From a virus: 58,980 bases of DNA. The notes beneath the pieces were generated by a model. That model saw nothing but the letters and a program-made list of their open reading frames with translations. It was not told where the DNA came from and did not search any database. The stretch spans positions 1-58,980 of IMG/VR virus record IMGVR_UViG_3300020347_000005. One strand, written 5' to 3'. Made by a program: the position numbers and the translations under genes. Position 1 is the first letter of the stretch. Every line of letters begins with the position of its first letter. Below, piece by piece: positions 1-58,980 of the stretch.

Positions 1-2116
1 GGGAGGTATTACAGAAAATTTAGTTTATTCTGCCGAAGCATATACTGCCGGAGAAAAAACTTTCCAGGCAAATATAGCATCTAACAATTCAGCTACTGCT
101 ACTGCAATAATACAAACAACAGGAACATCTCCGTATGCAACTCCTGCTGGAAAAGAAGATACAATAGTACTTTTTAATTTTGGGGCAACATCAACCGATG
201 CGCCAGATACGGAAGCATTTACTTCTACTGCAGAGTTCACATCTTATGCGACATCTATTAAACCAAATGTTTCGTTTATGAGTTGTTCAAAAACAGCCGG
301 AAATACTACACTTGCACTTGTAAAAGCAGTTAATGTATTATTTGATAGAGTAGAAATTCTAATTCATCCAAAAGACGAAGCCGGAAATGAAATATTTTTC
401 GATTCCTCAGGTCTAAGTGGTTCCACTAATGAAGCAGTAATAGGTAATCCAAATATTGGAATTCTTGCATTAGATACTTCAACAACTATTGATAGTTATA
501 TCATTACAAAAACTAATGAAGCCGGAGAAGATTATCTTGCCGGTACAATTTCAAGTGGTGATGATGTAATAACTTCTACTGGTCCTACGGTTTTTGATAC
601 ATTTAGTATAGTATCTGATGTTGCCAATGGAAGTACTGGTGATGCATTAGATACTGCATTAAGTTCAGATGTTCTTTCACATCAAATATCTTTTTATAGA
701 TTAACACCAACAACTATTAATGCATCCGAAGCTAGTTTGACAATTAAATCAAAAACGGGCGCAATTAATAAGTCATTTAGTGGTGTAACTAAAATTAACG
801 ACTATGAATTTTCATATGCCGTTGGTGGAGCTAGTACTTACGGTGTAGGTGATATTACTCCGGACGATTTCTTAGTAAGAGGATTTACTGTTGGTTCAAC
901 TAAAACTAAAGTTGACCCTAGAACAGGAAACACTAGATTTACTAGAATATTGTCTGTAAAAGAAAATACAACTACTAATGTTGTAACGGTTAAAACACTT
1001 GACCCTATATATTTCGGTACAACTAATGATACTGTTGAAAGATATAAGTCAGTTGCAAACTTTGTAACAAATTATAATGTACAAGGATTAGACGGATTTA
1101 CAATGAGAGCAGAACAAATTCCTGATGGAACTCCGGGTAGACAAAATGACATCTTAAAAGTTTTAACTGATACAGGATTATATGGTGCCCTTTCTGATAA
1201 AGAAGCAATTACATTTAGATATATTGTTGATACATTTGATGGTTTAGTTGAACCTAATTCTAAAAATGTTTTATCAGCATTGTGTAAAAATAGACAATTT
1301 GCATTTGCAATTTTGAATGCTCCTTCTGTTAAAGAACTTGATGATTCTACGAATCCTTTGTTCAAACTTAACAGTAGAGCTGATTATGACCCAAGATATG
1401 TTGGTACCGGTGGTAACCAAGCATTGAACCCAAGTAACACATTCTCGTTACCAAGTTTAAATCAAGGTTCTAACTACTGTGGTTTCTATCATCCGTACTT
1501 AGTATTGAGAGAAGGACCAAGTACTAAATTAGTTCCACCAGCTGCATATATATCTAATAACTTTATGGCAAAATATAGAAGTGATAAACCTTACTCTATA
1601 ATTGCAGGACCAAGAAGAGGTGTAGTATCTGGAAACAATGTTGTAGGTGTTGAATACATTTATGATAGAGCTGGTTTAGATTCTCTTGAACCATTCGGAT
1701 TAAATGTTATTGTGCCAAACAGAGGTTTCGGAAACGTAATCAATGCTAACCAAACAGCACAACAAAACATAAAATCTGCATTGTCAAGTATTCACGTAAG
1801 AGAATTATTGATATACATTGAAGAAACTGTTGAGCAAATTCTTAAAAGTTATAGATGGGAATTCAATACTGTTCAAAATAGATTAGAAATTAAAACTTTA
1901 GTTGATGGTTTCCTAAGTCAAATATTGAACGATGGTGGTCTTTTCGATTATCAAACTATTATGAATACCGTAAATAATACACCAGAGGTTATTGATAATG
2001 ATATGGGTATTATTGATATTGCATTGGAACCGGTTAGAGGTTTAGGTAAACTTGTACAAAGAGTTACTATACTTAAAACAGGAGCAATTGCATTGGGAGA
2101 ATTTTCAGTAGCATAA
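1..2116 (+). CDS. 18: Tail sheath protein (gp18-like), 5' end outside window
   Basis: Contractile tail sheath subunit, which polymerises around the tail tube and contracts on infection. The reading frame is open without a stop from base 2, so the ATG at 278 is internal and the gene begins before the window. The C-terminal third carries the classic sheath signature: an NVIVPNRGFGN stretch, then an 'NIKSALSSIHVRELLIYIEE' helix, a K-x-Y-R-W-E-F block and a closing 'LVQRV' segment. It is followed by a hairpin and by the tube gene in the same direction, the conserved 18-19 order of T4-type phages. The middle part (about residues 1-250 of the visible chain) is beta-rich and variable, as in the outer domains of sheath proteins. 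Confidence 0.92.
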   Translation, partial: GGITENLVYSAEAYTAGEKTFQANIASNNSATATAIIQTTGTSPYATPAGKEDTIVLFNFGATSTDAPDTEAFTSTAEFTSYATSIKPNVSFMSCSKTAGNTTLALVKAVNVLFDRVEILIHPKDEAGNEIFFDSSGLSGSTNEAVIGNPNIGILALDTSTTIDSYIITKTNEAGEDYLAGTISSGDDVITSTGPTVFDTFSIVSDVANGSTGDALDTALSSDVLSHQISFYRLTPTTINASEASLTIKSKTGAINKSFSGVTKINDYEFSYAVGGASTYGVGDITPDDFLVRGFTVGSTKTKVDPRTGNTRFTRILSVKENTTTNVVTVKTLDPIYFGTTNDTVERYKSVANFVTNYNVQGLDGFTMRAEQIPDGTPGRQNDILKVLTDTGLYGALSDKEAITFRYIVDTFDGLVEPNSKNVLSALCKNRQFAFAILNAPSVKELDDSTNPLFKLNSRADYDPRYVGTGGNQALNPSNTFSLPSLNQGSNYCGFYHPYLVLREGPSTKLVPPAAYISNNFMAKYRSDKPYSIIAGPRRGVVSGNNVVGVEYIYDRAGLDSLEPFGLNVIVPNRGFGNVINANQTAQQNIKSALSSIHVRELLIYIEETVEQILKSYRWEFNTVQNRLEIKTLVDGFLSQILNDGGLFDYQTIMNTVNNTPEVIDNDMGIIDIALEPVRGLGKLVQRVTILKTGAIALGEFSVA

Positions 2117-2122
2117 AAAATG

Positions 2123-2130
2123 ATTAAATA
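2123..2130 (+). promoter_or_regulatory. Candidate late promoter box before tail tube gene
   Basis: GATTAAATA lies 64 bases before the gp19 start and directly abuts the hairpin at 2131-2164. It shares the TAAATA core with the T4 late promoter TATAAATA. Confidence 0.45.
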
Positions 2131-2164
2131 AGATATAGAGAACTTAAAAGTGTTCTCTGTATCT
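2131..2164 (+). terminator. Hairpin between sheath and tube genes
   Basis: Thirteen-base arms (2131-2143 and 2152-2164) pair with one G-U, around an 8-base loop. The following T-run is weak (TTAATT), so this may be a partial terminator or a 5' stabilising hairpin of the gp19 transcript. Confidence 0.5.
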
Positions 2165-2194
2165 TTAATTAAAAGATAAAAAAAATTATAGAAT

Positions 2195-2752
2195 ATGGCA
2201 AGTTTACCACACTACAAAAATTCAAAGGCATCCGTAAACAAATGGGAATTTGTTGCCGGTAACTTATTTGAAGTTACGATATTACCACCACCAGGTGTAG
2301 GTGGAGGTGAATTGTTATTAGAACATGTTAGAACTATCGGTGGTCTTACAACAGAAATGGGACAAGAAGTAGTTGAACAAGAATTTAAAACATCAAAACG
2401 TTCTTTTTTAAGTACAGTTCCTACAAATACGGTTGTTGATTTAGCAATTGCATTTTCATTGAACTTAAACGATGACAATGAAATGTATGTTTATAAAACT
2501 CTTAGAGATTGGAAAAGATTAGGTTATAATCCTTTGACTGGGGAAATGGGTCTTAAAAAAGACTATACTGACCAAGCAAAAATTATAGTTACTATGTACA
2601 ATAGAGTAGGTGATATTCATTGGCAAAGAACTTTCCATGACTGTTTCATAAATGGTGATTTACCTGAATTGGCATTAGATTATGCATCTGGTGACCCATT
2701 AGAAATGGAAGTTACTTTTAGAAGTGATTATTTCACAGAACAACAAGTATAG
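2195..2752 (+). CDS. 19: Tail tube protein (gp19-like)
   Basis: Subunit of the inner tail tube through which DNA passes. The 185-residue product is close to the length of T4 gp19 (163). It begins with the family's 'SLPHYKNSKASVNKWEF' type entry, has a glycine-rich PPPGVGGGE loop, a central 'YKTLRDWKRLGYNPLTGEMG' segment and the C-terminal 'FHDCFINGDLPELALDY' block that defines tail tube proteins. It lies directly downstream of the sheath gene, separated by a candidate late promoter and a hairpin, so tube can be made in its own, probably larger, amount. A strong bidirectional terminator follows. Confidence 0.9.
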   Translation: MASLPHYKNSKASVNKWEFVAGNLFEVTILPPPGVGGGELLLEHVRTIGGLTTEMGQEVVEQEFKTSKRSFLSTVPTNTVVDLAIAFSLNLNDDNEMYVYKTLRDWKRLGYNPLTGEMGLKKDYTDQAKIIVTMYNRVGDIHWQRTFHDCFINGDLPELALDYASGDPLEMEVTFRSDYFTEQQV

Positions 2753-2770
2753 TAAAATAAATTAAAAAGA

Positions 2771-2802
2771 AAAGGGAACTAAATTAATAGTTCCCTTTTT
2801 TT
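2771..2802. terminator. Bidirectional terminator between gp19 and phoH
   Basis: Perfect 11-base arms (2771-2781 and 2788-2798) around AATTAA, with A-run on one side and T-run on the other, between two convergent genes. Confidence 0.85.
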
Positions 2803-2824
2803 GTTTAAGGTATATAAAATATTT

Positions 2825-3625
2825 CTATGCAACTCTTTTACCGTTGGATTCTAACTCATCGTAACGGTCTTCTATCTTATTTATGATGTCTGCTCTACTT
2901 TGGTCTTCTTTAGTCATTTTAACTACGTGAAACCCCTCTATGTCTTGAAAATTTTCAATTAAAAATTCTAATCCTGAAGTTTGTCCTGATGAACTATCTT
3001 TTTGTTGGGTATCTCCTAAGATAATCAATTTACAATTTTGTCCTATTCTAGACAATACGGTTCTTAAAATAGCATTATTTATATTTTGTGCTTCATCTAA
3101 GATTATAACACAATTATTCAATCCTATACCTCGTATATAAGCAAGTGGTAAAAATTCAATGACTTGTGTTTGTCTTGCCATTTCATAAGTACCTGGATTA
3201 ATTATTTGTTTAAAGTTGAAATCAAACGAAAATAAAAAGGGTGCAATTTTATCTTCCATTGTACCTTTTAGAAATCCAATATCTTCCGATTTATTATCTA
3301 AGGTCTTTACGGATTTACATAAATATATTTTATCGTATGAACCGTTTTTAAATGCTTTTAGTGCTCCTTGAATTGCTGAATAAGTTTTTCCTGTTCCTGG
3401 TTTACCATGTACAATAGTAATAGTAGTATTTTTGTTACTAATAGATTTTACTATTTCACTTTGATTTTTTGTTTTGCATTTAAACTTAGATACTGCAATA
3501 TTGTTTTTAAAGGTTTTGATACCACTATCTTTATTTTCTTTTTCCATAGGTTTTGATTTAGTCTTCGCATTAGAATATTCTAAGAGAATTTCTGTATCTT
3601 CTTCGCTGAAATTCTTTGTTTTCAT
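2825..3625 (-). CDS. phoH: PhoH-like ATPase
   Basis: P-loop ATPase of the PhoH family, common in marine and T4-type phages; the in vivo role is unresolved (an RNA helicase-like or RNA-metabolism function has been proposed). Walker A GKPGTGKT is at residues 74-81, Walker B is in a VIILDEAQN stretch near 170-180, and a downstream ILGDTQQKD sensor-type motif is followed by an arginine-containing QSRADI segment. The first 60 residues are lysine-rich and nonconserved, an N-terminal extension compared with minimal PhoH. A variant late box (GTTAAATA, 3650-3657) lies 24 bases upstream. It converges with the tail tube gene. Confidence 0.88.
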   Translation of the reverse strand: MKTKNFSEEDTEILLEYSNAKTKSKPMEKENKDSGIKTFKNNIAVSKFKCKTKNQSEIVKSISNKNTTITIVHGKPGTGKTYSAIQGALKAFKNGSYDKIYLCKSVKTLDNKSEDIGFLKGTMEDKIAPFLFSFDFNFKQIINPGTYEMARQTQVIEFLPLAYIRGIGLNNCVIILDEAQNINNAILRTVLSRIGQNCKLIILGDTQQKDSSSGQTSGLEFLIENFQDIEGFHVVKMTKEDQSRADIINKIEDRYDELESNGKRVA

Positions 3626-3649
3626 AACATAAAAAATTATCTTCTATGA

Positions 3650-3657
3650 TATTTAAC
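3650..3657 (-). promoter_or_regulatory. Candidate late promoter box (variant) before phoH
   Basis: GTTAAATA on the minus strand, 24 bases before the start codon; one base from the consensus ATTAAATA. Confidence 0.35.
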
Positions 3658-6324
3658 TTACTTGAAAAGACTATCATTTGTAGCAGTAACATCAATACCT
3701 CCACGAAGAACTGTTGTAATTTCTTCAAGTTCTTCCAATAGTGGTGTTAAGTCCACAGGTGTTCCACCTTCTGATGCGACAGTAGGTGCAACATTTGAAT
3801 CGACACTACTTTGCCCTCCTTCTCCAATTGCAATTACTAATTTTTCTATGGCTTGAAGAAATCTTCCTCCTCCTCGGTCTATAGCCTCTGCAAAATTGGC
3901 CATATTATGTGTTAGTGAAACCAACTTATTCAATCTTCCAAATTCTAATCCATTAACAGACTCTTTTATGTCAATAAACAATTTACTAAAATCTTTAGGG
4001 TTTTTTATAGTATTAAGTTTTGAAACACTTGTGGCATAAGTGGTAAACAACTCAATAACATCTTCAGCCCTATCTATACTGTTACTAGATACATCGTCCA
4101 TTTGTTTATCACCAATATGACTAATCAATGTACCAATTGTTGCTGAAAGATTTGCGTCTATTTTTTCCTTCGAAAAATTAGCTTTACCAAAAGTTTCTGC
4201 TGCTTTTGCTAACGATTCTAGTGGCCCTCCTAATCCCCCTAACATCTTGATTCCGTCTTCATAATCAGAACTTCTCCACCAATCTCCACCTTGTTTTCCT
4301 AAATTAGTTATTGGCACTGTTAGTGCTTCAATCATTATTTTTAAGTTATCACCAATGTCTTGTGCAAAGGTAGGATTTAATTTTTCGTATCTTACAACTT
4401 TAGTAGCGTTTTTAGTCCCGGCCTCTCCAAATATAGGAATCTTAAAATCTGCCCAAGCTTGAACTCCAGAAGCAAAATCTGCCAATGCGTTTCCTAATTC
4501 TCCTAATAAATCAACACCTTTTCCGATGTTACTTTGACGCCAATAGCTGGCACCTTTTCCTAATTCTGCTAACACAGAATCCTCACCTACTAATGGGGTA
4601 ACTAAAGCTTTGATAGAAAGACCTATTTGTTGTGGATTAATTTTTTCTCCGGTATCTTTAGTAGTTATTTCACCAGTAACAGGGTCTTGTTCCATTTTTA
4701 CTATTTTCAATTTAGCAAATGCACCTATACCGGCTGCAAAACTACCTAAACTATTTCCAAGTTGTCCAAGTAATTCGATACCCTTAGCAACTGGGTCACC
4801 CCTCCACCATCTATCTGCACCTGCTCCTAATCTTGCTAATATAGCATCTTTATCTATTAATGGCATTACCAACGATTTGATTGTTAAACTTACTTGTTCA
4901 CCTAAATTTGAATCAAACATTTTGTATCCAACTATTTCTGTACCTTCATATATTGGTGCTTTACCGGCTGCAAAATCTCCAAGACCTTCTGCTAGATTAG
5001 TTAACGAATTTCCGATTTTACCTAACAATCTAGCACCTCTTTGTATTTTTCGCATTTCCTTAAAACTTAGGTCTTTGAATACTTTCTTGAAAGATGTAAT
5101 TAGATTTTCAATCGTATCACCGAATAAATCATTTTTATCGGAACTCCATTCAGCATCACTGAAATCTTTTAATGCTGATGCTATTAACGATACTGAAATA
5201 GAAACCGGCAACATTACTGCCGCACCGGCACCAATAAATAATGCACCAAGCCCTGCTGCTGCATATTCAACTCCAATCATTAAAATTGTAGCACCTAATA
5301 CACCAACATCTTCTAGTTTAACGTCTGCCTTAGACCAAACAGCCATTGCAGCTGCAATAATAAGTACAGACACTCCCGCTACAATCATTGCAGCACCACC
5401 CAATGCTATAAAACCTGGGATTGGTCCCGCACCGGCAATTGCCATAGCAATCGCCAATCCTACAATTGTTAATCCTAATAAACCTACGTCTTCAATATCA
5501 ATGTCTGACATTGCAAATATAGAAACCGCAAAAGACAATACCAACACTGCAATTGAGGCAACTAACATTGCCAATGCCCCCATAACTATATCACCTTTTA
5601 TTTTTCCTACAAGGAATAATCCAAAAGCAAGTACTACTATCGAAAGGGTAACAATTCCAAATGCTTTTAACATTTCCATTCCACCTCCCATATAAGCAAG
5701 AGTGAATGCTATTACTAAAGCAAGAATACCGATTGATATTGCCATAAACATCAAAGTTTTAATACCACTTCTGATTCCTTTATCGTTTCTACTTACTAAG
5801 TCAAAAAATAAAAATATTAAGAAAAGTAAAGGTATGGTTATAATTAGACCTATTGCCAACAATGGGCCGGCAAGAGCAATAAATACGGCAAATAATAATA
5901 TTTTCTTACCAATATCAAATATTTTTATGAATGCATCGAATTTTTCAGTATCCATACTATTGATAGTTTCTATTAATAATTTCATTGATTCTGCCAATCC
6001 TCTAATAGCTCCTGATAATATTGATATGTGTTTTGGTGCTCTTTTTTTAAGCAGTTTTGCCATTCCGGCAAATGCGGCAAGTGCTCCACCACCAAATTTT
6101 TTAGGTGACTCTTCTTTCTTTGGTTTTCCTTTCAATCCTTTAAGTAAAATAGAAACCATAGATTCTAACAACTTAGTTTGCTTTGATAATTCTTTACCTA
6201 TTTGGTCAGATAAAAGAGTATTAGTTTTCTTAATACCGGTAAGAATTGCTACGTTTTGATTTGCATTGACATTGGCCAATGTTTCTATATTCTTTAATAT
6301 TCCAGCAACTAAGTTTTCACCCAT
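3658..6324 (-). CDS. Tape-measure-like protein with multi-pass hydrophobic core
   Basis: Largest tail-module product here after the sheath (888 residues). A polar, coiled N-terminus (residues 1-75) is followed by a glycine/alanine-rich linker, then about 8-9 strongly hydrophobic segments between residues 140 and 385. The C-terminal half is built of about four related units containing G-x-x-L-L-G-x-L-G-N-x-L followed by A-x-G, near residues 430-452, 515-537, 602-624 and 691-713, two of them preceded by a tryptophan-rich WWR/YWR motif. Hydrophobic segments and repeats fit a tape measure protein that is released into the membrane at infection. Its place beside the gp26-like hub gene and two unknowns fits the hub/tape module. 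No sequence-level match to T4 gp29 was recognised, so the role is inferred. Confidence 0.6.
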   Translation of the reverse strand: MGENLVAGILKNIETLANVNANQNVAILTGIKKTNTLLSDQIGKELSKQTKLLESMVSILLKGLKGKPKKEESPKKFGGGALAAFAGMAKLLKKRAPKHISILSGAIRGLAESMKLLIETINSMDTEKFDAFIKIFDIGKKILLFAVFIALAGPLLAIGLIITIPLLFLIFLFFDLVSRNDKGIRSGIKTLMFMAISIGILALVIAFTLAYMGGGMEMLKAFGIVTLSIVVLAFGLFLVGKIKGDIVMGALAMLVASIAVLVLSFAVSIFAMSDIDIEDVGLLGLTIVGLAIAMAIAGAGPIPGFIALGGAAMIVAGVSVLIIAAAMAVWSKADVKLEDVGVLGATILMIGVEYAAAGLGALFIGAGAAVMLPVSISVSLIASALKDFSDAEWSSDKNDLFGDTIENLITSFKKVFKDLSFKEMRKIQRGARLLGKIGNSLTNLAEGLGDFAAGKAPIYEGTEIVGYKMFDSNLGEQVSLTIKSLVMPLIDKDAILARLGAGADRWWRGDPVAKGIELLGQLGNSLGSFAAGIGAFAKLKIVKMEQDPVTGEITTKDTGEKINPQQIGLSIKALVTPLVGEDSVLAELGKGASYWRQSNIGKGVDLLGELGNALADFASGVQAWADFKIPIFGEAGTKNATKVVRYEKLNPTFAQDIGDNLKIMIEALTVPITNLGKQGGDWWRSSDYEDGIKMLGGLGGPLESLAKAAETFGKANFSKEKIDANLSATIGTLISHIGDKQMDDVSSNSIDRAEDVIELFTTYATSVSKLNTIKNPKDFSKLFIDIKESVNGLEFGRLNKLVSLTHNMANFAEAIDRGGGRFLQAIEKLVIAIGEGGQSSVDSNVAPTVASEGGTPVDLTPLLEELEEITTVLRGGIDVTATNDSLFK

Positions 6325-6341
6325 TTCTAAATTAATATATT

Positions 6342-6671
6342 TTATAACTTGGGCATTTTGAAATTACCCATTTTGGGCATCTTATTCCCACCAAATCCTT
6401 TAGTATATTTACTTGCATCGGATTTCATTTTGTCCATTTGTTCATTTGCTTCATTTCGTGAACTGGATTTGTCACCATTTTGTTCTTTTAACATATCAAC
6501 AAGGTCTTTTAACATCCATTGATATTCGTAATAACAAAGAACATCTATTTCAGATGGTTGTATATGCAAGTGATGTTGAACATATACCCTATTTTTATAA
6601 AATGACCGTAAATCAACTTTCATTGACTTAAAGATATCTTTCATCTTTAACCTAACAGTTGGTGTTCTCAT
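6342..6671 (-). CDS. Small hypothetical protein upstream of tape-measure-like gene
   Basis: 109 residues, not recognised. The middle (about 40-65) holds an acidic/aromatic segment with YYEYQWMLKDLVDML, and the C-terminus is a flexible K/M/G-rich tail (GNKMPKMGNFKMPKL). A small gene directly before the tape measure often encodes a tail assembly chaperone or hub assembly factor (T4 gp51/gp28 position), so that role is possible but unproven. A canonical GATTAAATA box lies 18 bases upstream and the tape-measure-like gene starts 17 bases downstream, suggesting one late transcript. Confidence 0.6.
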   Translation of the reverse strand: MRTPTVRLKMKDIFKSMKVDLRSFYKNRVYVQHHLHIQPSEIDVLCYYEYQWMLKDLVDMLKEQNGDKSSSRNEANEQMDKMKSDASKYTKGFGGNKMPKMGNFKMPKL

Positions 6672-6689
6672 ATACTAAGTTTAGTAATA

Positions 6690-6697
6690 TATTTAAT
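6690..6697 (-). promoter_or_regulatory. Candidate late promoter box
   Basis: GATTAAATA, 18 bases before the start at 6671 and immediately next to the terminator at 6699-6729. Confidence 0.5.
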
Positions 6698-6698
6698 C

Positions 6699-6729
6699 AT
6701 AAAAAAGACTACCAAAAATGATAGTCTTT
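6699..6729 (-). terminator. Terminator after capsid-targeted gene cluster
   Basis: Eight-base arms AAAGACTA/TAGTCTTT (6704-6711, 6722-6729) with a T-run on the minus strand. Confidence 0.8.
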
Positions 6730-6756
6730 ATTAATTTATTTTAATACTTTCATATC

Positions 6757-7272
6757 CTAATCTGGATTTTTCCAATCTTTATAGAAGTTTGCAAATGCTT
6801 GTCCTTCGGCACTTGCTTGTGCTTCAATCATACCTAATAGTTGATTTAATTGTTTTGTTGTAATTTGTATTCCTTTATTTTCTGTTCCAAAGTAATCAGC
6901 ACTACCAGAAAGCCCACCTGGTGTTTCGTTTCTTAGTCTACCATTAAATGCTTCATCATTAATTTTATTACCTCTTATTGCTCTGAATCCATATAGATAA
7001 AGTTTACCGTCTTTTGCAAATAGTTCTACTAATTTTTGACTACCATCTCTATCATCAGGTGATGAACCATAAGTAAAGATAGAAACTCTAGATGGATATA
7101 CTTTACCGAACATAGTTTTTTCTTCTTCATAATCATCTACAATACCTTTTTTGGTTTTACTTTGTAGTGCATCTCTAAGTGTTTCAGTAGATTCCAAATC
7201 TTTTTTACTAAGATTACCAACTTTAGTACCATAGTTCTTTGCTTCGTTTAAAAATTCGTTTAAGTGTTTCAT
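6757..7272 (-). CDS. Putative internal head protein with capsid-targeting N-terminus (171 aa)
   Basis: Starts MKHLNEFLNE followed by AKNYG, which has the form of a T4 capsid-targeting sequence with a predicted gp21 cut after LNE (residue 10). The mature part (about 161 residues) is a mixed alpha/beta soluble protein with no family I recognise; visible landmarks are a VSIFTYGSSPDDRDG segment and a glycine-rich NETPGGLSGSADYFG loop. Last gene of a three-gene cluster (8670 to 6757) whose members share only their first ten residues. Terminator directly downstream. If the model is right, the protein is packaged in the capsid and enters the host with the DNA. Confidence 0.75.
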   Translation of the reverse strand: MKHLNEFLNEAKNYGTKVGNLSKKDLESTETLRDALQSKTKKGIVDDYEEEKTMFGKVYPSRVSIFTYGSSPDDRDGSQKLVELFAKDGKLYLYGFRAIRGNKINDEAFNGRLRNETPGGLSGSADYFGTENKGIQITTKQLNQLLGMIEAQASAEGQAFANFYKDWKNPD

Positions 7273-7286
7273 AATTTTATCTAATT

Positions 7287-8243
7287 TTATCTAAGCCAAC
7301 GAACATAATCTTCAAGTGCATATTCTTTTGCAATAACATCTCCTTTCATTTTATTCCAAAGGTCAGTTGCAAATTTAATATAAACTTCAGCATCATTTTC
7401 ATATCTATCAATCGGTTCAACATATCCTTTGTCTCCTTTAATAACATCTAATACTCGTTCGTTATAAACTTGTCTAATTTCGTTTGTTATATCTCTCTTT
7501 TCATCAGCCCATGTAGGAAACAATTTAATTGCTTTCTTGAATTTAGTATCCCAATACTTTTCTGATTTTTCAGCTTCTCCTGTGTATTGATTTATTTCAT
7601 TCAAACTACCTAGTATATGTTTTATTACTTTGTCATCACTTGACCAATTGTACCATTGAGCTCTACCGAGTGATGTTTTTATCTTGTAAGTAGAATCTTG
7701 TATATTTATTCCTGAAACTACTTTATTTTTACTGTTTACAATGTTCTTATGATACCACAGTCCTTTTGAAGGAACTAAGTCTAATTTAACTTTGTTCAAT
7801 GCTTTTTTGAATTTATCTGTATCTATTTCAGAATTACTAGAACCACCAAATGAAGTTGCATAACTTTGCATTTCATCTAATACAGAAGTAACTGGTTTTT
7901 TGGCTTCATTCATTCCGGACATACTTAGTACCGCCTTTTTCTTTTTAGTCATCACCTTTATTAATTCATCAAGAACTTTACCACCTTTGTCATCGGTTGC
8001 TCTATGTGGTCTACCTACAAAGTCTTGACCGATTCCTTCTAATTTACCAGAGCGATTAAAAGTTATATTACCTTTAGGTGTTTTCAATTGAAAATCTCCC
8101 ATACCTAAATGTACTAATTCAGAATCCGGAAGGCATCCTTTACTGTAATTTACAAAATTACTATCAACAATAGTTTGATTTCCTACTCTTTCGTAGTGTC
8201 CTACATCCTTTGCTTCGTTTAAAAATTCGTTTAATGCTTTCAT
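7287..8243 (-). CDS. Putative internal head protein with capsid-targeting N-terminus (318 aa)
   Basis: Begins MKALNEFLNE/AKDVG. A second copy-like signal, SGMNE/AKKP, occurs at residues 110-116 and splits the chain into a module of about 100 residues and one of about 205 residues, suggesting two products if the head protease also accepts M-N-E. The second module is rich in W, K and Y and has no family I recognise. The 30 bases encoding the N-terminus (8214-8243) are identical to those of two unrelated genes near 33.7 and 34.3 kb. Middle gene of a three-gene cluster, 10 bases after the previous gene. Confidence 0.75.
   Translation of the reverse strand: MKALNEFLNEAKDVGHYERVGNQTIVDSNFVNYSKGCLPDSELVHLGMGDFQLKTPKGNITFNRSGKLEGIGQDFVGRPHRATDDKGGKVLDELIKVMTKKKKAVLSMSGMNEAKKPVTSVLDEMQSYATSFGGSSNSEIDTDKFKKALNKVKLDLVPSKGLWYHKNIVNSKNKVVSGINIQDSTYKIKTSLGRAQWYNWSSDDKVIKHILGSLNEINQYTGEAEKSEKYWDTKFKKAIKLFPTWADEKRDITNEIRQVYNERVLDVIKGDKGYVEPIDRYENDAEVYIKFATDLWNKMKGDVIAKEYALEDYVRWLR
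8214..8243 (-). repeat. Capsid-targeting-tag DNA repeat, family A copy 1
   Basis: Thirty bases ending at the start codon, identical to 33699-33728 and 34303-34332. Confidence 0.85.
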
Positions 8244-8253
8244 ACTGTATCTA

Positions 8254-8670
8254 TTATTTTAATATTGTATATATTTTCTTTGCTGTATCGTTACCTTCAT
8301 TGTAAAAAGTAAATCCATATACGAAATTAGAACGCTGTGCTGCCTTGTTTGACCAATCTTGTGATTTAGAACTATCGGCATTTGATTGTATCCCTTCCGG
8401 ATAGAAAGTTGATGCAATAAATCCATGTTTCTTAGCAAAACTTTTAGCAACCTTTTGTAATTTTTTGATATCAATATCATCATCCATCAACCAAAAAGTA
8501 ATTCCTATACTTCCATTTGGATGTCCAATTGGCCAACCTGATGCAGAAACTGCCAATTGATTATCGTATAGATGTTCTTCTATTCCAGTCTTTCTGAATG
8601 CATTTTTTAATTCACCTACATAATTTTTGTAAGTTTCTTCTTCGTTTAAGAATTCGTTTAATGATTTCAT
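8254..8670 (-). CDS. Putative internal head protein with capsid-targeting N-terminus (138 aa)
   Basis: The start is set at 8670 (MKSLNEFLNE/EETYK) because it restores the shared N-terminal tag and lies 20 bases after a late box; the ATG at 8712 would lie upstream of that promoter and inside the terminator hairpin. The mature region reads as a compact alpha/beta domain: AVSASGWPIGHPNGSIGITFWLMDDD would form strands, then a helix KKLQKVAKSFAKKHG and a C-terminal helix. Family not recognised. First gene of the cluster running to 6757. Confidence 0.72.
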   Translation of the reverse strand: MKSLNEFLNEEETYKNYVGELKNAFRKTGIEEHLYDNQLAVSASGWPIGHPNGSIGITFWLMDDDIDIKKLQKVAKSFAKKHGFIASTFYPEGIQSNADSSKSQDWSNKAAQRSNFVYGFTFYNEGNDTAKKIYTILK

Positions 8671-8690
8671 ATTGTATCTATTTCTTTTCT

Positions 8691-8698
8691 TATTTAAC
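8691..8698 (-). promoter_or_regulatory. Candidate late promoter box (variant)
   Basis: GTTAAATA, 20 bases before the start at 8670; decides against the longer reading frame start at 8712. Confidence 0.45.
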
Positions 8699-8699
8699 C

Positions 8700-8728
8700 A
8701 AAAAAAAGGCAACCAAAACGGTTGCCTT
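8700..8728 (-). terminator. Terminator after gp26-like gene
   Basis: Perfect nine-base arms AAGGCAACC/GGTTGCCTT (8706-8714, 8720-8728), then a T-run on the minus strand. Confidence 0.88.
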
Positions 8729-8745
8729 GTGGTATTCTTTTTACT

Positions 8746-9771
8746 CTACATTAATTCATCATCTAAGATACCTTCTTCTATGAATAAACCTTTGATTCCA
8801 GTAGGTAATTCTATATTGGCTTCTATTGGGTCACCGCATTTAGTACAAGGTTTCAGCATTTTTTCTTTTACTGAAACTGCAGCTAATTCAACTAACTTGG
8901 TAAAAGTTAAAAATTTCTTTTCATTCCATCGTATGAATTCCATTCTGTAATTGCTCATATCATCAAGTGAAAATCCTCTCCATTCTTCTACCATATAAGG
9001 TACAGTCTTTAAGAAAGGTAAGTACTCTTTAATATTTTCATTTTTTTCTTGTAAAGATTTGATGTATTTGTTTATTACTCTCATAATACCGATGGTAGGA
9101 GGTTTCATATTAATGATACCATAAGTCTTAGTTTCAACATCAAAACGTCTGGTTTCTTCTGAATAGTATTTGGCAATCTTTTCATTGAGCGCTCTCTTTT
9201 GAAAGTTTTCGTTGATAATTTCCATATCATTTTCTGTATTGCAAGATTCACATTTAACTTTAAAAGAAATTTTATTTTCTCCTTCTGCAAATGTAAGCTG
9301 TCTGATACTTAAAATAAGATTTAAACGGTCTTCTTCTAAAATATCTTTCCAAGAACCAACTTTAGTAGGAAATGAAACACGTACACAATTACTAAGTAAA
9401 TCTACTAATGCTTCATCAACTTCATATGGATTTTCTTCATCAAGTGCTGAAAAAGTTCTAATATCTTTTACCGTTGCTGACTTGATTCTTACTTTAGTTC
9501 CTCTAGGATAAAATCTACCTTTAGATGGAAACTCTGTAACATCTACTGAAAAGAATCCATGTTTTAATTCTGTTTGTTCAACAGAATCTTTAGTATAATC
9601 TGTTCTTTCTACTTTACCTAATGATTTTATTTTAGGTTCTTCTTTAGGTGCTTCGTTTATAGCATTTTCTAAATCATCTAAACCTTGTTTTTCCGCTGAA
9701 CTTTTTTTAGGTTCATTATCTAGTCCACGCAAAGCTCTTTCTTCTGGTGTTAAATCGTTGTTATCGCTCAT
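8746..9771 (-). CDS. 26: Baseplate hub protein (T4 gp26-like)
   Basis: 341 residues. An acidic, disordered N-terminus (1-75) precedes the conserved domain, which has a 'FPSKGRFYPRGTKVRIKSAT' entry typical of the T4 baseplate family (gp26/hub subunits), and two cysteine pairs, CESC in the middle and CTKC near the C-terminus, which probably form one zinc site. A long helix-rich segment lies between them. The neighbourhood (unknown small gene, then tape-measure-like gene) fits a hub assembly module. GATTAAATA 21 bases upstream suggests late expression, and a strong terminator follows. Confidence 0.7.
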   Translation of the reverse strand: MSDNNDLTPEERALRGLDNEPKKSSAEKQGLDDLENAINEAPKEEPKIKSLGKVERTDYTKDSVEQTELKHGFFSVDVTEFPSKGRFYPRGTKVRIKSATVKDIRTFSALDEENPYEVDEALVDLLSNCVRVSFPTKVGSWKDILEEDRLNLILSIRQLTFAEGENKISFKVKCESCNTENDMEIINENFQKRALNEKIAKYYSEETRRFDVETKTYGIINMKPPTIGIMRVINKYIKSLQEKNENIKEYLPFLKTVPYMVEEWRGFSLDDMSNYRMEFIRWNEKKFLTFTKLVELAAVSVKEKMLKPCTKCGDPIEANIELPTGIKGLFIEEGILDDELM

Positions 9772-9792
9772 ATTATAAAATTTAATGTATTT

Positions 9793-9800
9793 TATTTAAT
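9793..9800 (-). promoter_or_regulatory. Candidate late promoter box before gp26-like gene
   Basis: GATTAAATA, 21 bases before the start at 9771. Confidence 0.5.
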
Positions 9801-10151
9801 CTATATATTAAAGTCTGTTTTAGTTACATTTAACATTTCTCCTGTACCTAAAACCTTTAAAGAATATATATTTCTTTCAGTATCTATATTGACAATTTTA
9901 CCAAATCGTTTACGACCTCTTATGTAACATATCATACCCTTTATTATTTTTGTATCATCAGAAACTAATTCCATATTTTCATCAAGTTCTACTAAATACT
10001 CTAAAAAAGAATTTTGTGTTTGAAGTATACTGATTAATGTTTTTAAAGATTCTTTTACAAAATCATTATCAATATCTTTATCCGTGCAATTTTCTAAGTT
10101 CTTTAGTAACTTTTTAGTAGTATCGAAATATGTTATCTTTTTCTTTTCCAT
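9801..10151 (-). CDS. Hypothetical protein, helical N-terminus and small beta domain
   Basis: 116 residues, not recognised. The first 65 residues are predicted helical (leucine/isoleucine-rich with acidic residues). The last 45 (IKGMICYIRGRKRFGKIVNI onwards) look like a small SH3-like beta barrel with a basic turn. The stop of the upstream small gene overlaps its start (TAATG type), so the two are translationally coupled. Confidence 0.6.
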   Translation of the reverse strand: MEKKKITYFDTTKKLLKNLENCTDKDIDNDFVKESLKTLISILQTQNSFLEYLVELDENMELVSDDTKIIKGMICYIRGRKRFGKIVNIDTERNIYSLKVLGTGEMLNVTKTDFNI

Positions 10152-10351
10152 TAGTAAAATGTCATGGTAAGACAGTCGTCTTCTATTGTTAATGTATTTA
10201 ATGATTTTTCAAAACCGTTTATCTTTACATCCAGGTCTTTGACACCACTATTTCTACCATAAATAGGAAATTCACTCTTAATTAATTCTATTTTATTATC
10301 ACCAAAAGTAAAAATTAAAATGTCATCAGATTTTGATACTTCCTTTTCCAT
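10151..10351 (-). CDS. Hypothetical small protein
   Basis: 66 residues if it starts at the ATG at 10351; the frame is open further to an ATG at 10438, which would overlap the glycosyltransferase gene by 113 bases. The shorter start gives a 26-base overlap and is preferred. The product is beta-rich (DDILIFTFGDNKIELI) with no recognised family. Coupled to the next gene by a one-base stop/start overlap. Confidence 0.5.
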   Translation of the reverse strand: MEKEVSKSDDILIFTFGDNKIELIKSEFPIYGRNSGVKDLDVKINGFEKSLNTLTIEDDCLTMTFY

Positions 10352-11552
10352 TTCTACTATTTCGTTGTTGAAGTTCCCTCTCAGTGGATTCAACATTATT
10401 TGACATTCTTTTAAGGTCAATATTTCCTGTGTTTCCATTTTTTGCTTTTTTTAATGCGTGTTTAAAATATTTTAATGCTTTTTCTTTATCTCCTGTATAG
10501 TACAAAGAAACTCCGTACATATCATAAATTCCCCAATCATATGCAAAAGGTTCTACAAATAATTCTCCTTTTAAACCTTCTTTCAAATACTTTAATGCCA
10601 TTTTTAAGTATATCAATGCATTTTTATGTAAATTGTTTGATTGCAAGAAAGATACCATATTGAATATGTGCTCTACCCGATTTGAAACATTAAACTCTTC
10701 ACATTTAAGTAAATGTTGAAATATAAATTCTTGTGTGTTTATATGATAACTTAAACGAGCAATCATTAATTGTGAATAATATATTTCTTCTATAAAGTGC
10801 GTGTTTATTTTAGTTCTTTCAGTATAATATTGAATTGCCTTTCTACACAATTTCAATCCACGTTCATCTTTTTCATTTTTTGCAAGAACAATATTTGCAG
10901 CATCTCTATAAGATTGTGCCAAGTAAAAAGTCCATCTCGGGTCTTTCCAGTCGTTATCTTCCTGATATTTTAAAAGAATTTTTGCATGGTCTTCATACTT
11001 TACAGCAATATCTTCTGTTTGCCAAGAATTTCCATCTGGCGTAATAAACATATGACCAAAATCAAATTTGAAATTTTTAGAAGGATTGTTTGTTTGTAGA
11101 ACTTCATGTACAGGACCATACCAAAAATAGTCATTGTCAAATCTATAAAATTGAGCACGTTGATATTTCATACCACCATATTCGCATTGTATAAGCATCT
11201 GGTCAGGTTTGTTGGTCTTTACAAATTCATTTAAGATTTGTTTATTGAACGTTTTATCTAATTTAAGTTCTTCATCAGCATCCATCCAAAATCCATAATT
11301 ACCTAAATCTTTTGCGTGTTCTATACTTTGATTTCTACATTCTTCAAAGTTAGTAAACTCAAAGTCAACTATCTTTCCATCAATTCCTTTAGAATCAAAA
11401 AATGTCTTTATGATTTCTTTTGTTTTGTCGGTTGAACCAGTATCTACTATGCAATAAGAATCAATCATTTTATAGCAAGAATTCAGAGCACGTTCAATTA
11501 CGTGCTCCTCATCTTTTACTATCATAGTTAATACTATTTTAGTTTCAGTCAT
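10326..11552 (-). CDS. Glycosyltransferase family 2 with C-terminal TPR-like helices
   Basis: The N-terminal GT-A domain begins at residue 5 (KIVLTMIVKDEEHVIERAL) and carries the typical DTGSTDKT sugar-nucleotide motif and a DADEE (DxD-like) metal-binding motif near residue 93. Residues from about 190 are helical repeats with a recognisable TPR pair near the end (ALIYLKMALKYLKEG; SLYYTGDKEKALKYFKHALKKA). This architecture is common in phage and bacterial GT2 proteins that transfer sugars to surface glycans, DNA or proteins. The substrate cannot be read from sequence; neighbouring virion genes make modification of a virion protein, or of hypermodified DNA, possible. The 3' end overlaps the next small gene. 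Confidence 0.85.
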   Translation of the reverse strand: MTETKIVLTMIVKDEEHVIERALNSCYKMIDSYCIVDTGSTDKTKEIIKTFFDSKGIDGKIVDFEFTNFEECRNQSIEHAKDLGNYGFWMDADEELKLDKTFNKQILNEFVKTNKPDQMLIQCEYGGMKYQRAQFYRFDNDYFWYGPVHEVLQTNNPSKNFKFDFGHMFITPDGNSWQTEDIAVKYEDHAKILLKYQEDNDWKDPRWTFYLAQSYRDAANIVLAKNEKDERGLKLCRKAIQYYTERTKINTHFIEEIYYSQLMIARLSYHINTQEFIFQHLLKCEEFNVSNRVEHIFNMVSFLQSNNLHKNALIYLKMALKYLKEGLKGELFVEPFAYDWGIYDMYGVSLYYTGDKEKALKYFKHALKKAKNGNTGNIDLKRMSNNVESTERELQQRNSRNGKGSIKI

Positions 11553-11555
11553 CTA

Positions 11556-11792
11556 CTAGTCTTTAGTAGGTTCTAAAACGACATCGTTTGATTCTGTTGC
11601 TGGTTCGGAACCTTGAGATGTTCCTTCTTGCTCTTTTGCATAAGCATTTAAGAGTTTAAGAGATTGAGAAATGTAATCTAAATCTTCCCATTCGAAAATT
11701 CCAGCTCTTCTACCTTGTTCTGCAGCTTGCATAAGTACAGAAATTGCTTGGTTTAAATTTGAAACTTGCGCTTCTTGTTTTGCTTCACTCAT
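11556..11792 (-). CDS. Hypothetical protein, conserved-looking small helical protein
   Basis: 78 residues. Residues 8-55 form amphipathic helices (LNQAISVLMQAAEQGRRAG then WEDLDYISQSLKLLNAYAKEQ) and the rest is an acidic, disordered tail. No family assigned. It lies three bases before the glycosyltransferase, so they are probably cotranscribed. Confidence 0.6.
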   Translation of the reverse strand: MSEAKQEAQVSNLNQAISVLMQAAEQGRRAGIFEWEDLDYISQSLKLLNAYAKEQEGTSQGSEPATESNDVVLEPTKD

Positions 11793-11817
11793 TTGTATAT
11801 GTATTAAAAATTAAAAA

Positions 11818-12882
11818 TTAAATTGCTAACATTATGTTGACATCTAGGTTATTTACTTTTGATATAATCTTACCTTTAAAGTTATCAGATTCCATTATAA
11901 ATAAACTATTCATCTTAAAAGTTACGGGCATATTACTATCTAATTCAGATATTGTTCCTGTAAAAGAATTTATATTAGTGCTCGTATATCCTATTTTAGA
12001 GGGCATTGAAATATTACTATTATTATATATGTAATTACTTTCAGACCACTCTATTAGTTCAATGATATTATACGCAGTTTTATTTTGCACAATGTCATTT
12101 ATTTTTTGGTCTAATTTAACAATAACCCATTTTCCGAGCGTGTTATTAAAAATAAACAATATGTATTCATTATCTACTTTTGTATATGCGTAATAATCTA
12201 ACTTACATTTATATTCATTTTCCGCAGCACTTGATTTAATTATCAAATTGTTGTTTTCAAGATATCCAGTAAACGAATATTCATAAACCCCTTTTGCTAC
12301 TGCTGTTGCACCACCAACAACACAAGTTCCCGTTGCCCCTGTTATTCCTATTGCAGCTGATGTTGCTCCTGTTCCGCCACAACTAGCAACATCTATACAA
12401 GTACAACCAGACCATCCCGTAACACCAGCCGCAGTTGGACCATGTGAACAATCGAATAATAGTGCATTATCAGAATAAATTGTTTTAGTATCAAGTGCAT
12501 AAGATGTAAATTGATTCATTTCAAAATCTAATAGTACTTCTGATGTAGATGTAGAACCAGCATTGCATCCACAATTATTTGCAAGTGAATTATTTGCCGG
12601 TAAACAAGCACTTGTTAAGTCAATAGAACCATCGGTTGCTTTAATTGTACTACCAGTAGATGTATTATTATTTCTTGCCCTAAGAGCAATAAATTTATAA
12701 GGTGTAGTTATTGAAATTTCATCACCTTTATTCAATATACCATTCCAAGTTGTCCAATTAGTAACACTAGGTAAATAATCTTTTAGTGTTAATCTTAAAT
12801 CACTTGCCACAACATTACCGTTTGATACTATACTAGGACCATCTTCATCTATTTTAATTATGCATTTTTTAGTACTTGACAT
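11818..12882 (-). CDS. Putative virion surface protein, cysteine- and glycine-rich
   Basis: 354 residues, not recognised. The first 80 residues are beta-rich. Residues about 95-205 are rich in S, T, G, A and cysteine (CGC, DCSHG, SGCTC, ASCGG, GTCVV), an unusual composition for this genome, and the C-terminal 140 residues are again beta-rich and asparagine-rich. No signal peptide is visible. The pattern suggests an extended, beta-structured, exposed virion protein such as a decoration, neck or fibre-associated protein, but nothing proves it. An ATG-proximal late box is not present. Confidence 0.5.
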   Translation of the reverse strand: MSSTKKCIIKIDEDGPSIVSNGNVVASDLRLTLKDYLPSVTNWTTWNGILNKGDEISITTPYKFIALRARNNNTSTGSTIKATDGSIDLTSACLPANNSLANNCGCNAGSTSTSEVLLDFEMNQFTSYALDTKTIYSDNALLFDCSHGPTAAGVTGWSGCTCIDVASCGGTGATSAAIGITGATGTCVVGGATAVAKGVYEYSFTGYLENNNLIIKSSAAENEYKCKLDYYAYTKVDNEYILFIFNNTLGKWVIVKLDQKINDIVQNKTAYNIIELIEWSESNYIYNNSNISMPSKIGYTSTNINSFTGTISELDSNMPVTFKMNSLFIMESDNFKGKIISKVNNLDVNIMLAI

Positions 12883-12892
12883 TTAACTTATA

Positions 12893-13513
12893 TTATTTTT
12901 CTCCGATTGAATTAACAACTTTTTCTGCATCATTTACGACATCTCCCAATTTGGATGACTTTGCATCTACGTTCTTTTTATTTAATTCAGTTGCATTTGG
13001 TCTTTCTGTTACAATATTCGTAGGAATTTCTGTATCCTTTGTTACATTATTCGTATGAATTTTTGTATCCTCCGTTACAGGAACTTCTTCTTTAGGTGCA
13101 AGATAGTCCATTAACGATTTAATGAAACCTAACGAAACTAAAGGCAATATTCCACCACTAATAAATGCAAAAACTCTTCTCGTAAAATTCGGGTCTTCAT
13201 CAACCATATCGAAAAGTTTTGTCCATTCAGAAATATCATTACTATGTGACCATGCCCAATACATATTTCCATGTATTTGAAATGTTGTTAGTAATATAAA
13301 CAATGCCCATATAAGAGTTTTGTTTCCTTTGGAAATTATGATACCTCCTAATGATGCCATAGCACCTATTTCGAATCCGATTGCTAAACACCAAGATAAG
13401 AATAAGTTATTCGACAACTCAAAAAATTCTATACTATGAATTGTACTTACTGTACTAACAAGAACCCATAAACTAATAAAAGTTCCTATCCAAAATTTTT
13501 CTTTAATATTCAT
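12893..13513 (-). CDS. Integral membrane protein, four predicted segments
   Basis: 206 residues. Hydrophobic segments are visible at about residues 8-28, 37-60, 67-85 and 115-135, followed by a polar threonine/asparagine-rich tail with near-repeats (TKIHTNNVTKDTEIPTNIVTE). The N-terminal domain has W and H residues near membrane edges. Family not recognised; possible roles are superinfection exclusion or lysis control. It sits 2 bases after the clamp loader gene, so it belongs to that transcript. Confidence 0.65.
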   Translation of the reverse strand: MNIKEKFWIGTFISLWVLVSTVSTIHSIEFFELSNNLFLSWCLAIGFEIGAMASLGGIIISKGNKTLIWALFILLTTFQIHGNMYWAWSHSNDISEWTKLFDMVDEDPNFTRRVFAFISGGILPLVSLGFIKSLMDYLAPKEEVPVTEDTKIHTNNVTKDTEIPTNIVTERPNATELNKKNVDAKSSKLGDVVNDAEKVVNSIGEK

Positions 13514-13515
13514 AT

Positions 13516-13959
13516 CTATACTTTCGTAGTTTTCAACATTTTAGAAAACTTCTTTAGATATTTAATCAAATCTTTTTCATAGTAATGAAGCAAAATATCG
13601 AATTCCTTTGTACCCATTTTACTTATTTGCATAAAACTTTTAGCAATATCTTTATCAACTTTACTTTTTGCTTTTTTCTTTGCACCGGCCATTGAAACTC
13701 TTAGAACTCTTCTGATATAACCTAACATTCTCATACCTTGTCCGGTTTTATTCATATCAATAAATGCTTGATTCCAAAAATCAACAGTACTTTCAGGACA
13801 TACTTTCATATGTGTCATATTGAAAGATACTTCTGGTAATGCCCTGGATAACATTCTATTGACAATAAAAGCATGTCTTTTTTTATCCATATTAGAAATG
13901 TCATCGAACTTTTCTTTTCCTAATTGTCCTATTATATCAAACGGTGTTTTTACTATCAT
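13516..13959 (-). CDS. 62: Clamp loader small subunit (gp62-like)
   Basis: 147 residues; T4 gp62 has 187. The N-terminal 'PFDIIGQLGKEK' and following 'HAFIVNRMLSRALPEVSFNM' resemble the gp62 entry (FEIIGAINN, FMVENALSQFPE), and the C-terminus is helical and lysine-rich. Position supports the call: it follows gp44 and the RNase H gene with start/stop overlaps, and gp62 is always coupled to gp44 in T4-type phages. With gp44 it would load the gp45 clamp onto primed DNA. Similarity is weak by eye. Confidence 0.6.
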   Translation of the reverse strand: MIVKTPFDIIGQLGKEKFDDISNMDKKRHAFIVNRMLSRALPEVSFNMTHMKVCPESTVDFWNQAFIDMNKTGQGMRMLGYIRRVLRVSMAGAKKKAKSKVDKDIAKSFMQISKMGTKEFDILLHYYEKDLIKYLKKFSKMLKTTKV

Positions 13960-15149
13960 AATCCTAATTCTTTAAAGATACTTGCACTACTTGAATTATC
14001 GTGTGCTTTCTTGTCATATAGTTTCATAGACATTAAAAGATTTTTATAGTTAAATTGTTTTTGCACTTCGCATTTTTTCTTTTTATAAGTTTCTTCTGAC
14101 CAGTTAAAAATATCATTGTACAAATAAGATGGAATAGTATCTTTGTGTAAAAGTACAAGATTTATATTAACATCTACGTTATTTTGAACATCTTCGATAG
14201 AATACTTGTTTTGAGATTTAAAATTTCTAATAGCAGAACTTGCTAGTTTTCTTTTGAAATCAGTACGAAACAAATCCTCTACATTGAATTTAGAAAAATC
14301 AATTTCTTTCTTTATGTTTTTTATAGTTGCGTCAGCAATCCCTGTGTTGAACCATTGGCCAGCTTTTTTAGCCTTGGGTCCATACTGTCTGGATTCAGTT
14401 ATGATAGGAACTATATTATCAGATATATCACCACCTAAAATCTTTTCAATAACTATTTCAAATGGATTAACTACGGATAACTTAGAACTTGTATTATTAA
14501 CAACAGAACGTAAGCAATCAACAGCATATGTCTTTTGATTTTCTTTTAAGTACAATGCAGTCTCTTTATCAATCCAAAGTTTTCTATTTTGTTTTTGATA
14601 TTGAATAGTAAAAGTATTTTTACTTTTGTCGAATCCTACACATTGTTTTAAATCACCATCACCTGAATAGATTATAGTACTTTTACCTTGACTATTCAAG
14701 TAACTAGAATGCACAAAAATTAAATCATCAGCTTCACATCCTGGAATTGCTTTAAAGTTTAGATTACAACTAATTGCTAATCCTTTAACAAAAGAATCAA
14801 AGACATTAAAAATATTAGAAAAATCAATACTTTTATCTTTTTTTCTGTTACCTTTGTATGACAAATCTTTTTGAATTCCTTTGTAATCTTTAGTAAGATA
14901 CAAATCTTTTCTCCAAGAATTAGAATCATCTATTGTAATTATAACATCATCTATAATCGGACCTAGACTTCTAATGTCCTTTGCATATATTTGAGATAAT
15001 TTTTCTAATAAAAAGTTAGTATCTTTTCTAAGAGTTTCTTCGTTGTTACCTTTCAAGAACATTTCATTATTCTTGGAAAACAATTTCATAACACTTAGTG
15101 TAGAATATAACAGGTAATTTCCATCAATTATTAAAGTAAACTTATTCAT
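13956..15149 (-). CDS. rnh: RNase H / 5'-3' flap exonuclease (T4 Rnh-like)
   Basis: Removes RNA primers from lagging-strand fragments. FEN/PIN-type nuclease motifs are present in order: IIDGNYLLYS at the N-terminus, KDYKGI..KGNRKK, PGCEADDLI (metal-binding acids) and IIYSGDGDLKQ (second acid cluster), then a helix-hairpin region. The start is placed at 15149 (MNKFTLIIDGNY) because this ATG overlaps the gp44 stop (ATGAATAA); the upstream ATG at 15203 would overlap gp44 by 62 bases. At 397 residues it is longer than T4 Rnh (305), mainly through insertions between the motifs and at the C-terminus. A gp44-rnh-gp62 order is unusual; in T4 rnh is elsewhere. Confidence 0.85.
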   Translation of the reverse strand: MNKFTLIIDGNYLLYSTLSVMKLFSKNNEMFLKGNNEETLRKDTNFLLEKLSQIYAKDIRSLGPIIDDVIITIDDSNSWRKDLYLTKDYKGIQKDLSYKGNRKKDKSIDFSNIFNVFDSFVKGLAISCNLNFKAIPGCEADDLIFVHSSYLNSQGKSTIIYSGDGDLKQCVGFDKSKNTFTIQYQKQNRKLWIDKETALYLKENQKTYAVDCLRSVVNNTSSKLSVVNPFEIVIEKILGGDISDNIVPIITESRQYGPKAKKAGQWFNTGIADATIKNIKKEIDFSKFNVEDLFRTDFKRKLASSAIRNFKSQNKYSIEDVQNNVDVNINLVLLHKDTIPSYLYNDIFNWSEETYKKKKCEVQKQFNYKNLLMSMKLYDKKAHDNSSSASIFKELGL

Positions 15150-16095
15150 TAACAATCTTTTTAATTTTTTGTAAACAAGCCGATAAAGTAACAAATTTGT
15201 CAATTACAAAATTTGATTTATAAGTGTAGTCGGCAACCTCTACAATTATATTACCTATTTTATTTGATTCTGCACCTTTACCAATCAGAAAATCAATAAA
15301 TTCTTTTCCTAATGATGCAAATACGTTGTCTTCATTGTTAACGTAGTTCTTATACGCAAATGTATAAAGGTCTATAAAAGATTCACCTGAATTGATTAGG
15401 TGCTCGAATAATTCTTTATTTTCGCCAGTAAAAGTTTTTAAATCTTCTAAGGTAATAGTTTTCTTACCTTCTTCATACATTCCTTGTAAAAAGGTAATTG
15501 TACTTCTTAAATCTGGAAAATGTTTCTTAACAATTGCGCCCATAACTTTAGGTTCAACAGACATCTCTTCCTGTTTGCATATATGATTGAAACGAATTAG
15601 ATATTTTTTCATCAAATCGCGTTCTTCTTCTTTAGGAAAATCAAAGTCAATAACATCGAATCTAGATTGTACATTGTCCGGAATCTTTTGAATGTAGTTA
15701 CAAGTTGCAATAAATCTAGTTGTACTTGCAAATTTTTCAATAACACCTCTCATTGCTTTAAGGTATTGTTCAGAAACACCATCGAACTCATCTAACAATA
15801 CAACTTTCTGTGCTTTCTTTCCGTTCAAGATAGAAATATTAGAACAAAATTCTGTTATTCTAGTTCTTACATTGTCTACACTTGTATCAAGTGAACAGTT
15901 AATTTCTAAACTAACCATATCTTTAGCAATGATTTTTCCTAAACTAGTTTTACCTAATCCTGGACTACCGTGTAATAGAACGTGGTTATTTAATTTACCC
16001 CCTTTGAACTTATTATAAACTCTTTCAGGAATAATTAAATCCTCTAATGTAGATGGTCTATACTTTTCTACCCAAATGTTGTTTTTTATACTCAT
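15142..16095 (-). CDS. 44: Clamp loader large subunit (gp44-like AAA+ ATPase)
   Basis: 317 residues, as T4 gp44 (319). The canonical clamp loader features are visible: WVEKYRPSTLEDLI near the N-terminus, Walker A HGSPGLGKTS (about 44-52), Walker B VVLLDEFDG, sensor I FIATCNY and the arginine finger QSRFDVIDF, followed by a helical C-terminal domain. It assembles with gp62 to load the sliding clamp gp45. First gene of the transcript that continues through rnh, gp62 and the membrane protein. It diverges from the gene at 16142. Confidence 0.93.
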   Translation of the reverse strand: MSIKNNIWVEKYRPSTLEDLIIPERVYNKFKGGKLNNHVLLHGSPGLGKTSLGKIIAKDMVSLEINCSLDTSVDNVRTRITEFCSNISILNGKKAQKVVLLDEFDGVSEQYLKAMRGVIEKFASTTRFIATCNYIQKIPDNVQSRFDVIDFDFPKEEERDLMKKYLIRFNHICKQEEMSVEPKVMGAIVKKHFPDLRSTITFLQGMYEEGKKTITLEDLKTFTGENKELFEHLINSGESFIDLYTFAYKNYVNNEDNVFASLGKEFIDFLIGKGAESNKIGNIIVEVADYTYKSNFVIDKFVTLSACLQKIKKIVNE

Positions 16096-16103
16096 ATTAA
16101 ATA
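16096..16103 (+). promoter_or_regulatory. Candidate late promoter box
   Basis: TATTAAATA on the plus strand, 38 bases before the ATG at 16142, in the divergent gap after gp44. Confidence 0.35.
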
Positions 16104-16141
16104 TTTTATATCATAAAGATTATACACTAATTAAAAACAAA

Positions 16142-16804
16142 ATGGCATCAGAATATTTTATAGATACTGAAAAAATTACGATAAAAGATAAAAACTACGA
16201 ACCTAATATATTTCCTAATACTTGGTTTGTACAAGAACCTATTGACATAGAACATAAACATTGGAAATTACTTGCATATCTAAAAAGAATTGATACTAAC
16301 GTAAAAAAAGGGTTTTTGTTTCAAGAATATGAAACCTTAGAAAAAAGATACAAAGATTTAGAATCTTTTATATCTACCTACGAAATCGTAAACAAAGATA
16401 AAGAAAGTGAAAAACTTTTTGATTACATCTATGAACTACACGGAACTATCCTAAAATTAAAAGATTTAGATATTATCGTAGAAAGAAGTGCAAAAAGACT
16501 TAGAGAAAAGTATGTAGAGTTAAAAACCGCAATAACCTTTCTTAAAGACAACATAAAAATTGTCCGCAAAGAAATCAGAGATAAAAGAAAGAATTTACAT
16601 ATATACATAGAAATGTGTAATTGTTCTATCATTGAACACTACGTTGTATCAAAAAAAGGAAAAGTACACTATGAGGGTTCGTTTCATTCCGAACTAAAAT
16701 ATGTAGATGATGAAATAAATAATGTTATTGAAGTTAAAACAGATATGGCTTTAAATTCTAAAGGTATTACGATACCTTATGTACTTAAAGTTATGTTACA
16801 ATAG
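16142..16804 (+). CDS. Hypothetical protein with central coiled coil
   Basis: 220 residues from the ATG at 16142 (MASEYFIDTEK); an upstream in-frame ATG at 16076 would overlap the divergent gp44 start and encodes a hydrophobic stretch unlike the rest. Residues about 65-165 form a long charged helix with heptad spacing (YETLEKRYKDLESFI, LKDLDIIVERSAKRLREKY), flanked by a short N-terminal and a beta-rich C-terminal part. Family not recognised. One of few plus-strand genes in this part of the window; its 3' end overlaps the convergent zinc-ribbon gene by 14 bases. Confidence 0.7.
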   Translation: MASEYFIDTEKITIKDKNYEPNIFPNTWFVQEPIDIEHKHWKLLAYLKRIDTNVKKGFLFQEYETLEKRYKDLESFISTYEIVNKDKESEKLFDYIYELHGTILKLKDLDIIVERSAKRLREKYVELKTAITFLKDNIKIVRKEIRDKRKNLHIYIEMCNCSIIEHYVVSKKGKVHYEGSFHSELKYVDDEINNVIEVKTDMALNSKGITIPYVLKVMLQ

Positions 16805-17432
16805 AGTTATATACCTTTTCGATATTTTTTAATTTAGCAGTATAACTAACTTTTAATCGTTTATCAACAGATTTGTCTGTATCATAAAGAGATTTTTCTC
16901 TTTTGATTAGTTTAGAAAATAACTTTTTTTGATGTTCTTTGTTTATAGTGTAAAAATCTTGTTTAAATTTAGAATATTCGTGGTCATGTAATCTTTTGTC
17001 GAATATTCCTTTTTTATTGATATAGTGGTCTTCAATGCATTTTCCACAAAGAACATTTTTTAATTTAAAATCACCTAAAAAAGAAATAGTAGGTTCACCA
17101 CATCTTATACAATTATATTCAATAGTATTTGCGGTCCAATAGTATTCATCTTTTGATAGTACTATATTTGCATCTATTAATGGAATATAACTAGGATAAA
17201 AAGGAAATAACCTTTTTGGTTGATTTCCTGTAATCTTGTTTATGAAAAATTTATCTTTTTGAATTAACATATTACAAAATAAATCATCATCAAAGTATTT
17301 TCTTGCAAATTTATTTTTTACAAATACTTTTTTTTCTTGAAAACTTGCTTTATCTAATAATAATCTTTGATATATTCTATCAGAACTAAATCCTTTTCTT
17401 ATAGTCTTTCTCCTATTGAGTTTTCTAAGCAT
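16791..17432 (-). CDS. Zinc-ribbon protein of unknown function
   Basis: 213 residues, very basic. Residues about 115-145 contain a four-cysteine zinc ribbon, CIRCG then 20 residues later CGKC. The N-terminus (LRKLNRRKTIRKGF) and the C-terminal half are lysine/arginine-rich, suggesting nucleic acid binding. Homing endonuclease or recombination roles cannot be excluded, but no HNH histidines are in place. The start overlaps the preceding gene by 34 bases. Not recognised. Confidence 0.6.
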   Translation of the reverse strand: MLRKLNRRKTIRKGFSSDRIYQRLLLDKASFQEKKVFVKNKFARKYFDDDLFCNMLIQKDKFFINKITGNQPKRLFPFYPSYIPLIDANIVLSKDEYYWTANTIEYNCIRCGEPTISFLGDFKLKNVLCGKCIEDHYINKKGIFDKRLHDHEYSKFKQDFYTINKEHQKKLFSKLIKREKSLYDTDKSVDKRLKVSYTAKLKNIEKVYNSIVT

Positions 17433-18526
17433 TTGATTTCTTCGTTAAGTGATTCTAAATCGTAGAAAAACGATAAAGACAAAGTTTTGTTTTCTTCCAA
17501 TTGTTTTTCTAGATTTTCAATCTTATCATCCAAAGATTTAATACCTTTTTCATTGGATTCTTTTTTTTCTGGATTATTGACAATTTCTTTTTTTAATTTC
17601 AACTTAGTGTTATTAAATTGAACTATTTTTTTCTTTATCTTTTCTTTACCAGCATTTTTAGCATCTTCTTCAGCTTTTTCTTTGGCAGCTTCGGCTTCAA
17701 TCTTTGCAGTATCAGCTTTTGTTTTTTCAGTTTCGGCCTTTACGGTTTCTGTATCGGTTTCAATCTTTTCGGCTTTTGTTTCTTTTGGTGTTTTTTTCTT
17801 TTCGGTTTTTTCCGGGGTATCAGTAGTTTCGGGTTCTCCTTTTGAATTTTTGTCTTTTTCGGCATTTGCCTTTTCTTCTTCTTCCTTTTTCTTTTTAAGT
17901 TCTTCAGCTTCGGCATTTGCTTTTTTAATATCGTCTTCTAAAGTAGTTTGGTCAGCTTTTATTTTTTCGATGTCTTCTTCATATCCTTTCATTTTAGAAA
18001 GACTGACATTTGCTTTTCTACCGGTTAAAAACATTTTTAATTTATACTTATTATTAGCATATGAATCCATTTTTTGCAAAATTTTAGAATCTTTTTTTAA
18101 TTCATCTATTTTACTTTTGATGTCATCTAATGATTTTACACTTTTTTCATATTTATCTAATTCGGATTTTCTAAATTGTGCTCTTTTGTCTTTATCCATT
18201 TTATCAATTTTCTTGGCACTAGAAACATAATTCTTTGCAGCGCCATCAAGACCTTTGTAGTATTTTGTTATTGCCGATTTACCTTTTAAAAAGTTCATAA
18301 CATTACCAATAAGTCCTTCATCTAAATTATACATTGACAATTCTTCTGCTTCTAACAAAGATTCAAAGTTTTGTGATTCAAATTGTGCATCACCCATTCC
18401 TACATTTAAAATATACATATAAGTAGCAACAAATGCCTTTCTTTGTTCTTCCGATAAATGATTTAGATACGCTTGTAAAAAATTAGTATCTTGATTTGTT
18501 AAATTCGTATTTTGCATTATTTCCAT
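17399..18526 (-). CDS. Coiled-coil, low-complexity protein next to the major capsid gene
   Basis: 375 residues. The N-terminal 110 residues are helical and end in a NLDEGLIGN segment that resembles a head-protease site (L-x-E). Residues 110-370 are an almost uninterrupted charged coiled coil, including a low-complexity K/E/T/A tract (about 205-305) with repeated TETVKAETEKTKADTAK-type units. Its location directly after the major capsid gene and a GATTAAATA box 19 bases upstream point to a head-associated or scaffold-type protein expressed late. Function otherwise unknown. Confidence 0.65.
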   Translation of the reverse strand: MEIMQNTNLTNQDTNFLQAYLNHLSEEQRKAFVATYMYILNVGMGDAQFESQNFESLLEAEELSMYNLDEGLIGNVMNFLKGKSAITKYYKGLDGAAKNYVSSAKKIDKMDKDKRAQFRKSELDKYEKSVKSLDDIKSKIDELKKDSKILQKMDSYANNKYKLKMFLTGRKANVSLSKMKGYEEDIEKIKADQTTLEDDIKKANAEAEELKKKKEEEEKANAEKDKNSKGEPETTDTPEKTEKKKTPKETKAEKIETDTETVKAETEKTKADTAKIEAEAAKEKAEEDAKNAGKEKIKKKIVQFNNTKLKLKKEIVNNPEKKESNEKGIKSLDDKIENLEKQLEENKTLSLSFFYDLESLNEEIKCLENSIGERL

Positions 18527-18545
18527 TTGACAATATTTCTTTTAA

Positions 18546-18553
18546 TATTTAAT
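18546..18553 (-). promoter_or_regulatory. Candidate late promoter box
   Basis: GATTAAATA, 19 bases before the start at 18526 and two bases from the capsid gene terminator. Confidence 0.5.
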
Positions 18554-18555
18554 CA

Positions 18556-18586
18556 TAAAAAAAGGGAACCAAAAATGATTCCCTTT
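18556..18586 (-). terminator. Terminator of the major capsid gene
   Basis: Arms AAAGGGAA/TTCCCTTT (18561-18568, 18579-18586) with a T-run on the minus strand, 22 bases after the gp23 stop. Confidence 0.85.
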
Positions 18587-18608
18587 TAATATTAATATAG
18601 TCAGACTA

Positions 18609-20336
18609 TTAAGCCCATCCACCATCAACTTTATCTTCTGCACCAAAAGTAAGGTACATAGTTTCTGGGTGATGACCAGCTTCAACAATTTGATATCTAG
18701 ACTTCATTTGCATTTTCGGAGCCATAGTTCCTTCTGCAATTGTTTCAACAGTATCAGCCATAACGTAAGGCATGAATACAAGACCTGGTGTGTTACCGTC
18801 TCCTTTTCTACCTAATGCAATTCTAACATCTTCCCAAGCCATAACTGGGTCAACATAAATTGCAATACCAGCTAATGTTCCTAATGGATACAATGCTCCA
18901 GGAACTTGGTTGATAGTATTAGCGATTGGGTAAGGAACGAATCCAGCACAATCTTGGAATCCACTTGCAGCACCTCCAGAACAAACTGCGAATGTAGCAG
19001 GTCCTCTTCTACCTCTTACAGAGATAATGTTTGAAGCAGCAAGCATTCTTGACATTAAACGTCTTTGTCTTGTTCCTAAGTTTTCAGCACCAGTATTAGA
19101 TGCATCAACTCCAGTTACAGAAAGTGTACTTGCGAAATATTGCCAAGAACCTGTTAAAGCAAATGCACCAGCACCACCTGTGTTTAAATAAGGACCACCA
19201 GCAGCACCATTATCTAAGATTAAGTGGTAATTTCTACCAGAAACAGCTTCAATGTTTTCATGGTTCAATTTTCCTAATCTGAAAATGTTACTAAGTATAT
19301 CTCTATTGATAACTTGTGTCATTTCGTTTGCTAAGAATTGGTTTGCTTGTGCAACCGCATCAATACCGAATTGTTTTAAATCCATTAATTGCTCTCTTGT
19401 TACTGCAGCAGCGGCTTGAACCGTTTTTGCTTCAATAGCTTTAGAGAATAATTGAAGGTTTCCAGTATTAGATTGAATAGCTTCACCTTGTTGTCTAGTC
19501 ATTTTAGTAACTTCACCGAATTCAGAAACACCTTGGTTAGTTGAGAAATCAACGATGTGGTCTTCTAAACCTTTAACTAATTCTGCTTTAGATTCAATGT
19601 TAAAAGTTCCGGCAGCTCCTACTGTTCCAGGGTTTGTAGCAACAATTACTGTTCCAGCTCCCGGTGCAGTAACTGCAGGAATTATAGCTGAAATTGTATT
19701 AGTTCCAGTTAATTTTTCTGGCACTTTAGCAATTACATATCCATCAATTCTTGACTTTCCAAGAACCGTAAATAACAATCCTTCAGCAACACCATTACCA
19801 TTTGCATTTGCAAAAGTAAACGTAGCACCATCAACAATAGCACCCGCAGTAACATCTACAGCTTTAAATTTAACGTAAAGTGGAGAATTAGGTGATTTAC
19901 CATCAGTTCCAGTAGCATATGGGTCAGACAATGCAGCATATCCATTTTTACCTCCACCGTAAACGAAATCCATATAAGATAACATTCCTACTGGTGAATT
20001 CATTGGAATAGTTGGAACTAATTCCAATCCAATTGTTTGTGCAGCAACTTGAATTGCTAATGGTAAAAGAGAATAAGGTACATCTCCAGAACCTTTAGTT
20101 CCTCCTGTCCAACCTTGACCAGTTGAAGATGGTAATTCTACAGCTCCCATACCATTTACAGAACCAGGGGTTGCGTAAAAGTTATTTTCATTTAGTCCAC
20201 CACCAAGTCTTGCTTCGTAGTTTTCTTGTAATTGACAGATTGTAGCAACTAATTCTTTTTTAGATTTGTCTACACCCGTTCCAATTGTTTGGTCGATAAC
20301 TGGTGACCAGTTTTCTAATAATTGATGTTTGTTCAT
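18609..20336 (-). CDS. 23: Major capsid protein (gp23-like)
   Basis: 575 residues, HK97-fold shell protein of T4-type phages (T4 gp23 has 521). The N-terminal pro-region begins MNKHQLLENWSPV, as in gp23 relatives, and contains GGGLNE at 45-50, the expected prohead protease site (cut after E50, cf. E65 in T4). The mature protein would begin NNFYATPGSVNGMGAVELP. The downstream SLLPLAIQVAAQTIGLELVP..MNSPVG region and the C-terminal MKSRYQIVEAGHHPETMYL region are typical. It follows the gp21 gene, and a terminator ends the transcript. The ATPGSVNGMG motif recurs in the protein at 56235-57266. Confidence 0.95.
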   Translation of the reverse strand: MNKHQLLENWSPVIDQTIGTGVDKSKKELVATICQLQENYEARLGGGLNENNFYATPGSVNGMGAVELPSSTGQGWTGGTKGSGDVPYSLLPLAIQVAAQTIGLELVPTIPMNSPVGMLSYMDFVYGGGKNGYAALSDPYATGTDGKSPNSPLYVKFKAVDVTAGAIVDGATFTFANANGNGVAEGLLFTVLGKSRIDGYVIAKVPEKLTGTNTISAIIPAVTAPGAGTVIVATNPGTVGAAGTFNIESKAELVKGLEDHIVDFSTNQGVSEFGEVTKMTRQQGEAIQSNTGNLQLFSKAIEAKTVQAAAAVTREQLMDLKQFGIDAVAQANQFLANEMTQVINRDILSNIFRLGKLNHENIEAVSGRNYHLILDNGAAGGPYLNTGGAGAFALTGSWQYFASTLSVTGVDASNTGAENLGTRQRRLMSRMLAASNIISVRGRRGPATFAVCSGGAASGFQDCAGFVPYPIANTINQVPGALYPLGTLAGIAIYVDPVMAWEDVRIALGRKGDGNTPGLVFMPYVMADTVETIAEGTMAPKMQMKSRYQIVEAGHHPETMYLTFGAEDKVDGGWA

Positions 20337-20372
20337 TTTAACAACATTTTTTTTGTTTTAAATTCAAATATT

Positions 20373-21998
20373 TTAAATCATTCTAAATCCTCTTAACTTA
20401 GCAAGTCTTGCTTCCGTAAGTTGACTTTGAGATGGTTTTTCAACATTTTCCTTTTTTTCCTCTTTAATCAAATTTTCTTTTGTGAACTCATTGTTCCAAA
20501 ATGACTTGATTGAAGATTCATTAATGAAATTGAAAAGTGATGCTCTTTTTTTAATTCTCGACTTTTCGCCTTCTTGTAAATCATTCCAAGTTTCTTTATA
20601 CTTAGTAGGCATTAATTGCATCCATAATGGTGCTTCTTGCTTACTTTCGTTTAAATCTACTTTTTGTGATTCGTTTAGAGAGTTGTTGTCAGTTGCTCTT
20701 TGCTCCTTAGCTTCTAAGATATTCTCTAGTTTATTATATATACTTTCTTTAAAATCTTCGATTTTTGATTCGTTGATTTTTTCATTTCTTACTCCTTTTG
20801 TATCAGAATTTTCTAAACTCGATACAGATTCAGTTACGTGGTCTGTCCAATTTTCAATTGCACTAACAGATTCAGTTACATGATTAGACCATTTTTCTAC
20901 ACCAGAAACAGTATCCGTTGCGTGGTCAGACCAATCTTCTAATGCACTAACAGTTTCAGTAACGTGTTGTGACCAAGATTCTACACCATTAACAGTATCA
21001 GTTGCATGTTGTGACCAATCTTCTATTGCACTAACAGTTTCTGTTACGTGATTAGACCAATTAACCATTGATTCAAACTTTGCTTCTAATTCATCATACT
21101 TTTCTTGTAAAGATGAATCCGAACCTTCTTTAACAGAATCAAATTCTTCTTTTACATGGTCAGCCCATTTTTCAATTGCTGATAATTTTTGATTTACAGA
21201 TTCAAATTTTTGTTTGAATTCAGCATTACTGTATTCTTCTACGATACCATCGTTTTGTTCAATAATACTTTCTTGAATTTCTTTCATGTCAGCAATTTCG
21301 GATTTAACACCTTCTATTGCCTCTTTTGTGAAATCTGTGTATTTGTTGAATTCGCTTTCTTTTAGATAATCCATTGTTTCTACGTGCTTATTTTTATTAT
21401 TTAACTCTTTAATATCTTGTTTGATTTGTTTACCTATTTCATAGATTGCAAAATCACTAAATACATCTAATTCTGTATTTTCGTTTAGCATTCCGAATGA
21501 TTCATTTACACTACTTAATCTTGCATTTGCAAAACCTGGCGTGTCAACTAAATCGTAGGTAAATAATTTATGAATCTTTACTGATTTATCTTCTGTAACA
21601 GTACCGGCAGCTCTTGATGATATATGTAAAGGAATTCCAGCATCAACAATTGCTTTTGCTTGTTTACCAGCATCAGTATCCAACAATTTGATTTTTCCCA
21701 TCACCCTGTTGTTTTTTTCGTCCATCCAAATTTCTTCAATTTTATGAGATACATTTTTCAATGTAGTTTCAAATTGTTTTGGGTGGTCTAATTCACCAAC
21801 AGCTGTTCCACTTTCTACAACTTTTTTTAGTGCTTCGAAATGCGGTTGAAATTCTTTTCTAGTATAAACTCTACCGTTTCTATTTTCAGAATCAAATTCT
21901 GTAAATACACCTTCTAAGACATATTTATCATTATCAGATGCATTAGCGATAGGCTTTACTGAAAATTTCGATTTTTCTATTAATAAGTAATCTTTCAT
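20373..21998 (-). CDS. 21: Prohead core protease (gp21-like) fused to scaffold-like coiled coil
   Basis: 541 residues; T4 gp21 has 212, so this is a fusion. Residues 1-165 are the protease: GELDHP (H72), ISSRAAG (S127/128) and YDLVDTPGF match the herpes-type serine protease of T4-like proheads. A likely self-cleavage site, GMLNE/N, follows at 169-174. The remainder is helical and charged like the scaffold gp22, with six exact-phase 14-residue repeats (W-S-x-H-V/A-T-x-x-V-x-x-x-E; tryptophans at 314, 328, 342, 356, 370, 384). Further LNE/INE sites lie in the C-terminal 110 residues. No separate gp22 gene was seen between portal and capsid genes, so this gene probably supplies both protease and scaffold. 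Late box 31 bases upstream. Confidence 0.85.
   Translation of the reverse strand: MKDYLLIEKSKFSVKPIANASDNDKYVLEGVFTEFDSENRNGRVYTRKEFQPHFEALKKVVESGTAVGELDHPKQFETTLKNVSHKIEEIWMDEKNNRVMGKIKLLDTDAGKQAKAIVDAGIPLHISSRAAGTVTEDKSVKIHKLFTYDLVDTPGFANARLSSVNESFGMLNENTELDVFSDFAIYEIGKQIKQDIKELNNKNKHVETMDYLKESEFNKYTDFTKEAIEGVKSEIADMKEIQESIIEQNDGIVEEYSNAEFKQKFESVNQKLSAIEKWADHVKEEFDSVKEGSDSSLQEKYDELEAKFESMVNWSNHVTETVSAIEDWSQHATDTVNGVESWSQHVTETVSALEDWSDHATDTVSGVEKWSNHVTESVSAIENWTDHVTESVSSLENSDTKGVRNEKINESKIEDFKESIYNKLENILEAKEQRATDNNSLNESQKVDLNESKQEAPLWMQLMPTKYKETWNDLQEGEKSRIKKRASLFNFINESSIKSFWNNEFTKENLIKEEKKENVEKPSQSQLTEARLAKLRGFRMI
20811..21059 (-). repeat. Tandem 42-bp repeats in scaffold part of gp21 gene
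   Basis: Six consecutive units encoding the 14-residue W-x-x-H repeat. Units alternate between two flavours (WSNHVTETVSAIE-type and WSDHATDTVSGVE-type), suggesting duplication of a 28-residue pair. Confidence 0.85.
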
Positions 21999-22029
21999 TT
22001 TCTTTAATTAATTTTGTTATAATTTATAT

Positions 22030-22037
22030 TATTTAAT
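22030..22037 (-). promoter_or_regulatory. Candidate late promoter box before gp21-like gene
   Basis: GATTAAATA, 31 bases before the start at 21998; would also serve gp23. Confidence 0.5.
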
Positions 22038-22056
22038 CAAATTTATTTTTAACTTT

Positions 22057-23673
22057 TTAAAAGTCTGCATCTTCGTCATCTTCCATTCCTTCTTCCATTT
22101 GTTTATCTTCTTTGGCTTTTAACTTTCTATTAAGTTTTAAGTCAGATTCGGATAAAGTTGTAAGGAATTTTCTAACTAAAAATTCAGAACTAAAAAATCT
22201 TACTTCATTTCCTTCAGCATCAAAATCAATCAATGAATCTTTTGCAGAACTAATTAAGTCTAGTTCACTTTGTAGTAATTCAGTTTCTTTTAATTTTTCA
22301 AATATATCATATCTTGCCCAAGATAAATTTACTTTTGATTCGAATAATGGGTCATCGGCTAATTCTTTGATATCTCTTTTAGTTTGTAAAACTACAGGTC
22401 TGATAAGTATTTCTTGTATTTTACCTCTTAATCTATCAACAAATCTACTGAAATATATTTCTTCTCTAGTATATCCTTCGGCTGAAGATTCGAATGTAGG
22501 GGATTCATCTTTTATAAATCGGTTTCTAGGAACTTTCGAAACTTGAATTAATTTATCAACGAAATAATTCAAAGATTCAGTATCGGATAAATCGGGACCA
22601 TCATTTCCTATATTTTCAATTTGAGGGGTTCCTTGGTCACCTTCAGGAATCCAATATTCTTTTGAAAACGGCATCATTGATTTACCGTTTATTTTCAATT
22701 CTCCAGATTCGTTATCAAAATCTACATTTTCTCTATATGATTGCATTAAAGAACCAAGAGTCTGTTTTGCCATTTGTTTAGATTTCCCACCAACCGGTAT
22801 AACGAACTTAGTTTTATATGATGAATTTACAACAGCCCAAATAATTCTAGATTGTTCCATAATTCTCAATAAGTTAAAAGAACGTATTAATCTTTCAGTA
22901 TAAGAAACTCTATTTTCGTTATTGATTGCAGAATAAGATAAGAATATAACTTGTGCATCGGACAATTCTCTTTTCTTTACAGCATCTAGTGGATATTGTA
23001 CCCAACCTCTGGTACCATCTTCATAAATTTTAGGTGTCAATGAAATTGGGTCTAGTTCTTTAAATCCTATAATATTAGTATTTGAATTATCCCAAATAAT
23101 TTCGTATGCTAGGTATCCATCAATTAAAAATTTCTTTACAAAATACCAAGCTGTATTTTCATTTTTGAATCCAAAAAGATTATATATTTTCTTGAAATTA
23201 TCGTTTAAATTTTCGTTTATAATTTCTGAAAATTCTTCTTTCATATTCGGGTCTGATTCAAAATCAATTTGTGCAAAATATCTATCTGTATTATAAACAA
23301 CAATTTCATCCGTTAAAGTATCCAAAACCATTTCGATTTCATCTTGCATTGCATACTTTCTAAGTTGTTCTATTCTTCCTGGATAACTTTCGTCAAAAAA
23401 TGGAATATTCTTTTTAGAATAAATGTCAGAATAAGAAAAATCATATAGTTGGTCCATGTTGTTGTTATCATAACCATAACGTAACATATTGTTATTATCT
23501 TGCCAACCTATTTCGTTTTCAATAGAACCTATTGCTTCTGAATTAGATATAACACTATCCTTAAAATCGTATCCTCTTCCTGATAATTTTCTAAGTGTAG
23601 TATTTCTAAATGTTTTATTGTTAACATTTGGATTAGTACTATTCACTCCATTTCTATTAAATATAGATGCCAT
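22057..23673 (-). CDS. 20: Portal protein (gp20-like)
   Basis: 538 residues (T4 gp20 has 524). It forms the twelve-subunit portal ring for DNA packaging and tail attachment. Recognisable gp20 elements are RIEQLRKYAMQDEIEMVLDTLTDEIVVY, an 'LIDGYLAYEIIWD' strand region, 'FKELDPISLTPKI', 'RLIRSFNLLRIMEQSRIIWAVVN', the GSLMQSYRENVDF segment and 'LSDTESLNYFVDKLIQVSKVPRNRF'. The acidic C-terminus ends EEGMEDDEDADF. Upstream of gp21, downstream of two head completion-region genes, matching T4 order 20-21-23. GATTAAATA-type box 20 bases upstream. Confidence 0.95.
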   Translation of the reverse strand: MASIFNRNGVNSTNPNVNNKTFRNTTLRKLSGRGYDFKDSVISNSEAIGSIENEIGWQDNNNMLRYGYDNNNMDQLYDFSYSDIYSKKNIPFFDESYPGRIEQLRKYAMQDEIEMVLDTLTDEIVVYNTDRYFAQIDFESDPNMKEEFSEIINENLNDNFKKIYNLFGFKNENTAWYFVKKFLIDGYLAYEIIWDNSNTNIIGFKELDPISLTPKIYEDGTRGWVQYPLDAVKKRELSDAQVIFLSYSAINNENRVSYTERLIRSFNLLRIMEQSRIIWAVVNSSYKTKFVIPVGGKSKQMAKQTLGSLMQSYRENVDFDNESGELKINGKSMMPFSKEYWIPEGDQGTPQIENIGNDGPDLSDTESLNYFVDKLIQVSKVPRNRFIKDESPTFESSAEGYTREEIYFSRFVDRLRGKIQEILIRPVVLQTKRDIKELADDPLFESKVNLSWARYDIFEKLKETELLQSELDLISSAKDSLIDFDAEGNEVRFFSSEFLVRKFLTTLSESDLKLNRKLKAKEDKQMEEGMEDDEDADF

Positions 23674-23693
23674 ATCGTTTTCTTTTGTTGTAT

Positions 23694-23701
23694 TATTTAA
23701 T
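23694..23701 (-). promoter_or_regulatory. Candidate late promoter box before portal gene
   Basis: ATTAAATA on the minus strand, 20 bases before the start at 23673. Confidence 0.5.
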
Positions 23702-24309
23702 TACTTAGAATTCTTTGCTTTTGTAAATTCTTGAATCATTTCGTTGTATGATATACCTTCAAACTTTTCAATTGATAGAAATGCACAATCTACCCAACTA
23801 TTATAGTTTATGCAATATACTTTAGATTTTCTACTGGGTATGTAAGTTCTTATTGCAAATTCAAAACCATACTTAGAAAGTAAAGCCTTTACTACTGCAT
23901 ATCTATACATTATTTGTGGTTGTTTTAGTGCATTATTTGATGCTTTACCGTCTTTTTGTCTTTGAAAAAATCCACTATATGTTCTTTGAATAGTTTCTAA
24001 AATATACCATTTATATGGTGCTGGGATAAAGTTTAAATTTAAACCTAGTTCATATCTCATTTTTTTTCTTTGTATAATTCCTAAACTAAGAACTAAAGGT
24101 TTTTTATCGTAATAATCTAAAGTATCTTTACCTTTAGGATTATATTTGAATTGATTTATTTTACCAACTTGCATCATTTGATTTTCACAAAAAACAACAG
24201 TCGGGTCATAAGGATTACTTTTAGCTTTTTTAAACCAAGCATATGATTCATCTTCGGCAACCTTTAAACCTTTTTTTGCTTTTATATCCTTTATATCTTC
24301 TATTATCAT
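23701..24309 (-). CDS. Hypothetical protein in the head module
   Basis: 202 residues, not recognised with confidence. It has an ordered alpha/beta look: KPLVLSLGIIQRKKMRYELGLNLNFIP, then YKWYILETIQRTYSG and a helical C-terminus. It overlaps the gp4-like gene by four bases (coupled translation) and precedes the portal gene, a position where head completion, DNA end-protection (gp2) or neck proteins are found. A structural or DNA-end role is possible; none is demonstrated. Confidence 0.6.
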   Translation of the reverse strand: MIIEDIKDIKAKKGLKVAEDESYAWFKKAKSNPYDPTVVFCENQMMQVGKINQFKYNPKGKDTLDYYDKKPLVLSLGIIQRKKMRYELGLNLNFIPAPYKWYILETIQRTYSGFFQRQKDGKASNNALKQPQIMYRYAVVKALLSKYGFEFAIRTYIPSRKSKVYCINYNSWVDCAFLSIEKFEGISYNEMIQEFTKAKNSK

Positions 24310-24782
24310 TTATTCTTGAACCAATTTTCATCAGCAACAAAAAATACCCAATCTTTTGTTTTACAAAAAGCAATTGCCGATTTAAACTTTGATTTATTTA
24401 CTAAGTAGTTTTTCATCAAATATTCATAACTAGTCAATGCTTTCTTTGTTTTTCTCTTAGGTTTTGTCGGTGGTTGTTTATATTCTTGTGCAGGTTTTAC
24501 TTCTACTAACCAAGTTTTTCCAGTTGATAATTTTACTAAAAAATCTGGATAGTAATTTTTTATTCTATTTTCAATAGGACAATGATATTTTATTGCAACA
24601 GATTCAGATGCCCATTTTTCAACTTGTGGACTACGTTCACACCAAATGCAAAATCTTTGTTCCCAAGATGAACGATAAATAACTTTTTTAACAGCACCAA
24701 TATACTTAACGGATTCAGATACAGGAAAATATCCTTGTTTTGTTCGTGCATTTTTAGTAGGTTTTAAGTTCTTGATGCTCAT
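24306..24782 (-). CDS. 4: Head completion protein (gp4-like nuclease fold)
   Basis: 158 residues (T4 gp4/50 has 150). The hallmark of the family is clear: VIYRSSWEQRFCIWCERSPQVEKWASE, then YYPDFLVKL and WLVEVKP, which correspond to the restriction-endonuclease-like E...D...E-x-K site of the Tn7 TnsA-like fold, then a helix and 'KFKSAIAFCKTKDWVFFVAD'. It acts late in head maturation before tail joining. A late-type box lies only 5 bases before the ATG (see findings). Translationally coupled to the next gene. Confidence 0.82.
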   Translation of the reverse strand: MSIKNLKPTKNARTKQGYFPVSESVKYIGAVKKVIYRSSWEQRFCIWCERSPQVEKWASESVAIKYHCPIENRIKNYYPDFLVKLSTGKTWLVEVKPAQEYKQPPTKPKRKTKKALTSYEYLMKNYLVNKSKFKSAIAFCKTKDWVFFVADENWFKNK

Positions 24783-24787
24783 ATAGT

Positions 24788-24795
24788 TATTTAAT
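24788..24795 (-). promoter_or_regulatory. Late-type box 5 bases before gp4 start
   Basis: ATTAAATA on the minus strand, adjacent to the terminator at 24802-24831. The short distance would give a leaderless or almost leaderless mRNA. Confidence 0.45.
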
Positions 24796-24801
24796 AGTCA
24801 T

Positions 24802-24831
24802 AAAAAACCACTATTAAATTAATAATAGTGG
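24802..24831 (-). terminator. Terminator after the late sigma gene
   Basis: Arms CCACTATTA/TAATAGTGG (24808-24816, 24823-24831) with a T-run on the minus strand. Confidence 0.85.
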
Positions 24832-24852
24832 ATTAATTATATGGTTCAAGAC

Positions 24853-25602
24853 TTATAGTGAATGCATTCCATCACCATCAGTATTATATCCAGAATCTAT
24901 ACTTAACAATAATCCTTTTGATTTTTTAGGATATAATCTTTTCCATCCTTTTGCATATCCGTTTATACAAGACGAAGTGAAAAATGAGAATGGATTTGGG
25001 TCTTTAATTATTATTTGTTCTTTATCGAAAATTGCAACATCTCTTTGATTTTTCTTTACAATATATTCAAGTTTAATTCTATTGTAATCCGATGCATCAT
25101 ATACATTTCTTTCTCTTTCACCTTCACCAGTTTTTCTATTATAATTTTCAGGTAAACAATAAGATATAGAAAGTTCTTTAGATTTTTCATCATAACTAAA
25201 TCCAAATGTTGTCATAACGGCACCTATGTTTTTAATTTCTTCTCTTTTTTCTTCTATAAGTTTGTCAATCGGATAATTTTCTACTACAATTGCGGCTGCA
25301 GTTCTAGGAGAACCTTTTTCTGGATGAACTCTTATTTCATCTCCCGGTTTTAAATCGGCATAACCATGAAAACGAGCAAAATCTGGGTCAAATTTTCTCC
25401 AGTTTTTAGCAAGGTCAAAATATGCTTCGGATAGTGCATGTTGCTTATCATCTTCACATTTGTAATAAAGTTTTCTGATTGTTTTTTGGGCAAGTAACAT
25501 TAACATTTTAGTACATCTACTAGTCAATTCATCCTGTTCTCTAGATTTGTAAATTTCTTCTAATAAGTCTTTCTTATTTAGGTAATTTTTACTTTTTGCC
25601 AT
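24853..25602 (-). CDS. 55: Late-transcription sigma factor (gp55-like) with a large insertion
   Basis: 249 residues (T4 gp55 has 185). Residues about 1-80 match the gp55 first half: YLNKKDLLEEI, then helices and 'HALSEAYFDLAKNWRKFDPDFARF' (T4: EMIADGIEASIKGLHNFDE). The matching second half, NPFSFFTSSCINGYAKGWKRLYPKK, does not come until about 205, so roughly 120 residues, including KPGDEIRVHPEKG and a beta-rich segment, are inserted in the sigma-2 homology region. It would direct host RNA polymerase to the ATTAAATA promoters in this genome. No late box precedes it, as expected for a middle gene. The C-terminus lacks an obvious clamp-binding LDFLY-type motif. Confidence 0.75.
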   Translation of the reverse strand: MAKSKNYLNKKDLLEEIYKSREQDELTSRCTKMLMLLAQKTIRKLYYKCEDDKQHALSEAYFDLAKNWRKFDPDFARFHGYADLKPGDEIRVHPEKGSPRTAAAIVVENYPIDKLIEEKREEIKNIGAVMTTFGFSYDEKSKELSISYCLPENYNRKTGEGERERNVYDASDYNRIKLEYIVKKNQRDVAIFDKEQIIIKDPNPFSFFTSSCINGYAKGWKRLYPKKSKGLLLSIDSGYNTDGDGMHSL

Positions 25603-25614
25603 ATCTATAATTTT

Positions 25615-25640
25615 AAAAAAGGGAAACTGAATGTTTCCCT
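25615..25640 (-). terminator. Terminator upstream of gp55
   Basis: Arms AGGGAAAC/GTTTCCCT (25620-25627, 25633-25640) with a T-run on the minus strand, after the 530-residue gene. Confidence 0.82.
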
Positions 25641-25675
25641 ATTAGTTAAATGTATTTTATATACAATTTATTTTA

Positions 25676-27268
25676 TTATTTGAATAATGCATGAATTTCA
25701 GGTCCTGGAATATAGTCAGGTAACATAGCATCCAATTCTTCAGCAGAAATCGTTTTCAACTTTTCTACTTTTTTGATAATGTCAGGACTAAACATTCCAT
25801 GTCCCTTCTTTTGAGCAGCATTAGCGTCTTTCATTCTTGATGCAATATGATTTCCTATTTTAGATACTCTTGTACCGGGACCATATCCCATGTTACTTTC
25901 TCCTACTAAATTAGAAAGTTCTTCGTTCAGCATTTCAAATGATTTATCTAACTCTTCACCTTCATCAAGTTTTTCAACTAATGCTTTTTTAGTTTCAACT
26001 AAGAATGTAACCTCTTCACTTTTCAAGATGTTTTCCATTTCTTGTAACTTAATAAATTCTCTTTCAACATTTGCTCTGTTTTCAACATTTAATTCGTTAT
26101 ACTTAGCAACTGCTTCATCTATTTTAGAATAAATTTCATCAGTTTTAGTCATATCAACTACTCTTGAAATATCAAGGTTTTCAACTAAACTTTTAAATTC
26201 TAAAGAATCAACATTGATATGTAAACCTTCAAGAATGTTATTGAAATCTAAGTCATATTTCTTATTCAAAGATTCAGACAATTCTTGAACATCTTCGATA
26301 TCTAAAGATTCTAAAACAAATCCTCTTGTTTTCTTATCAAATTTAGAAATAGAAACTTCGTTGTTTGACATTTTAAATATTTCAAAGTTTTCGTTTACAG
26401 TTTCTACACTTTTAACAAAATCTAATTCTACAAATGTATTTGCATTTTCGAACATAAATTCTACGATAGACCTTGTTTTAGTATCTGTGTAGTTGATGAA
26501 TCCTGAATTCTTCAATACTCTAGTCAACTGTTGTTTGTTTTCTATTTTACTTTCGTTGATAGTAATTTCGTTTCCTTCTTCACTTGCAACTATTTGAATG
26601 TTTGCATTTTTTATGTTTGCTTCAAAAACATTATTACCTTTGTAATTAAAGATACTTAATGCTCTTTGAGCAGCCGCAAATTCACTTGATACTTTACCAT
26701 TGAATCTTTCAACTTTAGTAATATCACTTGTTACAATATGATTTCCACTATTAGATGAAAAAACAAATCCTTCTGCAACTTGCATAATAGGGGAGATTAT
26801 AGAACTTCCGATAGATGCTTTTTCATTTTTTTGTACACCAAATTCTGCACTTTCAAAAGATTCAACCATTCTTCTAACGTTTGGTTCATATTTGAACTTT
26901 GCCAATGAAGAAATACTATCTTTTATTTCAGATTCTTCTAATACAACAATTTCTTTTATAGATTCTACGATAGGACCATAAGTTGAAACACCGTCTAATT
27001 TGTTCATTATTCTTTCTAGTTCTAAACCGTATGTATTTTCATTTAAAAATGTTTCTACATCTTCTAAGAAATTTTCAACAACAGAAACCCAGTCATATTG
27101 TTTTAATTGTTCTAAGTACAATTCAAATTTGTTAGTAGTAAAACCACTCTTTAAATCGTGAATTGCTTTGTTGCATATACTTTGAGATTCTTCGTGCTCA
27201 TTAAGACCATTTGATAAGTCAGCAAGTCTTTTGTATAATCCGAATTTTTCAATAACGTTAATTCTCAT
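25676..27268 (-). CDS. Hypothetical large helical protein, possibly head-associated
   Basis: 530 residues, not recognised. Mostly helical and acidic; several LNE/x segments are visible (GLNE near 22, FLNE near 94, MLNE near 447), which would be candidate head-protease sites. The last 75 residues have a conserved-looking globular part (MGYGPGTRVSKIGNHIASRMKDA.. and AMLPDYIPGPEIHALFK). A GATTAAATA box 36 bases upstream and a terminator downstream make it a one-gene late transcript. A head core or internal protein role is plausible by context. Confidence 0.65.
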   Translation of the reverse strand: MRINVIEKFGLYKRLADLSNGLNEHEESQSICNKAIHDLKSGFTTNKFELYLEQLKQYDWVSVVENFLEDVETFLNENTYGLELERIMNKLDGVSTYGPIVESIKEIVVLEESEIKDSISSLAKFKYEPNVRRMVESFESAEFGVQKNEKASIGSSIISPIMQVAEGFVFSSNSGNHIVTSDITKVERFNGKVSSEFAAAQRALSIFNYKGNNVFEANIKNANIQIVASEEGNEITINESKIENKQQLTRVLKNSGFINYTDTKTRSIVEFMFENANTFVELDFVKSVETVNENFEIFKMSNNEVSISKFDKKTRGFVLESLDIEDVQELSESLNKKYDLDFNNILEGLHINVDSLEFKSLVENLDISRVVDMTKTDEIYSKIDEAVAKYNELNVENRANVEREFIKLQEMENILKSEEVTFLVETKKALVEKLDEGEELDKSFEMLNEELSNLVGESNMGYGPGTRVSKIGNHIASRMKDANAAQKKGHGMFSPDIIKKVEKLKTISAEELDAMLPDYIPGPEIHALFK

Positions 27269-27303
27269 TTTGTTGTTTTTATTTTTATTATTTACTTATT
27301 TAC

Positions 27304-28116
27304 TTATTTAATCACATCTTTTCCGTAAAAACTTTCTTTATTATTTCCAGTCGGCCATACATCCTTTTCTACTTGAATTTTGCGCCCTGATGAATCCGTA
27401 TTATCTTTTTTATCGGATACGATGTATATATTATTTATAATGTTTTCCATTCTATCTCCGGCAAATAGTTCAGTTTCACTTTTGAACATAGGATAACTTG
27501 CTTGAACTTCTATTGGAAATGTTATTTGAATTTCTTTTTTGTCTGACAATCCAAATTGTACCATTCTTTCTTTATTTATATCCGGAGGAATCGAAAAGTA
27601 ACAAGGTACTTTTACACTAAAAACATCTACAAAATAATAAACGTTTTTATACATATTTGAAAATATTCCATTTATGCATTTGAATATATCTACTACCGAA
27701 TCTACAAAAATTGTAATTTCGAAATCCATTTTAAAAGGAGCTTCCATAAATTCAGAATTGAATTGTTTAACTTCACCATCTTCTGTTTGTTTAATGAAAT
27801 TTGCTCTTTTAAATTTATTAGTCAAATATTCTTCTTGTAAAGATATTCCTGTTAAATTCATTACAGCTCTAGGAAATTTTTCATATAATCCTGTTGCTTT
27901 ACCATTCTTTTTTAATTCATCCGAATTTAAAAATATATCACTTAAAAATCTTTCTGAACCAGCAATCGTAAAGTATGCCGGGACATCTACTTTTGTTTTT
28001 TTATTGTCTATAACATTGTTCCAAAATATCCTATCATCTAAAGCATGTAATGTACCTATAATAATATTCCTAAATAATACATCATCTTTGTTTTGATAGT
28101 TATTGTAAGTTTCCAT
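27304..28116 (-). CDS. 15: Proximal tail sheath stabilisation protein (gp15-like)
   Basis: 270 residues, T4 gp15 has 272. Line by line it follows the gp15 pattern: an N-terminal helix (LFRNIIIGTLHALDDRIF), a strand 'TKVDVPAYFTIAGSERFL', then 'EKFPRAVMNLTGISLQEEYLTN', and the diagnostic 'APFKMDFEITIFVDSVVDIF' (T4: PSPIKMIYELSIFTRYEDDMF) and 'EIQITFPIEVQASYP'. It would cap the tail top for joining to the head. A late-type box is 4 bases upstream. Confidence 0.7.
   Translation of the reverse strand: METYNNYQNKDDVLFRNIIIGTLHALDDRIFWNNVIDNKKTKVDVPAYFTIAGSERFLSDIFLNSDELKKNGKATGLYEKFPRAVMNLTGISLQEEYLTNKFKRANFIKQTEDGEVKQFNSEFMEAPFKMDFEITIFVDSVVDIFKCINGIFSNMYKNVYYFVDVFSVKVPCYFSIPPDINKERMVQFGLSDKKEIQITFPIEVQASYPMFKSETELFAGDRMENIINNIYIVSDKKDNTDSSGRKIQVEKDVWPTGNNKESFYGKDVIK
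27305..27312 (-). promoter_or_regulatory. Candidate late promoter box
   Basis: GATTAAATA, 36 bases before the start at 27268, inside the tail of the upstream gene. Confidence 0.45.
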
Positions 28117-28120
28117 ATTC

Positions 28121-28128
28121 TATTTAAT
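28121..28128 (-). promoter_or_regulatory. Late-type box 4 bases before gp15 start
   Basis: ATTAAATA on the minus strand, in the gp46-gp15 junction; belongs to the short-spacing class. Confidence 0.4.
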
Positions 28129-29786
28129 TAGCAAGGATTTACTTCTAATTCACTAAATCCAGCCACTTTGTTTACTGAATATACGAAATCAAACATTTCT
28201 TTTGGCAACTCACTATGATTGATTACAAATACTGTTAGGTCTAATTCATCTACTACATTTCTAATTAAGTTCAACATTTCATAAACTCCATAACTATCTA
28301 TACTTGCAAGTATTTCATCTAAAAATAATAAATTGATATTAGGATAATTTCTTTTCATAATATGTATCAAAGAAATTAATACAGCAAAATCAGCTTTTTT
28401 CCTTTCTCCTGTACTAAGAGTTTTGGGATTAATTTCTTCACCAATAGATATCAACTTACTATTAAACCTTTCGTCAATTTCAACCTTATATGGAAAATGT
28501 AATTTTTTACTAATTTCATTTATAGACTTATTAAAACTAGGTAGAAAGTTTTTCATTATTTGTAACTTAACACCATCTTCACCAAATATCTTACTTAATT
28601 CAGTATATAGATATTCATTTTTCTTCTTTTCTTGCACTGCAATTAATATCAAATCAATCTTTTCAATAGTATTTTCTAATACAGAATCGAATTCGTTTGT
28701 TTCTACTTTAGGTTTCGATAAGTTTTCTTTTTTACCTTTCAATTTATCTAAAGATAATCTTGTTTCATAAATAGTATTACCTAAAAGTTGTTTTTTCTTA
28801 TCTATTTTAGATTGAATATCTTTTAATTTATTGATATCTGTTTTTACTTCCTTTAATTCATTTTCATATTGAATTTTTTCTTCTTCAATCTTTTCTTTAT
28901 TTTTTATGTGAATATCATCTGTCAAATCAGACCCACAAGATGGACAAGTATCTGTATCATAAACTTTTAATTTGTGACTGCAATCTTTAATTTGAAAGTT
29001 ATATTCGTTTTTTGTTCTAGTCAATTTTTTCATTTTTTCAAATGCAAGATTAGACTTACTATCAATATCCTTTGATGTTTCGGTCATTTCTAACATACTT
29101 TCAGTCAAAGAATTTATGTTTGTAATAATCTCTTCTAATTTGTCCGTTATGTCTTTCGACTTTTCTGCATCTAAAGATTTAATTTTTTCTTCAATAGTTT
29201 TTTTGTTTTCCATCAAGACCCGAACTTGACCTTCTAAGTTTCCTATTTCATTGTTATATTCTTTTACAAAATCTTTCAATGAATCGTGTATTTTATTAAA
29301 AAACAATATACCAAATATTTGGTCTAATATCTTTCTTTTATCGGACGGTTTCATTGTTAAAAATGATTTGAATTTATCAACCGATATAGAAATAACATTG
29401 TCAAAAGTTGATTGAGGTATTTTCATATAATCATTTTCAATTATACCTTGAATGTTACTGTTTCCGGCAACTTCTTGCGGAACACCATCAATCCAAACAT
29501 TGAAAACTTTAGGTGTTATACCTCTTTCAATTATAATAGTAGAACCTTTTGCAATCAAAGTAACTTTACCCCAAAGCGATTTATTGATTCTATTAGGTAA
29601 ATCACCAAGTTTCTTTTCCTGTACCTTTCCATAAATCAAATATGATATAACTTCTCTTATAGTTGACTTACCATGTCCAGATTGACCTATAAGCATTATC
29701 ATATTACCTTTTTCATCGAATTCTATTTTGGTAATCTTATTTCCGTATGAGTTAAAGTTTTTGTATTCTAATTTAACTAATTTCAT
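28128..29786 (-). CDS. 46: Recombination nuclease ATPase subunit (gp46, SbcC/Rad50-like)
   Basis: 552 residues (T4 gp46 has 560). SMC-like: Walker A GQSGHGKST near residue 35, a long coiled coil with a zinc-hook-like CPSC in the middle (about 281), a signature segment with LSTGERKKADFAVLIS and Walker B LLFLDEIL near the C-terminus. With gp47 it resects DNA ends for recombination-dependent replication. Start overlaps the gp47 stop (ATGA), the usual 47-46 order. No late box upstream, in line with early/middle expression. Confidence 0.93.
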   Translation of the reverse strand: MKLVKLEYKNFNSYGNKITKIEFDEKGNMIMLIGQSGHGKSTIREVISYLIYGKVQEKKLGDLPNRINKSLWGKVTLIAKGSTIIIERGITPKVFNVWIDGVPQEVAGNSNIQGIIENDYMKIPQSTFDNVISISVDKFKSFLTMKPSDKRKILDQIFGILFFNKIHDSLKDFVKEYNNEIGNLEGQVRVLMENKKTIEEKIKSLDAEKSKDITDKLEEIITNINSLTESMLEMTETSKDIDSKSNLAFEKMKKLTRTKNEYNFQIKDCSHKLKVYDTDTCPSCGSDLTDDIHIKNKEKIEEEKIQYENELKEVKTDINKLKDIQSKIDKKKQLLGNTIYETRLSLDKLKGKKENLSKPKVETNEFDSVLENTIEKIDLILIAVQEKKKNEYLYTELSKIFGEDGVKLQIMKNFLPSFNKSINEISKKLHFPYKVEIDERFNSKLISIGEEINPKTLSTGERKKADFAVLISLIHIMKRNYPNINLLFLDEILASIDSYGVYEMLNLIRNVVDELDLTVFVINHSELPKEMFDFVYSVNKVAGFSELEVNPC

Positions 29787-30835
29787 ATTCCTTTAAATAA
29801 ATTTTCAAAAATCTTTCTTGCTTTCTTATTATCTTCTCCTTTAAATCTGTTATCAATTTCTTTATTAATAAGTTCTTTTGCATCTAAAGAAGATGATTCT
29901 TCATCAATTTCACCATAATCAGATTCGATAGGAAAAATATTCAACATCCTTGCGTTTTCTCCTATCTTATGAAATATTTTTGTTAATTTTGATGAATGTG
30001 TAGATAACAGTTTTTCTTTAATGTTTATATCTACAAAATTATTTTTACTTTGTTCATTGATATTCATCATTTGTTCTTTACTAATTTCATCAATAGTAAA
30101 TTGAATAAATTTAGGGGAAATGTTATTTTCATAAAATGTTTCTTTTCCTGTTTCTAAGTCTAATACAAACATACCTTTTGAATTGCCAGAATCTCCTCTT
30201 GTAATTTGATAAGGTGTACCTACTACATTAATATTTCCTTTTTGCTGTGACCAATGAATGTGTCCGGTATAAACTTTTTTATAACCATCAGCACTTTTAG
30301 GATTTGCACCATCGTTTTTATCAATTTTAACGTACTTGTTATATTTGATTAGTGAAAATGTTCCATGCATAAATGCATATTGACAGGAATGTTCTTTTTG
30401 ATATTTTTGTAAAGTTTCGGCCTCTTCCTTTACATCTTTTTGCCATGGCATCATTAAAAACTTAATGCTATCATGTTCTAAAACATTAACATCTTTATGT
30501 ACAGTAACATTTGGAATATATTTTAGTATATCTAAACTTGATATTTCAGTACTTGTTTTATAATAGATATCGTGATTTCCAGCAATGATATGAACAGGAC
30601 CAATTTCACTTAGTTCTTCAAAAATCTTGATACCTAAATCCATAGATTTAACATTGATGGATGTTCTGTTATCGAAAACATCACCACAATTTATTATGAT
30701 ATCACCTGGTTTGAAATGTTTTTTAATAGTTGGAATAATGAATTTAAAATGTGCCTCTTCCATTATATCCATCCATTCTGTTGAATTTGACCTAGCACCT
30801 AAATGTGGGTCGGTAAAAATGAATACTTTTGACAT
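29783..30835 (-). CDS. 47: Recombination nuclease subunit (gp47, SbcD/Mre11-like)
   Basis: 350 residues (T4 gp47 has 339). Metallophosphoesterase motifs in order: FTDPHLGA at residues 6-13, NCGDVFDNR near 50, AGNHDIYY near 85, then MHGTF and a TGHIHWSQQ motif. Partner of gp46. Stop/start overlap with gp46; 2 bases after the upstream unknown gene, so these are cotranscribed. Confidence 0.93.
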   Translation of the reverse strand: MSKVFIFTDPHLGARSNSTEWMDIMEEAHFKFIIPTIKKHFKPGDIIINCGDVFDNRTSINVKSMDLGIKIFEELSEIGPVHIIAGNHDIYYKTSTEISSLDILKYIPNVTVHKDVNVLEHDSIKFLMMPWQKDVKEEAETLQKYQKEHSCQYAFMHGTFSLIKYNKYVKIDKNDGANPKSADGYKKVYTGHIHWSQQKGNINVVGTPYQITRGDSGNSKGMFVLDLETGKETFYENNISPKFIQFTIDEISKEQMMNINEQSKNNFVDINIKEKLLSTHSSKLTKIFHKIGENARMLNIFPIESDYGEIDEESSSLDAKELINKEIDNRFKGEDNKKARKIFENLFKGI

Positions 30836-30837
30836 AT

Positions 30838-31314
30838 TTAAAATAATTTATTATCTTTGTATAGGTTAGCGTTTTTTAATTCATCTAACAATTCTCCCTT
30901 AAATTTAATAGAAAGGTTTTTGTAGAAATACTTAGTTTCCTTTTCGTTTAGATTAATGTATTCTGTAATTAAAGCAAACATTTCTATCTTTGTTAATCTG
31001 GATAAATGTACGTTTGTTTTTAAAAGAATCATACAATAAGCATAAATCTTATTAACCTTTTCGATAGGTAAATTTATAGTTCTTTCTAATGGAATATCAT
31101 CAATTATTTGTTTTATTGTTTCGTTGTCTTGTATTGATAATTCCATTTCTTCTAAATCTAACCTCTTACTTACAGATTCTTGTGAATTGTTCGAATACAT
31201 TTTACTGCCGGTATCCGGTTCGAATGATATTGCAGTAGTATTCATTTCCCCACTTAAATACCTTTCTTGTAGATAGTAGTTTGTTTGTTTATTTGATTTC
31301 TTTTCGTCTGACAT
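30838..31314 (-). CDS. Hypothetical protein between helicase and gp47
   Basis: 158 residues, not recognised. Polar, probably disordered first 50 residues; the rest is helical (PIEKVNKIYAYCMILLKTN, LTKIEMFALITEYINLNEKE). Its position within the replication operon and 2-base spacing to gp47 suggest a replication or recombination accessory role, for example helicase loading, but no gp59 similarity was seen. Confidence 0.6.
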   Translation of the reverse strand: MSDEKKSNKQTNYYLQERYLSGEMNTTAISFEPDTGSKMYSNNSQESVSKRLDLEEMELSIQDNETIKQIIDDIPLERTINLPIEKVNKIYAYCMILLKTNVHLSRLTKIEMFALITEYINLNEKETKYFYKNLSIKFKGELLDELKNANLYKDNKLF

Positions 31315-31362
31315 ATAGGTTTTTAATTATACTTATTAAATGCTTTTTTTAGATGAAATATT

Positions 31363-32667
31363 TTAAATCTCTTCATCGAAGATTACAGTATTAGTTTCTT
31401 GAAGTCTCATATAGTCATAGTCTATGTTTATTTTACACTTCATTCCTTTACCTTGACCATCTCTTACTTTCAAAAGTTTCAACCAATAATATCCATCAAG
31501 ATTCATTTCAGGTGTTTGGATGATTGCTAAGATAGTATCACAAGTTGCGGCTAATCCAGCTGATTCTGCAATCATTCCCATATTAATGTTTGATGATTCA
31601 AATCCTGCTCTATTTGTTTGGGTCGCACTTAGTAGTACTACGTTTCTTCTTTGAGCAACAGCTCTTAAATCTTCACAAATGTTTTTTATTTTAAGATACG
31701 TAGATTCCGAATTAGGATTTCTTTTATCTTTCATAATATTAATATAATCAACTAAAATTACATCATATTCTATTCCGGTAACATCTTGAACTTTGCCAAT
31801 AAAATTATCAATGTCATCAGCAGTCGCATTACTTGTTTCGTAATTTTTAACAGTCAATGCTCCAGGTGTAACTATATTACTATTCTTGAAATCTTGAATC
31901 TTTTGTTTCATAAAAGTTTCATCTAATGATTTCTTATCGTATGCGTTTACATTCATATTGAATATATCAGCACCTATTCTTTTATGCACTTTTTGACCTC
32001 CCATTTCAAGTGATATAAACAATACGTTTTTACCAGCTTTACAATAATTTGAAGCATCTTGTGCTAAGAATAAAGACTTTCCTGTATTCGGTGGTGCAAC
32101 ATAAACATTCAATGTACCTTTAGAGTGACCACCTACGTTCTTATCAATGAAATCATAATTAGAACTTAATAAATCTTGTGCATTCATAATATGCGATTTA
32201 GTATCAAAAAAGTCTGTACCTAAATCATCATCAAATGTAATGTTGTTTCTACCGTTTATTAAGTTCTTAACCGAATCGACAATATCACCTACGTTTTCTG
32301 GTGTTACCTTTGCAGTATTAATATATTCGACTGTATCAACAATAGAAGAATCTAAATGTTTCCACTTAATCCACGACTGTGCAGTTTCTTCTACCCAATC
32401 AATATCATATTCTTTTATATCTTTTTTAAAGATTTCATCAAAGAATATTTTAGGACATCTTTCTTCCAGTTCTCCGGTTGAAATAAGCATCCATAAGTTT
32501 TCTTTGGATGGAGATATCTTATATTTTTTGTAATATCTTTTTGATAAAGTTGATAGTAAATCTATTTCGGGTACAGAAAAGAAACCTCTTTCAGTTGGTT
32601 CTAAGTAGACCGGATTTTCTAATGCGAATAGTAAAAATATCTTTTCGAATTCGTTTGTGTTTATCAT
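31363..32667 (-). CDS. 41: Replicative DNA helicase (gp41, DnaB-like)
   Basis: 434 residues (T4 gp41 has 475). RecA-fold helicase: 'NVGGHSKGTLNVYVAPPNTGKS' with Walker A at 191-198, 'VLFISLEMGG', the Walker B 'VILVDYINIM' and 'LLSATQTNRAG'. The N-terminal 140 residues are helical, as in the gp41 N domain. It unwinds DNA ahead of the polymerase and binds primase gp61. A terminator hairpin lies directly upstream, so it needs its own promoter; no late box was seen. Confidence 0.92.
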   Translation of the reverse strand: MINTNEFEKIFLLFALENPVYLEPTERGFFSVPEIDLLSTLSKRYYKKYKISPSKENLWMLISTGELEERCPKIFFDEIFKKDIKEYDIDWVEETAQSWIKWKHLDSSIVDTVEYINTAKVTPENVGDIVDSVKNLINGRNNITFDDDLGTDFFDTKSHIMNAQDLLSSNYDFIDKNVGGHSKGTLNVYVAPPNTGKSLFLAQDASNYCKAGKNVLFISLEMGGQKVHKRIGADIFNMNVNAYDKKSLDETFMKQKIQDFKNSNIVTPGALTVKNYETSNATADDIDNFIGKVQDVTGIEYDVILVDYINIMKDKRNPNSESTYLKIKNICEDLRAVAQRRNVVLLSATQTNRAGFESSNINMGMIAESAGLAATCDTILAIIQTPEMNLDGYYWLKLLKVRDGQGKGMKCKINIDYDYMRLQETNTVIFDEEI

Positions 32668-32690
32668 ACAATTTTATTTGTATATTACAA

Positions 32691-32719
32691 CAAAAAAAAG
32701 ACTAAAAAATTTTAGTCTT
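32691..32719 (-). terminator. Terminator after capsid-targeted gene cassette
   Basis: Ten-base arms AAGACTAAAA/TTTTAGTCTT (32698-32707, 32710-32719), T-run on the minus strand; separates the cassette from the helicase gene. Confidence 0.8.
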
Positions 32720-32743
32720 CTAATTATAAATATTTATATGATT

Positions 32744-33133
32744 CTATTCCATTATTCCTTTTATGTCAAACCCTGGAAGATACTTTTTTGCAAATTCATC
32801 AAATACGAATAATATATCATATCCATCCCATTTCAACATTTTTGCATATCCTATACCTCTTTCTCTAAGACTTTTATCCCAATATTCTTTATTACTAGCC
32901 ATCCTATCATCCAATTTGGCCTTTGGAAATATAGAATCTAATATTCCAGCTTCTGAATGAAAGTTTGCATCTATTAATGCAGCTTTCAATATTGCTTTAA
33001 ATGAATATTGTAAATCCGTAGAACCTTTTTCTTCAGTTCCTAAATAAGATTCTAAGTCAGACAAAACTTTTTTACTATTTCTAGCTTCGTTTAAAGATTC
33101 GTTTTCTGTTAAGTAATGTTTTAAGTTATTCAT
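32744..33133 (-). CDS. Putative internal head protein with capsid-targeting N-terminus (129 aa)
   Basis: Begins MNNLKHYLTE/NESLNE/ARNSK, a divergent tag with two consecutive candidate cleavage sites (after residues 10 and 16). The mature part is a small alpha/beta protein (YSFKAILKAALIDANFHSEAG; MLKWDGYDILFVFDEFAKKY) without a recognised family. Last gene of the five-gene cassette 34634-32744, followed by a terminator. Confidence 0.72.
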   Translation of the reverse strand: MNNLKHYLTENESLNEARNSKKVLSDLESYLGTEEKGSTDLQYSFKAILKAALIDANFHSEAGILDSIFPKAKLDDRMASNKEYWDKSLRERGIGYAKMLKWDGYDILFVFDEFAKKYLPGFDIKGIME

Positions 33134-33146
33134 AGTTGTAATTTTT

Positions 33147-33728
33147 TTAATCTAATGAACCGAATTTTCCTTTGCCCATATCACTTGCAAAATCTCTTGA
33201 ACCTTGCGAACTTAATTTAATATAGTAAGAATCTGTTGCTTTTCCACCTCTACCAAAATAAGACTTCAATTGAAAAGTATCAATTGCTTTTGCATCTTTA
33301 CCTTTAAGAGTTTCTTTTAATGTTTTTTCAACCTCTTTTCTCCAATTTTTATCCGTAGGTTCAATTTTAATACTTTGACTTGCAAATGTCTTTAAATCAA
33401 CAGGAACACTTATTGATGAAATTGTATCCGGTAATTTCTTAATTGCTTTCAATAAATCTTTTAAAGATTTACCTTCGGATTCAAATCCTTCGTTAATACT
33501 TTCTTTAAGTTCAACCATATTCATACCAACAACTTGTTCTGGTTTAATAATACCACCATCAAATTCAATCGGTTCAATGATTATTCTTTTAGTACCGTTG
33601 TTAACATTAACAACTTTATATTCCATATCTTTTTCTGATGGGTCATCTAAGTATTCATCTTTGATAGTAACAATACTACCTTCCTTAAATTTCTTTCCTT
33701 CGTTTAAAAATTCGTTTAATGCTTTCAT
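33147..33728 (-). CDS. Putative internal head protein with capsid-targeting N-terminus (193 aa)
   Basis: Begins MKALNEFLNE/GKKFK. Residues 11-72 look like an SH3-like beta domain (GSIVTIKDEYLDDP, EYKVVNVNNGTKRIIIEPIEF). A second candidate site, ESINE/GFESEG, follows at 78-80, and the remaining 113 residues form a separate alpha/beta module ending in KGKFGSLD. Two mature products are therefore possible. Its 30-base tag is identical to those at 8214-8243 and 34303-34332. Confidence 0.72.
   Translation of the reverse strand: MKALNEFLNEGKKFKEGSIVTIKDEYLDDPSEKDMEYKVVNVNNGTKRIIIEPIEFDGGIIKPEQVVGMNMVELKESINEGFESEGKSLKDLLKAIKKLPDTISSISVPVDLKTFASQSIKIEPTDKNWRKEVEKTLKETLKGKDAKAIDTFQLKSYFGRGGKATDSYYIKLSSQGSRDFASDMGKGKFGSLD
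33699..33728 (-). repeat. Capsid-targeting-tag DNA repeat, family A copy 2
   Basis: Thirty bases identical to 8214-8243 and 34303-34332. Confidence 0.85.
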
Positions 33729-33731
33729 ATC

Positions 33732-34034
33732 TTATAACTTATTTACTATTTGTTCTTCGAATTCACTTCTACTTATAGAAAAAATCAATCCACCTCTTAC
33801 ATTAACATCATCATATTTAAAAGTAAATCCTGTTTGATTTTTGATATGATATTCTATTTCATCTATTTGATTTTCTTTGTCTGCGTTGACCCTATCAAAA
33901 TCTTTAGATGTTTTAGGTAAATATTGAAATACAATATCATTTCTACCACTAGTATCCATAGTAATTAGATAAGTAACACCACCATATACAAATGTTTTCA
34001 TCTTTTCGTTTAAAAAATTATTTAATTGTTTCAT
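33732..34034 (-). CDS. Putative internal head protein with capsid-targeting N-terminus (100 aa)
   Basis: Begins MKQLNNFLNE/KMKTF. The mature part of 90 residues is beta-rich (FVYGGVTYLITMDTSG; TFKYDDVNVRGGLIFSIS) with one central helix. No family recognised. Third gene of the cassette; three bases from the next gene. Its 30-base tag is identical to that of the gene at 34329-34634, although the proteins are otherwise unrelated. Confidence 0.72.
   Translation of the reverse strand: MKQLNNFLNEKMKTFVYGGVTYLITMDTSGRNDIVFQYLPKTSKDFDRVNADKENQIDEIEYHIKNQTGFTFKYDDVNVRGGLIFSISRSEFEEQIVNKL
34005..34034 (-). repeat. Capsid-targeting-tag DNA repeat, family B copy 1
   Basis: Thirty bases identical to 34605-34634. 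Confidence 0.85.
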
Positions 34035-34035
34035 A

Positions 34036-34332
34036 TTAATATCCTAATTTTGATTTATCGAATTTGGGGTCAATTTTGTAGTTAGAAAAGTTTGATATAT
34101 CTTTTTTTCTACCGAACAATACATAATCTACAAAATCTTTTGCTGTTACTAGTTGTTGTAAAGCATCATCAATATCCGATGGTATAACATCACCAAATAA
34201 ATCTTTTCTTAGTTCTTTATATTGTTTGAAAGTCTTAAAAGATTCTCCTTTTGATAATTTGTGTAGTTTAATCAAATCTTCTTTAGTAAATTTTTCTTTT
34301 CTTTCGTTTAAAAATTCGTTTAATGCTTTCAT
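34036..34332 (-). CDS. Putative internal head protein with capsid-targeting N-terminus (98 aa)
   Basis: Begins MKALNEFLNE/RKEKF. The rest is helical and basic at first (FTKEDLIKLHKLSKGESFKTFKQYKELRKDLFG) and then has a LQQLVTAKDFVDYVLFGRKK helix. Family not recognised. Overlaps the upstream gene by four bases; a TATTTAC box variant is 4 bases before its ATG. Confidence 0.7.
   Translation of the reverse strand: MKALNEFLNERKEKFTKEDLIKLHKLSKGESFKTFKQYKELRKDLFGDVIPSDIDDALQQLVTAKDFVDYVLFGRKKDISNFSNYKIDPKFDKSKLGY
34303..34332 (-). repeat. Capsid-targeting-tag DNA repeat, family A copy 3
   Basis: Thirty bases identical to 8214-8243 and 33699-33728. Confidence 0.85.
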
Positions 34333-34634
34333 ATACTATTTACGATTTGATTAGCGATTGTTTTCATATCATCTCCAGAAATATAATTTCCAGTAGCATA
34401 ACCACCAGTATTAACATAACTTTGCAATAGATTTACAATCCATTGAACATCGGTAGATGATAAATATTCACCAATTTCATTAGCAATTTTTTGAATGTCG
34501 GTTTCTGGAATATAAAGTCCTTTTTCTGTTTTAAGAGTTGAATATGCATTAGTAGAGAAAGAATCTAATATCATTCTAACCCTTTTTTTATCTTTATTTT
34601 TACCTTCGTTTAAAAAATTATTTAATTGTTTCAT
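34329..34634 (-). CDS. Putative internal head protein with capsid-targeting N-terminus (101 aa)
   Basis: Begins MKQLNNFLNE/GKNKD. Mature part of 91 residues is helical, with two similar helical motifs (DIQKIANEIGEYLSS and DMKTIANQIVNSI), each preceded by a strand-like turn, which suggests an internal duplication: Y-x-x-x-x-x-D-x-x-x-IAN-x-I. Family not recognised. First gene of the five-gene cassette; a late-type box lies 4 bases before the ATG. Confidence 0.72.
   Translation of the reverse strand: MKQLNNFLNEGKNKDKKRVRMILDSFSTNAYSTLKTEKGLYIPETDIQKIANEIGEYLSSTDVQWIVNLLQSYVNTGGYATGNYISGDDMKTIANQIVNSI
34605..34634 (-). repeat. Capsid-targeting-tag DNA repeat, family B copy 2
   Basis: Thirty bases identical to 34005-34034. 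Confidence 0.85.
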
Positions 34635-34638
34635 AGAC

Positions 34639-34646
34639 TATTTAAT
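34639..34646 (-). promoter_or_regulatory. Late-type box 4 bases before cassette's first gene
   Basis: ATTAAATA on the minus strand, between the UvsX terminator and the cassette. Confidence 0.45.
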
Positions 34647-34660
34647 ACGATTATAAGATA

Positions 34661-34694
34661 CAAAAAAAATTCCACAAATCAAAGAAATGTGGAA
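34661..34694 (-). terminator. Terminator after uvsX
   Basis: Arms TTCCACA/TGTGGAA (34670-34676, 34688-34694), 11-base loop and a T-run on the minus strand. Confidence 0.8.
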
Positions 34695-34717
34695 CTTATT
34701 ATTAAAATTATTTTATT

Positions 34718-35932
34718 TTATTCGTCTAATTCAGAAGTATCAATTAAATCTTCAATTTCATCATCTGTTTCTTGTGAACTAAATTCAAAGTCCTTTTTGA
34801 TGAGTTCATCGAAACGGTCCTCTAAGGGTTGCATTACTCTTTCACTAAACAAATCTCTAGTATCAATTGCTTCACCTAAATGTTCAACAATATATTTTCT
34901 CGCTGTTTCTTTAGGTGCAAAATACATAACCTCTTCACTATCAGTAGGTGTAAATATTTTTACCTTTTCCTTTGCAGCTCCTGTAAGTTTATTGTATTCT
35001 TTTTCTGTTAGTAAGTTTCCTTTTGCAATACCTACATTATCCCATCCTAAATAATCTTGAACGCCCATATAACGATTAAATGGTCTATCAAAGAAAATAG
35101 GGAACTTGATTGTTTTTGGTTGAGCAAATCTATTCTTTCCAGTTTTAGCTGTTACAATAACACCCGTTTGTCTTTTCTCATCTTTCTTATCATCTTTAAG
35201 TTTTGCTTTAGATAGATACAAGGTGATACTTGGTGAATAAACAACTCCTCCTCCACCACCTTGAACAACCGGGTCTCCATAACCACCAATGTTTACCATT
35301 GTATGATTTGTAAATATCATTGGAATACCTAATGAATTCAAATCAGAAGTAATGATTCTAAAGAAAGAACGAATTTGTTTTGCTCTAGTCATATCTGCAG
35401 CACTGTTTCCTGTTCTTGCATCTTCGATTTCTTTTGATGATGCAACCATTCCTATTGAATCAAGAACTAATAAAAACTTAGGAATTTTTTGACCTTTCAA
35501 TTTTAATGCTGTCAAGTTCTTAATGAAAATAGCATACATCGTTTTTAACTTTTCGATTTCTGAAACAGGTTCATGTCTAAAGTTTTTCAAATCAATTCCA
35601 AAATTTATACAACTTTGAGGGTCAACTGCCCCTTCGGTATCGTAGTAAATTGGTGTGTATCCGGCTAATTGTGCATTCCTTACAGCATTAAGTGTTAAGA
35701 ATGTTTTACCAGACCCAGATTCTCCAACTAAAGAGGATTGTTTAGTACTTGGAAATCCTTTTTTAATAGAACCACTTAGGGCCGCATTTAAAATCCAATT
35801 ACCAGAATCAATCCAAACATTGTTTTTATAAATTTCAGATTGACCAAAATTACTACTACCAAAAGGATTAATTTCCCCAAGTTCTTTGAAAATATCATCA
35901 ACTGAACTATGTTTTTTACTTGTTTTTGCCAT
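34718..35932 (-). CDS. uvsX: RecA-like recombinase UvsX
   Basis: 404 residues (T4 UvsX has 391). Walker A GESGSGKT at 70-77, 'PIYYDTEGAVDP' after it, Walker B 'FLLVLDSIGM', and 'MIFTNHTMVNIGGYGDPVVQGGGGGVVYSPS' as the DNA-binding loop region. It catalyses strand exchange on gp32-coated ssDNA with UvsY. The acidic C-terminus (ETDDEIEDLIDTSELDE) is typical. Last gene of the polymerase operon, 13 bases after gp43B, and followed by a terminator. Confidence 0.95.
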   Translation of the reverse strand: MAKTSKKHSSVDDIFKELGEINPFGSSNFGQSEIYKNNVWIDSGNWILNAALSGSIKKGFPSTKQSSLVGESGSGKTFLTLNAVRNAQLAGYTPIYYDTEGAVDPQSCINFGIDLKNFRHEPVSEIEKLKTMYAIFIKNLTALKLKGQKIPKFLLVLDSIGMVASSKEIEDARTGNSAADMTRAKQIRSFFRIITSDLNSLGIPMIFTNHTMVNIGGYGDPVVQGGGGGVVYSPSITLYLSKAKLKDDKKDEKRQTGVIVTAKTGKNRFAQPKTIKFPIFFDRPFNRYMGVQDYLGWDNVGIAKGNLLTEKEYNKLTGAAKEKVKIFTPTDSEEVMYFAPKETARKYIVEHLGEAIDTRDLFSERVMQPLEDRFDELIKKDFEFSSQETDDEIEDLIDTSELDE

Positions 35933-35945
35933 ATTATAAATTATT

Positions 35946-37166
35946 TTAAAATAAACGTTTTTTAATTTTCAACGAACCTGACAATGCATTTATACCAGGC
36001 ATCGACTGAATAATATTGTTCAATGGATTAATAACTGTTTTTTCGAACATTAAATCAATATCAATTTCGGGTGCAAATTCTTTAGGATGCGCTCCTCTAT
36101 TGAAAGAAAATACGTTATATGCTTCTTTGTGTGCTTTTGCATAATACCATTTAACCTTATCTCCAGTTCTAAGTCTTTCGTACTTATTTTCAAAAGATGG
36201 ATTGTTGTTAATAAACATATTGTGAATTGCAGCACCTCTAACATGCGTACTACAACCACTTGCATAATTTAAACTTTCTTTATCGTCTAAAATATATTTT
36301 TCGTAATCACCTATTCCGGTTGTAATACAAATATCTTCTAAGTCAGCAATTGCAAATCTTTTTTTCAATTTCAATAATTCAATAGTAATATCTCTTTGTG
36401 TGAAATTTTTACCATTGTCAAATATCCATTGAACTAATTTAGACAATTCCGGTCTACAAAAAGGCGGTGTTGTTAAACGAATAATTTCAAGTCCTGTCGT
36501 TTTTGTATAAGTACCTGGTTCGTAGAACTTACCATCTTGCCAGACAATATCTTGTGTGTATTTTTTCTTTTTAACCCAAATACCAGATTTACTTATAGTT
36601 TCTAATTCAAAATCTAAATAATTTTCAGTGTTGTAAGATTGTGCATATTTATCAAATACCTTTTTTAGATAATTTTTTAACCTAAATTCGTTTATTGTTA
36701 ATATAAAATCAGCAGCAGAACCCGTCCAATTTATTTTTTCTGCAGCCTCTTCAAAGGTAACATAAGCCGAATCGGTATCCATATAAACAACAGTAGGTTT
36801 TACACAAGGAACTGGTTCTAAGTTTACATCAGGACATATATCTTTTAGTTTTTTCAAAAGAGCAATATCTTTGTGAAACATTTTATGAAAGTAAGTATCT
36901 AATGCTTTTTCAGAATATCTAATTGCATCTTGACCTTGCATAGTAATTGTTTCAGCAAGTGTTTTATTATAGAAATAAAAATACTTACTGGCCATCGCAC
37001 CGTATATAGAATTCAATACTAATTTATTGGATTGTTCTAGTGTTGAATATATATTTGCTTCATCTTGTAATTGAGATAGAACCGAATCGGTTTCAGATGG
37101 AGATAGAGAACTCCAATCGAAATTCTCTATCTCTTCTGTTGACATATTTTGAATAGTTGCTGTCAT
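35946..37166 (-). CDS. 43B: DNA polymerase C-terminal part (gp43B: fingers P helix, palm motif C, thumb)
   Basis: 406 residues. After an unrelated leader (1-45) it contains the family B motif B, 'SNKLVLNSIYGAMASKYFYF' (K48 to about 65), motif C YMDTDSAY at 128-135, and the thumb with KKKKYTQDIVWQDG. The N-terminal exonuclease and motif A are absent; they are encoded separately at 37980-39488. The break corresponds to the tip of the fingers. Neither fragment shows intein motifs. Both chains must associate to make an active enzyme. The start overlaps the clamp gene stop (TAATG), so clamp and gp43B are coupled. The C-terminus, SLKIKKRLF, may be a clamp-binding tail. Confidence 0.9.
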   Translation of the reverse strand: MTATIQNMSTEEIENFDWSSLSPSETDSVLSQLQDEANIYSTLEQSNKLVLNSIYGAMASKYFYFYNKTLAETITMQGQDAIRYSEKALDTYFHKMFHKDIALLKKLKDICPDVNLEPVPCVKPTVVYMDTDSAYVTFEEAAEKINWTGSAADFILTINEFRLKNYLKKVFDKYAQSYNTENYLDFELETISKSGIWVKKKKYTQDIVWQDGKFYEPGTYTKTTGLEIIRLTTPPFCRPELSKLVQWIFDNGKNFTQRDITIELLKLKKRFAIADLEDICITTGIGDYEKYILDDKESLNYASGCSTHVRGAAIHNMFINNNPSFENKYERLRTGDKVKWYYAKAHKEAYNVFSFNRGAHPKEFAPEIDIDLMFEKTVINPLNNIIQSMPGINALSGSLKIKKRLF

Positions 37167-37948
37167 TAAAGTTCAACTTCTTCATGTAACGTAATAACTA
37201 CTTCCATAGTTTTGTCAATTGTTTCAAAGATAATCTTATCTTCATCTAAGATTGGATAAACATTATATGAATTTGCATCAACAGCTCTGAATAATTTCTT
37301 ATCTAACTTATAAGATTTTTCTCCACCTTGATTAAGTCCTTCGAATTCTTCATCTATATCAATAGAATATGAACCTTCTGAACAAACCTTTACTTGACCG
37401 TTGACTTTAAATTCTAATTCATCACTTGAATCAAAATCCATAAATTTCTTAACTTGCAAGATTTCGTTTGCAGTCATTTTAAATTTACAGTCAGAAGATG
37501 ATGTATCTTTTACTTCTGCAATCTTTTCTTCTGGAACATTTGCAAATTCAAAAAGAGTTGGGTCTGCAGCATCTAATGTTAATGAAATTTTAGGACTGGA
37601 AACTTTCATAGTTTCACCAAAATATTCTCCATCTAATTCAGAATACACAATTTCAACTTTAATTTCACCACCACTTAGAAAACTAAATGCTTTCTTTACT
37701 TTGTTACCATCATAGAAACAAAGTTTAATTGGTGATGATAATCCATCTAAATTTGATTCACCACATAATTCTCCTATTTGCATTCTCATACTTTTGATAA
37801 GTGTTCCAGATGAATTATGTGCATCTGTTCTGATTCCTTCTTGGTCTATTTTGAAATAGATAGTTGAGGCTTCATCTAAAGGAATTAACGAATCTATAAA
37901 GTTATTGAACTTTACTAAATCTACGGTTTTTAATATTACTTTCTTCAT
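37166..37948 (-). CDS. 45: Sliding clamp (gp45-like)
   Basis: 260 residues (T4 gp45 has 228). Two-domain beta-rich pattern with 'VKFNNFIDSLIPLDEASTIYF', 'SMRMQIGELCG', 'FSFLSGGEIKVEIVY' and a second half with 'FKMTANEILQVKKFMDF' and 'YPILDEDKIIFETIDKTMEVVITL'. It lies between the two halves of the polymerase gene, 31 bases after gp43A and overlapping gp43B. As in T4 it would act as processivity factor and, with gp55, as activator of late transcription. Assigned from fold pattern and context. Confidence 0.72.
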   Translation of the reverse strand: MKKVILKTVDLVKFNNFIDSLIPLDEASTIYFKIDQEGIRTDAHNSSGTLIKSMRMQIGELCGESNLDGLSSPIKLCFYDGNKVKKAFSFLSGGEIKVEIVYSELDGEYFGETMKVSSPKISLTLDAADPTLFEFANVPEEKIAEVKDTSSSDCKFKMTANEILQVKKFMDFDSSDELEFKVNGQVKVCSEGSYSIDIDEEFEGLNQGGEKSYKLDKKLFRAVDANSYNVYPILDEDKIIFETIDKTMEVVITLHEEVEL

Positions 37949-37979
37949 GCTAAATGTATTTGTTTATAGTTAAATGTAA

Positions 37980-39488
37980 TTATTTACGGTTTTGTTTTAT
38001 TTCATGTGCTATTTTTGCACATAATTTTGAACGATATTGATTTTTCTTTCTATCGGTATACAATTCATCATATACTCCTTTCAATGTTGATTCTCCTTTT
38101 TTGAATACACAGCCAGATACTGAAATGATTTCATCGTTCTTAGGTCTTTCTATTTTAGAAGTTATTGGTTTGTATTTACTGTAATATTTTAGGTTATTTG
38201 TTTCCTTTCTATCAAAGTTTTCAAAACCTAATTCTAAGAAACGAGAAATTGATGGATACAGTGAACTAAAATCATAACAAGCTGTTAATTCATGCAGTCC
38301 AGCAATAGGTGATTTTACATAAGCTCCTTCGTACCATTCTTTTTCTCTTTGTGATATATCAATATTTGGTAAAACTTTTCCATTTTCTATATATGCCTTA
38401 GACATATATCCTTCGGTAACATTTACAGCAGAATCGGCCTTGTCTATTGGATTACAAGAACCATTTCCTTGTGCCAAGATTGCAGAAAACGGTTGTCTTC
38501 TTTCGTGAATCAATAGAACAAGAATAGTATCGACTGCGTTATAAAGACAATATGTATCATAATCTTTGTCGTACATCTCTTTTAATACAGCACCATTCAT
38601 TGCTGGATAATTTCCATACTTCAACTTTTTTACCTTTAATACTTGCGAAGAAATAAAATCTAAACTTTTAGATTCCTTTATTTTTATACTTCTATCGAAC
38701 GCATCAAAGTAATACATATAATCAATAACTGAAAAGTGGTGGGGAACTTTACCTACATCTTTTTTGTTGTTTAATTTGTTGGTAGGAGAAATAGATTTAT
38801 AATCAACTTTAAGGTTATCCATTCTTTTAGTCAAGAAAGGCCAATCAAATCCGTTGTTATTCATCCAATTTTGTCTGAATGTATTTATAAAGTTCCATCC
38901 TGTTATAACGTGAAATTTTGAACATATCTTTACAAAAGATTCTAAAAGTTTTACTTCATCCGGAATATGAATATATTTTAGTATTATTTTCAAATCAGTT
39001 ACTTTAGAAAAGTAATCGGATAAGAATTCGTTCATTTTCTTTTGCTTATCGTAATCAAAATTTTCTTTTTCTCCTAATATAACAACTTGAATTTTATTAT
39101 TGTCATCTTTCCAACAAACAGTTATTGCAGTTATTTTTTCTTTTGCTACGGTTACATCCGGGAATCCATCGTGAATATCTGTTTCAATATCGCAAAATAA
39201 AATCTTAGGCATATTGAATTCATACAATATCTTTTTATATTCGGGATGTGTATTAATCCATTCCCAAATACTTTTTTTATCAATTGTATCGTTATCTTTG
39301 TAAGAAATTCTTACTACTCTTTTATCATCCCAAGATTTATATTTGATGTCGGCATTAGGACCTTCATAATATCTCCATTTCCAGAAGTCTCTTTTTTTAA
39401 CAGACAAAATTTGTCTATTTCTATCAGAATCAATATAAGAAATTTTGACAGTATCCGAATATCTGTTTTGTTCTATGTCTAATATCAT
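37980..39488 (-). CDS. 43A: DNA polymerase N-terminal part (gp43A: exonuclease and palm motif A)
   Basis: 502 residues. Family B order: Exo I FCDIETD near residue 98, Exo II GWN...GFDWPFL near 200-220, Exo III YNAVDT near 318, then palm motif A DFSSLYPS at 406-413, and the first fingers helix with YTDRKKNQYRSK, ending at the stop 16 residues later. Exo II is unusual: 13 residues separate GWN from GFD, where T4 has two. Motifs B and C are on a separate gene (35946-37166). The stop is clean, with no sign of a recent frameshift, and the sliding clamp gene follows. Overlaps the small gene upstream by four bases. Confidence 0.92.
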   Translation of the reverse strand: MILDIEQNRYSDTVKISYIDSDRNRQILSVKKRDFWKWRYYEGPNADIKYKSWDDKRVVRISYKDNDTIDKKSIWEWINTHPEYKKILYEFNMPKILFCDIETDIHDGFPDVTVAKEKITAITVCWKDDNNKIQVVILGEKENFDYDKQKKMNEFLSDYFSKVTDLKIILKYIHIPDEVKLLESFVKICSKFHVITGWNFINTFRQNWMNNNGFDWPFLTKRMDNLKVDYKSISPTNKLNNKKDVGKVPHHFSVIDYMYYFDAFDRSIKIKESKSLDFISSQVLKVKKLKYGNYPAMNGAVLKEMYDKDYDTYCLYNAVDTILVLLIHERRQPFSAILAQGNGSCNPIDKADSAVNVTEGYMSKAYIENGKVLPNIDISQREKEWYEGAYVKSPIAGLHELTACYDFSSLYPSISRFLELGFENFDRKETNNLKYYSKYKPITSKIERPKNDEIISVSGCVFKKGESTLKGVYDELYTDRKKNQYRSKLCAKIAHEIKQNRK

Positions 39489-39736
39489 TTAGCATTTTCT
39501 TTTTCTTGTTCTTTAGTTTCGGTTTCGCTCAAAATACCGGCAGAATCACATAATGCAATTATAAATTCTACTGTTTCTTCGTGCAATTCGATAGTAACTT
39601 TTCCATTCTTTTTAAATCCTACTTTATTTTTTTGTGCATGTATCTCATTTTTAAGTGTTCCGAAAACATCAATAAACGAATTCACATCGTCATTGGTTAA
39701 TTGTAAATCTAAAATATTACTAATTCTTAGTTCCAT
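39485..39736 (-). CDS. Small hypothetical protein preceding polymerase
   Basis: 83 residues, not recognised. Predicted as a small alpha/beta protein (ELRISNILDLQLTNDDVNSF; KVTIELHEETVEFIIALCDSAG) with an acidic tail. Translationally coupled to gp43A through a four-base overlap, so it is probably the first gene of the replication operon gp43A-45-43B-uvsX. The upstream gap is shared with a divergent glycosyltransferase. Confidence 0.6.
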   Translation of the reverse strand: MELRISNILDLQLTNDDVNSFIDVFGTLKNEIHAQKNKVGFKKNGKVTIELHEETVEFIIALCDSAGILSETETKEQEKENAK

Positions 39737-39761
39737 AAAAAATATTTGCTTTTATATACTT

Positions 39762-39769
39762 ATTAAATA
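39762..39769 (+). promoter_or_regulatory. Candidate late promoter box before glycosyltransferase
   Basis: TATTAAATA on the plus strand, 36 bases before the ATG at 39806. Confidence 0.4.
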
Positions 39770-39805
39770 AGAAAGAGAGAAGATTTATTTTAAAGAATTT
39801 AAACA

Positions 39806-40633
39806 ATGTCAGAAAAACCTGCAAACCCAATTGATGTTGATGTCATCATAATATCTTGGGCAAAAAACAAAGAACTACTTCAGGAAACAAAAAAATGTTT
39901 ACAAACATTATTTGATAGTGAAGATTGCTCTTTAATACGTTTTAATGCAATTGTAGTTGAAAGTGATGCAGAAACATCTTTTGATGAATTTGAAACCAAA
40001 GGACACACTGTAAAAACAATACATTCAGATTTAGAATTCGGATATCACACTTACTTAAATTTAGGATTAGAACAAGGAACAGCTGAATGGACTTGTTTAT
40101 GTAATAATGATTTAGACTTTAAGAAAAATTGGGCATTGAAAATATTACAAGTTATTTTTAGTCAAAGAAAATTAGATAGTGAACAATGGAAATATGTTTC
40201 GGCATCTCCGGCCAACCCAAAAGAGCAATGGCATAAACAAAATTTAGATAAAATACAAGTTGGATATAGTGTTCGTAACCATGTTGCTGGTTGGTGTTTA
40301 TTTCAATCAAGAAATGTTTTTGAAAAGTTCGGTAAATTAGAAGAGCGAATAAAATTTTGGTTTTGTGATAATTGGTATTCTGTTGCTTGTCAATGGTACA
40401 AGATACCCCACATTTTTGTAGGAACTTCGATTGTAGAACATCATAGTAATACAGAGGGAACAACCACAAATCAAAGTGAAATGTCAAAAGAAGAAAAACA
40501 TAAATTAACATTTGGTGCTGGTGATGAATTCAGACAAATTGTTAGAGAACTAATGAATGATGAAACATGGGGTGTTATGGATGAAAAGCAACAAAAAGAA
40601 TTTGAACAAAAGACCGGTAAGAAATACTACTAA
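39806..40633 (+). CDS. Glycosyltransferase family 2
   Basis: 275 residues, a GT-A fold enzyme. N-terminal 'DVIIISWAKNKELLQETKKC' nucleotide-sugar strand, 'NAIVVESDAE', 'YLNLGLEQGTAEWTCLCNND' carrying the DxD-like metal site (CNNDLDF), and a later acceptor region with 'NHVAGWCLFQSRNVFEKFG' and FWFCDNW. The substrate is unknown. This is the second GT2 gene of the window and the only plus-strand gene in a long minus-strand tract, with its own promoter box and terminator, so it is an independent unit. Confidence 0.85.
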   Translation: MSEKPANPIDVDVIIISWAKNKELLQETKKCLQTLFDSEDCSLIRFNAIVVESDAETSFDEFETKGHTVKTIHSDLEFGYHTYLNLGLEQGTAEWTCLCNNDLDFKKNWALKILQVIFSQRKLDSEQWKYVSASPANPKEQWHKQNLDKIQVGYSVRNHVAGWCLFQSRNVFEKFGKLEERIKFWFCDNWYSVACQWYKIPHIFVGTSIVEHHSNTEGTTTNQSEMSKEEKHKLTFGAGDEFRQIVRELMNDETWGVMDEKQQKEFEQKTGKKYY

Positions 40634-40635
40634 CT

Positions 40636-40666
40636 AAAAAGGGAATCATTTCGATTCCCTTTTTTT
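40636..40666 (+). terminator. Terminator after glycosyltransferase
   Basis: Twelve-base arms (40636-40647 and 40653-40664) around ATTTC, T-run on the plus strand. Confidence 0.88.
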
Positions 40667-40757
40667 ATTTGATTATTATCACATCACCATTTTCTGTGAT
40701 TATATAAGTTCCGTTTGAAGAACTTATTAGATTTCCTTTCCAATGATTATATTGCAT
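40665..40757 (-). CDS. Possible 30-residue small protein
   Basis: An open frame from ATG at 40757 to TAA at 40665, product MQYNHWKGNLISSSNGTYII plus ten residues. It is beta-hairpin-like with a Y/I-rich C-terminus. It lies 11 bases downstream of a capsid-targeted gene in the same direction and could be its cotranscribed partner. Its length makes chance likely. Confidence 0.3.
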   Translation of the reverse strand: MQYNHWKGNLISSSNGTYIITENGDVIIIK

Positions 40758-40768
40758 ATCTAATTTTT

Positions 40769-41185
40769 TTATTTATAAACATATGTTTTTATTTTTCTAC
40801 CATAGTTAATTTCTAAACTTTTAATAGTTTCTTTAGACATATCAACAGTTTCTAAAAATTTCCAATTACCTATTCTTTTCGTAGTGTTATAATTAACAAA
40901 CATTTCTCTAGTTCCTTCTGGTTTTTTACTAAATTTGTTATTTGCCGAACCATAACCAAAAACTATTTTATATCCAAGAGGTTCTCCATCAATTTTTTTC
41001 ATTTCGTCATCGTCTTGCCAAACTTCTGCGTGCATATCTTCCCAATCAGTCCACACTTCTTGGATAGTTTCTTTTTTAAAAATACCAGATGCAAATTTTG
41101 AATTTTTTACATCTACTGTTCCAGAAAATAGTACATAGTTTCCTTCATATCTTATTTCGTTCAAAAATTCGTTTAATGATTTCAT
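40769..41185 (-). CDS. Putative internal head protein with capsid-targeting N-terminus (138 aa)
   Basis: Begins MKSLNEFLNE/IRYEG. Mature part of 128 residues is beta-rich (NYVLFSGTVDVKNSKFASGIF; YKIVFGYGSANNKF) with several tryptophans (TDWEDMHAEVW). Family not recognised. Follows the 1006-residue gene after 17 bases, and has its own late-type box 4 bases before the ATG. Confidence 0.72.
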   Translation of the reverse strand: MKSLNEFLNEIRYEGNYVLFSGTVDVKNSKFASGIFKKETIQEVWTDWEDMHAEVWQDDDEMKKIDGEPLGYKIVFGYGSANNKFSKKPEGTREMFVNYNTTKRIGNWKFLETVDMSKETIKSLEINYGRKIKTYVYK

Positions 41186-41189
41186 AACT

Positions 41190-41197
41190 TATTTAAT
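41190..41197 (-). promoter_or_regulatory. Late-type box 4 bases before capsid-targeted gene
   Basis: ATTAAATA on the minus strand in the 17-base gap between 41203 and 41185; short-spacing class. Confidence 0.45.
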
Positions 41198-41202
41198 TTT
41201 TA

Positions 41203-44200
41203 TTAGATATATAAATCTAATTCTTTTTCTAATTCTTCTTTTTTAACTTTAGGAAATTTTTCAATTGCCATTGCTAAGAATTCTTCGTACTTGTCCTGAC
41301 CATCTTCTTCAGAATCCATTTTTTGTAGTATAAATGTTGCAGCTGGTGATTTTTTCCCTTCATTTACATTTCCTTTAAAATAGTTACAATATTCTACATG
41401 ATTAACTTTCAAGAAACCTTCGACTAACTTTTCTATTGCGTAGTCATTCAATCCTTCCATCATTAAGAAAGGTTTTAAATGTCTTTTGATAAAATTACTT
41501 TCAAGTACATTGTCTTTGAATTCTTCAAAATCAAGTGGTGAATCCGTTTCGAAAATTTTTGCTACTGATTCAGTAATTTTAGATTCGTATTCAAATTCTT
41601 TGAATTTTTGTAGTTTACTTTCAGAGATTTTTGATAAGAAAGGAATAAATTCTTTTTCATCATTTTCCAATTCTAAAGTTCCGTTTCTAAACATCAAAAT
41701 CTTTTCGAAAATTTTATCATTAGATTTGTTTAAAGACTGGTTGTGATTTCTATATAAGTTTTCAAATACTTCAACGCCATTTTCACCATAGAACTTTTTA
41801 ATCAAATCATATAAATCTTCTTTCTTAGTATTGTTTTTTATGAAAACTTTTAATGGTTTTATTAATTTCAAGAAATTTTTTCTACTTATTTTTTTCTCTT
41901 CTCCTATGAATTCAGATTCTCCCATAAATTGGTCGTGATACGTAGTCAGTTCATATGTATTTCCATCAACCCCTCTATTATAAATAGAAATGTGTAAGTT
42001 TCCTATTGGTTTTACCGATTCTTTATCTTGATAAATAGTAATAGTTTTTCTTTGCGTTTTACCTTTTTTCGGTTTAAAGAATGCATCACCAAATGAAGCA
42101 AAAAATTCTTCTTGATTAAAAAAATATCCATTTTCTTCTATATAGTCAGTAATAGCGTTTAATGTTTGACCATATCCAGCCATATAAGTAGGATGGTCTT
42201 TTTTAAATTTTAATTTAGGTTTTCTTCCTTCGTTCATAGATTCTTGTAAATTTTTAGGTAAAGGAATTGATTGTTTGATTCGTTGTTTTCGATTGGTATT
42301 GTGATATACATCATCAGGTATTTCATATTCTATGTATATAACATCTTGAATATAATCCACCGCAATTCCTTTTATAGATTTTACTATTTCATCTATCTCT
42401 TTTTTATAATTCCAATATTTTTTTCTAAGATATTCTTCAACATAATCATAAATTTGAGGTGTTGCTTGTTGAATATCTTCTTTATCTAAGTACTTTTTAA
42501 TAGACTTAACTGCTTTTTTAAAGTTAAACTTTTCATTCAATTCAGATTCATTAACATTTTCTTGTAAATTTTTAGGTAAAGGGATTGATTCCTTCATTCT
42601 TTCTACAGCACCTTTATGATATACACTCATATCTGGACCATCATATTCTATATGTATAACATCTTGAATATAATCCACAGCAATTCCTTTTATTTCTACA
42701 TCATCATACAAAGTTGGCAACTTACCAGTAAAGTCATCATCATTATAATCTCTAGAATCAAATTTATCTTTAAGGTATTCTTCAACATAATCATAAATTT
42801 GAGGTGTTGCTTGTTCAATATTTTTTATTTTTAAATTCTTTTTAATGAACTTAAATGCTTTTTTAAAGTCAATCTTTTCATTCAATTCAGATTCGTTCAT
42901 ATTTATGGCATTTTGCATATTAATTGATAATCTGATAATATCAGCATAATCTTTATAAGTCAATCCGTAATATTCGTTATTTTCTTTAGTACCAATATCG
43001 AACATTTCTTTTGCTTGTTTTTCTATATTACCACTTTTGATTCTATATGTTGCCTTTCTTTTACCAGAATCCATAAATCTCATTTCTTCAGTATAATTTG
43101 GGTCTGTTTGCCAACCTGCTCCCGGGGTTACATCAATAGAAAAATGAACTTCATCGTCATTTTTGTAAACAGTCCAACCATGACCGGATTGATAAGTTTT
43201 ACCTTTTTTATATTTGATTGCTTCTTCTAAAGATAGTATATCTATATTGTGCATTTCGGCTTGTTCCTTGATAAAAGTTAATTGATTTTTATCTCTACCG
43301 TATTCTTTTTGTAATGATGAAATGTAATTTCTAAATATAGAACTCAAAGAATGCAACGCTGATTGTCTATTTTCTAATTTATCATCTGAACCGTTTTGTC
43401 CTTTAATTGCATTTATACCATCTACAAATCTATCATCCAAATCTTTAAGATATTCACTAAAGGTTTGTCTTTTTGACTTTTTTTCGTTTAATTCATAATC
43501 TAAAATAGATTCAACTATTAAAGCATCAGAAAATAAATCTTCACCGTAAGATTCCAATATGTCAGAAATTATATCTACATCTAAATTACAATCCATAACA
43601 ACAGATTCAATATCAACAGATTCAGCAAGCACTGCTGTATCTTCTAATTCATCTTTAAGTTGTTTGTAGTAAGGATGAATTTGTTTAGGTGTAAATTTTT
43701 TGAATTTCTTTTCATCACCATCTATGATTGCTTGTCTAACTTCTGTTCCTGAGGTTAGTCTTCCTTTTAATTCTTGAATTGCAAAATCAGGATGCGTAGT
43801 AATGTTTTTCATTCTTTTTGCCATCCCGGTATAAGTTTTTGCTCTATCTTCTCCGGCACCAATTAGAACTGGATTGTATCCTCTTCGTTGAGTTTCCATT
43901 ACAACAACAGGAATAAATGAACCGGTCATACTCCAAGCGTCTCTAACTAAATCTTGACCTTTTGCAATATCATCCATATAGTTGATAGTCAAATTATCAC
44001 TAAATTTAGAGTTTTTTCCACTTTTACTTCTTATGTAAATATAGACTGATGGCAATCCGTTAATTTTTTCCAATTCTTTGGCCATACCTAAATGTCCTAT
44101 TGTAAACGGTTGATATCTTCCGATAACAACATTAACCGGTTCTAAATGCGATTGGTCATTTTCAGATTCCATATCTTTTAGTTCAGTAATTATATCTTTC

Positions 44201-44223
44201 TTTATAATATCTTCTTTTGCCAT
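41203..44223 (-). CDS. Multidomain protein: NadM-like nucleotidyltransferase plus LNE-separated modules
   Basis: 1006 residues. Residues 30-190 are a nucleotidyltransferase with GRYQPFTIGHL (35-45) and the second motif SGTEVR (158-163), the pair seen in archaeal-type NMN adenylyltransferases (NadM/NadR), so it may make NAD or transfer a nucleotide. The rest is a string of modules with candidate head-protease sites at their edges: LNE 245-247, LNE 447-449, LNE 562-564, MNE 663-665. Two modules (about 443-556 and 557-665) are tandem duplicates sharing QATPQIYDYVEEYL, GIAVDYIQDVI and SIPLPKNLQE. The C-terminal 340 residues are helical and charged. Probably an internal head protein; a GATTAAATA-class box is 18 bases upstream. 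Substrate unproven. Confidence 0.7.
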   Translation of the reverse strand: MAKEDIIKKDIITELKDMESENDQSHLEPVNVVIGRYQPFTIGHLGMAKELEKINGLPSVYIYIRSKSGKNSKFSDNLTINYMDDIAKGQDLVRDAWSMTGSFIPVVVMETQRRGYNPVLIGAGEDRAKTYTGMAKRMKNITTHPDFAIQELKGRLTSGTEVRQAIIDGDEKKFKKFTPKQIHPYYKQLKDELEDTAVLAESVDIESVVMDCNLDVDIISDILESYGEDLFSDALIVESILDYELNEKKSKRQTFSEYLKDLDDRFVDGINAIKGQNGSDDKLENRQSALHSLSSIFRNYISSLQKEYGRDKNQLTFIKEQAEMHNIDILSLEEAIKYKKGKTYQSGHGWTVYKNDDEVHFSIDVTPGAGWQTDPNYTEEMRFMDSGKRKATYRIKSGNIEKQAKEMFDIGTKENNEYYGLTYKDYADIIRLSINMQNAINMNESELNEKIDFKKAFKFIKKNLKIKNIEQATPQIYDYVEEYLKDKFDSRDYNDDDFTGKLPTLYDDVEIKGIAVDYIQDVIHIEYDGPDMSVYHKGAVERMKESIPLPKNLQENVNESELNEKFNFKKAVKSIKKYLDKEDIQQATPQIYDYVEEYLRKKYWNYKKEIDEIVKSIKGIAVDYIQDVIYIEYEIPDDVYHNTNRKQRIKQSIPLPKNLQESMNEGRKPKLKFKKDHPTYMAGYGQTLNAITDYIEENGYFFNQEEFFASFGDAFFKPKKGKTQRKTITIYQDKESVKPIGNLHISIYNRGVDGNTYELTTYHDQFMGESEFIGEEKKISRKNFLKLIKPLKVFIKNNTKKEDLYDLIKKFYGENGVEVFENLYRNHNQSLNKSNDKIFEKILMFRNGTLELENDEKEFIPFLSKISESKLQKFKEFEYESKITESVAKIFETDSPLDFEEFKDNVLESNFIKRHLKPFLMMEGLNDYAIEKLVEGFLKVNHVEYCNYFKGNVNEGKKSPAATFILQKMDSEEDGQDKYEEFLAMAIEKFPKVKKEELEKELDLYI
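42229..42897 (-). repeat. Tandem domain duplication inside 1006-residue gene
   Basis: Two copies of about 340 bases encoding modules that share long blocks (QATPQIYDYVEEYL, AVDYIQDVI, IPLPKNLQE) and end at LNE/MNE sites. DNA is still recognisably similar, so the duplication is not very old. Confidence 0.8.
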
Positions 44224-44224
44224 A

Positions 44225-44713
44225 CTAAGTATTTGTTTTCTTATTTAATGTATTTCGTTTTTCTAACTTATTTTTATATAAAAGAACTTGTAAATGAAAA
44301 CAACAAAGAACAAATATACTAATCAATTCACCTAAAAGAATACTGTACGGATATGCTACGATTGATAAAATGTATAAGTACCTATAAATTAAGAATCTTT
44401 TATTTATGAATAGGCAATACATACAAGAAAAGTAAAAACAAAGGGCAAAAATATTATGTGCTATTTGAAATTCATACCAATTAAAACTTGTTAGTAACAG
44501 TAAGAAAAAACTTGGAATTTTCCAATTCTTTAACGAAAAGAAAAAATATGAACATATTATATTTGAAACAATAAAGAGGGGTTGAAAAGGTGTTCCCCAA
44601 TATTGAGATAGCGAATCGAGTATTCCGTTGTTTATAATCATAACAGCCGGAGAAATTAAACATAAGAAAATTGTTATTAGTTTTACGTTAAATTCCTTTA
44701 ATACTTTATTCAC
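44225..44713 (-). CDS. Integral membrane protein, GTG start
   Basis: 162 residues with about five hydrophobic segments rich in F, I, L and C (for example FFSLKNWKIPSFFLLLLTSF, LLGELISIFVLCCFHLQVLL) and little polar loop, ending in a basic tail. The start is GTG at 44713 (NKVLKEF follows), 18 bases after a canonical late box. No family recognised; one base before the 1006-residue gene, so the two are probably cotranscribed. Possible lysis, exclusion or host-membrane role. Confidence 0.65.
   Translation of the reverse strand: MNKVLKEFNVKLITIFLCLISPAVMIINNGILDSLSQYWGTPFQPLFIVSNIICSYFFFSLKNWKIPSFFLLLLTSFNWYEFQIAHNIFALCFYFSCMYCLFINKRFLIYRYLYILSIVAYPYSILLGELISIFVLCCFHLQVLLYKNKLEKRNTLNKKTNT
44242..44249 (-). 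promoter_or_regulatory. Candidate late promoter box before 1006-residue gene
   Basis: ATTAAATA on the minus strand, 18 bases before the start at 44223, inside the end of the membrane-protein gene. Confidence 0.5.
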
Positions 44714-44731
44714 TTTATGTTGTCTTTATGT

Positions 44732-44739
44732 TATTTAAT
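44732..44739 (-). promoter_or_regulatory. Candidate late promoter box before membrane-protein gene
   Basis: ATTAAATA on the minus strand, 18 bases before the GTG at 44713; supports that start. Confidence 0.5.
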
Positions 44740-44742
44740 ACT

Positions 44743-44771
44743 AAAAAAAGACCACGTTTGTAGTCTTTTTT
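44743..44771. terminator. Terminator after 75-residue gene
   Basis: AAAAAGAC/GTCTTTTT arms (44745-44752, 44763-44770), with A-run and T-run on the two sides. Confidence 0.75.
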
Positions 44772-44803
44772 ATTACTTATTTCATTAGATATTAGTGCTT
44801 TTA

Positions 44804-45031
44804 CTATCTTAATCTTTTGAGTTCTGAATGTTGTTTTTTACTTGTTATTTCAACAATAGTTCCATCTTCAAAAGTTGCATATTTTAGATTTAATTTAACG
44901 ACCTTTCCTTTTCCTTCAGTCTTAACAACTTTTTCTTCAACTACTTCTTCAACTTTAACTTCGTCAACAACTTTAACTTCGTCAACAACTTTAACTTCTT
45001 TTTCAACTTTTTCTTTCTTTTCTTTAGCCAT
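44804..45031 (-). CDS. Small K/E/V-repeat protein
   Basis: 75 residues. The first 45 residues are a low-complexity K/E/V tract with VKVVDE repeated twice and similar units, carried by a short tandem DNA repeat at about 44960-45005. The last 30 form a small beta-type segment (KVVKLNLKYATFEDGTIVEI). Not recognised. A GATTAAATA box 23 bases upstream and a terminator downstream make it a monocistronic late gene, probably abundant. Possible DNA- or capsid-interior-binding protein. Confidence 0.6.
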   Translation of the reverse strand: MAKEKKEKVEKEVKVVDEVKVVDEVKVEEVVEEKVVKTEGKGKVVKLNLKYATFEDGTIVEITSKKQHSELKRLR

Positions 45032-45054
45032 AATAATGTATTATTTTTATATTG

Positions 45055-45062
45055 TATTTAAT
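45055..45062 (-). promoter_or_regulatory. Candidate late promoter box
   Basis: GATTAAATA, 23 bases before the start at 45031. Confidence 0.5.
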
Positions 45063-45070
45063 CTAAAAGG

Positions 45071-46273
45071 TTACAATGTTTTTTTCCATTCTCTAAATGT
45101 CAAAAAGGTTTCGTTCACTTTTGATGTTATATCTTTAATTTTACCAACAACTAAATTTATTTGATTCTTTAAATTGTCATCAATTCTTTTTGTTTTTCTT
45201 TTTTTAAGTTTTCTAAAACTAGATAATAAAATTTTAAATATTTCTTCCGAATCTTTATTTTTCTTTATGAAATCTACAACTTCTTTACTTTTAATCATTT
45301 TTGTATTCAATGCAAATTCTGGTGCCTTTGCAAAATCTGGTTTTTTAATGTTAAGTCCTTTTAAGAAAGTTGAATTTTCATCAATAAATCTTTTTACTAC
45401 TCTAGTCATTAAATCTAAATATTTATCGTCTTCATTAGAACCATCAGCAATAAAATCTTTTAGAACATCATTTTCTTCAAACCACCCTATAAATGAATAT
45501 AGAACTAATCCGAATTCATCATTAGTTTCTGTTTGATTGGCTCTATTAAAAGCTTTATCTCTTGCCATTTGTGTAAACATTGGGTCAACTACCTTTGCCA
45601 AATATTCACCATCATTGAATTTAAAAACTAAACCTTCAATCGGTTTGTCTAAGGTATTGTTTAATGCCGTTTTCTTTAGTTTAGGGTCCAAGATAGAAAC
45701 AATGTATTTAGTAAAAGATGATGTTTTAAATTCTTTTACTAAATCTTCAAAAGGTGTTTTCAAAAAGTCTTCTAATTGTTCTTTTTGTAATTTACTTAAT
45801 GTACCATCAAAAATTATAAAAGGCTCTTCTACATCAAAATATTTTGACCACTTTTTTAAAGTTTTTGGGTCGTCAATAAATTTAGTAACTTTACCTTTGT
45901 CATTCATTTCTTTCATATGCGTTAAGACTAATCCATTTTTAGGTAGTCTATCATATGCAATAGAAACTGGTTTTGTATTTTGAAAATACTCGAATCCAAA
46001 TCTTAAATTGTCAGGTAATTTTTTTGAACCTACTGTTTTTTGTATATATTCAATTGGTGGTTCGTACAGGGACATTATAGTTCTGTCCAATTTAGTTATT
46101 GGTTGTCTATCATCTCTTTTAAAGAAATCCATAGTACCATTTGAATTTTGTTGTGCTGAGAAAACAGAACCATCAGGTTTTTCAGAAACTACTAATTTCT
46201 TATTGAAAAGGTTATTTATAAATTCTGAACCTTGTTTACTGTATATGTCGAATAGGTGTTGTAATCCTGCCAT
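45071..46273 (-). CDS. ATP-dependent polynucleotide (RNA) ligase-like protein
   Basis: 400 residues from the ATG at 46273 (MAGLQHLFDIY); an ATG at 46318 would overlap the upstream gene. Covalent nucleotidyltransferase motifs are visible: motif I EKPDGS with candidate adenylated lysine K32, motif III/IIIa 'LRFGFEYFQNTKPVSIAYD', motif IV IEGLVFKF and motif V YLAKVVD. This is the order of RNA/DNA ligases. The C-terminal 150 residues are helical and unassigned. In this late block of putative capsid-internal proteins it may act early in the next infection, for example in repairing cut tRNAs. 19 bases downstream of the Pol-beta-type gene. No capsid tag at its N-terminus. Confidence 0.72.
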   Translation of the reverse strand: MAGLQHLFDIYSKQGSEFINNLFNKKLVVSEKPDGSVFSAQQNSNGTMDFFKRDDRQPITKLDRTIMSLYEPPIEYIQKTVGSKKLPDNLRFGFEYFQNTKPVSIAYDRLPKNGLVLTHMKEMNDKGKVTKFIDDPKTLKKWSKYFDVEEPFIIFDGTLSKLQKEQLEDFLKTPFEDLVKEFKTSSFTKYIVSILDPKLKKTALNNTLDKPIEGLVFKFNDGEYLAKVVDPMFTQMARDKAFNRANQTETNDEFGLVLYSFIGWFEENDVLKDFIADGSNEDDKYLDLMTRVVKRFIDENSTFLKGLNIKKPDFAKAPEFALNTKMIKSKEVVDFIKKNKDSEEIFKILLSSFRKLKKRKTKRIDDNLKNQINLVVGKIKDITSKVNETFLTFREWKKTL

Positions 46274-46292
46274 GGTATATCTTTTTTTAAAT

Positions 46293-47231
46293 TTACGAAT
46301 TTTTTCGGTAAAATGCAAATTTTTTCATCCTAAAATCAAAATTTTCTTTTATACCTAATTCTTCAGGTAATGGTAAACCTTTTCTTTTAAGAACATCTAC
46401 AAAATATTCAACAATTTTAGAGAGGTCTTTCTTCCAGGGAAAATCTTTCTTTTGCATTGCTTTCCAAACAGATTCAAATGAATTTGTGTCTTTAATTGTT
46501 GCATCAACACCTAGTAATGATTTTGTAATTAGTTCCGGGTCTTTACTTATGAACTCTTCCCATTCACTCTTACCCGTTTTTACAAGTTTACCCGTTTTTC
46601 CTACGTAAGATTTTATTTGTTTTTTATATCCTTTGTTGGGGTCTAACATAATTCTACCCAATTTCTTAATTTGCCCTTTATATTTTCCTTCGAATTCATC
46701 TTCCCAATATGTTGTAAGTCCTTCATCAGTAACAGCATACCCAATAGCTTTTAATAATTCGGTTCTATATAAACCTTTCCAAGCCGATTCTTGTTTTGTA
46801 AAATCTGGAGAATGAAACATCCATCTAGCAAAATCAATGTTATCTTGTAACATTAAATCAACTTGAACATTTCCGCTACCACCTTTGATTGGATATGCTA
46901 ATGAAATTATTCCTAATCCATGCATATAGTTTTTATCCATTTTAGGATATGCAACATCTAGTAAATCTAAAATCTTTTGACCAACTTCTTCTTTTGAAAT
47001 TTTTAGATTTTTTGCTATTGCACTAATATCAATTGCAATATCAATATCTCCACTTGTTTGTCCGGGTAGTTTTTTTCCTGTTGAACCTAATGCGGCCCAT
47101 TCTTTACCTTTAAGTTTTAAAAATCTAATCAAGATTTTCTTATCTATATCTTTTAAAGTTGGCATTGTTTCCTCTGCTTTAATTGGCATTACGTTGGGAA
47201 CTGCTTTTCCACCTTCGAATAATTTAATCAT
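46293..47231 (-). CDS. Pol-beta-superfamily nucleotidyltransferase
   Basis: 312 residues. Pattern of the minimal nucleotidyltransferase fold: helix, then LGSTGKK (GS at 49-50), SGDIDIAID with two metal-binding acids (D62, D64), and a third acid in VQVDLML (D125). Residues 170-312 form a helical domain. The N-terminus, MIKLFEGGKA, is similar in spacing to the capsid tag but lacks the LNE end. Substrate could be RNA 3' ends, proteins or small nucleotides. First gene of a two-gene late transcript with the ligase-like gene; GATTAAATA 19 bases upstream. Confidence 0.75.
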   Translation of the reverse strand: MIKLFEGGKAVPNVMPIKAEETMPTLKDIDKKILIRFLKLKGKEWAALGSTGKKLPGQTSGDIDIAIDISAIAKNLKISKEEVGQKILDLLDVAYPKMDKNYMHGLGIISLAYPIKGGSGNVQVDLMLQDNIDFARWMFHSPDFTKQESAWKGLYRTELLKAIGYAVTDEGLTTYWEDEFEGKYKGQIKKLGRIMLDPNKGYKKQIKSYVGKTGKLVKTGKSEWEEFISKDPELITKSLLGVDATIKDTNSFESVWKAMQKKDFPWKKDLSKIVEYFVDVLKRKGLPLPEELGIKENFDFRMKKFAFYRKNS

Positions 47232-47250
47232 AGTGTAGATATGTTTTTAT

Positions 47251-47258
47251 TATTTAAT
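47251..47258 (-). promoter_or_regulatory. Candidate late promoter box
   Basis: GATTAAATA, 19 bases before the start at 47231 and four bases from the terminator at 47262-47290. Confidence 0.55.
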
Positions 47259-47261
47259 CAA

Positions 47262-47290
47262 ACAAAAAAAGGAACTTAAAAAGTTCCTTT
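47262..47290 (-). terminator. Terminator after acidic internal protein gene
   Basis: Ten-base arms AAAGGAACTT/AAGTTCCTTT (47268-47277, 47281-47290) with a T-run on the minus strand. Confidence 0.85.
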
Positions 47291-47315
47291 ATAATAGTAT
47301 TTCTATTTTTTATTT

Positions 47316-48332
47316 TTAGTACAAATCTTTTAATGCGCTTCTTAGTAATTTCATTATTTGCTTGTCTCTTTTATTAGTACTACCTGCTAATAATTCCAAT
47401 GCTTCTTTAATAGAACCTTCTGCATATCCATCTTCATTCAATTTAGCTTCGAGCAAAGAAGACAATTCTCTAATGGTAAACTGGTCTTCTATTTTATCTA
47501 TAAAGTCACCAATCATTTTGTGTCTTTTGTCCTTCTTGTCATATAAGGTTGCTGCCAAGTCATTTAATGTATTTAAAATATCTTTCTTTGATTCATTCAA
47601 TTTAGCTTCGTGCATTGATTCATTATGTTTAAAAACAAGACTAAAAATTACACCTTTTTTGTCGATATCAACTTTACCGTCTTTGTGTAACTTTTCCATA
47701 TCATCTTTAGAAATGTGTATTTCTGCAGTTTCACCTTTGTCATGTTCAAGAATGTTTCCATCCATGTCATACTCAGCTTCCGGTAATCCAGCAGCTTGTC
47801 TTAATTCGATATCATCAGCTTCGATAAAATCAGAAAGTGCTTCAAGTTCTGCAATTTCACCATAACTTAGGTCTTCTCTTCTTAAAGATTTTCTAATTTG
47901 TTCTAGTCTTTTTTTAGCGTCTTTTTCTTTGATTTTCTTTGCCTCATTTACTTTTTTTTTACTAGATTCGTTATAACTATCTTCTTCCATTTCATCGTCT
48001 TCAGATTCTTCCATTTCTTCGTCTTCAGATGAATATAATTCTTCTTTGTCTTTTCCTTTGTCCTTAGATTCGTAAGATTCTTTTTTAGATTTCATTTCTT
48101 TAGAATCTTCATCTTCTTCTGAATCATAATCTTCTTCAACTTGCTTTTCGTTTGTTGGTTCTTGTGTCCACTCTTTATCTATTTCATTAAAGAATTTCTT
48201 TTTGTCAGCATCAGATAATTCAGCCGGTGATTTAACATCAAATTTCTTTAATTTTTTATCAAAAAATTCTTGATATTCTTTTTGTTTTTTAGACTTCTCA
48301 GCTTCGTTTATAAAATTAGTTAACTTTTTCAT
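47316..48332 (-). CDS. Acidic capsid-targeted protein with several LNE sites
   Basis: 338 residues. Begins MKKLTNFINE/AEKSK (capsid tag). Residues about 65-125 are extremely acidic (runs of E, D and S), like DNA-mimicking or scaffold-core segments. Further candidate cleavage points are KVNE/AKK near 132, AKLNE/SKK near 245 and AKLNE/DGY near 298, which would yield a set of small products of about 45-120 residues. The C-terminal pieces are helical (DILNTLNDLAATLYDKKDKRHK; YAEGSIKEALELLAGS). Possible head core protein like T4 gp67/gp68 or a processed internal polyprotein. GATTAAATA 25 bases upstream; terminator downstream. Confidence 0.72.
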   Translation of the reverse strand: MKKLTNFINEAEKSKKQKEYQEFFDKKLKKFDVKSPAELSDADKKKFFNEIDKEWTQEPTNEKQVEEDYDSEEDEDSKEMKSKKESYESKDKGKDKEELYSSEDEEMEESEDDEMEEDSYNESSKKKVNEAKKIKEKDAKKRLEQIRKSLRREDLSYGEIAELEALSDFIEADDIELRQAAGLPEAEYDMDGNILEHDKGETAEIHISKDDMEKLHKDGKVDIDKKGVIFSLVFKHNESMHEAKLNESKKDILNTLNDLAATLYDKKDKRHKMIGDFIDKIEDQFTIRELSSLLEAKLNEDGYAEGSIKEALELLAGSTNKRDKQIMKLLRSALKDLY

Positions 48333-48357
48333 GTAAAATGTTTTATTTTTCTTTGTT

Positions 48358-48365
48358 TATTTAAT
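48358..48365 (-). promoter_or_regulatory. Candidate late promoter box
   Basis: GATTAAATA, 25 bases before the start at 48332. Confidence 0.5.
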
Positions 48366-48869
48366 CTATTCGTTTATTGTAGTTTTGTTTATAACTCTTT
48401 GACCTAATTTAGAAAGTTTACAACATATTACACCATCTTTTGTAAATTCTTTAATGTAAGATGAATTTTTATTAAACCAACTCATACTAGTTCTAGAACC
48501 AGAATCTTCATTTTTTGATTGTATAAATTCTTTTAATTCTTGTTTGGTGCAATGTCCTTTTTCTGCAATGAAACCTAATATGTTATTTCTAACAGGAGCA
48601 TTTGCACCAACTTTTATAGAATCATATTGACCGTATTTTCTTTTTACTTGTAAAGTTTTTCTTTCGTCAATCTTATCAGGTAAATTAGTTTCTTTAGTTT
48701 CAGCATAATCTTTTAGTTTATCTTCTGGTAACTTTGAAAGTTCTATTATTTCATCAGATACTTCATCTTTTTCTATTTCACCTCTTTTATATGCTAATGC
48801 CATACCGAATAATCTTCTTTGAGATTTTGACTTAGATGCTTCATTTAAAAATTCATTAAGTGATTTCAT
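48366..48869 (-). CDS. Capsid-targeted protein with DUF3008-like and winged-helix-like parts
   Basis: 167 residues. Begins MKSLNEFLNE/ASKSK. Residues 13-66 match the DUF3008 pattern (KSQRRLFGMALAYKRGE then LPEDKLKDYAETKETNLPDK). Residues 95-160 look like a winged helix (NILGFIAEKGHCTKQELKEF, then a strand VICCKLSKLGQRVI), so DNA binding is plausible. If injected with the genome it could act on host or phage transcription at once. Three bases after the 78-residue tagged gene. Confidence 0.75.
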   Translation of the reverse strand: MKSLNEFLNEASKSKSQRRLFGMALAYKRGEIEKDEVSDEIIELSKLPEDKLKDYAETKETNLPDKIDERKTLQVKRKYGQYDSIKVGANAPVRNNILGFIAEKGHCTKQELKEFIQSKNEDSGSRTSMSWFNKNSSYIKEFTKDGVICCKLSKLGQRVINKTTINE

Positions 48870-48871
48870 AA

Positions 48872-49108
48872 CTATTTTATTTTTTTATAAATAGAAACCC
48901 AACTTGAACCTATTTCTTGTAAGGAATCTGGATTTGTATTTTTAGGTTTATTTCTAGTAGTTACACTTAATTGTATCATACCGTCTAATAACGCAATAAC
49001 ATTTGCTTTTTCTAAAGATTCATACTCTGAATCTCCGTATTTAGAATCTAAATATTCTTTTACTTGTAATGAAAAATTTTCATTCAGAAAATAACAAAGG
49101 CCCTTCAT
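48872..49108 (-). CDS. Putative internal head protein with divergent capsid-targeting N-terminus (78 aa)
   Basis: Begins MKGLCYFLNE/NFSLQ. The remaining 68 residues form one small helical domain (LQVKEYLDSKYGDSEYESLEKANVIALLDGMIQL). Not recognised. A late-type box variant (GTTAAATA) is 4 bases before the ATG. Cotranscribed with the DUF3008-like gene. Confidence 0.65.
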   Translation of the reverse strand: MKGLCYFLNENFSLQVKEYLDSKYGDSEYESLEKANVIALLDGMIQLSVTTRNKPKNTNPDSLQEIGSSWVSIYKKIK

Positions 49109-49112
49109 TATA

Positions 49113-49120
49113 TATTTAAC
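49113..49120 (-). promoter_or_regulatory. Late-type box (variant) 4 bases before start
   Basis: GTTAAATA on the minus strand, overlapping the end of uvsW; short-spacing class. Confidence 0.35.
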
Positions 49121-50654
49121 CCAAAGAAACTTTTTTGATTACATAGTCGAATCCTTGTTCTTTATAAATAGTTTTTCTAACTCTAGAATGATTTACTAAC
49201 ATTGACCGCTTATTCGAATCTAAACAATCTACATAATCATAAAGTCTTAACTTATCTTTATCTTTGTGTGTTCTTAATCCTCTTCCTATTGATTGTCTAA
49301 CTATTACATCGGATTTAAAAGATTCAGTAAAATGAATATTGTGAATATTTTTAATATTAACTCCTGTACTAAGAGTACCATAACTTGCTACTAGAACTTT
49401 ATTAGTACCAGATTCCATTAGTTTTTTTATTTCTACTCTATCATCTTTTTTAATTTCACCATATATAAAATAAATTTCTTTATCAGTATTATCTTCTAAG
49501 TACTTTTTTAATTCTTTACCATATGCTTGTCTATGAAACAAAACTAATTGATTTTTTTGTACCTTTGAAATAATTTTGGATATAGTTTCGATTCTTGGTT
49601 TATATTGAATAACAAAATCTTGTTCTATTTTTAGTAGTTTACCTTTGTCTTCACCTTTTAAATCTTTTCTAATTAAATCAAATCTTTTTTGAACTTCTTC
49701 AGGATAATTGAATTCTACTATTGCAATTTCTACTTCTGAAATAGTACCCATTTCTTGTAGTTCTTCTGCAGTAATTTTAATAACAGTCGGTCCTAAATAA
49801 GCTTGAAGTGTTAAACTATCAAGTGTGCCTTGTTTAGGTGTTGTTCCTGTTAATCCGAATCGCCTTTCAACATTAACACATTTACTTATACATTCTCTAA
49901 TAGTATTAGATTTTGTTCTATGACACTCATCGACAATAACTGTATCAAATGCTTTAAAATAAGAATTTTGAAATTTTCCTAATGATTGAAATGTACTAAC
50001 ATGAATATTTTGCGATGCTTTAAAATCTTTCTTTTCTCCTCCGTGAATTTGTTTAATGTGCAAAGGAATTTTATTTTCTTCTGTTAAAAAAGAATTATAT
50101 TCGTGAAAATTTTCGTATGCTTGAATAACAAGGTCAATTGATGGAACAATCATTAAGAATTTTTTACTTAATTCCTTTTCTTGAAAATAAGCGATACATA
50201 TAAATATAATCAAAGATTTACCTGCAGCCGTTGTAAGTTCACTTATGCATATTTTATTAGTTAATATTTTATATGCTGTATTTATTTGATAATCATACGG
50301 AAAAAAAGGTTTACCTTTAGAATCAATTGAACCTTCGAATTTATTTTCAATCCATTCTTGAAACTCTTTTCTAGAAATATCTTTGTAAAAAAGTGCATCA
50401 CCTAATCCTGTTATTTCTAAAGGAAATTTATAAGTTTCAGCTACGTACTTAATTTCTTTCCATAATCCAATAGGAACGAATTTATCTTTGTGAAAATAAG
50501 ATATAATCCCATTCCATTTTCTTTTTACCGCTGGAGGTAAAAAATTATAAGTTTCAAGTTTTTTTGTTAAGGATAAACTTAGTTGTTTTCTTTCTAATTC
50601 GGTAGCATCTATTAGTGTTAAAATCTTACCTTCGTGAGTTGTCTCAAATACCAT
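49116..50654 (-). CDS. uvsW: DNA/RNA helicase UvsW
   Basis: 512 residues (T4 UvsW has 503). SF2 helicase: 'TTAAGKSLIIFI' (motif I), 'FLMIVPSIDLVIQ' (Ia), DECHR (II), 'FGLTGTTPKQ' (III), 'LVLFHRQAYGKEL' (IV), 'VLVASYGTLSTGVNIKN' (V) and 'RQSIGRGLRTHKDKD' (VI). The N-terminal 110 residues match the UvsW DNA-binding domain region. It unwinds R-loops and branched DNA and switches replication from origin- to recombination-dependent mode. A GTTAAATA late box 22 bases upstream agrees with T4, where uvsW is a late gene. Confidence 0.93.
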   Translation of the reverse strand: MVFETTHEGKILTLIDATELERKQLSLSLTKKLETYNFLPPAVKRKWNGIISYFHKDKFVPIGLWKEIKYVAETYKFPLEITGLGDALFYKDISRKEFQEWIENKFEGSIDSKGKPFFPYDYQINTAYKILTNKICISELTTAAGKSLIIFICIAYFQEKELSKKFLMIVPSIDLVIQAYENFHEYNSFLTEENKIPLHIKQIHGGEKKDFKASQNIHVSTFQSLGKFQNSYFKAFDTVIVDECHRTKSNTIRECISKCVNVERRFGLTGTTPKQGTLDSLTLQAYLGPTVIKITAEELQEMGTISEVEIAIVEFNYPEEVQKRFDLIRKDLKGEDKGKLLKIEQDFVIQYKPRIETISKIISKVQKNQLVLFHRQAYGKELKKYLEDNTDKEIYFIYGEIKKDDRVEIKKLMESGTNKVLVASYGTLSTGVNIKNIHNIHFTESFKSDVIVRQSIGRGLRTHKDKDKLRLYDYVDCLDSNKRSMLVNHSRVRKTIYKEQGFDYVIKKVSLG

Positions 50655-50676
50655 AATTACTTTCTTTAGTACATAT

Positions 50677-50684
50677 TATTTAAC
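50677..50684 (-). promoter_or_regulatory. Candidate late promoter box before uvsW
   Basis: GTTAAATA, 22 bases before the start at 50654; uvsW is late-transcribed in T4. Confidence 0.5.
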
Positions 50685-50688
50685 TATG

Positions 50689-51144
50689 CTAAAAACTACC
50701 TGATTTGAATTTTTCAGTATCTATTAGGTATTTTATCATCCAAATACTCTTATCTAAAGTTTCGATTGTTTCTTTATAAAAAGTTATTTGATTTTCAATC
50801 ATTTTAATTACATTGTAACTATCTTCCAGGTCTGCTTCGATATGATTTTTTATTTCGTAATCATTTAATTTGATATCATATTCTAATTTATAGAATCTGT
50901 ACTTTTGTTTTCTTGTACTACCTAAAGATTTGTTTCTTTTTACAATCGAAACTCTCATTTCATTTGACTTATCTACCAGTAGTTGTCTTTGTGATAATAT
51001 ATGAACTTGAATATCTGCAACATTATTAATACTTCCCATAGGGGTAGTAATATTTTCTTTTAAATATGTAGATATTTCAAGACGTTGTTTTGCAAATGCA
51101 ATATCTAATTTTTCAGACTTGGATATTTCTTTTTCTTCAGACAT
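50689..51144 (-). CDS. uvsY: Recombination mediator UvsY-like
   Basis: 151 residues (T4 UvsY has 137). All-helical, basic; residues 55-100 show 'LLVDKSNEMRVSIVKRNKS' and the K-x-K/YR-FYKLEYDIKLNDYE segment, and the C-terminal half 'YNVIKMIENQITFYKETIETLDKSIWMIKYLID' follows the UvsY pattern of a distal helix bundle. Position next to uvsW supports it, as uvsY and uvsW are neighbours in T4. It would load UvsX onto gp32-coated DNA. One-base overlap with the small upstream gene. Confidence 0.6.
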   Translation of the reverse strand: MSEEKEISKSEKLDIAFAKQRLEISTYLKENITTPMGSINNVADIQVHILSQRQLLVDKSNEMRVSIVKRNKSLGSTRKQKYRFYKLEYDIKLNDYEIKNHIEADLEDSYNVIKMIENQITFYKETIETLDKSIWMIKYLIDTEKFKSGSF

Positions 51145-51338
51145 TAAAATAGTTTTTTCCCTTTTTTGGGTTCTTTAATTTTTATAGTAGGTTTTTTAAT
51201 TGTTGGTTTTAGTTTTTCTTGTTCAATAACTATATCATTACCTTTCGGTTCTGGAATAATTTCTTTGTCAAAATCTACAATAAATAACTTACCATTTCTC
51301 TTTACAATTTTCTTTTTATTTTTGTATAAATTAAACAT
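51144..51338 (-). CDS. Small basic hypothetical protein
   Basis: 64 residues, very rich in lysine and proline, with PTIKKPTIKIKEPKKGKK at the C-terminus. Starts with a strand-like KKIVKRNGKLFIVDF. Overlaps primase and uvsY genes by 8 and 1 bases, so it belongs to their transcript. Not recognised. Confidence 0.55.
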   Translation of the reverse strand: MFNLYKNKKKIVKRNGKLFIVDFDKEIIPEPKGNDIVIEQEKLKPTIKKPTIKIKEPKKGKKLF

Positions 51339-52416
51339 GATATATATCGTATTTGTTTTTACTAAAGCAATCTTTAACGTAACTAAGTGAGTTTTTATAT
51401 TCTCTATTTTCGTATATATAAACTACTAGCTCATTCAAATCTTTAATCTTCTTATTATTAAATGCAGAATTTTTGAAAAATCTTTTCCATAAAAAACAGT
51501 TATTTTTACTCTTTATTTTATCTATTGCACTATTTTTACCGGTAGTATCGTTATCGAACCAATACCTTATATTATCTAATCCATCAAAAAAGTTCTTTAG
51601 TTTACTTGCACCAGCAGTTGCTACAGAATTAGGAACAAAGAAAGAATCAAATGGTCCTTCAAAAACAGTTACCTTATCTTCAATATCAACATTGAATAAA
51701 TTGAAAATTATTGATAAAGTTGCAAGTTTTTCTACAAAAGGTGCATCATCCGGATATTCTACTTCTCTTTTCATTTCTTCTAATAGAACAGGAAAAGTTT
51801 TAGTACTATATTTCATACCAAAATCTAAATTCTTTATTTGCAATCCTACTACCTTTTCATTTTCATCAATTTTATTCAGGACCCAAACTTCTCTATTACC
51901 GAATTTGTTTTTTCTAAATCGAATTCTATCTTGAAATCTATGTAACAATCTGCCTTTTAAAAACTGTGTTCCCCATTTACAACGGTCTGCAGTAAACAAC
52001 CCATAGTGTTTTTCTAAATCTATAATAGGAATAGAATTGTTATATAAGAATTCAAAGTATTCACTTGAATCAATTAATTTTGTAGGTTTTCTTAATCTTT
52101 TTGATTTTTCAATTACTTTTGTAATTTCAGATATTTGGTCTAAGTTTTTTAATTTTTTACCGAAATAATCAAAGAACTTGAATATAGACCAATATTTGGC
52201 ATTACAATTACCATTCCAACAATAGAACTTAAAAGAATCTAAATATAAAATACCTCGTTTCTTTGATGGATTAGTTTTAGAATCCCCACAACAAGGACAA
52301 GCCATTTCTAATTGATTTTCTTTAGAATCTACCAATCTTCTTTTTTCAGAATCTGTATGTGCATGATACAGTATATCTTTACAGATTTCTTCTATATCTT
52401 TTCTTAAATTTGACAT
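51331..52416 (-). CDS. 61: DNA primase (gp61-like)
   Basis: 361 residues (T4 gp61 has 342). The N-terminal zinc ribbon is CPCCGDSKTNPSKKRG..FYCWNGNC (four cysteines), followed by a helical linker and a TOPRIM domain with 'VTVFEGPFDSFFVPN' (catalytic E in EGPFD) and 'RYWFDNDTTGKN' (DxD-like). It synthesises primers together with helicase gp41. Followed by the small basic gene, uvsY and uvsW. A terminator separates it from gp32. Confidence 0.92.
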   Translation of the reverse strand: MSNLRKDIEEICKDILYHAHTDSEKRRLVDSKENQLEMACPCCGDSKTNPSKKRGILYLDSFKFYCWNGNCNAKYWSIFKFFDYFGKKLKNLDQISEITKVIEKSKRLRKPTKLIDSSEYFEFLYNNSIPIIDLEKHYGLFTADRCKWGTQFLKGRLLHRFQDRIRFRKNKFGNREVWVLNKIDENEKVVGLQIKNLDFGMKYSTKTFPVLLEEMKREVEYPDDAPFVEKLATLSIIFNLFNVDIEDKVTVFEGPFDSFFVPNSVATAGASKLKNFFDGLDNIRYWFDNDTTGKNSAIDKIKSKNNCFLWKRFFKNSAFNNKKIKDLNELVVYIYENREYKNSLSYVKDCFSKNKYDIYHV

Positions 52417-52432
52417 TGTGATTTTTTGGAAA

Positions 52433-52465
52433 TAAAAAAGGGGAATAAAAAACTTATTCCCCTTT
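52433..52465 (-). terminator. Terminator after gp32
   Basis: Twelve-base arms AAAGGGGAATAA/TTATTCCCCTTT (52437-52448, 52454-52465), T-run on the minus strand; isolates the highly expressed gp32 gene. Confidence 0.9.
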
Positions 52466-52480
52466 AAAAACTATTAATTA

Positions 52481-53473
52481 TTACAAATCTAATCCTTCTA
52501 AGATATCATCGAAAGTAGAATCATCTTCGGGGGTATTATCAGGTCTTGCATTTTTCAAAGCATCCGTTTGTGTTTCTTCTACAACACTTTCTTGAACCTC
52601 TTCTTTTTTTGCTTCAACCTTTACTTCCTTTTTTGGAGCTGGGGTTTCATCTAAACCTTCTATCTTAATATCAGCACTAATTGTTGCCGGTTTAATATTA
52701 CCGAATTGTTTTCCGGTCTTTTCTGAAATTATAGATAATAACAATTTCAATCTTTCATCCGAACTTTTCTTATACTTATAAGGTGCCATCAAAGCATTTC
52801 CTTCTTGCAAGAATTCAACGAATTCAGTTTTCTTATCCGGTGTTAATTCAGAACCTTTAAACATTAGAGGACCTGCTTCTGATAATGTAACAGTTCCATT
52901 GTAGTTCCAATTACTACCAACCGTATTTATTTGTAATCTTATGGACTTACCTTTAAACGGGTCAAAGATATTGCAAGGTTTGATACCTATTGATTTGTCT
53001 TCATCGGATACGTTGATTGCACCTTGTAATATTTTATGCACTTGAATAGGTGCTTTATAAACCATTAGTTTTCCTTCGTTATCTGGATTAACAGCGTCAG
53101 ATTCTACTAATACTAAGTAGAAGAATGAACTTTTAGGTCTAATATCCTTTGCTAATTGGTCTGCTCTAGCATCAGTCTTTGCTTCTCTTTTTAAATCAAA
53201 GAATGTATCCATTGCTAAACATTTTTCATTTACAGAAAATGCTGAATCAAAGAAATTGTTTCCTGTGTCGTTACCATCATTCTTATCAAAATAGAATGTT
53301 GTTTTTGGAATAAAGGATTTTTTGTGATTTTCTAACCAATAAACTGGTCTTACTAGTGCTCTATAAACACCGTCTTTTGCTTCTTTAGGGTTCGGTTTGA
53401 ACTCGTTGTTTGCGTATGATTTTTTTACATCTTTGTCTAAATCATCTACGGATAAATCAAATATATCTACCAT
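52481..53473 (-). CDS. 32: Single-stranded DNA binding protein (gp32-like)
   Basis: 330 residues (T4 gp32 has 301). Has the OB-fold region with 'RALVRPVYWLENHKKSFIPKTTFYFD', 'FFYLVLVESDAVNPDNEGKLMVYK', 'NIFDPFKGKSIRLQINTVGSNWNYNGTVTL', and a long acidic tail from about residue 275 ending DDSTFDDILEGLDL, the protein-interaction tail of gp32. The zinc-binding His/Cys cluster of T4 gp32 is not visible; only a few cysteines occur. It covers ssDNA in replication and recombination. Transcribed alone from the divergent control region and ended by a strong terminator. Confidence 0.9.
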   Translation of the reverse strand: MVDIFDLSVDDLDKDVKKSYANNEFKPNPKEAKDGVYRALVRPVYWLENHKKSFIPKTTFYFDKNDGNDTGNNFFDSAFSVNEKCLAMDTFFDLKREAKTDARADQLAKDIRPKSSFFYLVLVESDAVNPDNEGKLMVYKAPIQVHKILQGAINVSDEDKSIGIKPCNIFDPFKGKSIRLQINTVGSNWNYNGTVTLSEAGPLMFKGSELTPDKKTEFVEFLQEGNALMAPYKYKKSSDERLKLLLSIISEKTGKQFGNIKPATISADIKIEGLDETPAPKKEVKVEAKKEEVQESVVEETQTDALKNARPDNTPEDDSTFDDILEGLDL

Positions 53474-53598
53474 AATTTTACTTTTTTTTACTTTGTTTTT
53501 ATAAATTTACTTTCATACTCAGTAGCTACCTTTTGTATTACTTATATAGTTAAGCAAATTAATAATCAAAATATTTTATCAATATCAAATTATTTTTA

Positions 53599-53621
53599 CT
53601 ATTTAGAATGATTCTAAATAG
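53599..53621. repeat. Perfect 23-base palindrome
   Basis: Eleven-base arms CTATTTAGAAT and ATTCTAAATAG around a single G. No T-run follows and no gene end is near, so it is not a terminator; an operator, a nuclease-resistant mRNA end or an origin element are the alternatives. Confidence 0.75.
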
Positions 53622-53785
53622 AGGGGTAAATCAAAAAAAGTTAGGGTAAAATAAAATAAAACCTGATGGCTACTCATTTAATAATTGTATAATTCTCCAG
53701 GGGAAAATATATAGTGCTAAAAAATCTATTAGTATTAGTTTAATTAAAGATAATATATTAATAATAATGATAATATAAAGAAAGA

Positions 53786-53814
53786 TTTACATAGATATTT
53801 GTCTTTAATATATA
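53786..53814 (+). promoter_or_regulatory. Sigma70-like promoter candidate
   Basis: TTTACA (53786-53791), 17-base spacer, TATATA (53809-53814), 22 bases before the ATG at 53837. In a sequence this AT-rich, a chance match is possible. Confidence 0.35.
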
Positions 53815-53836
53815 TAAGAACTTAAAGTAAAAACAA

Positions 53837-54106
53837 ATGGAATTTAATCAATTCAAATATAGTAAAAAACATGATACATATAGAACACTAGTAAATGTAT
53901 ATAATTTTAAAAGAGAAGATTTAGAAGTCTATGTTCGTAGTGATTATAAAATAGTTGTTACAGATTATTTATCGGAAGAAATTATTATTGTTCCTGAAAG
54001 AGTAAAAATAGAAAAAATTATTTGTCATTTCGTAAATAAAGAAGAAACAATATTAATGATTGAATTAAAATTAAAAGATTTAGAAATAGAAGTAGTTTTT
54101 GAATAA
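53837..54106 (+). CDS. Small protein, possibly Hsp20/alpha-crystallin-like
   Basis: 89 residues, all-beta pattern: 'YRTLVNVYNFKREDLEVYVRSDYKIVVTDYLSEEIIIVPERVKIEKI' has the strand-turn-strand spacing of the alpha-crystallin domain, including the 'F-K-R-E-D-L-E-V' element that in Hsp20 proteins is G-F-x-K-E-D-I-x-V. It lacks the usual G-x-L motif, so the assignment is tentative; Hsp20 genes are common in T4-type cyanophages. One-base overlap with the guanylate kinase gene. Confidence 0.5.
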   Translation: MEFNQFKYSKKHDTYRTLVNVYNFKREDLEVYVRSDYKIVVTDYLSEEIIIVPERVKIEKIICHFVNKEETILMIELKLKDLEIEVVFE

Positions 54107-54582
54107 TGAGCAAAAGAATAATAATATGTGGTCATGGTGGTTCCGGAAAAGACTATCTTAAAAATAAATTAGTAGAAAAAGGATTCAATCCAAGTATTTC
54201 ATTTACTACCAGAAAAGCAAGAGTAGGAGAAATTGATGGTGTAGATTATTACTATTGCAGTAATGAACAATTCGATTCAATGATTAAAAATAAAGAATTG
54301 TATGAGTACAAAGAATTCAGAGGATGGTTTTATGGAACATCTTTAAAAGAATTTTATAGTTCTGAAATATTCATAATGACACCACCTTCAATAAAAGAAC
54401 TATCAAAAAAAGATAGAAAAAATTCTTTTATTGTTTATTTAGATATTGATGAAAGGATTCGTAAAATGAGGTTATCAAGTAGAAACGATGTTGATTCTGT
54501 TGATAGAAGATTAAGGACTGATAAAGAAATGTTTGAAAATTTTAACGATTACGATTTAAGAATAGTAGAACCTGATTTTTAG
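54106..54582 (+). CDS. gmk: Guanylate kinase-like nucleotide kinase
   Basis: 158 residues, shorter than bacterial Gmk (about 205). P-loop GHGGSGKDY at 8-16, then the GMP-binding 'SFTTRKARVGEIDGVDYYY' segment (TTR..R.GE..G.DY) and the lid region with RNDVDSVDRRLRTD. A role in dGMP phosphorylation for DNA synthesis is likely, comparable to T4 gene 1. Second gene of the short rightward operon. Its 3' end overlaps the convergent membrane-protein gene by 41 bases. Confidence 0.85.
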   Translation: MSKRIIICGHGGSGKDYLKNKLVEKGFNPSISFTTRKARVGEIDGVDYYYCSNEQFDSMIKNKELYEYKEFRGWFYGTSLKEFYSSEIFIMTPPSIKELSKKDRKNSFIVYLDIDERIRKMRLSSRNDVDSVDRRLRTDKEMFENFNDYDLRIVEPDF

Positions 54583-54814
54583 GTTTTTTATTTTTTCTTT
54601 TGAGAACTTTCAATCTTAATCTTTGAAATCTTGTTAATTCCTTAGAAAAAATATATTCATCTACTTTAAAAAATATCAATGAACCTATAAGATTAGCAAT
54701 AAATGCTGTTATCCAAAAGTTGGAAATATTGAACTTAGATAGTACAAAAGGAATAATTGCCAATATAGGTGTGCTCATTTGCCACCTAAACATATATCTA
54801 AATAGTTTTTTCAT
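54542..54814 (-). CDS. Small two-segment membrane protein
   Basis: 90 residues. 'RYMFRWQMSTPILAIIPFVL' followed by a second segment 'FWITAFIANLIGSLIFFKVDEYIF', then a highly basic tail (RLRLKVLKRKNKKPKN). The R-W-Q-x-S-T-P-I-L-A and A-N-L-I-G-x-L-I-F-F elements occur in a small protein family I have seen in many tailed phages; its function is not known to me. Overlaps endonuclease VII gene by four bases (coupled). Confidence 0.7.
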   Translation of the reverse strand: MKKLFRYMFRWQMSTPILAIIPFVLSKFNISNFWITAFIANLIGSLIFFKVDEYIFSKELTRFQRLRLKVLKRKNKKPKNQVLLFLNRNR

Positions 54815-55320
54815 GACTTTTTAAATTGGGGTTCTACGTTATATTTTTCAAATAGTTTTTTTAATGGTGCTGTTAAGTTACCTTTCTTTTGTTTAAATTC
54901 AGGAACTTTTTGTCTACCATTAATTTCTTTTACTAATTTATTGTAACTTGATTTCATTAAAATAGGTTTTCTTGGTGCTTCATTTGGATGTATCAATTTT
55001 TCATCTGTATGAATCTTGTTACTTTCTAAATAATCAGCAAGGTTTCTAAGAAATGTAATCATATCTATATGTTTACTTAATCCTAATCTATTGAATGAAT
55101 TTGTAATTTTTCCTTCTAATGCATTTGCTTGAAATTGAATTGCACCTCTGCATAATCCTTTCCCTGTTTCATCTGCAACTTCTTTTACAAGTTTATGTTG
55201 ATGGTCTATACAAAATTCTGAAATATCATAATAGTTTCCAAGTATAGGACAAATACCATTTTGTTCCTTGTACCATTTTTCTCTTATAATTTTTAAGTCT
55301 GTTTGTTTTAGTTGTTTCAT
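54811..55320 (-). CDS. 49: Recombination endonuclease VII (gp49-like), zinc site lost
   Basis: 169 residues (T4 gp49 has 157). Resolves Holliday junctions and branches before packaging. The catalytic region matches: 'WYKEQNGICPI', 'IDHQHKL' (D39, H40, H42; T4 D40, H41, H43), and 'ANALEGKITNSFNRLGL' with N66 corresponding to T4 N62, then 'HIDMITFLRNLADYLES'. Of the four zinc-binding cysteines in T4, only the first (C24) remains; the partner is L27 and the second pair is Q62 and A65. So the fold must be held otherwise. Four-base overlap with the next gene. Confidence 0.85.
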   Translation of the reverse strand: MKQLKQTDLKIIREKWYKEQNGICPILGNYYDISEFCIDHQHKLVKEVADETGKGLCRGAIQFQANALEGKITNSFNRLGLSKHIDMITFLRNLADYLESNKIHTDEKLIHPNEAPRKPILMKSSYNKLVKEINGRQKVPEFKQKKGNLTAPLKKLFEKYNVEPQFKKS

Positions 55321-55838
55321 ATATTATCAATTATGAAATCTAATGTATCGTCTTTTCCTTTAAGATTCTTAAAATACTTAGAAGAAATATATTCATTTTT
55401 TAGATTGTTTTGATTATCGTATGCCTCCTTTTCCCAAGCCAGGTTTTTATAGTTATCGTAGTTTTTTTGAGCTTTTTTATAATCTTTAACTGAAAGTTCT
55501 GTATCATCTTTCCATAAAACAGATTTCCAATCTTCGGATGCTCTAAGTTCACCTTTTGATATTTGTTTAACATGTGTTAATTCGTGTATCAATGCACCTA
55601 TTATCATTCTATAACCTTGATTTGGATTAAAATGTAATGTGAATTTACCTTTATTTATAGATGCATCACTAAGTACAACATCTCCTATATGTGTATCAGA
55701 AAACTTTTTCTTTACTGTTATTCTATTAGGTTTGAATTTTAATTTATCTTGCATAAATTCAATAACAGAATCAATTAAAAGTCTTTCGTGTTTTTTAATC
55801 TTTTTATCTTCTTTAAAAAATTCAAATAAGTATTGCAT
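55317..55838 (-). CDS. HExxH metallopeptidase-like protein with capsid-tag-like start
   Basis: 173 residues. 'IGALIHELTHVKQ' at about 84-96 is a zincin HExxH motif, with conserved-looking surroundings (FNPNQGYRMIIGALIHELTH). A later E in the NLAWEKEAYDN segment could be the third ligand. The start, MQYLFEFFKE, has the same length and pattern as the capsid tag (MK-x-L-x-x-F-L-x-E) with F-K-E instead of L-N-E, so it may be packaged and injected as a protease acting on host proteins. Overlaps endonuclease VII by four bases. Confidence 0.7.
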   Translation of the reverse strand: MQYLFEFFKEDKKIKKHERLLIDSVIEFMQDKLKFKPNRITVKKKFSDTHIGDVVLSDASINKGKFTLHFNPNQGYRMIIGALIHELTHVKQISKGELRASEDWKSVLWKDDTELSVKDYKKAQKNYDNYKNLAWEKEAYDNQNNLKNEYISSKYFKNLKGKDDTLDFIIDNI

Positions 55839-55848
55839 TATAATTAAT

Positions 55849-56232
55849 TTATTCTAATAAGTATATAAGTCTGTTTATTACTGAAGATAATCCTTTTTCA
55901 CTATAAGTATCTTTTTGTCTTATATAAGACATATATCCACTTTGTACATCCATCAAAATTATAGACCATTCTTTAGTATGAACCGTTGGTGGAAATATTC
56001 TGAAAACATCTTTTCCTTTGTTAATAACTGCGATACGGTCAGCACCATCTGCCTTGTCGCTAAAAAGAGGACCATCAACTCTAACAACATATCCTTTTTC
56101 TTTAAGTTTTTTACTAAGAAGTTTATTACCATTTATTGTTCTTTCGGCAGCCAAAAGTTCCTTTTTTCTTTCTATGTTTCTTTCTCCAACATAGTCTCTG
56201 TATTCATTTAGGAATTGGTTTAAAGGTTTCAT
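55849..56232 (-). CDS. Putative internal head protein with capsid-targeting N-terminus (127 aa)
   Basis: Begins MKPLNQFLNE/YRDYV. Mature part of 117 residues: a helical section (ERNIERKKELLAAERT), a KLLSKKLKEKGYVVRVDGP segment and a strand-rich C-terminus (RIAVINKGKDVFRIFPPTVHTKEWSIILMD). Not recognised. Sits 2 bases after the gp23-motif gene and 10 bases before the metallopeptidase gene. Confidence 0.72.
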   Translation of the reverse strand: MKPLNQFLNEYRDYVGERNIERKKELLAAERTINGNKLLSKKLKEKGYVVRVDGPLFSDKADGADRIAVINKGKDVFRIFPPTVHTKEWSIILMDVQSGYMSYIRQKDTYSEKGLSSVINRLIYLLE

Positions 56233-56234
56233 AA

Positions 56235-57266
56235 TTAAAATAATTTTTTTGTCAATTCTTGAGCTAATGCAGCACTAACTATTCTTGAAGTAAGAACATT
56301 AAAAAGTGGTCCTTTTTCTATTCCAAGAACTTTAGCAATCGCCTTTCCGATTTTTGGTCCAACTGCAAATCCAGCTATACCTCCCAATGCTCTACCTAAT
56401 ATACCTTCATTTAAAGTTTCGGGTTCTGTTAGTATTTTTGTTAGTAATTCTATTTGTAAATTTTCTAAGACTTCAATATTCTTAGAAACTATTTTATCAA
56501 TTTTCTTTTTTAAAGATTTAGTATCTGTATCTAATATTCTTGAAATAGTATCTAAAGATTTTATATCTACTAATCCATTATAACTAATATGTAAATTAGT
56601 CAATTCAGGTACAATAGAAGAAAAGTCTTCAGAATTTCTTTTTGATAATTCAGTTGCTAAAATTTGTATTAAAGTTGCCGGGTCTCCAAAATCCTTAATC
56701 GGAATATATATTTCTTTTTCTGAAAGAACCTTATCTTCTTTAATTTTCTTGAATTTTTTCATCGAAATAGTTTTTGCTGGTTCTTGAACCGAAACTTCAT
56801 CATCGGCTGTTCCACCAAACACATCACCACTACCTAATTTATTTCCACCTACTTCTGGTATTTCAACTGCTCCCATTCCGTTAATAGAACCAGGTGTAGC
56901 TGAAAAATCATTTTCATTAAAAATTCCTAATTTATCTTTATTTTCAATTTCTTTTAAAATCAAAGCAATATTATCGGCAATAATTTCATTTGTTTTTTTA
57001 CCACTACCTAAATTAGCAAGTTCTTTGTTAATCTTGTTTATTTTCTTTCTAAGTTTATTATCGAAATGTTTTGATTTGTTACCTATTTGCATAGCTCTAT
57101 TGTAGTAGTCTTTAAGTGCACCACTAGTAACTAAAGGATTCTTTTCATCTCTTGCAGCACTTTCTAAATCGCTTAGACCTTGTAAATACTTATCTAAAGG
57201 CATTTTTCTTTCTTCATTCAATTTATCGAATGAAACCGAATTATATATATTATTAAATTTCTCCAC
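56235..57266 (-). CDS. Head-associated protein carrying the capsid protein N-arm motif
   Basis: 343 residues, GTG start at 57266 (EKFNNIYN follows), 16 bases after a GATTAAATA box. Residues 116-137 read 'FNENDFSATPGSINGMGAVE', almost the same as the mature N-terminus of gp23 (LNENNFYATPGSVNGMGAVE), and a downstream GSGDV is shared too. Two other candidate head-protease sites: KLNE/E at 16-18, and TLNE/GILGRALGG near 287, which would release a 56-residue, glycine-zipper-like, hydrophobic C-terminal peptide (GILGRALGGIAGFAVG and following). Function unknown; a capsid-lining or membrane-active internal protein is a reasonable idea. Confidence 0.7.
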   Translation of the reverse strand: MEKFNNIYNSVSFDKLNEERKMPLDKYLQGLSDLESAARDEKNPLVTSGALKDYYNRAMQIGNKSKHFDNKLRKKINKINKELANLGSGKKTNEIIADNIALILKEIENKDKLGIFNENDFSATPGSINGMGAVEIPEVGGNKLGSGDVFGGTADDEVSVQEPAKTISMKKFKKIKEDKVLSEKEIYIPIKDFGDPATLIQILATELSKRNSEDFSSIVPELTNLHISYNGLVDIKSLDTISRILDTDTKSLKKKIDKIVSKNIEVLENLQIELLTKILTEPETLNEGILGRALGGIAGFAVGPKIGKAIAKVLGIEKGPLFNVLTSRIVSAALAQELTKKLF

Positions 57267-57282
57267 TGAATATCCTTTTTTT

Positions 57283-57290
57283 TATTTAAT
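57283..57290 (-). promoter_or_regulatory. Candidate late promoter box
   Basis: GATTAAATA, 16 bases before the GTG start at 57266; supports that start. Confidence 0.5.
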
Positions 57291-57528
57291 CAATAGAATT
57301 GTTTTCGTTTAAATCTACCTGAGTTATATCAAATTCAATAGGTTCTCCTAAAACATTCTCCAACTCATCGACATAGGTAACATAATAAAAATTATCAGGT
57401 TCTGAAAATTGATAATTAACCCAATAAATAGTTATGTCATTTGGGTTGATTGGTAAACCTTTGTAATCTGCTGCTAATTTTCTAGCATCTATTGCTTCGG
57501 TTTCTGTATTATATTTATAACCTTTCAT
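57286..57528 (-). CDS. Small hypothetical protein downstream of tail fusion gene
   Basis: 80 residues: 'MKGYKYNTETEAIDARKLAADYKGLP', then 'ITIYWVNYQFSEPDNFYYVTYVDELENVLGEP'. A small alpha/beta protein of a type often placed next to phage tail-fibre or baseplate genes. It is one base after the tail-tube/glycan-binding gene and probably translated with it. A role as a chaperone or adaptor of that protein is possible. Confidence 0.6.
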   Translation of the reverse strand: MKGYKYNTETEAIDARKLAADYKGLPINPNDITIYWVNYQFSEPDNFYYVTYVDELENVLGEPIEFDITQVDLNENNSID

Positions 57529-57529
57529 G

Positions 57530-58980
57530 TTAGTATATTGTGTAATTTGTATTAATATTATTTTCTATTGTTGTTTTGTTTGTGGTTTGGTCAGAACTAA
57601 ATAATATTATTTCTTGTATTGTACCATCCATATAATAGCTATCACCTTGGTCGTTTCTACCGATAGTAAATTTTTCAGTACCTGAACCTAATAAATCTTT
57701 TGTAGATGTTTCTTGAATAGTTAAAACTGAATCAAGATATACTTTAATACCGTTTGTACCTAAAGTATTAATATTGTTTAATAATTTTTGACTACCTCTT
57801 ATATCAGGTCCAGCTGAAGAGGTTATATATTGAGAATCAATCCATAGATTAATCTGCCCAGTATTTGATTGACCAGGACCATTCGAACTTACACTTATAC
57901 TACCAGGAGCACTATAAGATTTAGTAAACAACATAGGGAAATTAGTAGTTCCCGTGTTAATTTTAAACACGGTGAAGTTACTTATTGCGTCTTCAATATT
58001 ACCAAAAGTGTTATCTATTACTTCTAAATAAGTAGAACTAGTTTTAATAAAGTTTATTGCTGGTTTGCCATTTTCTAATTCAACACCAGTTGTTGAATCA
58101 TAGATTTTTGGCTGATTGTTAGAAGTAGTTTGAATAGCGTTATTATTTGTGTCGCTTTGATTATACCAAATAGTAACAAAACCATCTGTACCACTACAAA
58201 AAGTATTTAAACTTGCTGTATCTAATTGATTATTTACAAAACCAATATCTTGCGTAGTGTCATCACTCGCGCGCCTTACTTGTACAGCGTTGCCAGTATA
58301 AGAAGATTTTAACTTTCTTAAACTAAAGGCACCAGTTGAACCCGTTAAATCATCTAATAATAGAGGGTCTGGTTCTGGTTCGGATTCCTGTTCTTGTGAT
58401 GGTTGTTCGGATGGTATTTTAATATCAGATATTTTACCGGTAAAATTACTAGGATTACTATTAAATGTATTAGGATTTCCTGGATTGGCAAAAGTCGATT
58501 CAACTTTACTATATTGCAAAGTAATACTGAATGTTTCAAATGTTTGTATGTTTTCAGAATAACTAAGTTCGAAATCACTAATTCCTGTTAAGATACAATC
58601 TCGATACACCCTACTAAACATTACATTGTCTTGGTTATCTAACATTCTTAAACTAATATCACCAATAAAGGCATTTGGATTTTTAAAATCGTAATGAAAG
58701 AAAAACGTATCTAAAAGAATCCAATAATTTACGTATCCGTTTATCAATTTAAAAGTTAAAGTAAGATTTTTTTCTGTTAATCCTTGTGCGTTTAAAGTAC
58801 TTCTCCAATTTGTTTTTATTTCGTTCTTATTAAGAGTGTCAACAAAACCTTGCTCAACCCCTTCGTATTGATAACTAGGAATAGTAACCCCTTGTAAAGT
58901 ACTTTCTACTAAAGTTCTAGGACTTTCTAATTGTGTAGGCATATTCTTTACATATGGTTTATAGAATTCTTCAATCGTAT
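57530..58980 (-). CDS. Tail-tube-like domain fused to a carbohydrate-binding domain (start beyond window)
   Basis: The frame stays open through the window end (…TIEEFYKPYVKN precedes the ATG at 58942), so that ATG need not be the start. From the ATG, residues 1-150 resemble tail tube/gp19-gp54 type proteins ('TLTFKLINGYVNYWILLDTFFFHYDF', 'LRMLDNQDNVMFSRVYRDCILTGI'). A Q/E/P-rich linker follows at about 180-195. Residues 200-470 begin 'GAFSLRKLKSSYTGNAVQVR', the entry of arabinofuranosidase-B-type/LamG-like carbohydrate-binding modules, and end in a jelly-roll pattern. The protein may decorate the tail or baseplate and bind host glycans. Confidence 0.65.
   Translation of the reverse strand, partial: TIEEFYKPYVKNMPTQLESPRTLVESTLQGVTIPSYQYEGVEQGFVDTLNKNEIKTNWRSTLNAQGLTEKNLTLTFKLINGYVNYWILLDTFFFHYDFKNPNAFIGDISLRMLDNQDNVMFSRVYRDCILTGISDFELSYSENIQTFETFSITLQYSKVESTFANPGNPNTFNSNPSNFTGKISDIKIPSEQPSQEQESEPEPDPLLLDDLTGSTGAFSLRKLKSSYTGNAVQVRRASDDTTQDIGFVNNQLDTASLNTFCSGTDGFVTIWYNQSDTNNNAIQTTSNNQPKIYDSTTGVELENGKPAINFIKTSSTYLEVIDNTFGNIEDAISNFTVFKINTGTTNFPMLFTKSYSAPGSISVSSNGPGQSNTGQINLWIDSQYITSSAGPDIRGSQKLLNNINTLGTNGIKVYLDSVLTIQETSTKDLLGSGTEKFTIGRNDQGDSYYMDGTIQEIILFSSDQTTNKTTIENNINTNYTIY

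What the first reader, a model, noticed from the sequence alone, without database searches (positions are those of the whole stretch)
35946..39488. DNA polymerase split in the fingers, with the sliding clamp gene between the halves
gp43A (37980-39488) holds exonuclease motifs and palm motif A (DFSSLYPS) and stops just after the first fingers helix. gp43B (35946-37166) starts with a new 45-residue leader and holds motif B (KLVLNSIYG), motif C (YMDTDSAY) and thumb. The break is at the fingertip insertion of T4 gp43. The clamp gene sits between and overlaps gp43B. No intein or intron motif is visible. Split gp43 genes are known in some Aeromonas T4-type phages, but I do not know of one interrupted by the clamp gene.
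Basis: partly seen in the sequence, partly recalled or inferred. Interest (0 to 1): 0.85.

Follow-up and report, generated by a model that had tools for sequence, protein, structure and literature searches.

The report
Two-piece phage polymerase flanking clamp gene
A T4-type phage makes its replicative DNA polymerase as two separate chains cut at the tip of the fingers, with the sliding-clamp gene between the two halves; this turns out to be an old, lineage-wide layout in a clade of large phages rather than a one-off, and at least four isolated phages already deposited in GenBank have it.

Summary
Confirmed. The window is a fragment of a T4-type phage. It encodes gp43A (502 aa: exonuclease, palm motif A, first fingers helix), then a PCNA/gp45-fold sliding clamp, then gp43B (406 aa: second fingers helix with motif B, motif C, thumb). 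The cut maps to T4 residues ~502/503, the fingertip.

One detail is wrong: the 'new 45-residue leader' of gp43B is mostly the ordinary second half of the fingers; only about 14 residues lack an RB69 counterpart.

All catalytic residues are present, and the dNTP site must be built from both chains. No other PolB, PolA or PolIII gene was found in the window or in large related records, and no intein or intron lies at the A/B break.

The arrangement is not unique. In 85 related metagenomic loci every gp43B is separate, and 83 have the clamp just upstream. gp43A lies upstream on the same strand, 25 nt to 23 kb away. Tenacibaculum PTm1 and pT24, Chryseobacterium MA9V-1 and phage PAU have the same order, undescribed in papers I could search. 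The split goes back to near the base of this clade, and the same fingertip was cut independently in Aeromonas 44RR and Vibrio henriette. Close relatives have a second cut, bridged by a split intein.

The parts
37980..39488 (-). gp43A: N-terminal, exonuclease, palm motif A, first fingers helix (502 aa)
   Evidence: ORF; PHROG 2062 E=5.5e-54, PHROG 262 positions 104-495; RB69 gp43 5-503
39183..39191 (-). exonuclease motif I D-I-E (residues 100-102)
   Evidence: invariant in A2; D215 and D320 also invariant
38250..38273 (-). palm motif A DFSSLYPS (D406)
   Evidence: D406 invariant in A2
38049..38051 (-). R480, equivalent of RB69 R482 (dNTP phosphate contact, from known RB69 structures), on the first fingers helix
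   Evidence: invariant in A2; aligned to RB69
37166..37948 (-). sliding clamp, gp45/PCNA fold (260 aa), between the polymerase halves
   Evidence: AlphaFold pLDDT 81; Foldseek PCNA E=7.4e-12; profile hits beside gp43B in 83 of 85 loci
37164..37168 (-). TAATG: clamp stop overlaps gp43B start by one base
   Evidence: sequence; same overlap in L003, L004, L010, L028, L076
35946..37166 (-). gp43B: second half of fingers, motif B, motif C, thumb (406 aa)
   Evidence: ORF; PHROG 1918 E=4.2e-66; RB69 529-897
37032..37166 (-). gp43B N-terminal 45 residues: mostly the second half of the fingers, not a novel leader
   Evidence: alignment to T4, 44RR and others; predicted continuous helix 23-56
36999..37025 (-). 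motif B KLVLNSIYG (K48, N52, Y55 = RB69 K560, N564, Y567)
   Evidence: invariant in 24 sequences A5
36762..36785 (-). motif C YMDTDSAY (D130, D132); a split intein interrupts relatives just before this site
   Evidence: invariant in A5; PF14890 on both sides in L008, on the one side tested in L007, L012, L016, L018
35949..35975 (-). conserved C-terminal peptide SLKIKKRLF, candidate clamp-binding tail (compare T4 SLDFLFG)
   Evidence: L399 and F406 invariant in 24 sequences; tails listed; binding itself is inferred
34718..35932 (-). UvsX recombinase, directly downstream
   Evidence: PHROG 97 E=1.1e-57
39485..39736 (-). 83-aa ORF overlapping the gp43A start by 4 nt, conserved with it in relatives
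15142..16095 (-). clamp loader ATPase (gp44 type), rest of the same replisome
   Evidence: PHROG 168 E=4.1e-66

Best explanation
gp43A and gp43B are the two chains of one replicative B-family DNA polymerase of the T4 gp43 type. They associate non-covalently through the palm and the base of the fingers to form a complete active site, and work with the clamp encoded between them. The break is at the surface-exposed fingertip. Catalytic D406 (A) and D130/D132 (B) then meet in the palm, and the dNTP pocket combines R480 of A with K48/N52/Y55 of B. gp43B carries the C-terminal tail that probably binds the clamp, and its gene is probably translationally coupled to the clamp gene. The split arose near the base of a large clade of T4-type big phages and has been kept since. 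Shown here: gene content, break position, completeness of motifs, purifying selection, conserved order, absence of another polymerase (in what could be searched) or of an intein/intron at the break. Inferred: assembly, activity, clamp binding, translational coupling.
For: Both halves align end to end with RB69/T4 gp43 with no loss of motifs. The break falls at T4 ~502-535 in every split lineage. dN/dS is ~0.1 for both halves. gp43B is separate in 85/85 loci and the clamp is just upstream in 83/85. gp43A is upstream on the same strand in all 21 records where it lies 12-23 kb off. No PolA or PolIII alpha in 10 records; the window otherwise has a T4-type replisome: clamp loader, DnaB-type helicase, primase, SSB, UvsX, gp46/47. 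gp43B alone gives a poor model (pTM 0.47, palm and motif B disordered, thumb good), as expected of a half-fold. The 43A/43B of Aeromonas phage 25 co-purify and have polymerase activity (PMC2988022). The tree supports one clade (100/100).
Against: No complex was modelled or measured. The poor gp43B model may reflect a shallow alignment. The window is a 59-kb fragment, so a second polymerase elsewhere in this genome cannot be excluded directly. A phage-specific mini PolIII has been reported for related jumbo phages (PMC7824862), and the Pfam model might miss it. The clamp-binding tail is a resemblance only, and is weak or absent in MA9V-1, PTm1, PAU and pT24.
Confidence: 0.88

Rival explanations
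1. The halves are joined after transcription or translation: RNA splicing removes the clamp segment, or a split intein ligates A to B.
For: Split inteins do occur in this very gene family: relatives L007, L008, L012, L016 and PTm1 carry one just before motif C.
Against: gp43A ends and gp43B starts at the fingertip with no extra domain. No Intein_splicing hit on either window half, no group I/II intron in Rfam. The interval holds a conserved clamp gene with proper stop and start codons, and in relatives it is up to 23 kb long.
Confidence: 0.03
2. The halves are decayed or repurposed: gp43A is a free exonuclease or regulator, gp43B a relic, and the host or another polymerase replicates the phage.
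For: Separate genes can drift apart (Lak and LR7565xx phages have them far apart on opposite strands).
Against: All polymerase and exonuclease residues are invariant, dN/dS ~0.1 for both, no PolA/PolIII gene in related records.
Confidence: 0.05
3. The clamp gene (or a mobile element bringing it) inserted into an intact gp43 gene in this phage and split it recently.
For: The clamp sits exactly at the break, only 31 nt from gp43A and overlapping gp43B.
Against: The split is shared by 39 rows of the tree down to ~25-30% identity, and the distance from 43A to the clamp varies from 25 nt to 23 kb while clamp+43B stays together. No homing endonuclease is present between the halves in the window.
Confidence: 0.07
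4. Assembly or sequencing artefact splitting one gene.
For: Metagenomic contig.
Against: Same layout in contigs from several independent samples at 50-100% identity and in isolate genomes.
Confidence: 0.01

Closest known systems
Aeromonas phages 44RR and 25, gp43A/gp43B (Petrov, Ratnayaka, Karam 2010; summarised in PMC2988022)
   Same: T4-type gp43 cut in two at the fingertip (44RR maps to T4 ~510/511); separate start and stop; 43A/43B of phage 25 co-purify and are active
   Different: Only a short untranslated spacer or a homing endonuclease between the halves; clamp gene upstream with 44/62/regA; independent origin on the tree (AU p=0.004 against one clade of all split rows)
Tenacibaculum phages PTm1 and pT24, Chryseobacterium phage MA9V-1, phage PAU (GenBank records)
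   Same: 43A, then clamp, then 43B on one strand; same break site; same clade
   Different: Extra ORFs between the parts in some; PTm1 has a further split intein in 43B; clamp not annotated as such, and the layout not described in the papers I could read
Vibrio phage henriette 12B8 (same kind as families PHROG 2062 and 1918)
   Same: Two-gene gp43 with the same break
   Different: A 208-aa ORF lies between the halves; gp45 clamp several genes downstream; groups with the T4 side of the tree
Pseudomonas phage MIJ3 split PolB with split intein (PMC6892783) and 'fractured genes' (Dassa 2009)
   Same: Fragmented phage PolB
   Different: There the break is bridged by a split intein; here the A/B break is not
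Methanothermobacter thermautotrophicus PolB in two polypeptides (PMC7776575)
   Same: B-family polymerase working as two chains; cut also in the fingers region (from memory)
   Different: Archaeal cellular enzyme; no clamp gene between, as far as I know

Membership tests
T4-type gp43 (PolB) replicative polymerase | exonuclease motifs I-III and polymerase motifs A, B, C present and in order | tested here: met
   invariant D100, E102, D215, D320, D406, R480 in 43A; K48, N52, Y55, D130, D132 in 43B
T4-type gp43 (PolB) replicative polymerase | whole-length homology to T4/RB69 gp43 | tested here: met
   RB69 5-503 and 529-897, E=2e-83 and 2e-45
T4-type gp43 (PolB) replicative polymerase | single polypeptide | tested here: not met
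   two ORFs 37980-39488 and 35946-37166
Split gp43 (43A/43B) as in Aeromonas phages | two cistrons, break in the fingers, each with its own start and stop | tested here: met
   break T4 502/503 against 510/511 in 44RR
Split gp43 (43A/43B) as in Aeromonas phages | the two products form an active enzyme | not testable with these tools
   shown for phage 25 only (PMC2988022)
Sliding clamp of the gp45/PCNA superfamily | PCNA-type fold | tested here: met
   pLDDT 81 model; leading Foldseek hits are PCNA and 9-1-1 clamps, TM ~0.7
Sliding clamp of the gp45/PCNA superfamily | trimeric ring on DNA that stimulates the polymerase | not testable with these tools
   a gp44-type clamp loader is encoded in the window
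Split-intein 'fractured gene' | intein halves at the break | tested here: not met
   no PF14890 hit on window 43A or 43B; met in relatives at a different site

The most novel reading that the evidence does not exclude
The clamp is a structural partner of the split enzyme, not only a processivity factor: clamp and gp43B are made from overlapping cistrons, assemble as they are translated, and the clamp holds gp43B in shape until gp43A docks. The ancient split is then maintained because assembly of the holoenzyme is ordered or regulated by it, for example by limiting gp43A.
Probability: 0.12. Interest if true: 0.78.

Novelty: new variant of a known kind. Interest (0 to 1): 0.52.

Why it matters
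A replicative polymerase cut in two through its dNTP-binding domain has been kept by a large, widespread phage clade over deep divergence, with the clamp gene linked to one half. It suggests that an essential polymerase can live permanently as a heterodimer. It also points to the fingertip as a repeatedly used break point, gives natural cut sites for engineered split B-family polymerases, and offers a testable system for ordered assembly of a polymerase holoenzyme. Practically, such genes are easily missed: half-genes are annotated separately and the clamp is usually left as 'hypothetical protein'.

Tried and rejected
Profile search for the clamp in Pfam, PHROGs and PDB sequences gave nothing; the fold model was needed. 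The 43A alignment was too diverse to seed a collection scan. Rfam found no intron. Hypothesis of a novel leader domain on gp43B: rejected by alignment. Hypothesis of one origin for all split gp43 genes including 44RR and henriette: rejected (AU p=0.004). One origin within the big clade, leaving out the fused Flavobacterium phage MaF61: not rejected (p=0.36), though MaF61 sits on a very long branch and could also be a re-fusion. The fold model of gp43B alone was poor (pTM 0.47), though its best matches are all T4/RB69 gp43, so no atomic claim is made from it.

Full report
OBSERVATION. gp43A overlaps an upstream 83-aa ORF by 4 nt, its stop is 31 nt before the clamp ATG, and the clamp stop shares one base with the gp43B ATG (TAATG). 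PHROGs and Pfam call both outer genes B-family DNA polymerase. PHROGs already has separate families for such halves (2062 for the N half, 1918 for the C half).

BREAK SITE. A profile of eight gp43A proteins aligns with RB69 gp43 residues 5-503, and one of gp43B aligns from its residue 15 with RB69 529-897. In a joint alignment with T4, gp43A ends at T4 ~502 and gp43B starts at ~503. This is the tip of the fingers, between the two long helices.

COMPLETENESS. Exonuclease D100, E102, D215, D320, palm D406 and fingers R480 are invariant in eight gp43A proteins. K48, N52, Y55, D130 and D132 are invariant in 24 gp43B proteins. From established RB69 biochemistry (own knowledge) R482, K560, N564 and Y567 contact the incoming nucleotide or the nascent pair; their equivalents lie on different chains here, so neither chain can form the pocket alone. 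dN/dS against close relatives is 0.07-0.12 for both halves.

CLAMP. No sequence profile recognises it. Its AlphaFold model has mean pLDDT 81 and pTM 0.80, and the leading Foldseek hits are PCNA or 9-1-1 clamps with TM ~0.7. It is a sliding clamp of the gp45/PCNA kind. The window also encodes a gp44-type clamp loader, DnaB-type helicase, primase, ssDNA-binding protein, UvsX, gp46/47 and T4-type portal, protease, capsid and sheath genes.

IS THERE ANOTHER POLYMERASE? The window has only these two PolB pieces. In 24 related records, of up to 434 kb, 23 have exactly one gp43A-type match and one has none. In ten records, the window included, no PolA or PolIII alpha was found. The window is a fragment, so this is indirect for this phage itself.

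JOINING? There is no intein domain on either window half and no Rfam intron in the window. The contrast with relatives is telling. In L007, L008 and L009 (about 83% identical in gp43B), and in L012, L013, LR756500 and PTm1, gp43B is cut again just before motif C. Pfam finds intein domains on both sides in L008, and on the one side tested in L007, L012, LR756500 and PTm1. There a split intein can mend the second cut; the A/B cut shows no such device.

SURVEY. In 85 metagenomic gp43B loci from two scans every gp43B is a separate ORF (or intein-split), and in 83 a clamp gene lies 0-2.2 kb upstream on the same strand, most often directly adjacent. gp43A directly precedes the clamp (25-45 nt) in the window's own clade, lies 3-6 kb upstream in a second group, and 12-23 kb upstream in a third; in all 21 far cases it is upstream on the same strand. 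Isolates show the same order: PTm1 (51 nt), pT24 (0.3 kb), MA9V-1 (1.2 kb), PAU (1.5 kb). In Lak and the LR7565xx megaphages the halves have moved far apart. The scan lists the best 80 matches to a split-derived profile, so these fractions describe this clade, not all T4-type phages.

TREE. A tree of 48 joined gp43 sequences puts 39 split rows plus the fused Flavobacterium MaF61 in one clade (100/100), against T4, cyanophage, pelagiphage and other phages that are mostly fused. The 39 split rows as one clade without MaF61 are not rejected (AU p=0.36). All split rows as one clade, including 44RR and henriette, are rejected (AU p=0.004). So the same fingertip was cut more than once, and once anciently in this clade. 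The simplest ancestral layout is 43A, clamp, 43B on one strand, with later insertions separating 43A; the reverse is possible.

MECHANISM. Most likely the two chains associate non-covalently into a normal gp43-like polymerase with proofreading, and gp43B docks on the clamp through its C-terminal tail. L399 and F406 of the tail are invariant in 24 proteins and the tails resemble T4 SLDFLFG. The Aeromonas phage 25 pair is known to co-purify and polymerise (PMC2988022). The overlap of clamp and gp43B cistrons in many members suggests coupled translation of the clamp and its partner; this is inference.

KNOWN OR NEW. Split gp43 is known (Petrov et al. 2010 via PMC2988022), split-intein PolB is known (PMC6892783), and two-chain archaeal PolB is known (PMC7776575). 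The clamp between the halves is present in deposited genomes but I found no paper that describes it; only open-access text was searched.

Noticed in passing
L008:8001-9774 (also L007:6924-8828, L009:3704-5472): Close relatives of the window have gp43B cut again just before motif C by a split intein (PF14890 on both ORFs of L008), giving a three-gene polymerase in which only one of two cuts can be mended by protein splicing.
   Followed up: partly
L012/L013, L016, L018 (PTm1), L136 (Lak-A2): gp43B is interrupted near motif C in Lak-type, LR756500 and PTm1 phages as well, so this split-intein site is widely used in the clade; PTm1 has a VSR-type endonuclease between the halves.
   Followed up: partly
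L134 (LR756502) 3487-4908: gp43B has an ~80-residue in-frame insert just after the motif C region that Pfam does not recognise as an intein.
   Followed up: no
L017 (Flavobacterium phage MaF61) 5410-8394: Only fused gp43 (994 aa) in the clade, with a clamp gene 2.6 kb upstream; either it branched before the split or it was re-fused.
   Followed up: partly
window 33147-34634 and 40769-41185: Several unrelated small proteins start with the same short motif (MKALNEFLNE, MKQLNNFLNE, MKSLNEFLNE). It recalls the capsid-targeting peptide of T4 internal proteins, ending in an L-x-E site like that cut by the gp21 protease (from memory), whose gene is at 20373-21998.
   Followed up: no
L007:8846-10668 and L009:5487-7676: UvsX-like sequence also appears as two ORFs in these relatives, and helicase-like sequence too; several replication genes in this group may be fragmented.
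   Followed up: no
L007:6741-6923 and L009:3533-3703: A near-identical ~170-nt spacer with a long inverted repeat (AGAAAGGAACT...AGTTCCTTTCTTT) sits between clamp and gp43B in two of the intein-bearing relatives but not in the window.
   Followed up: no
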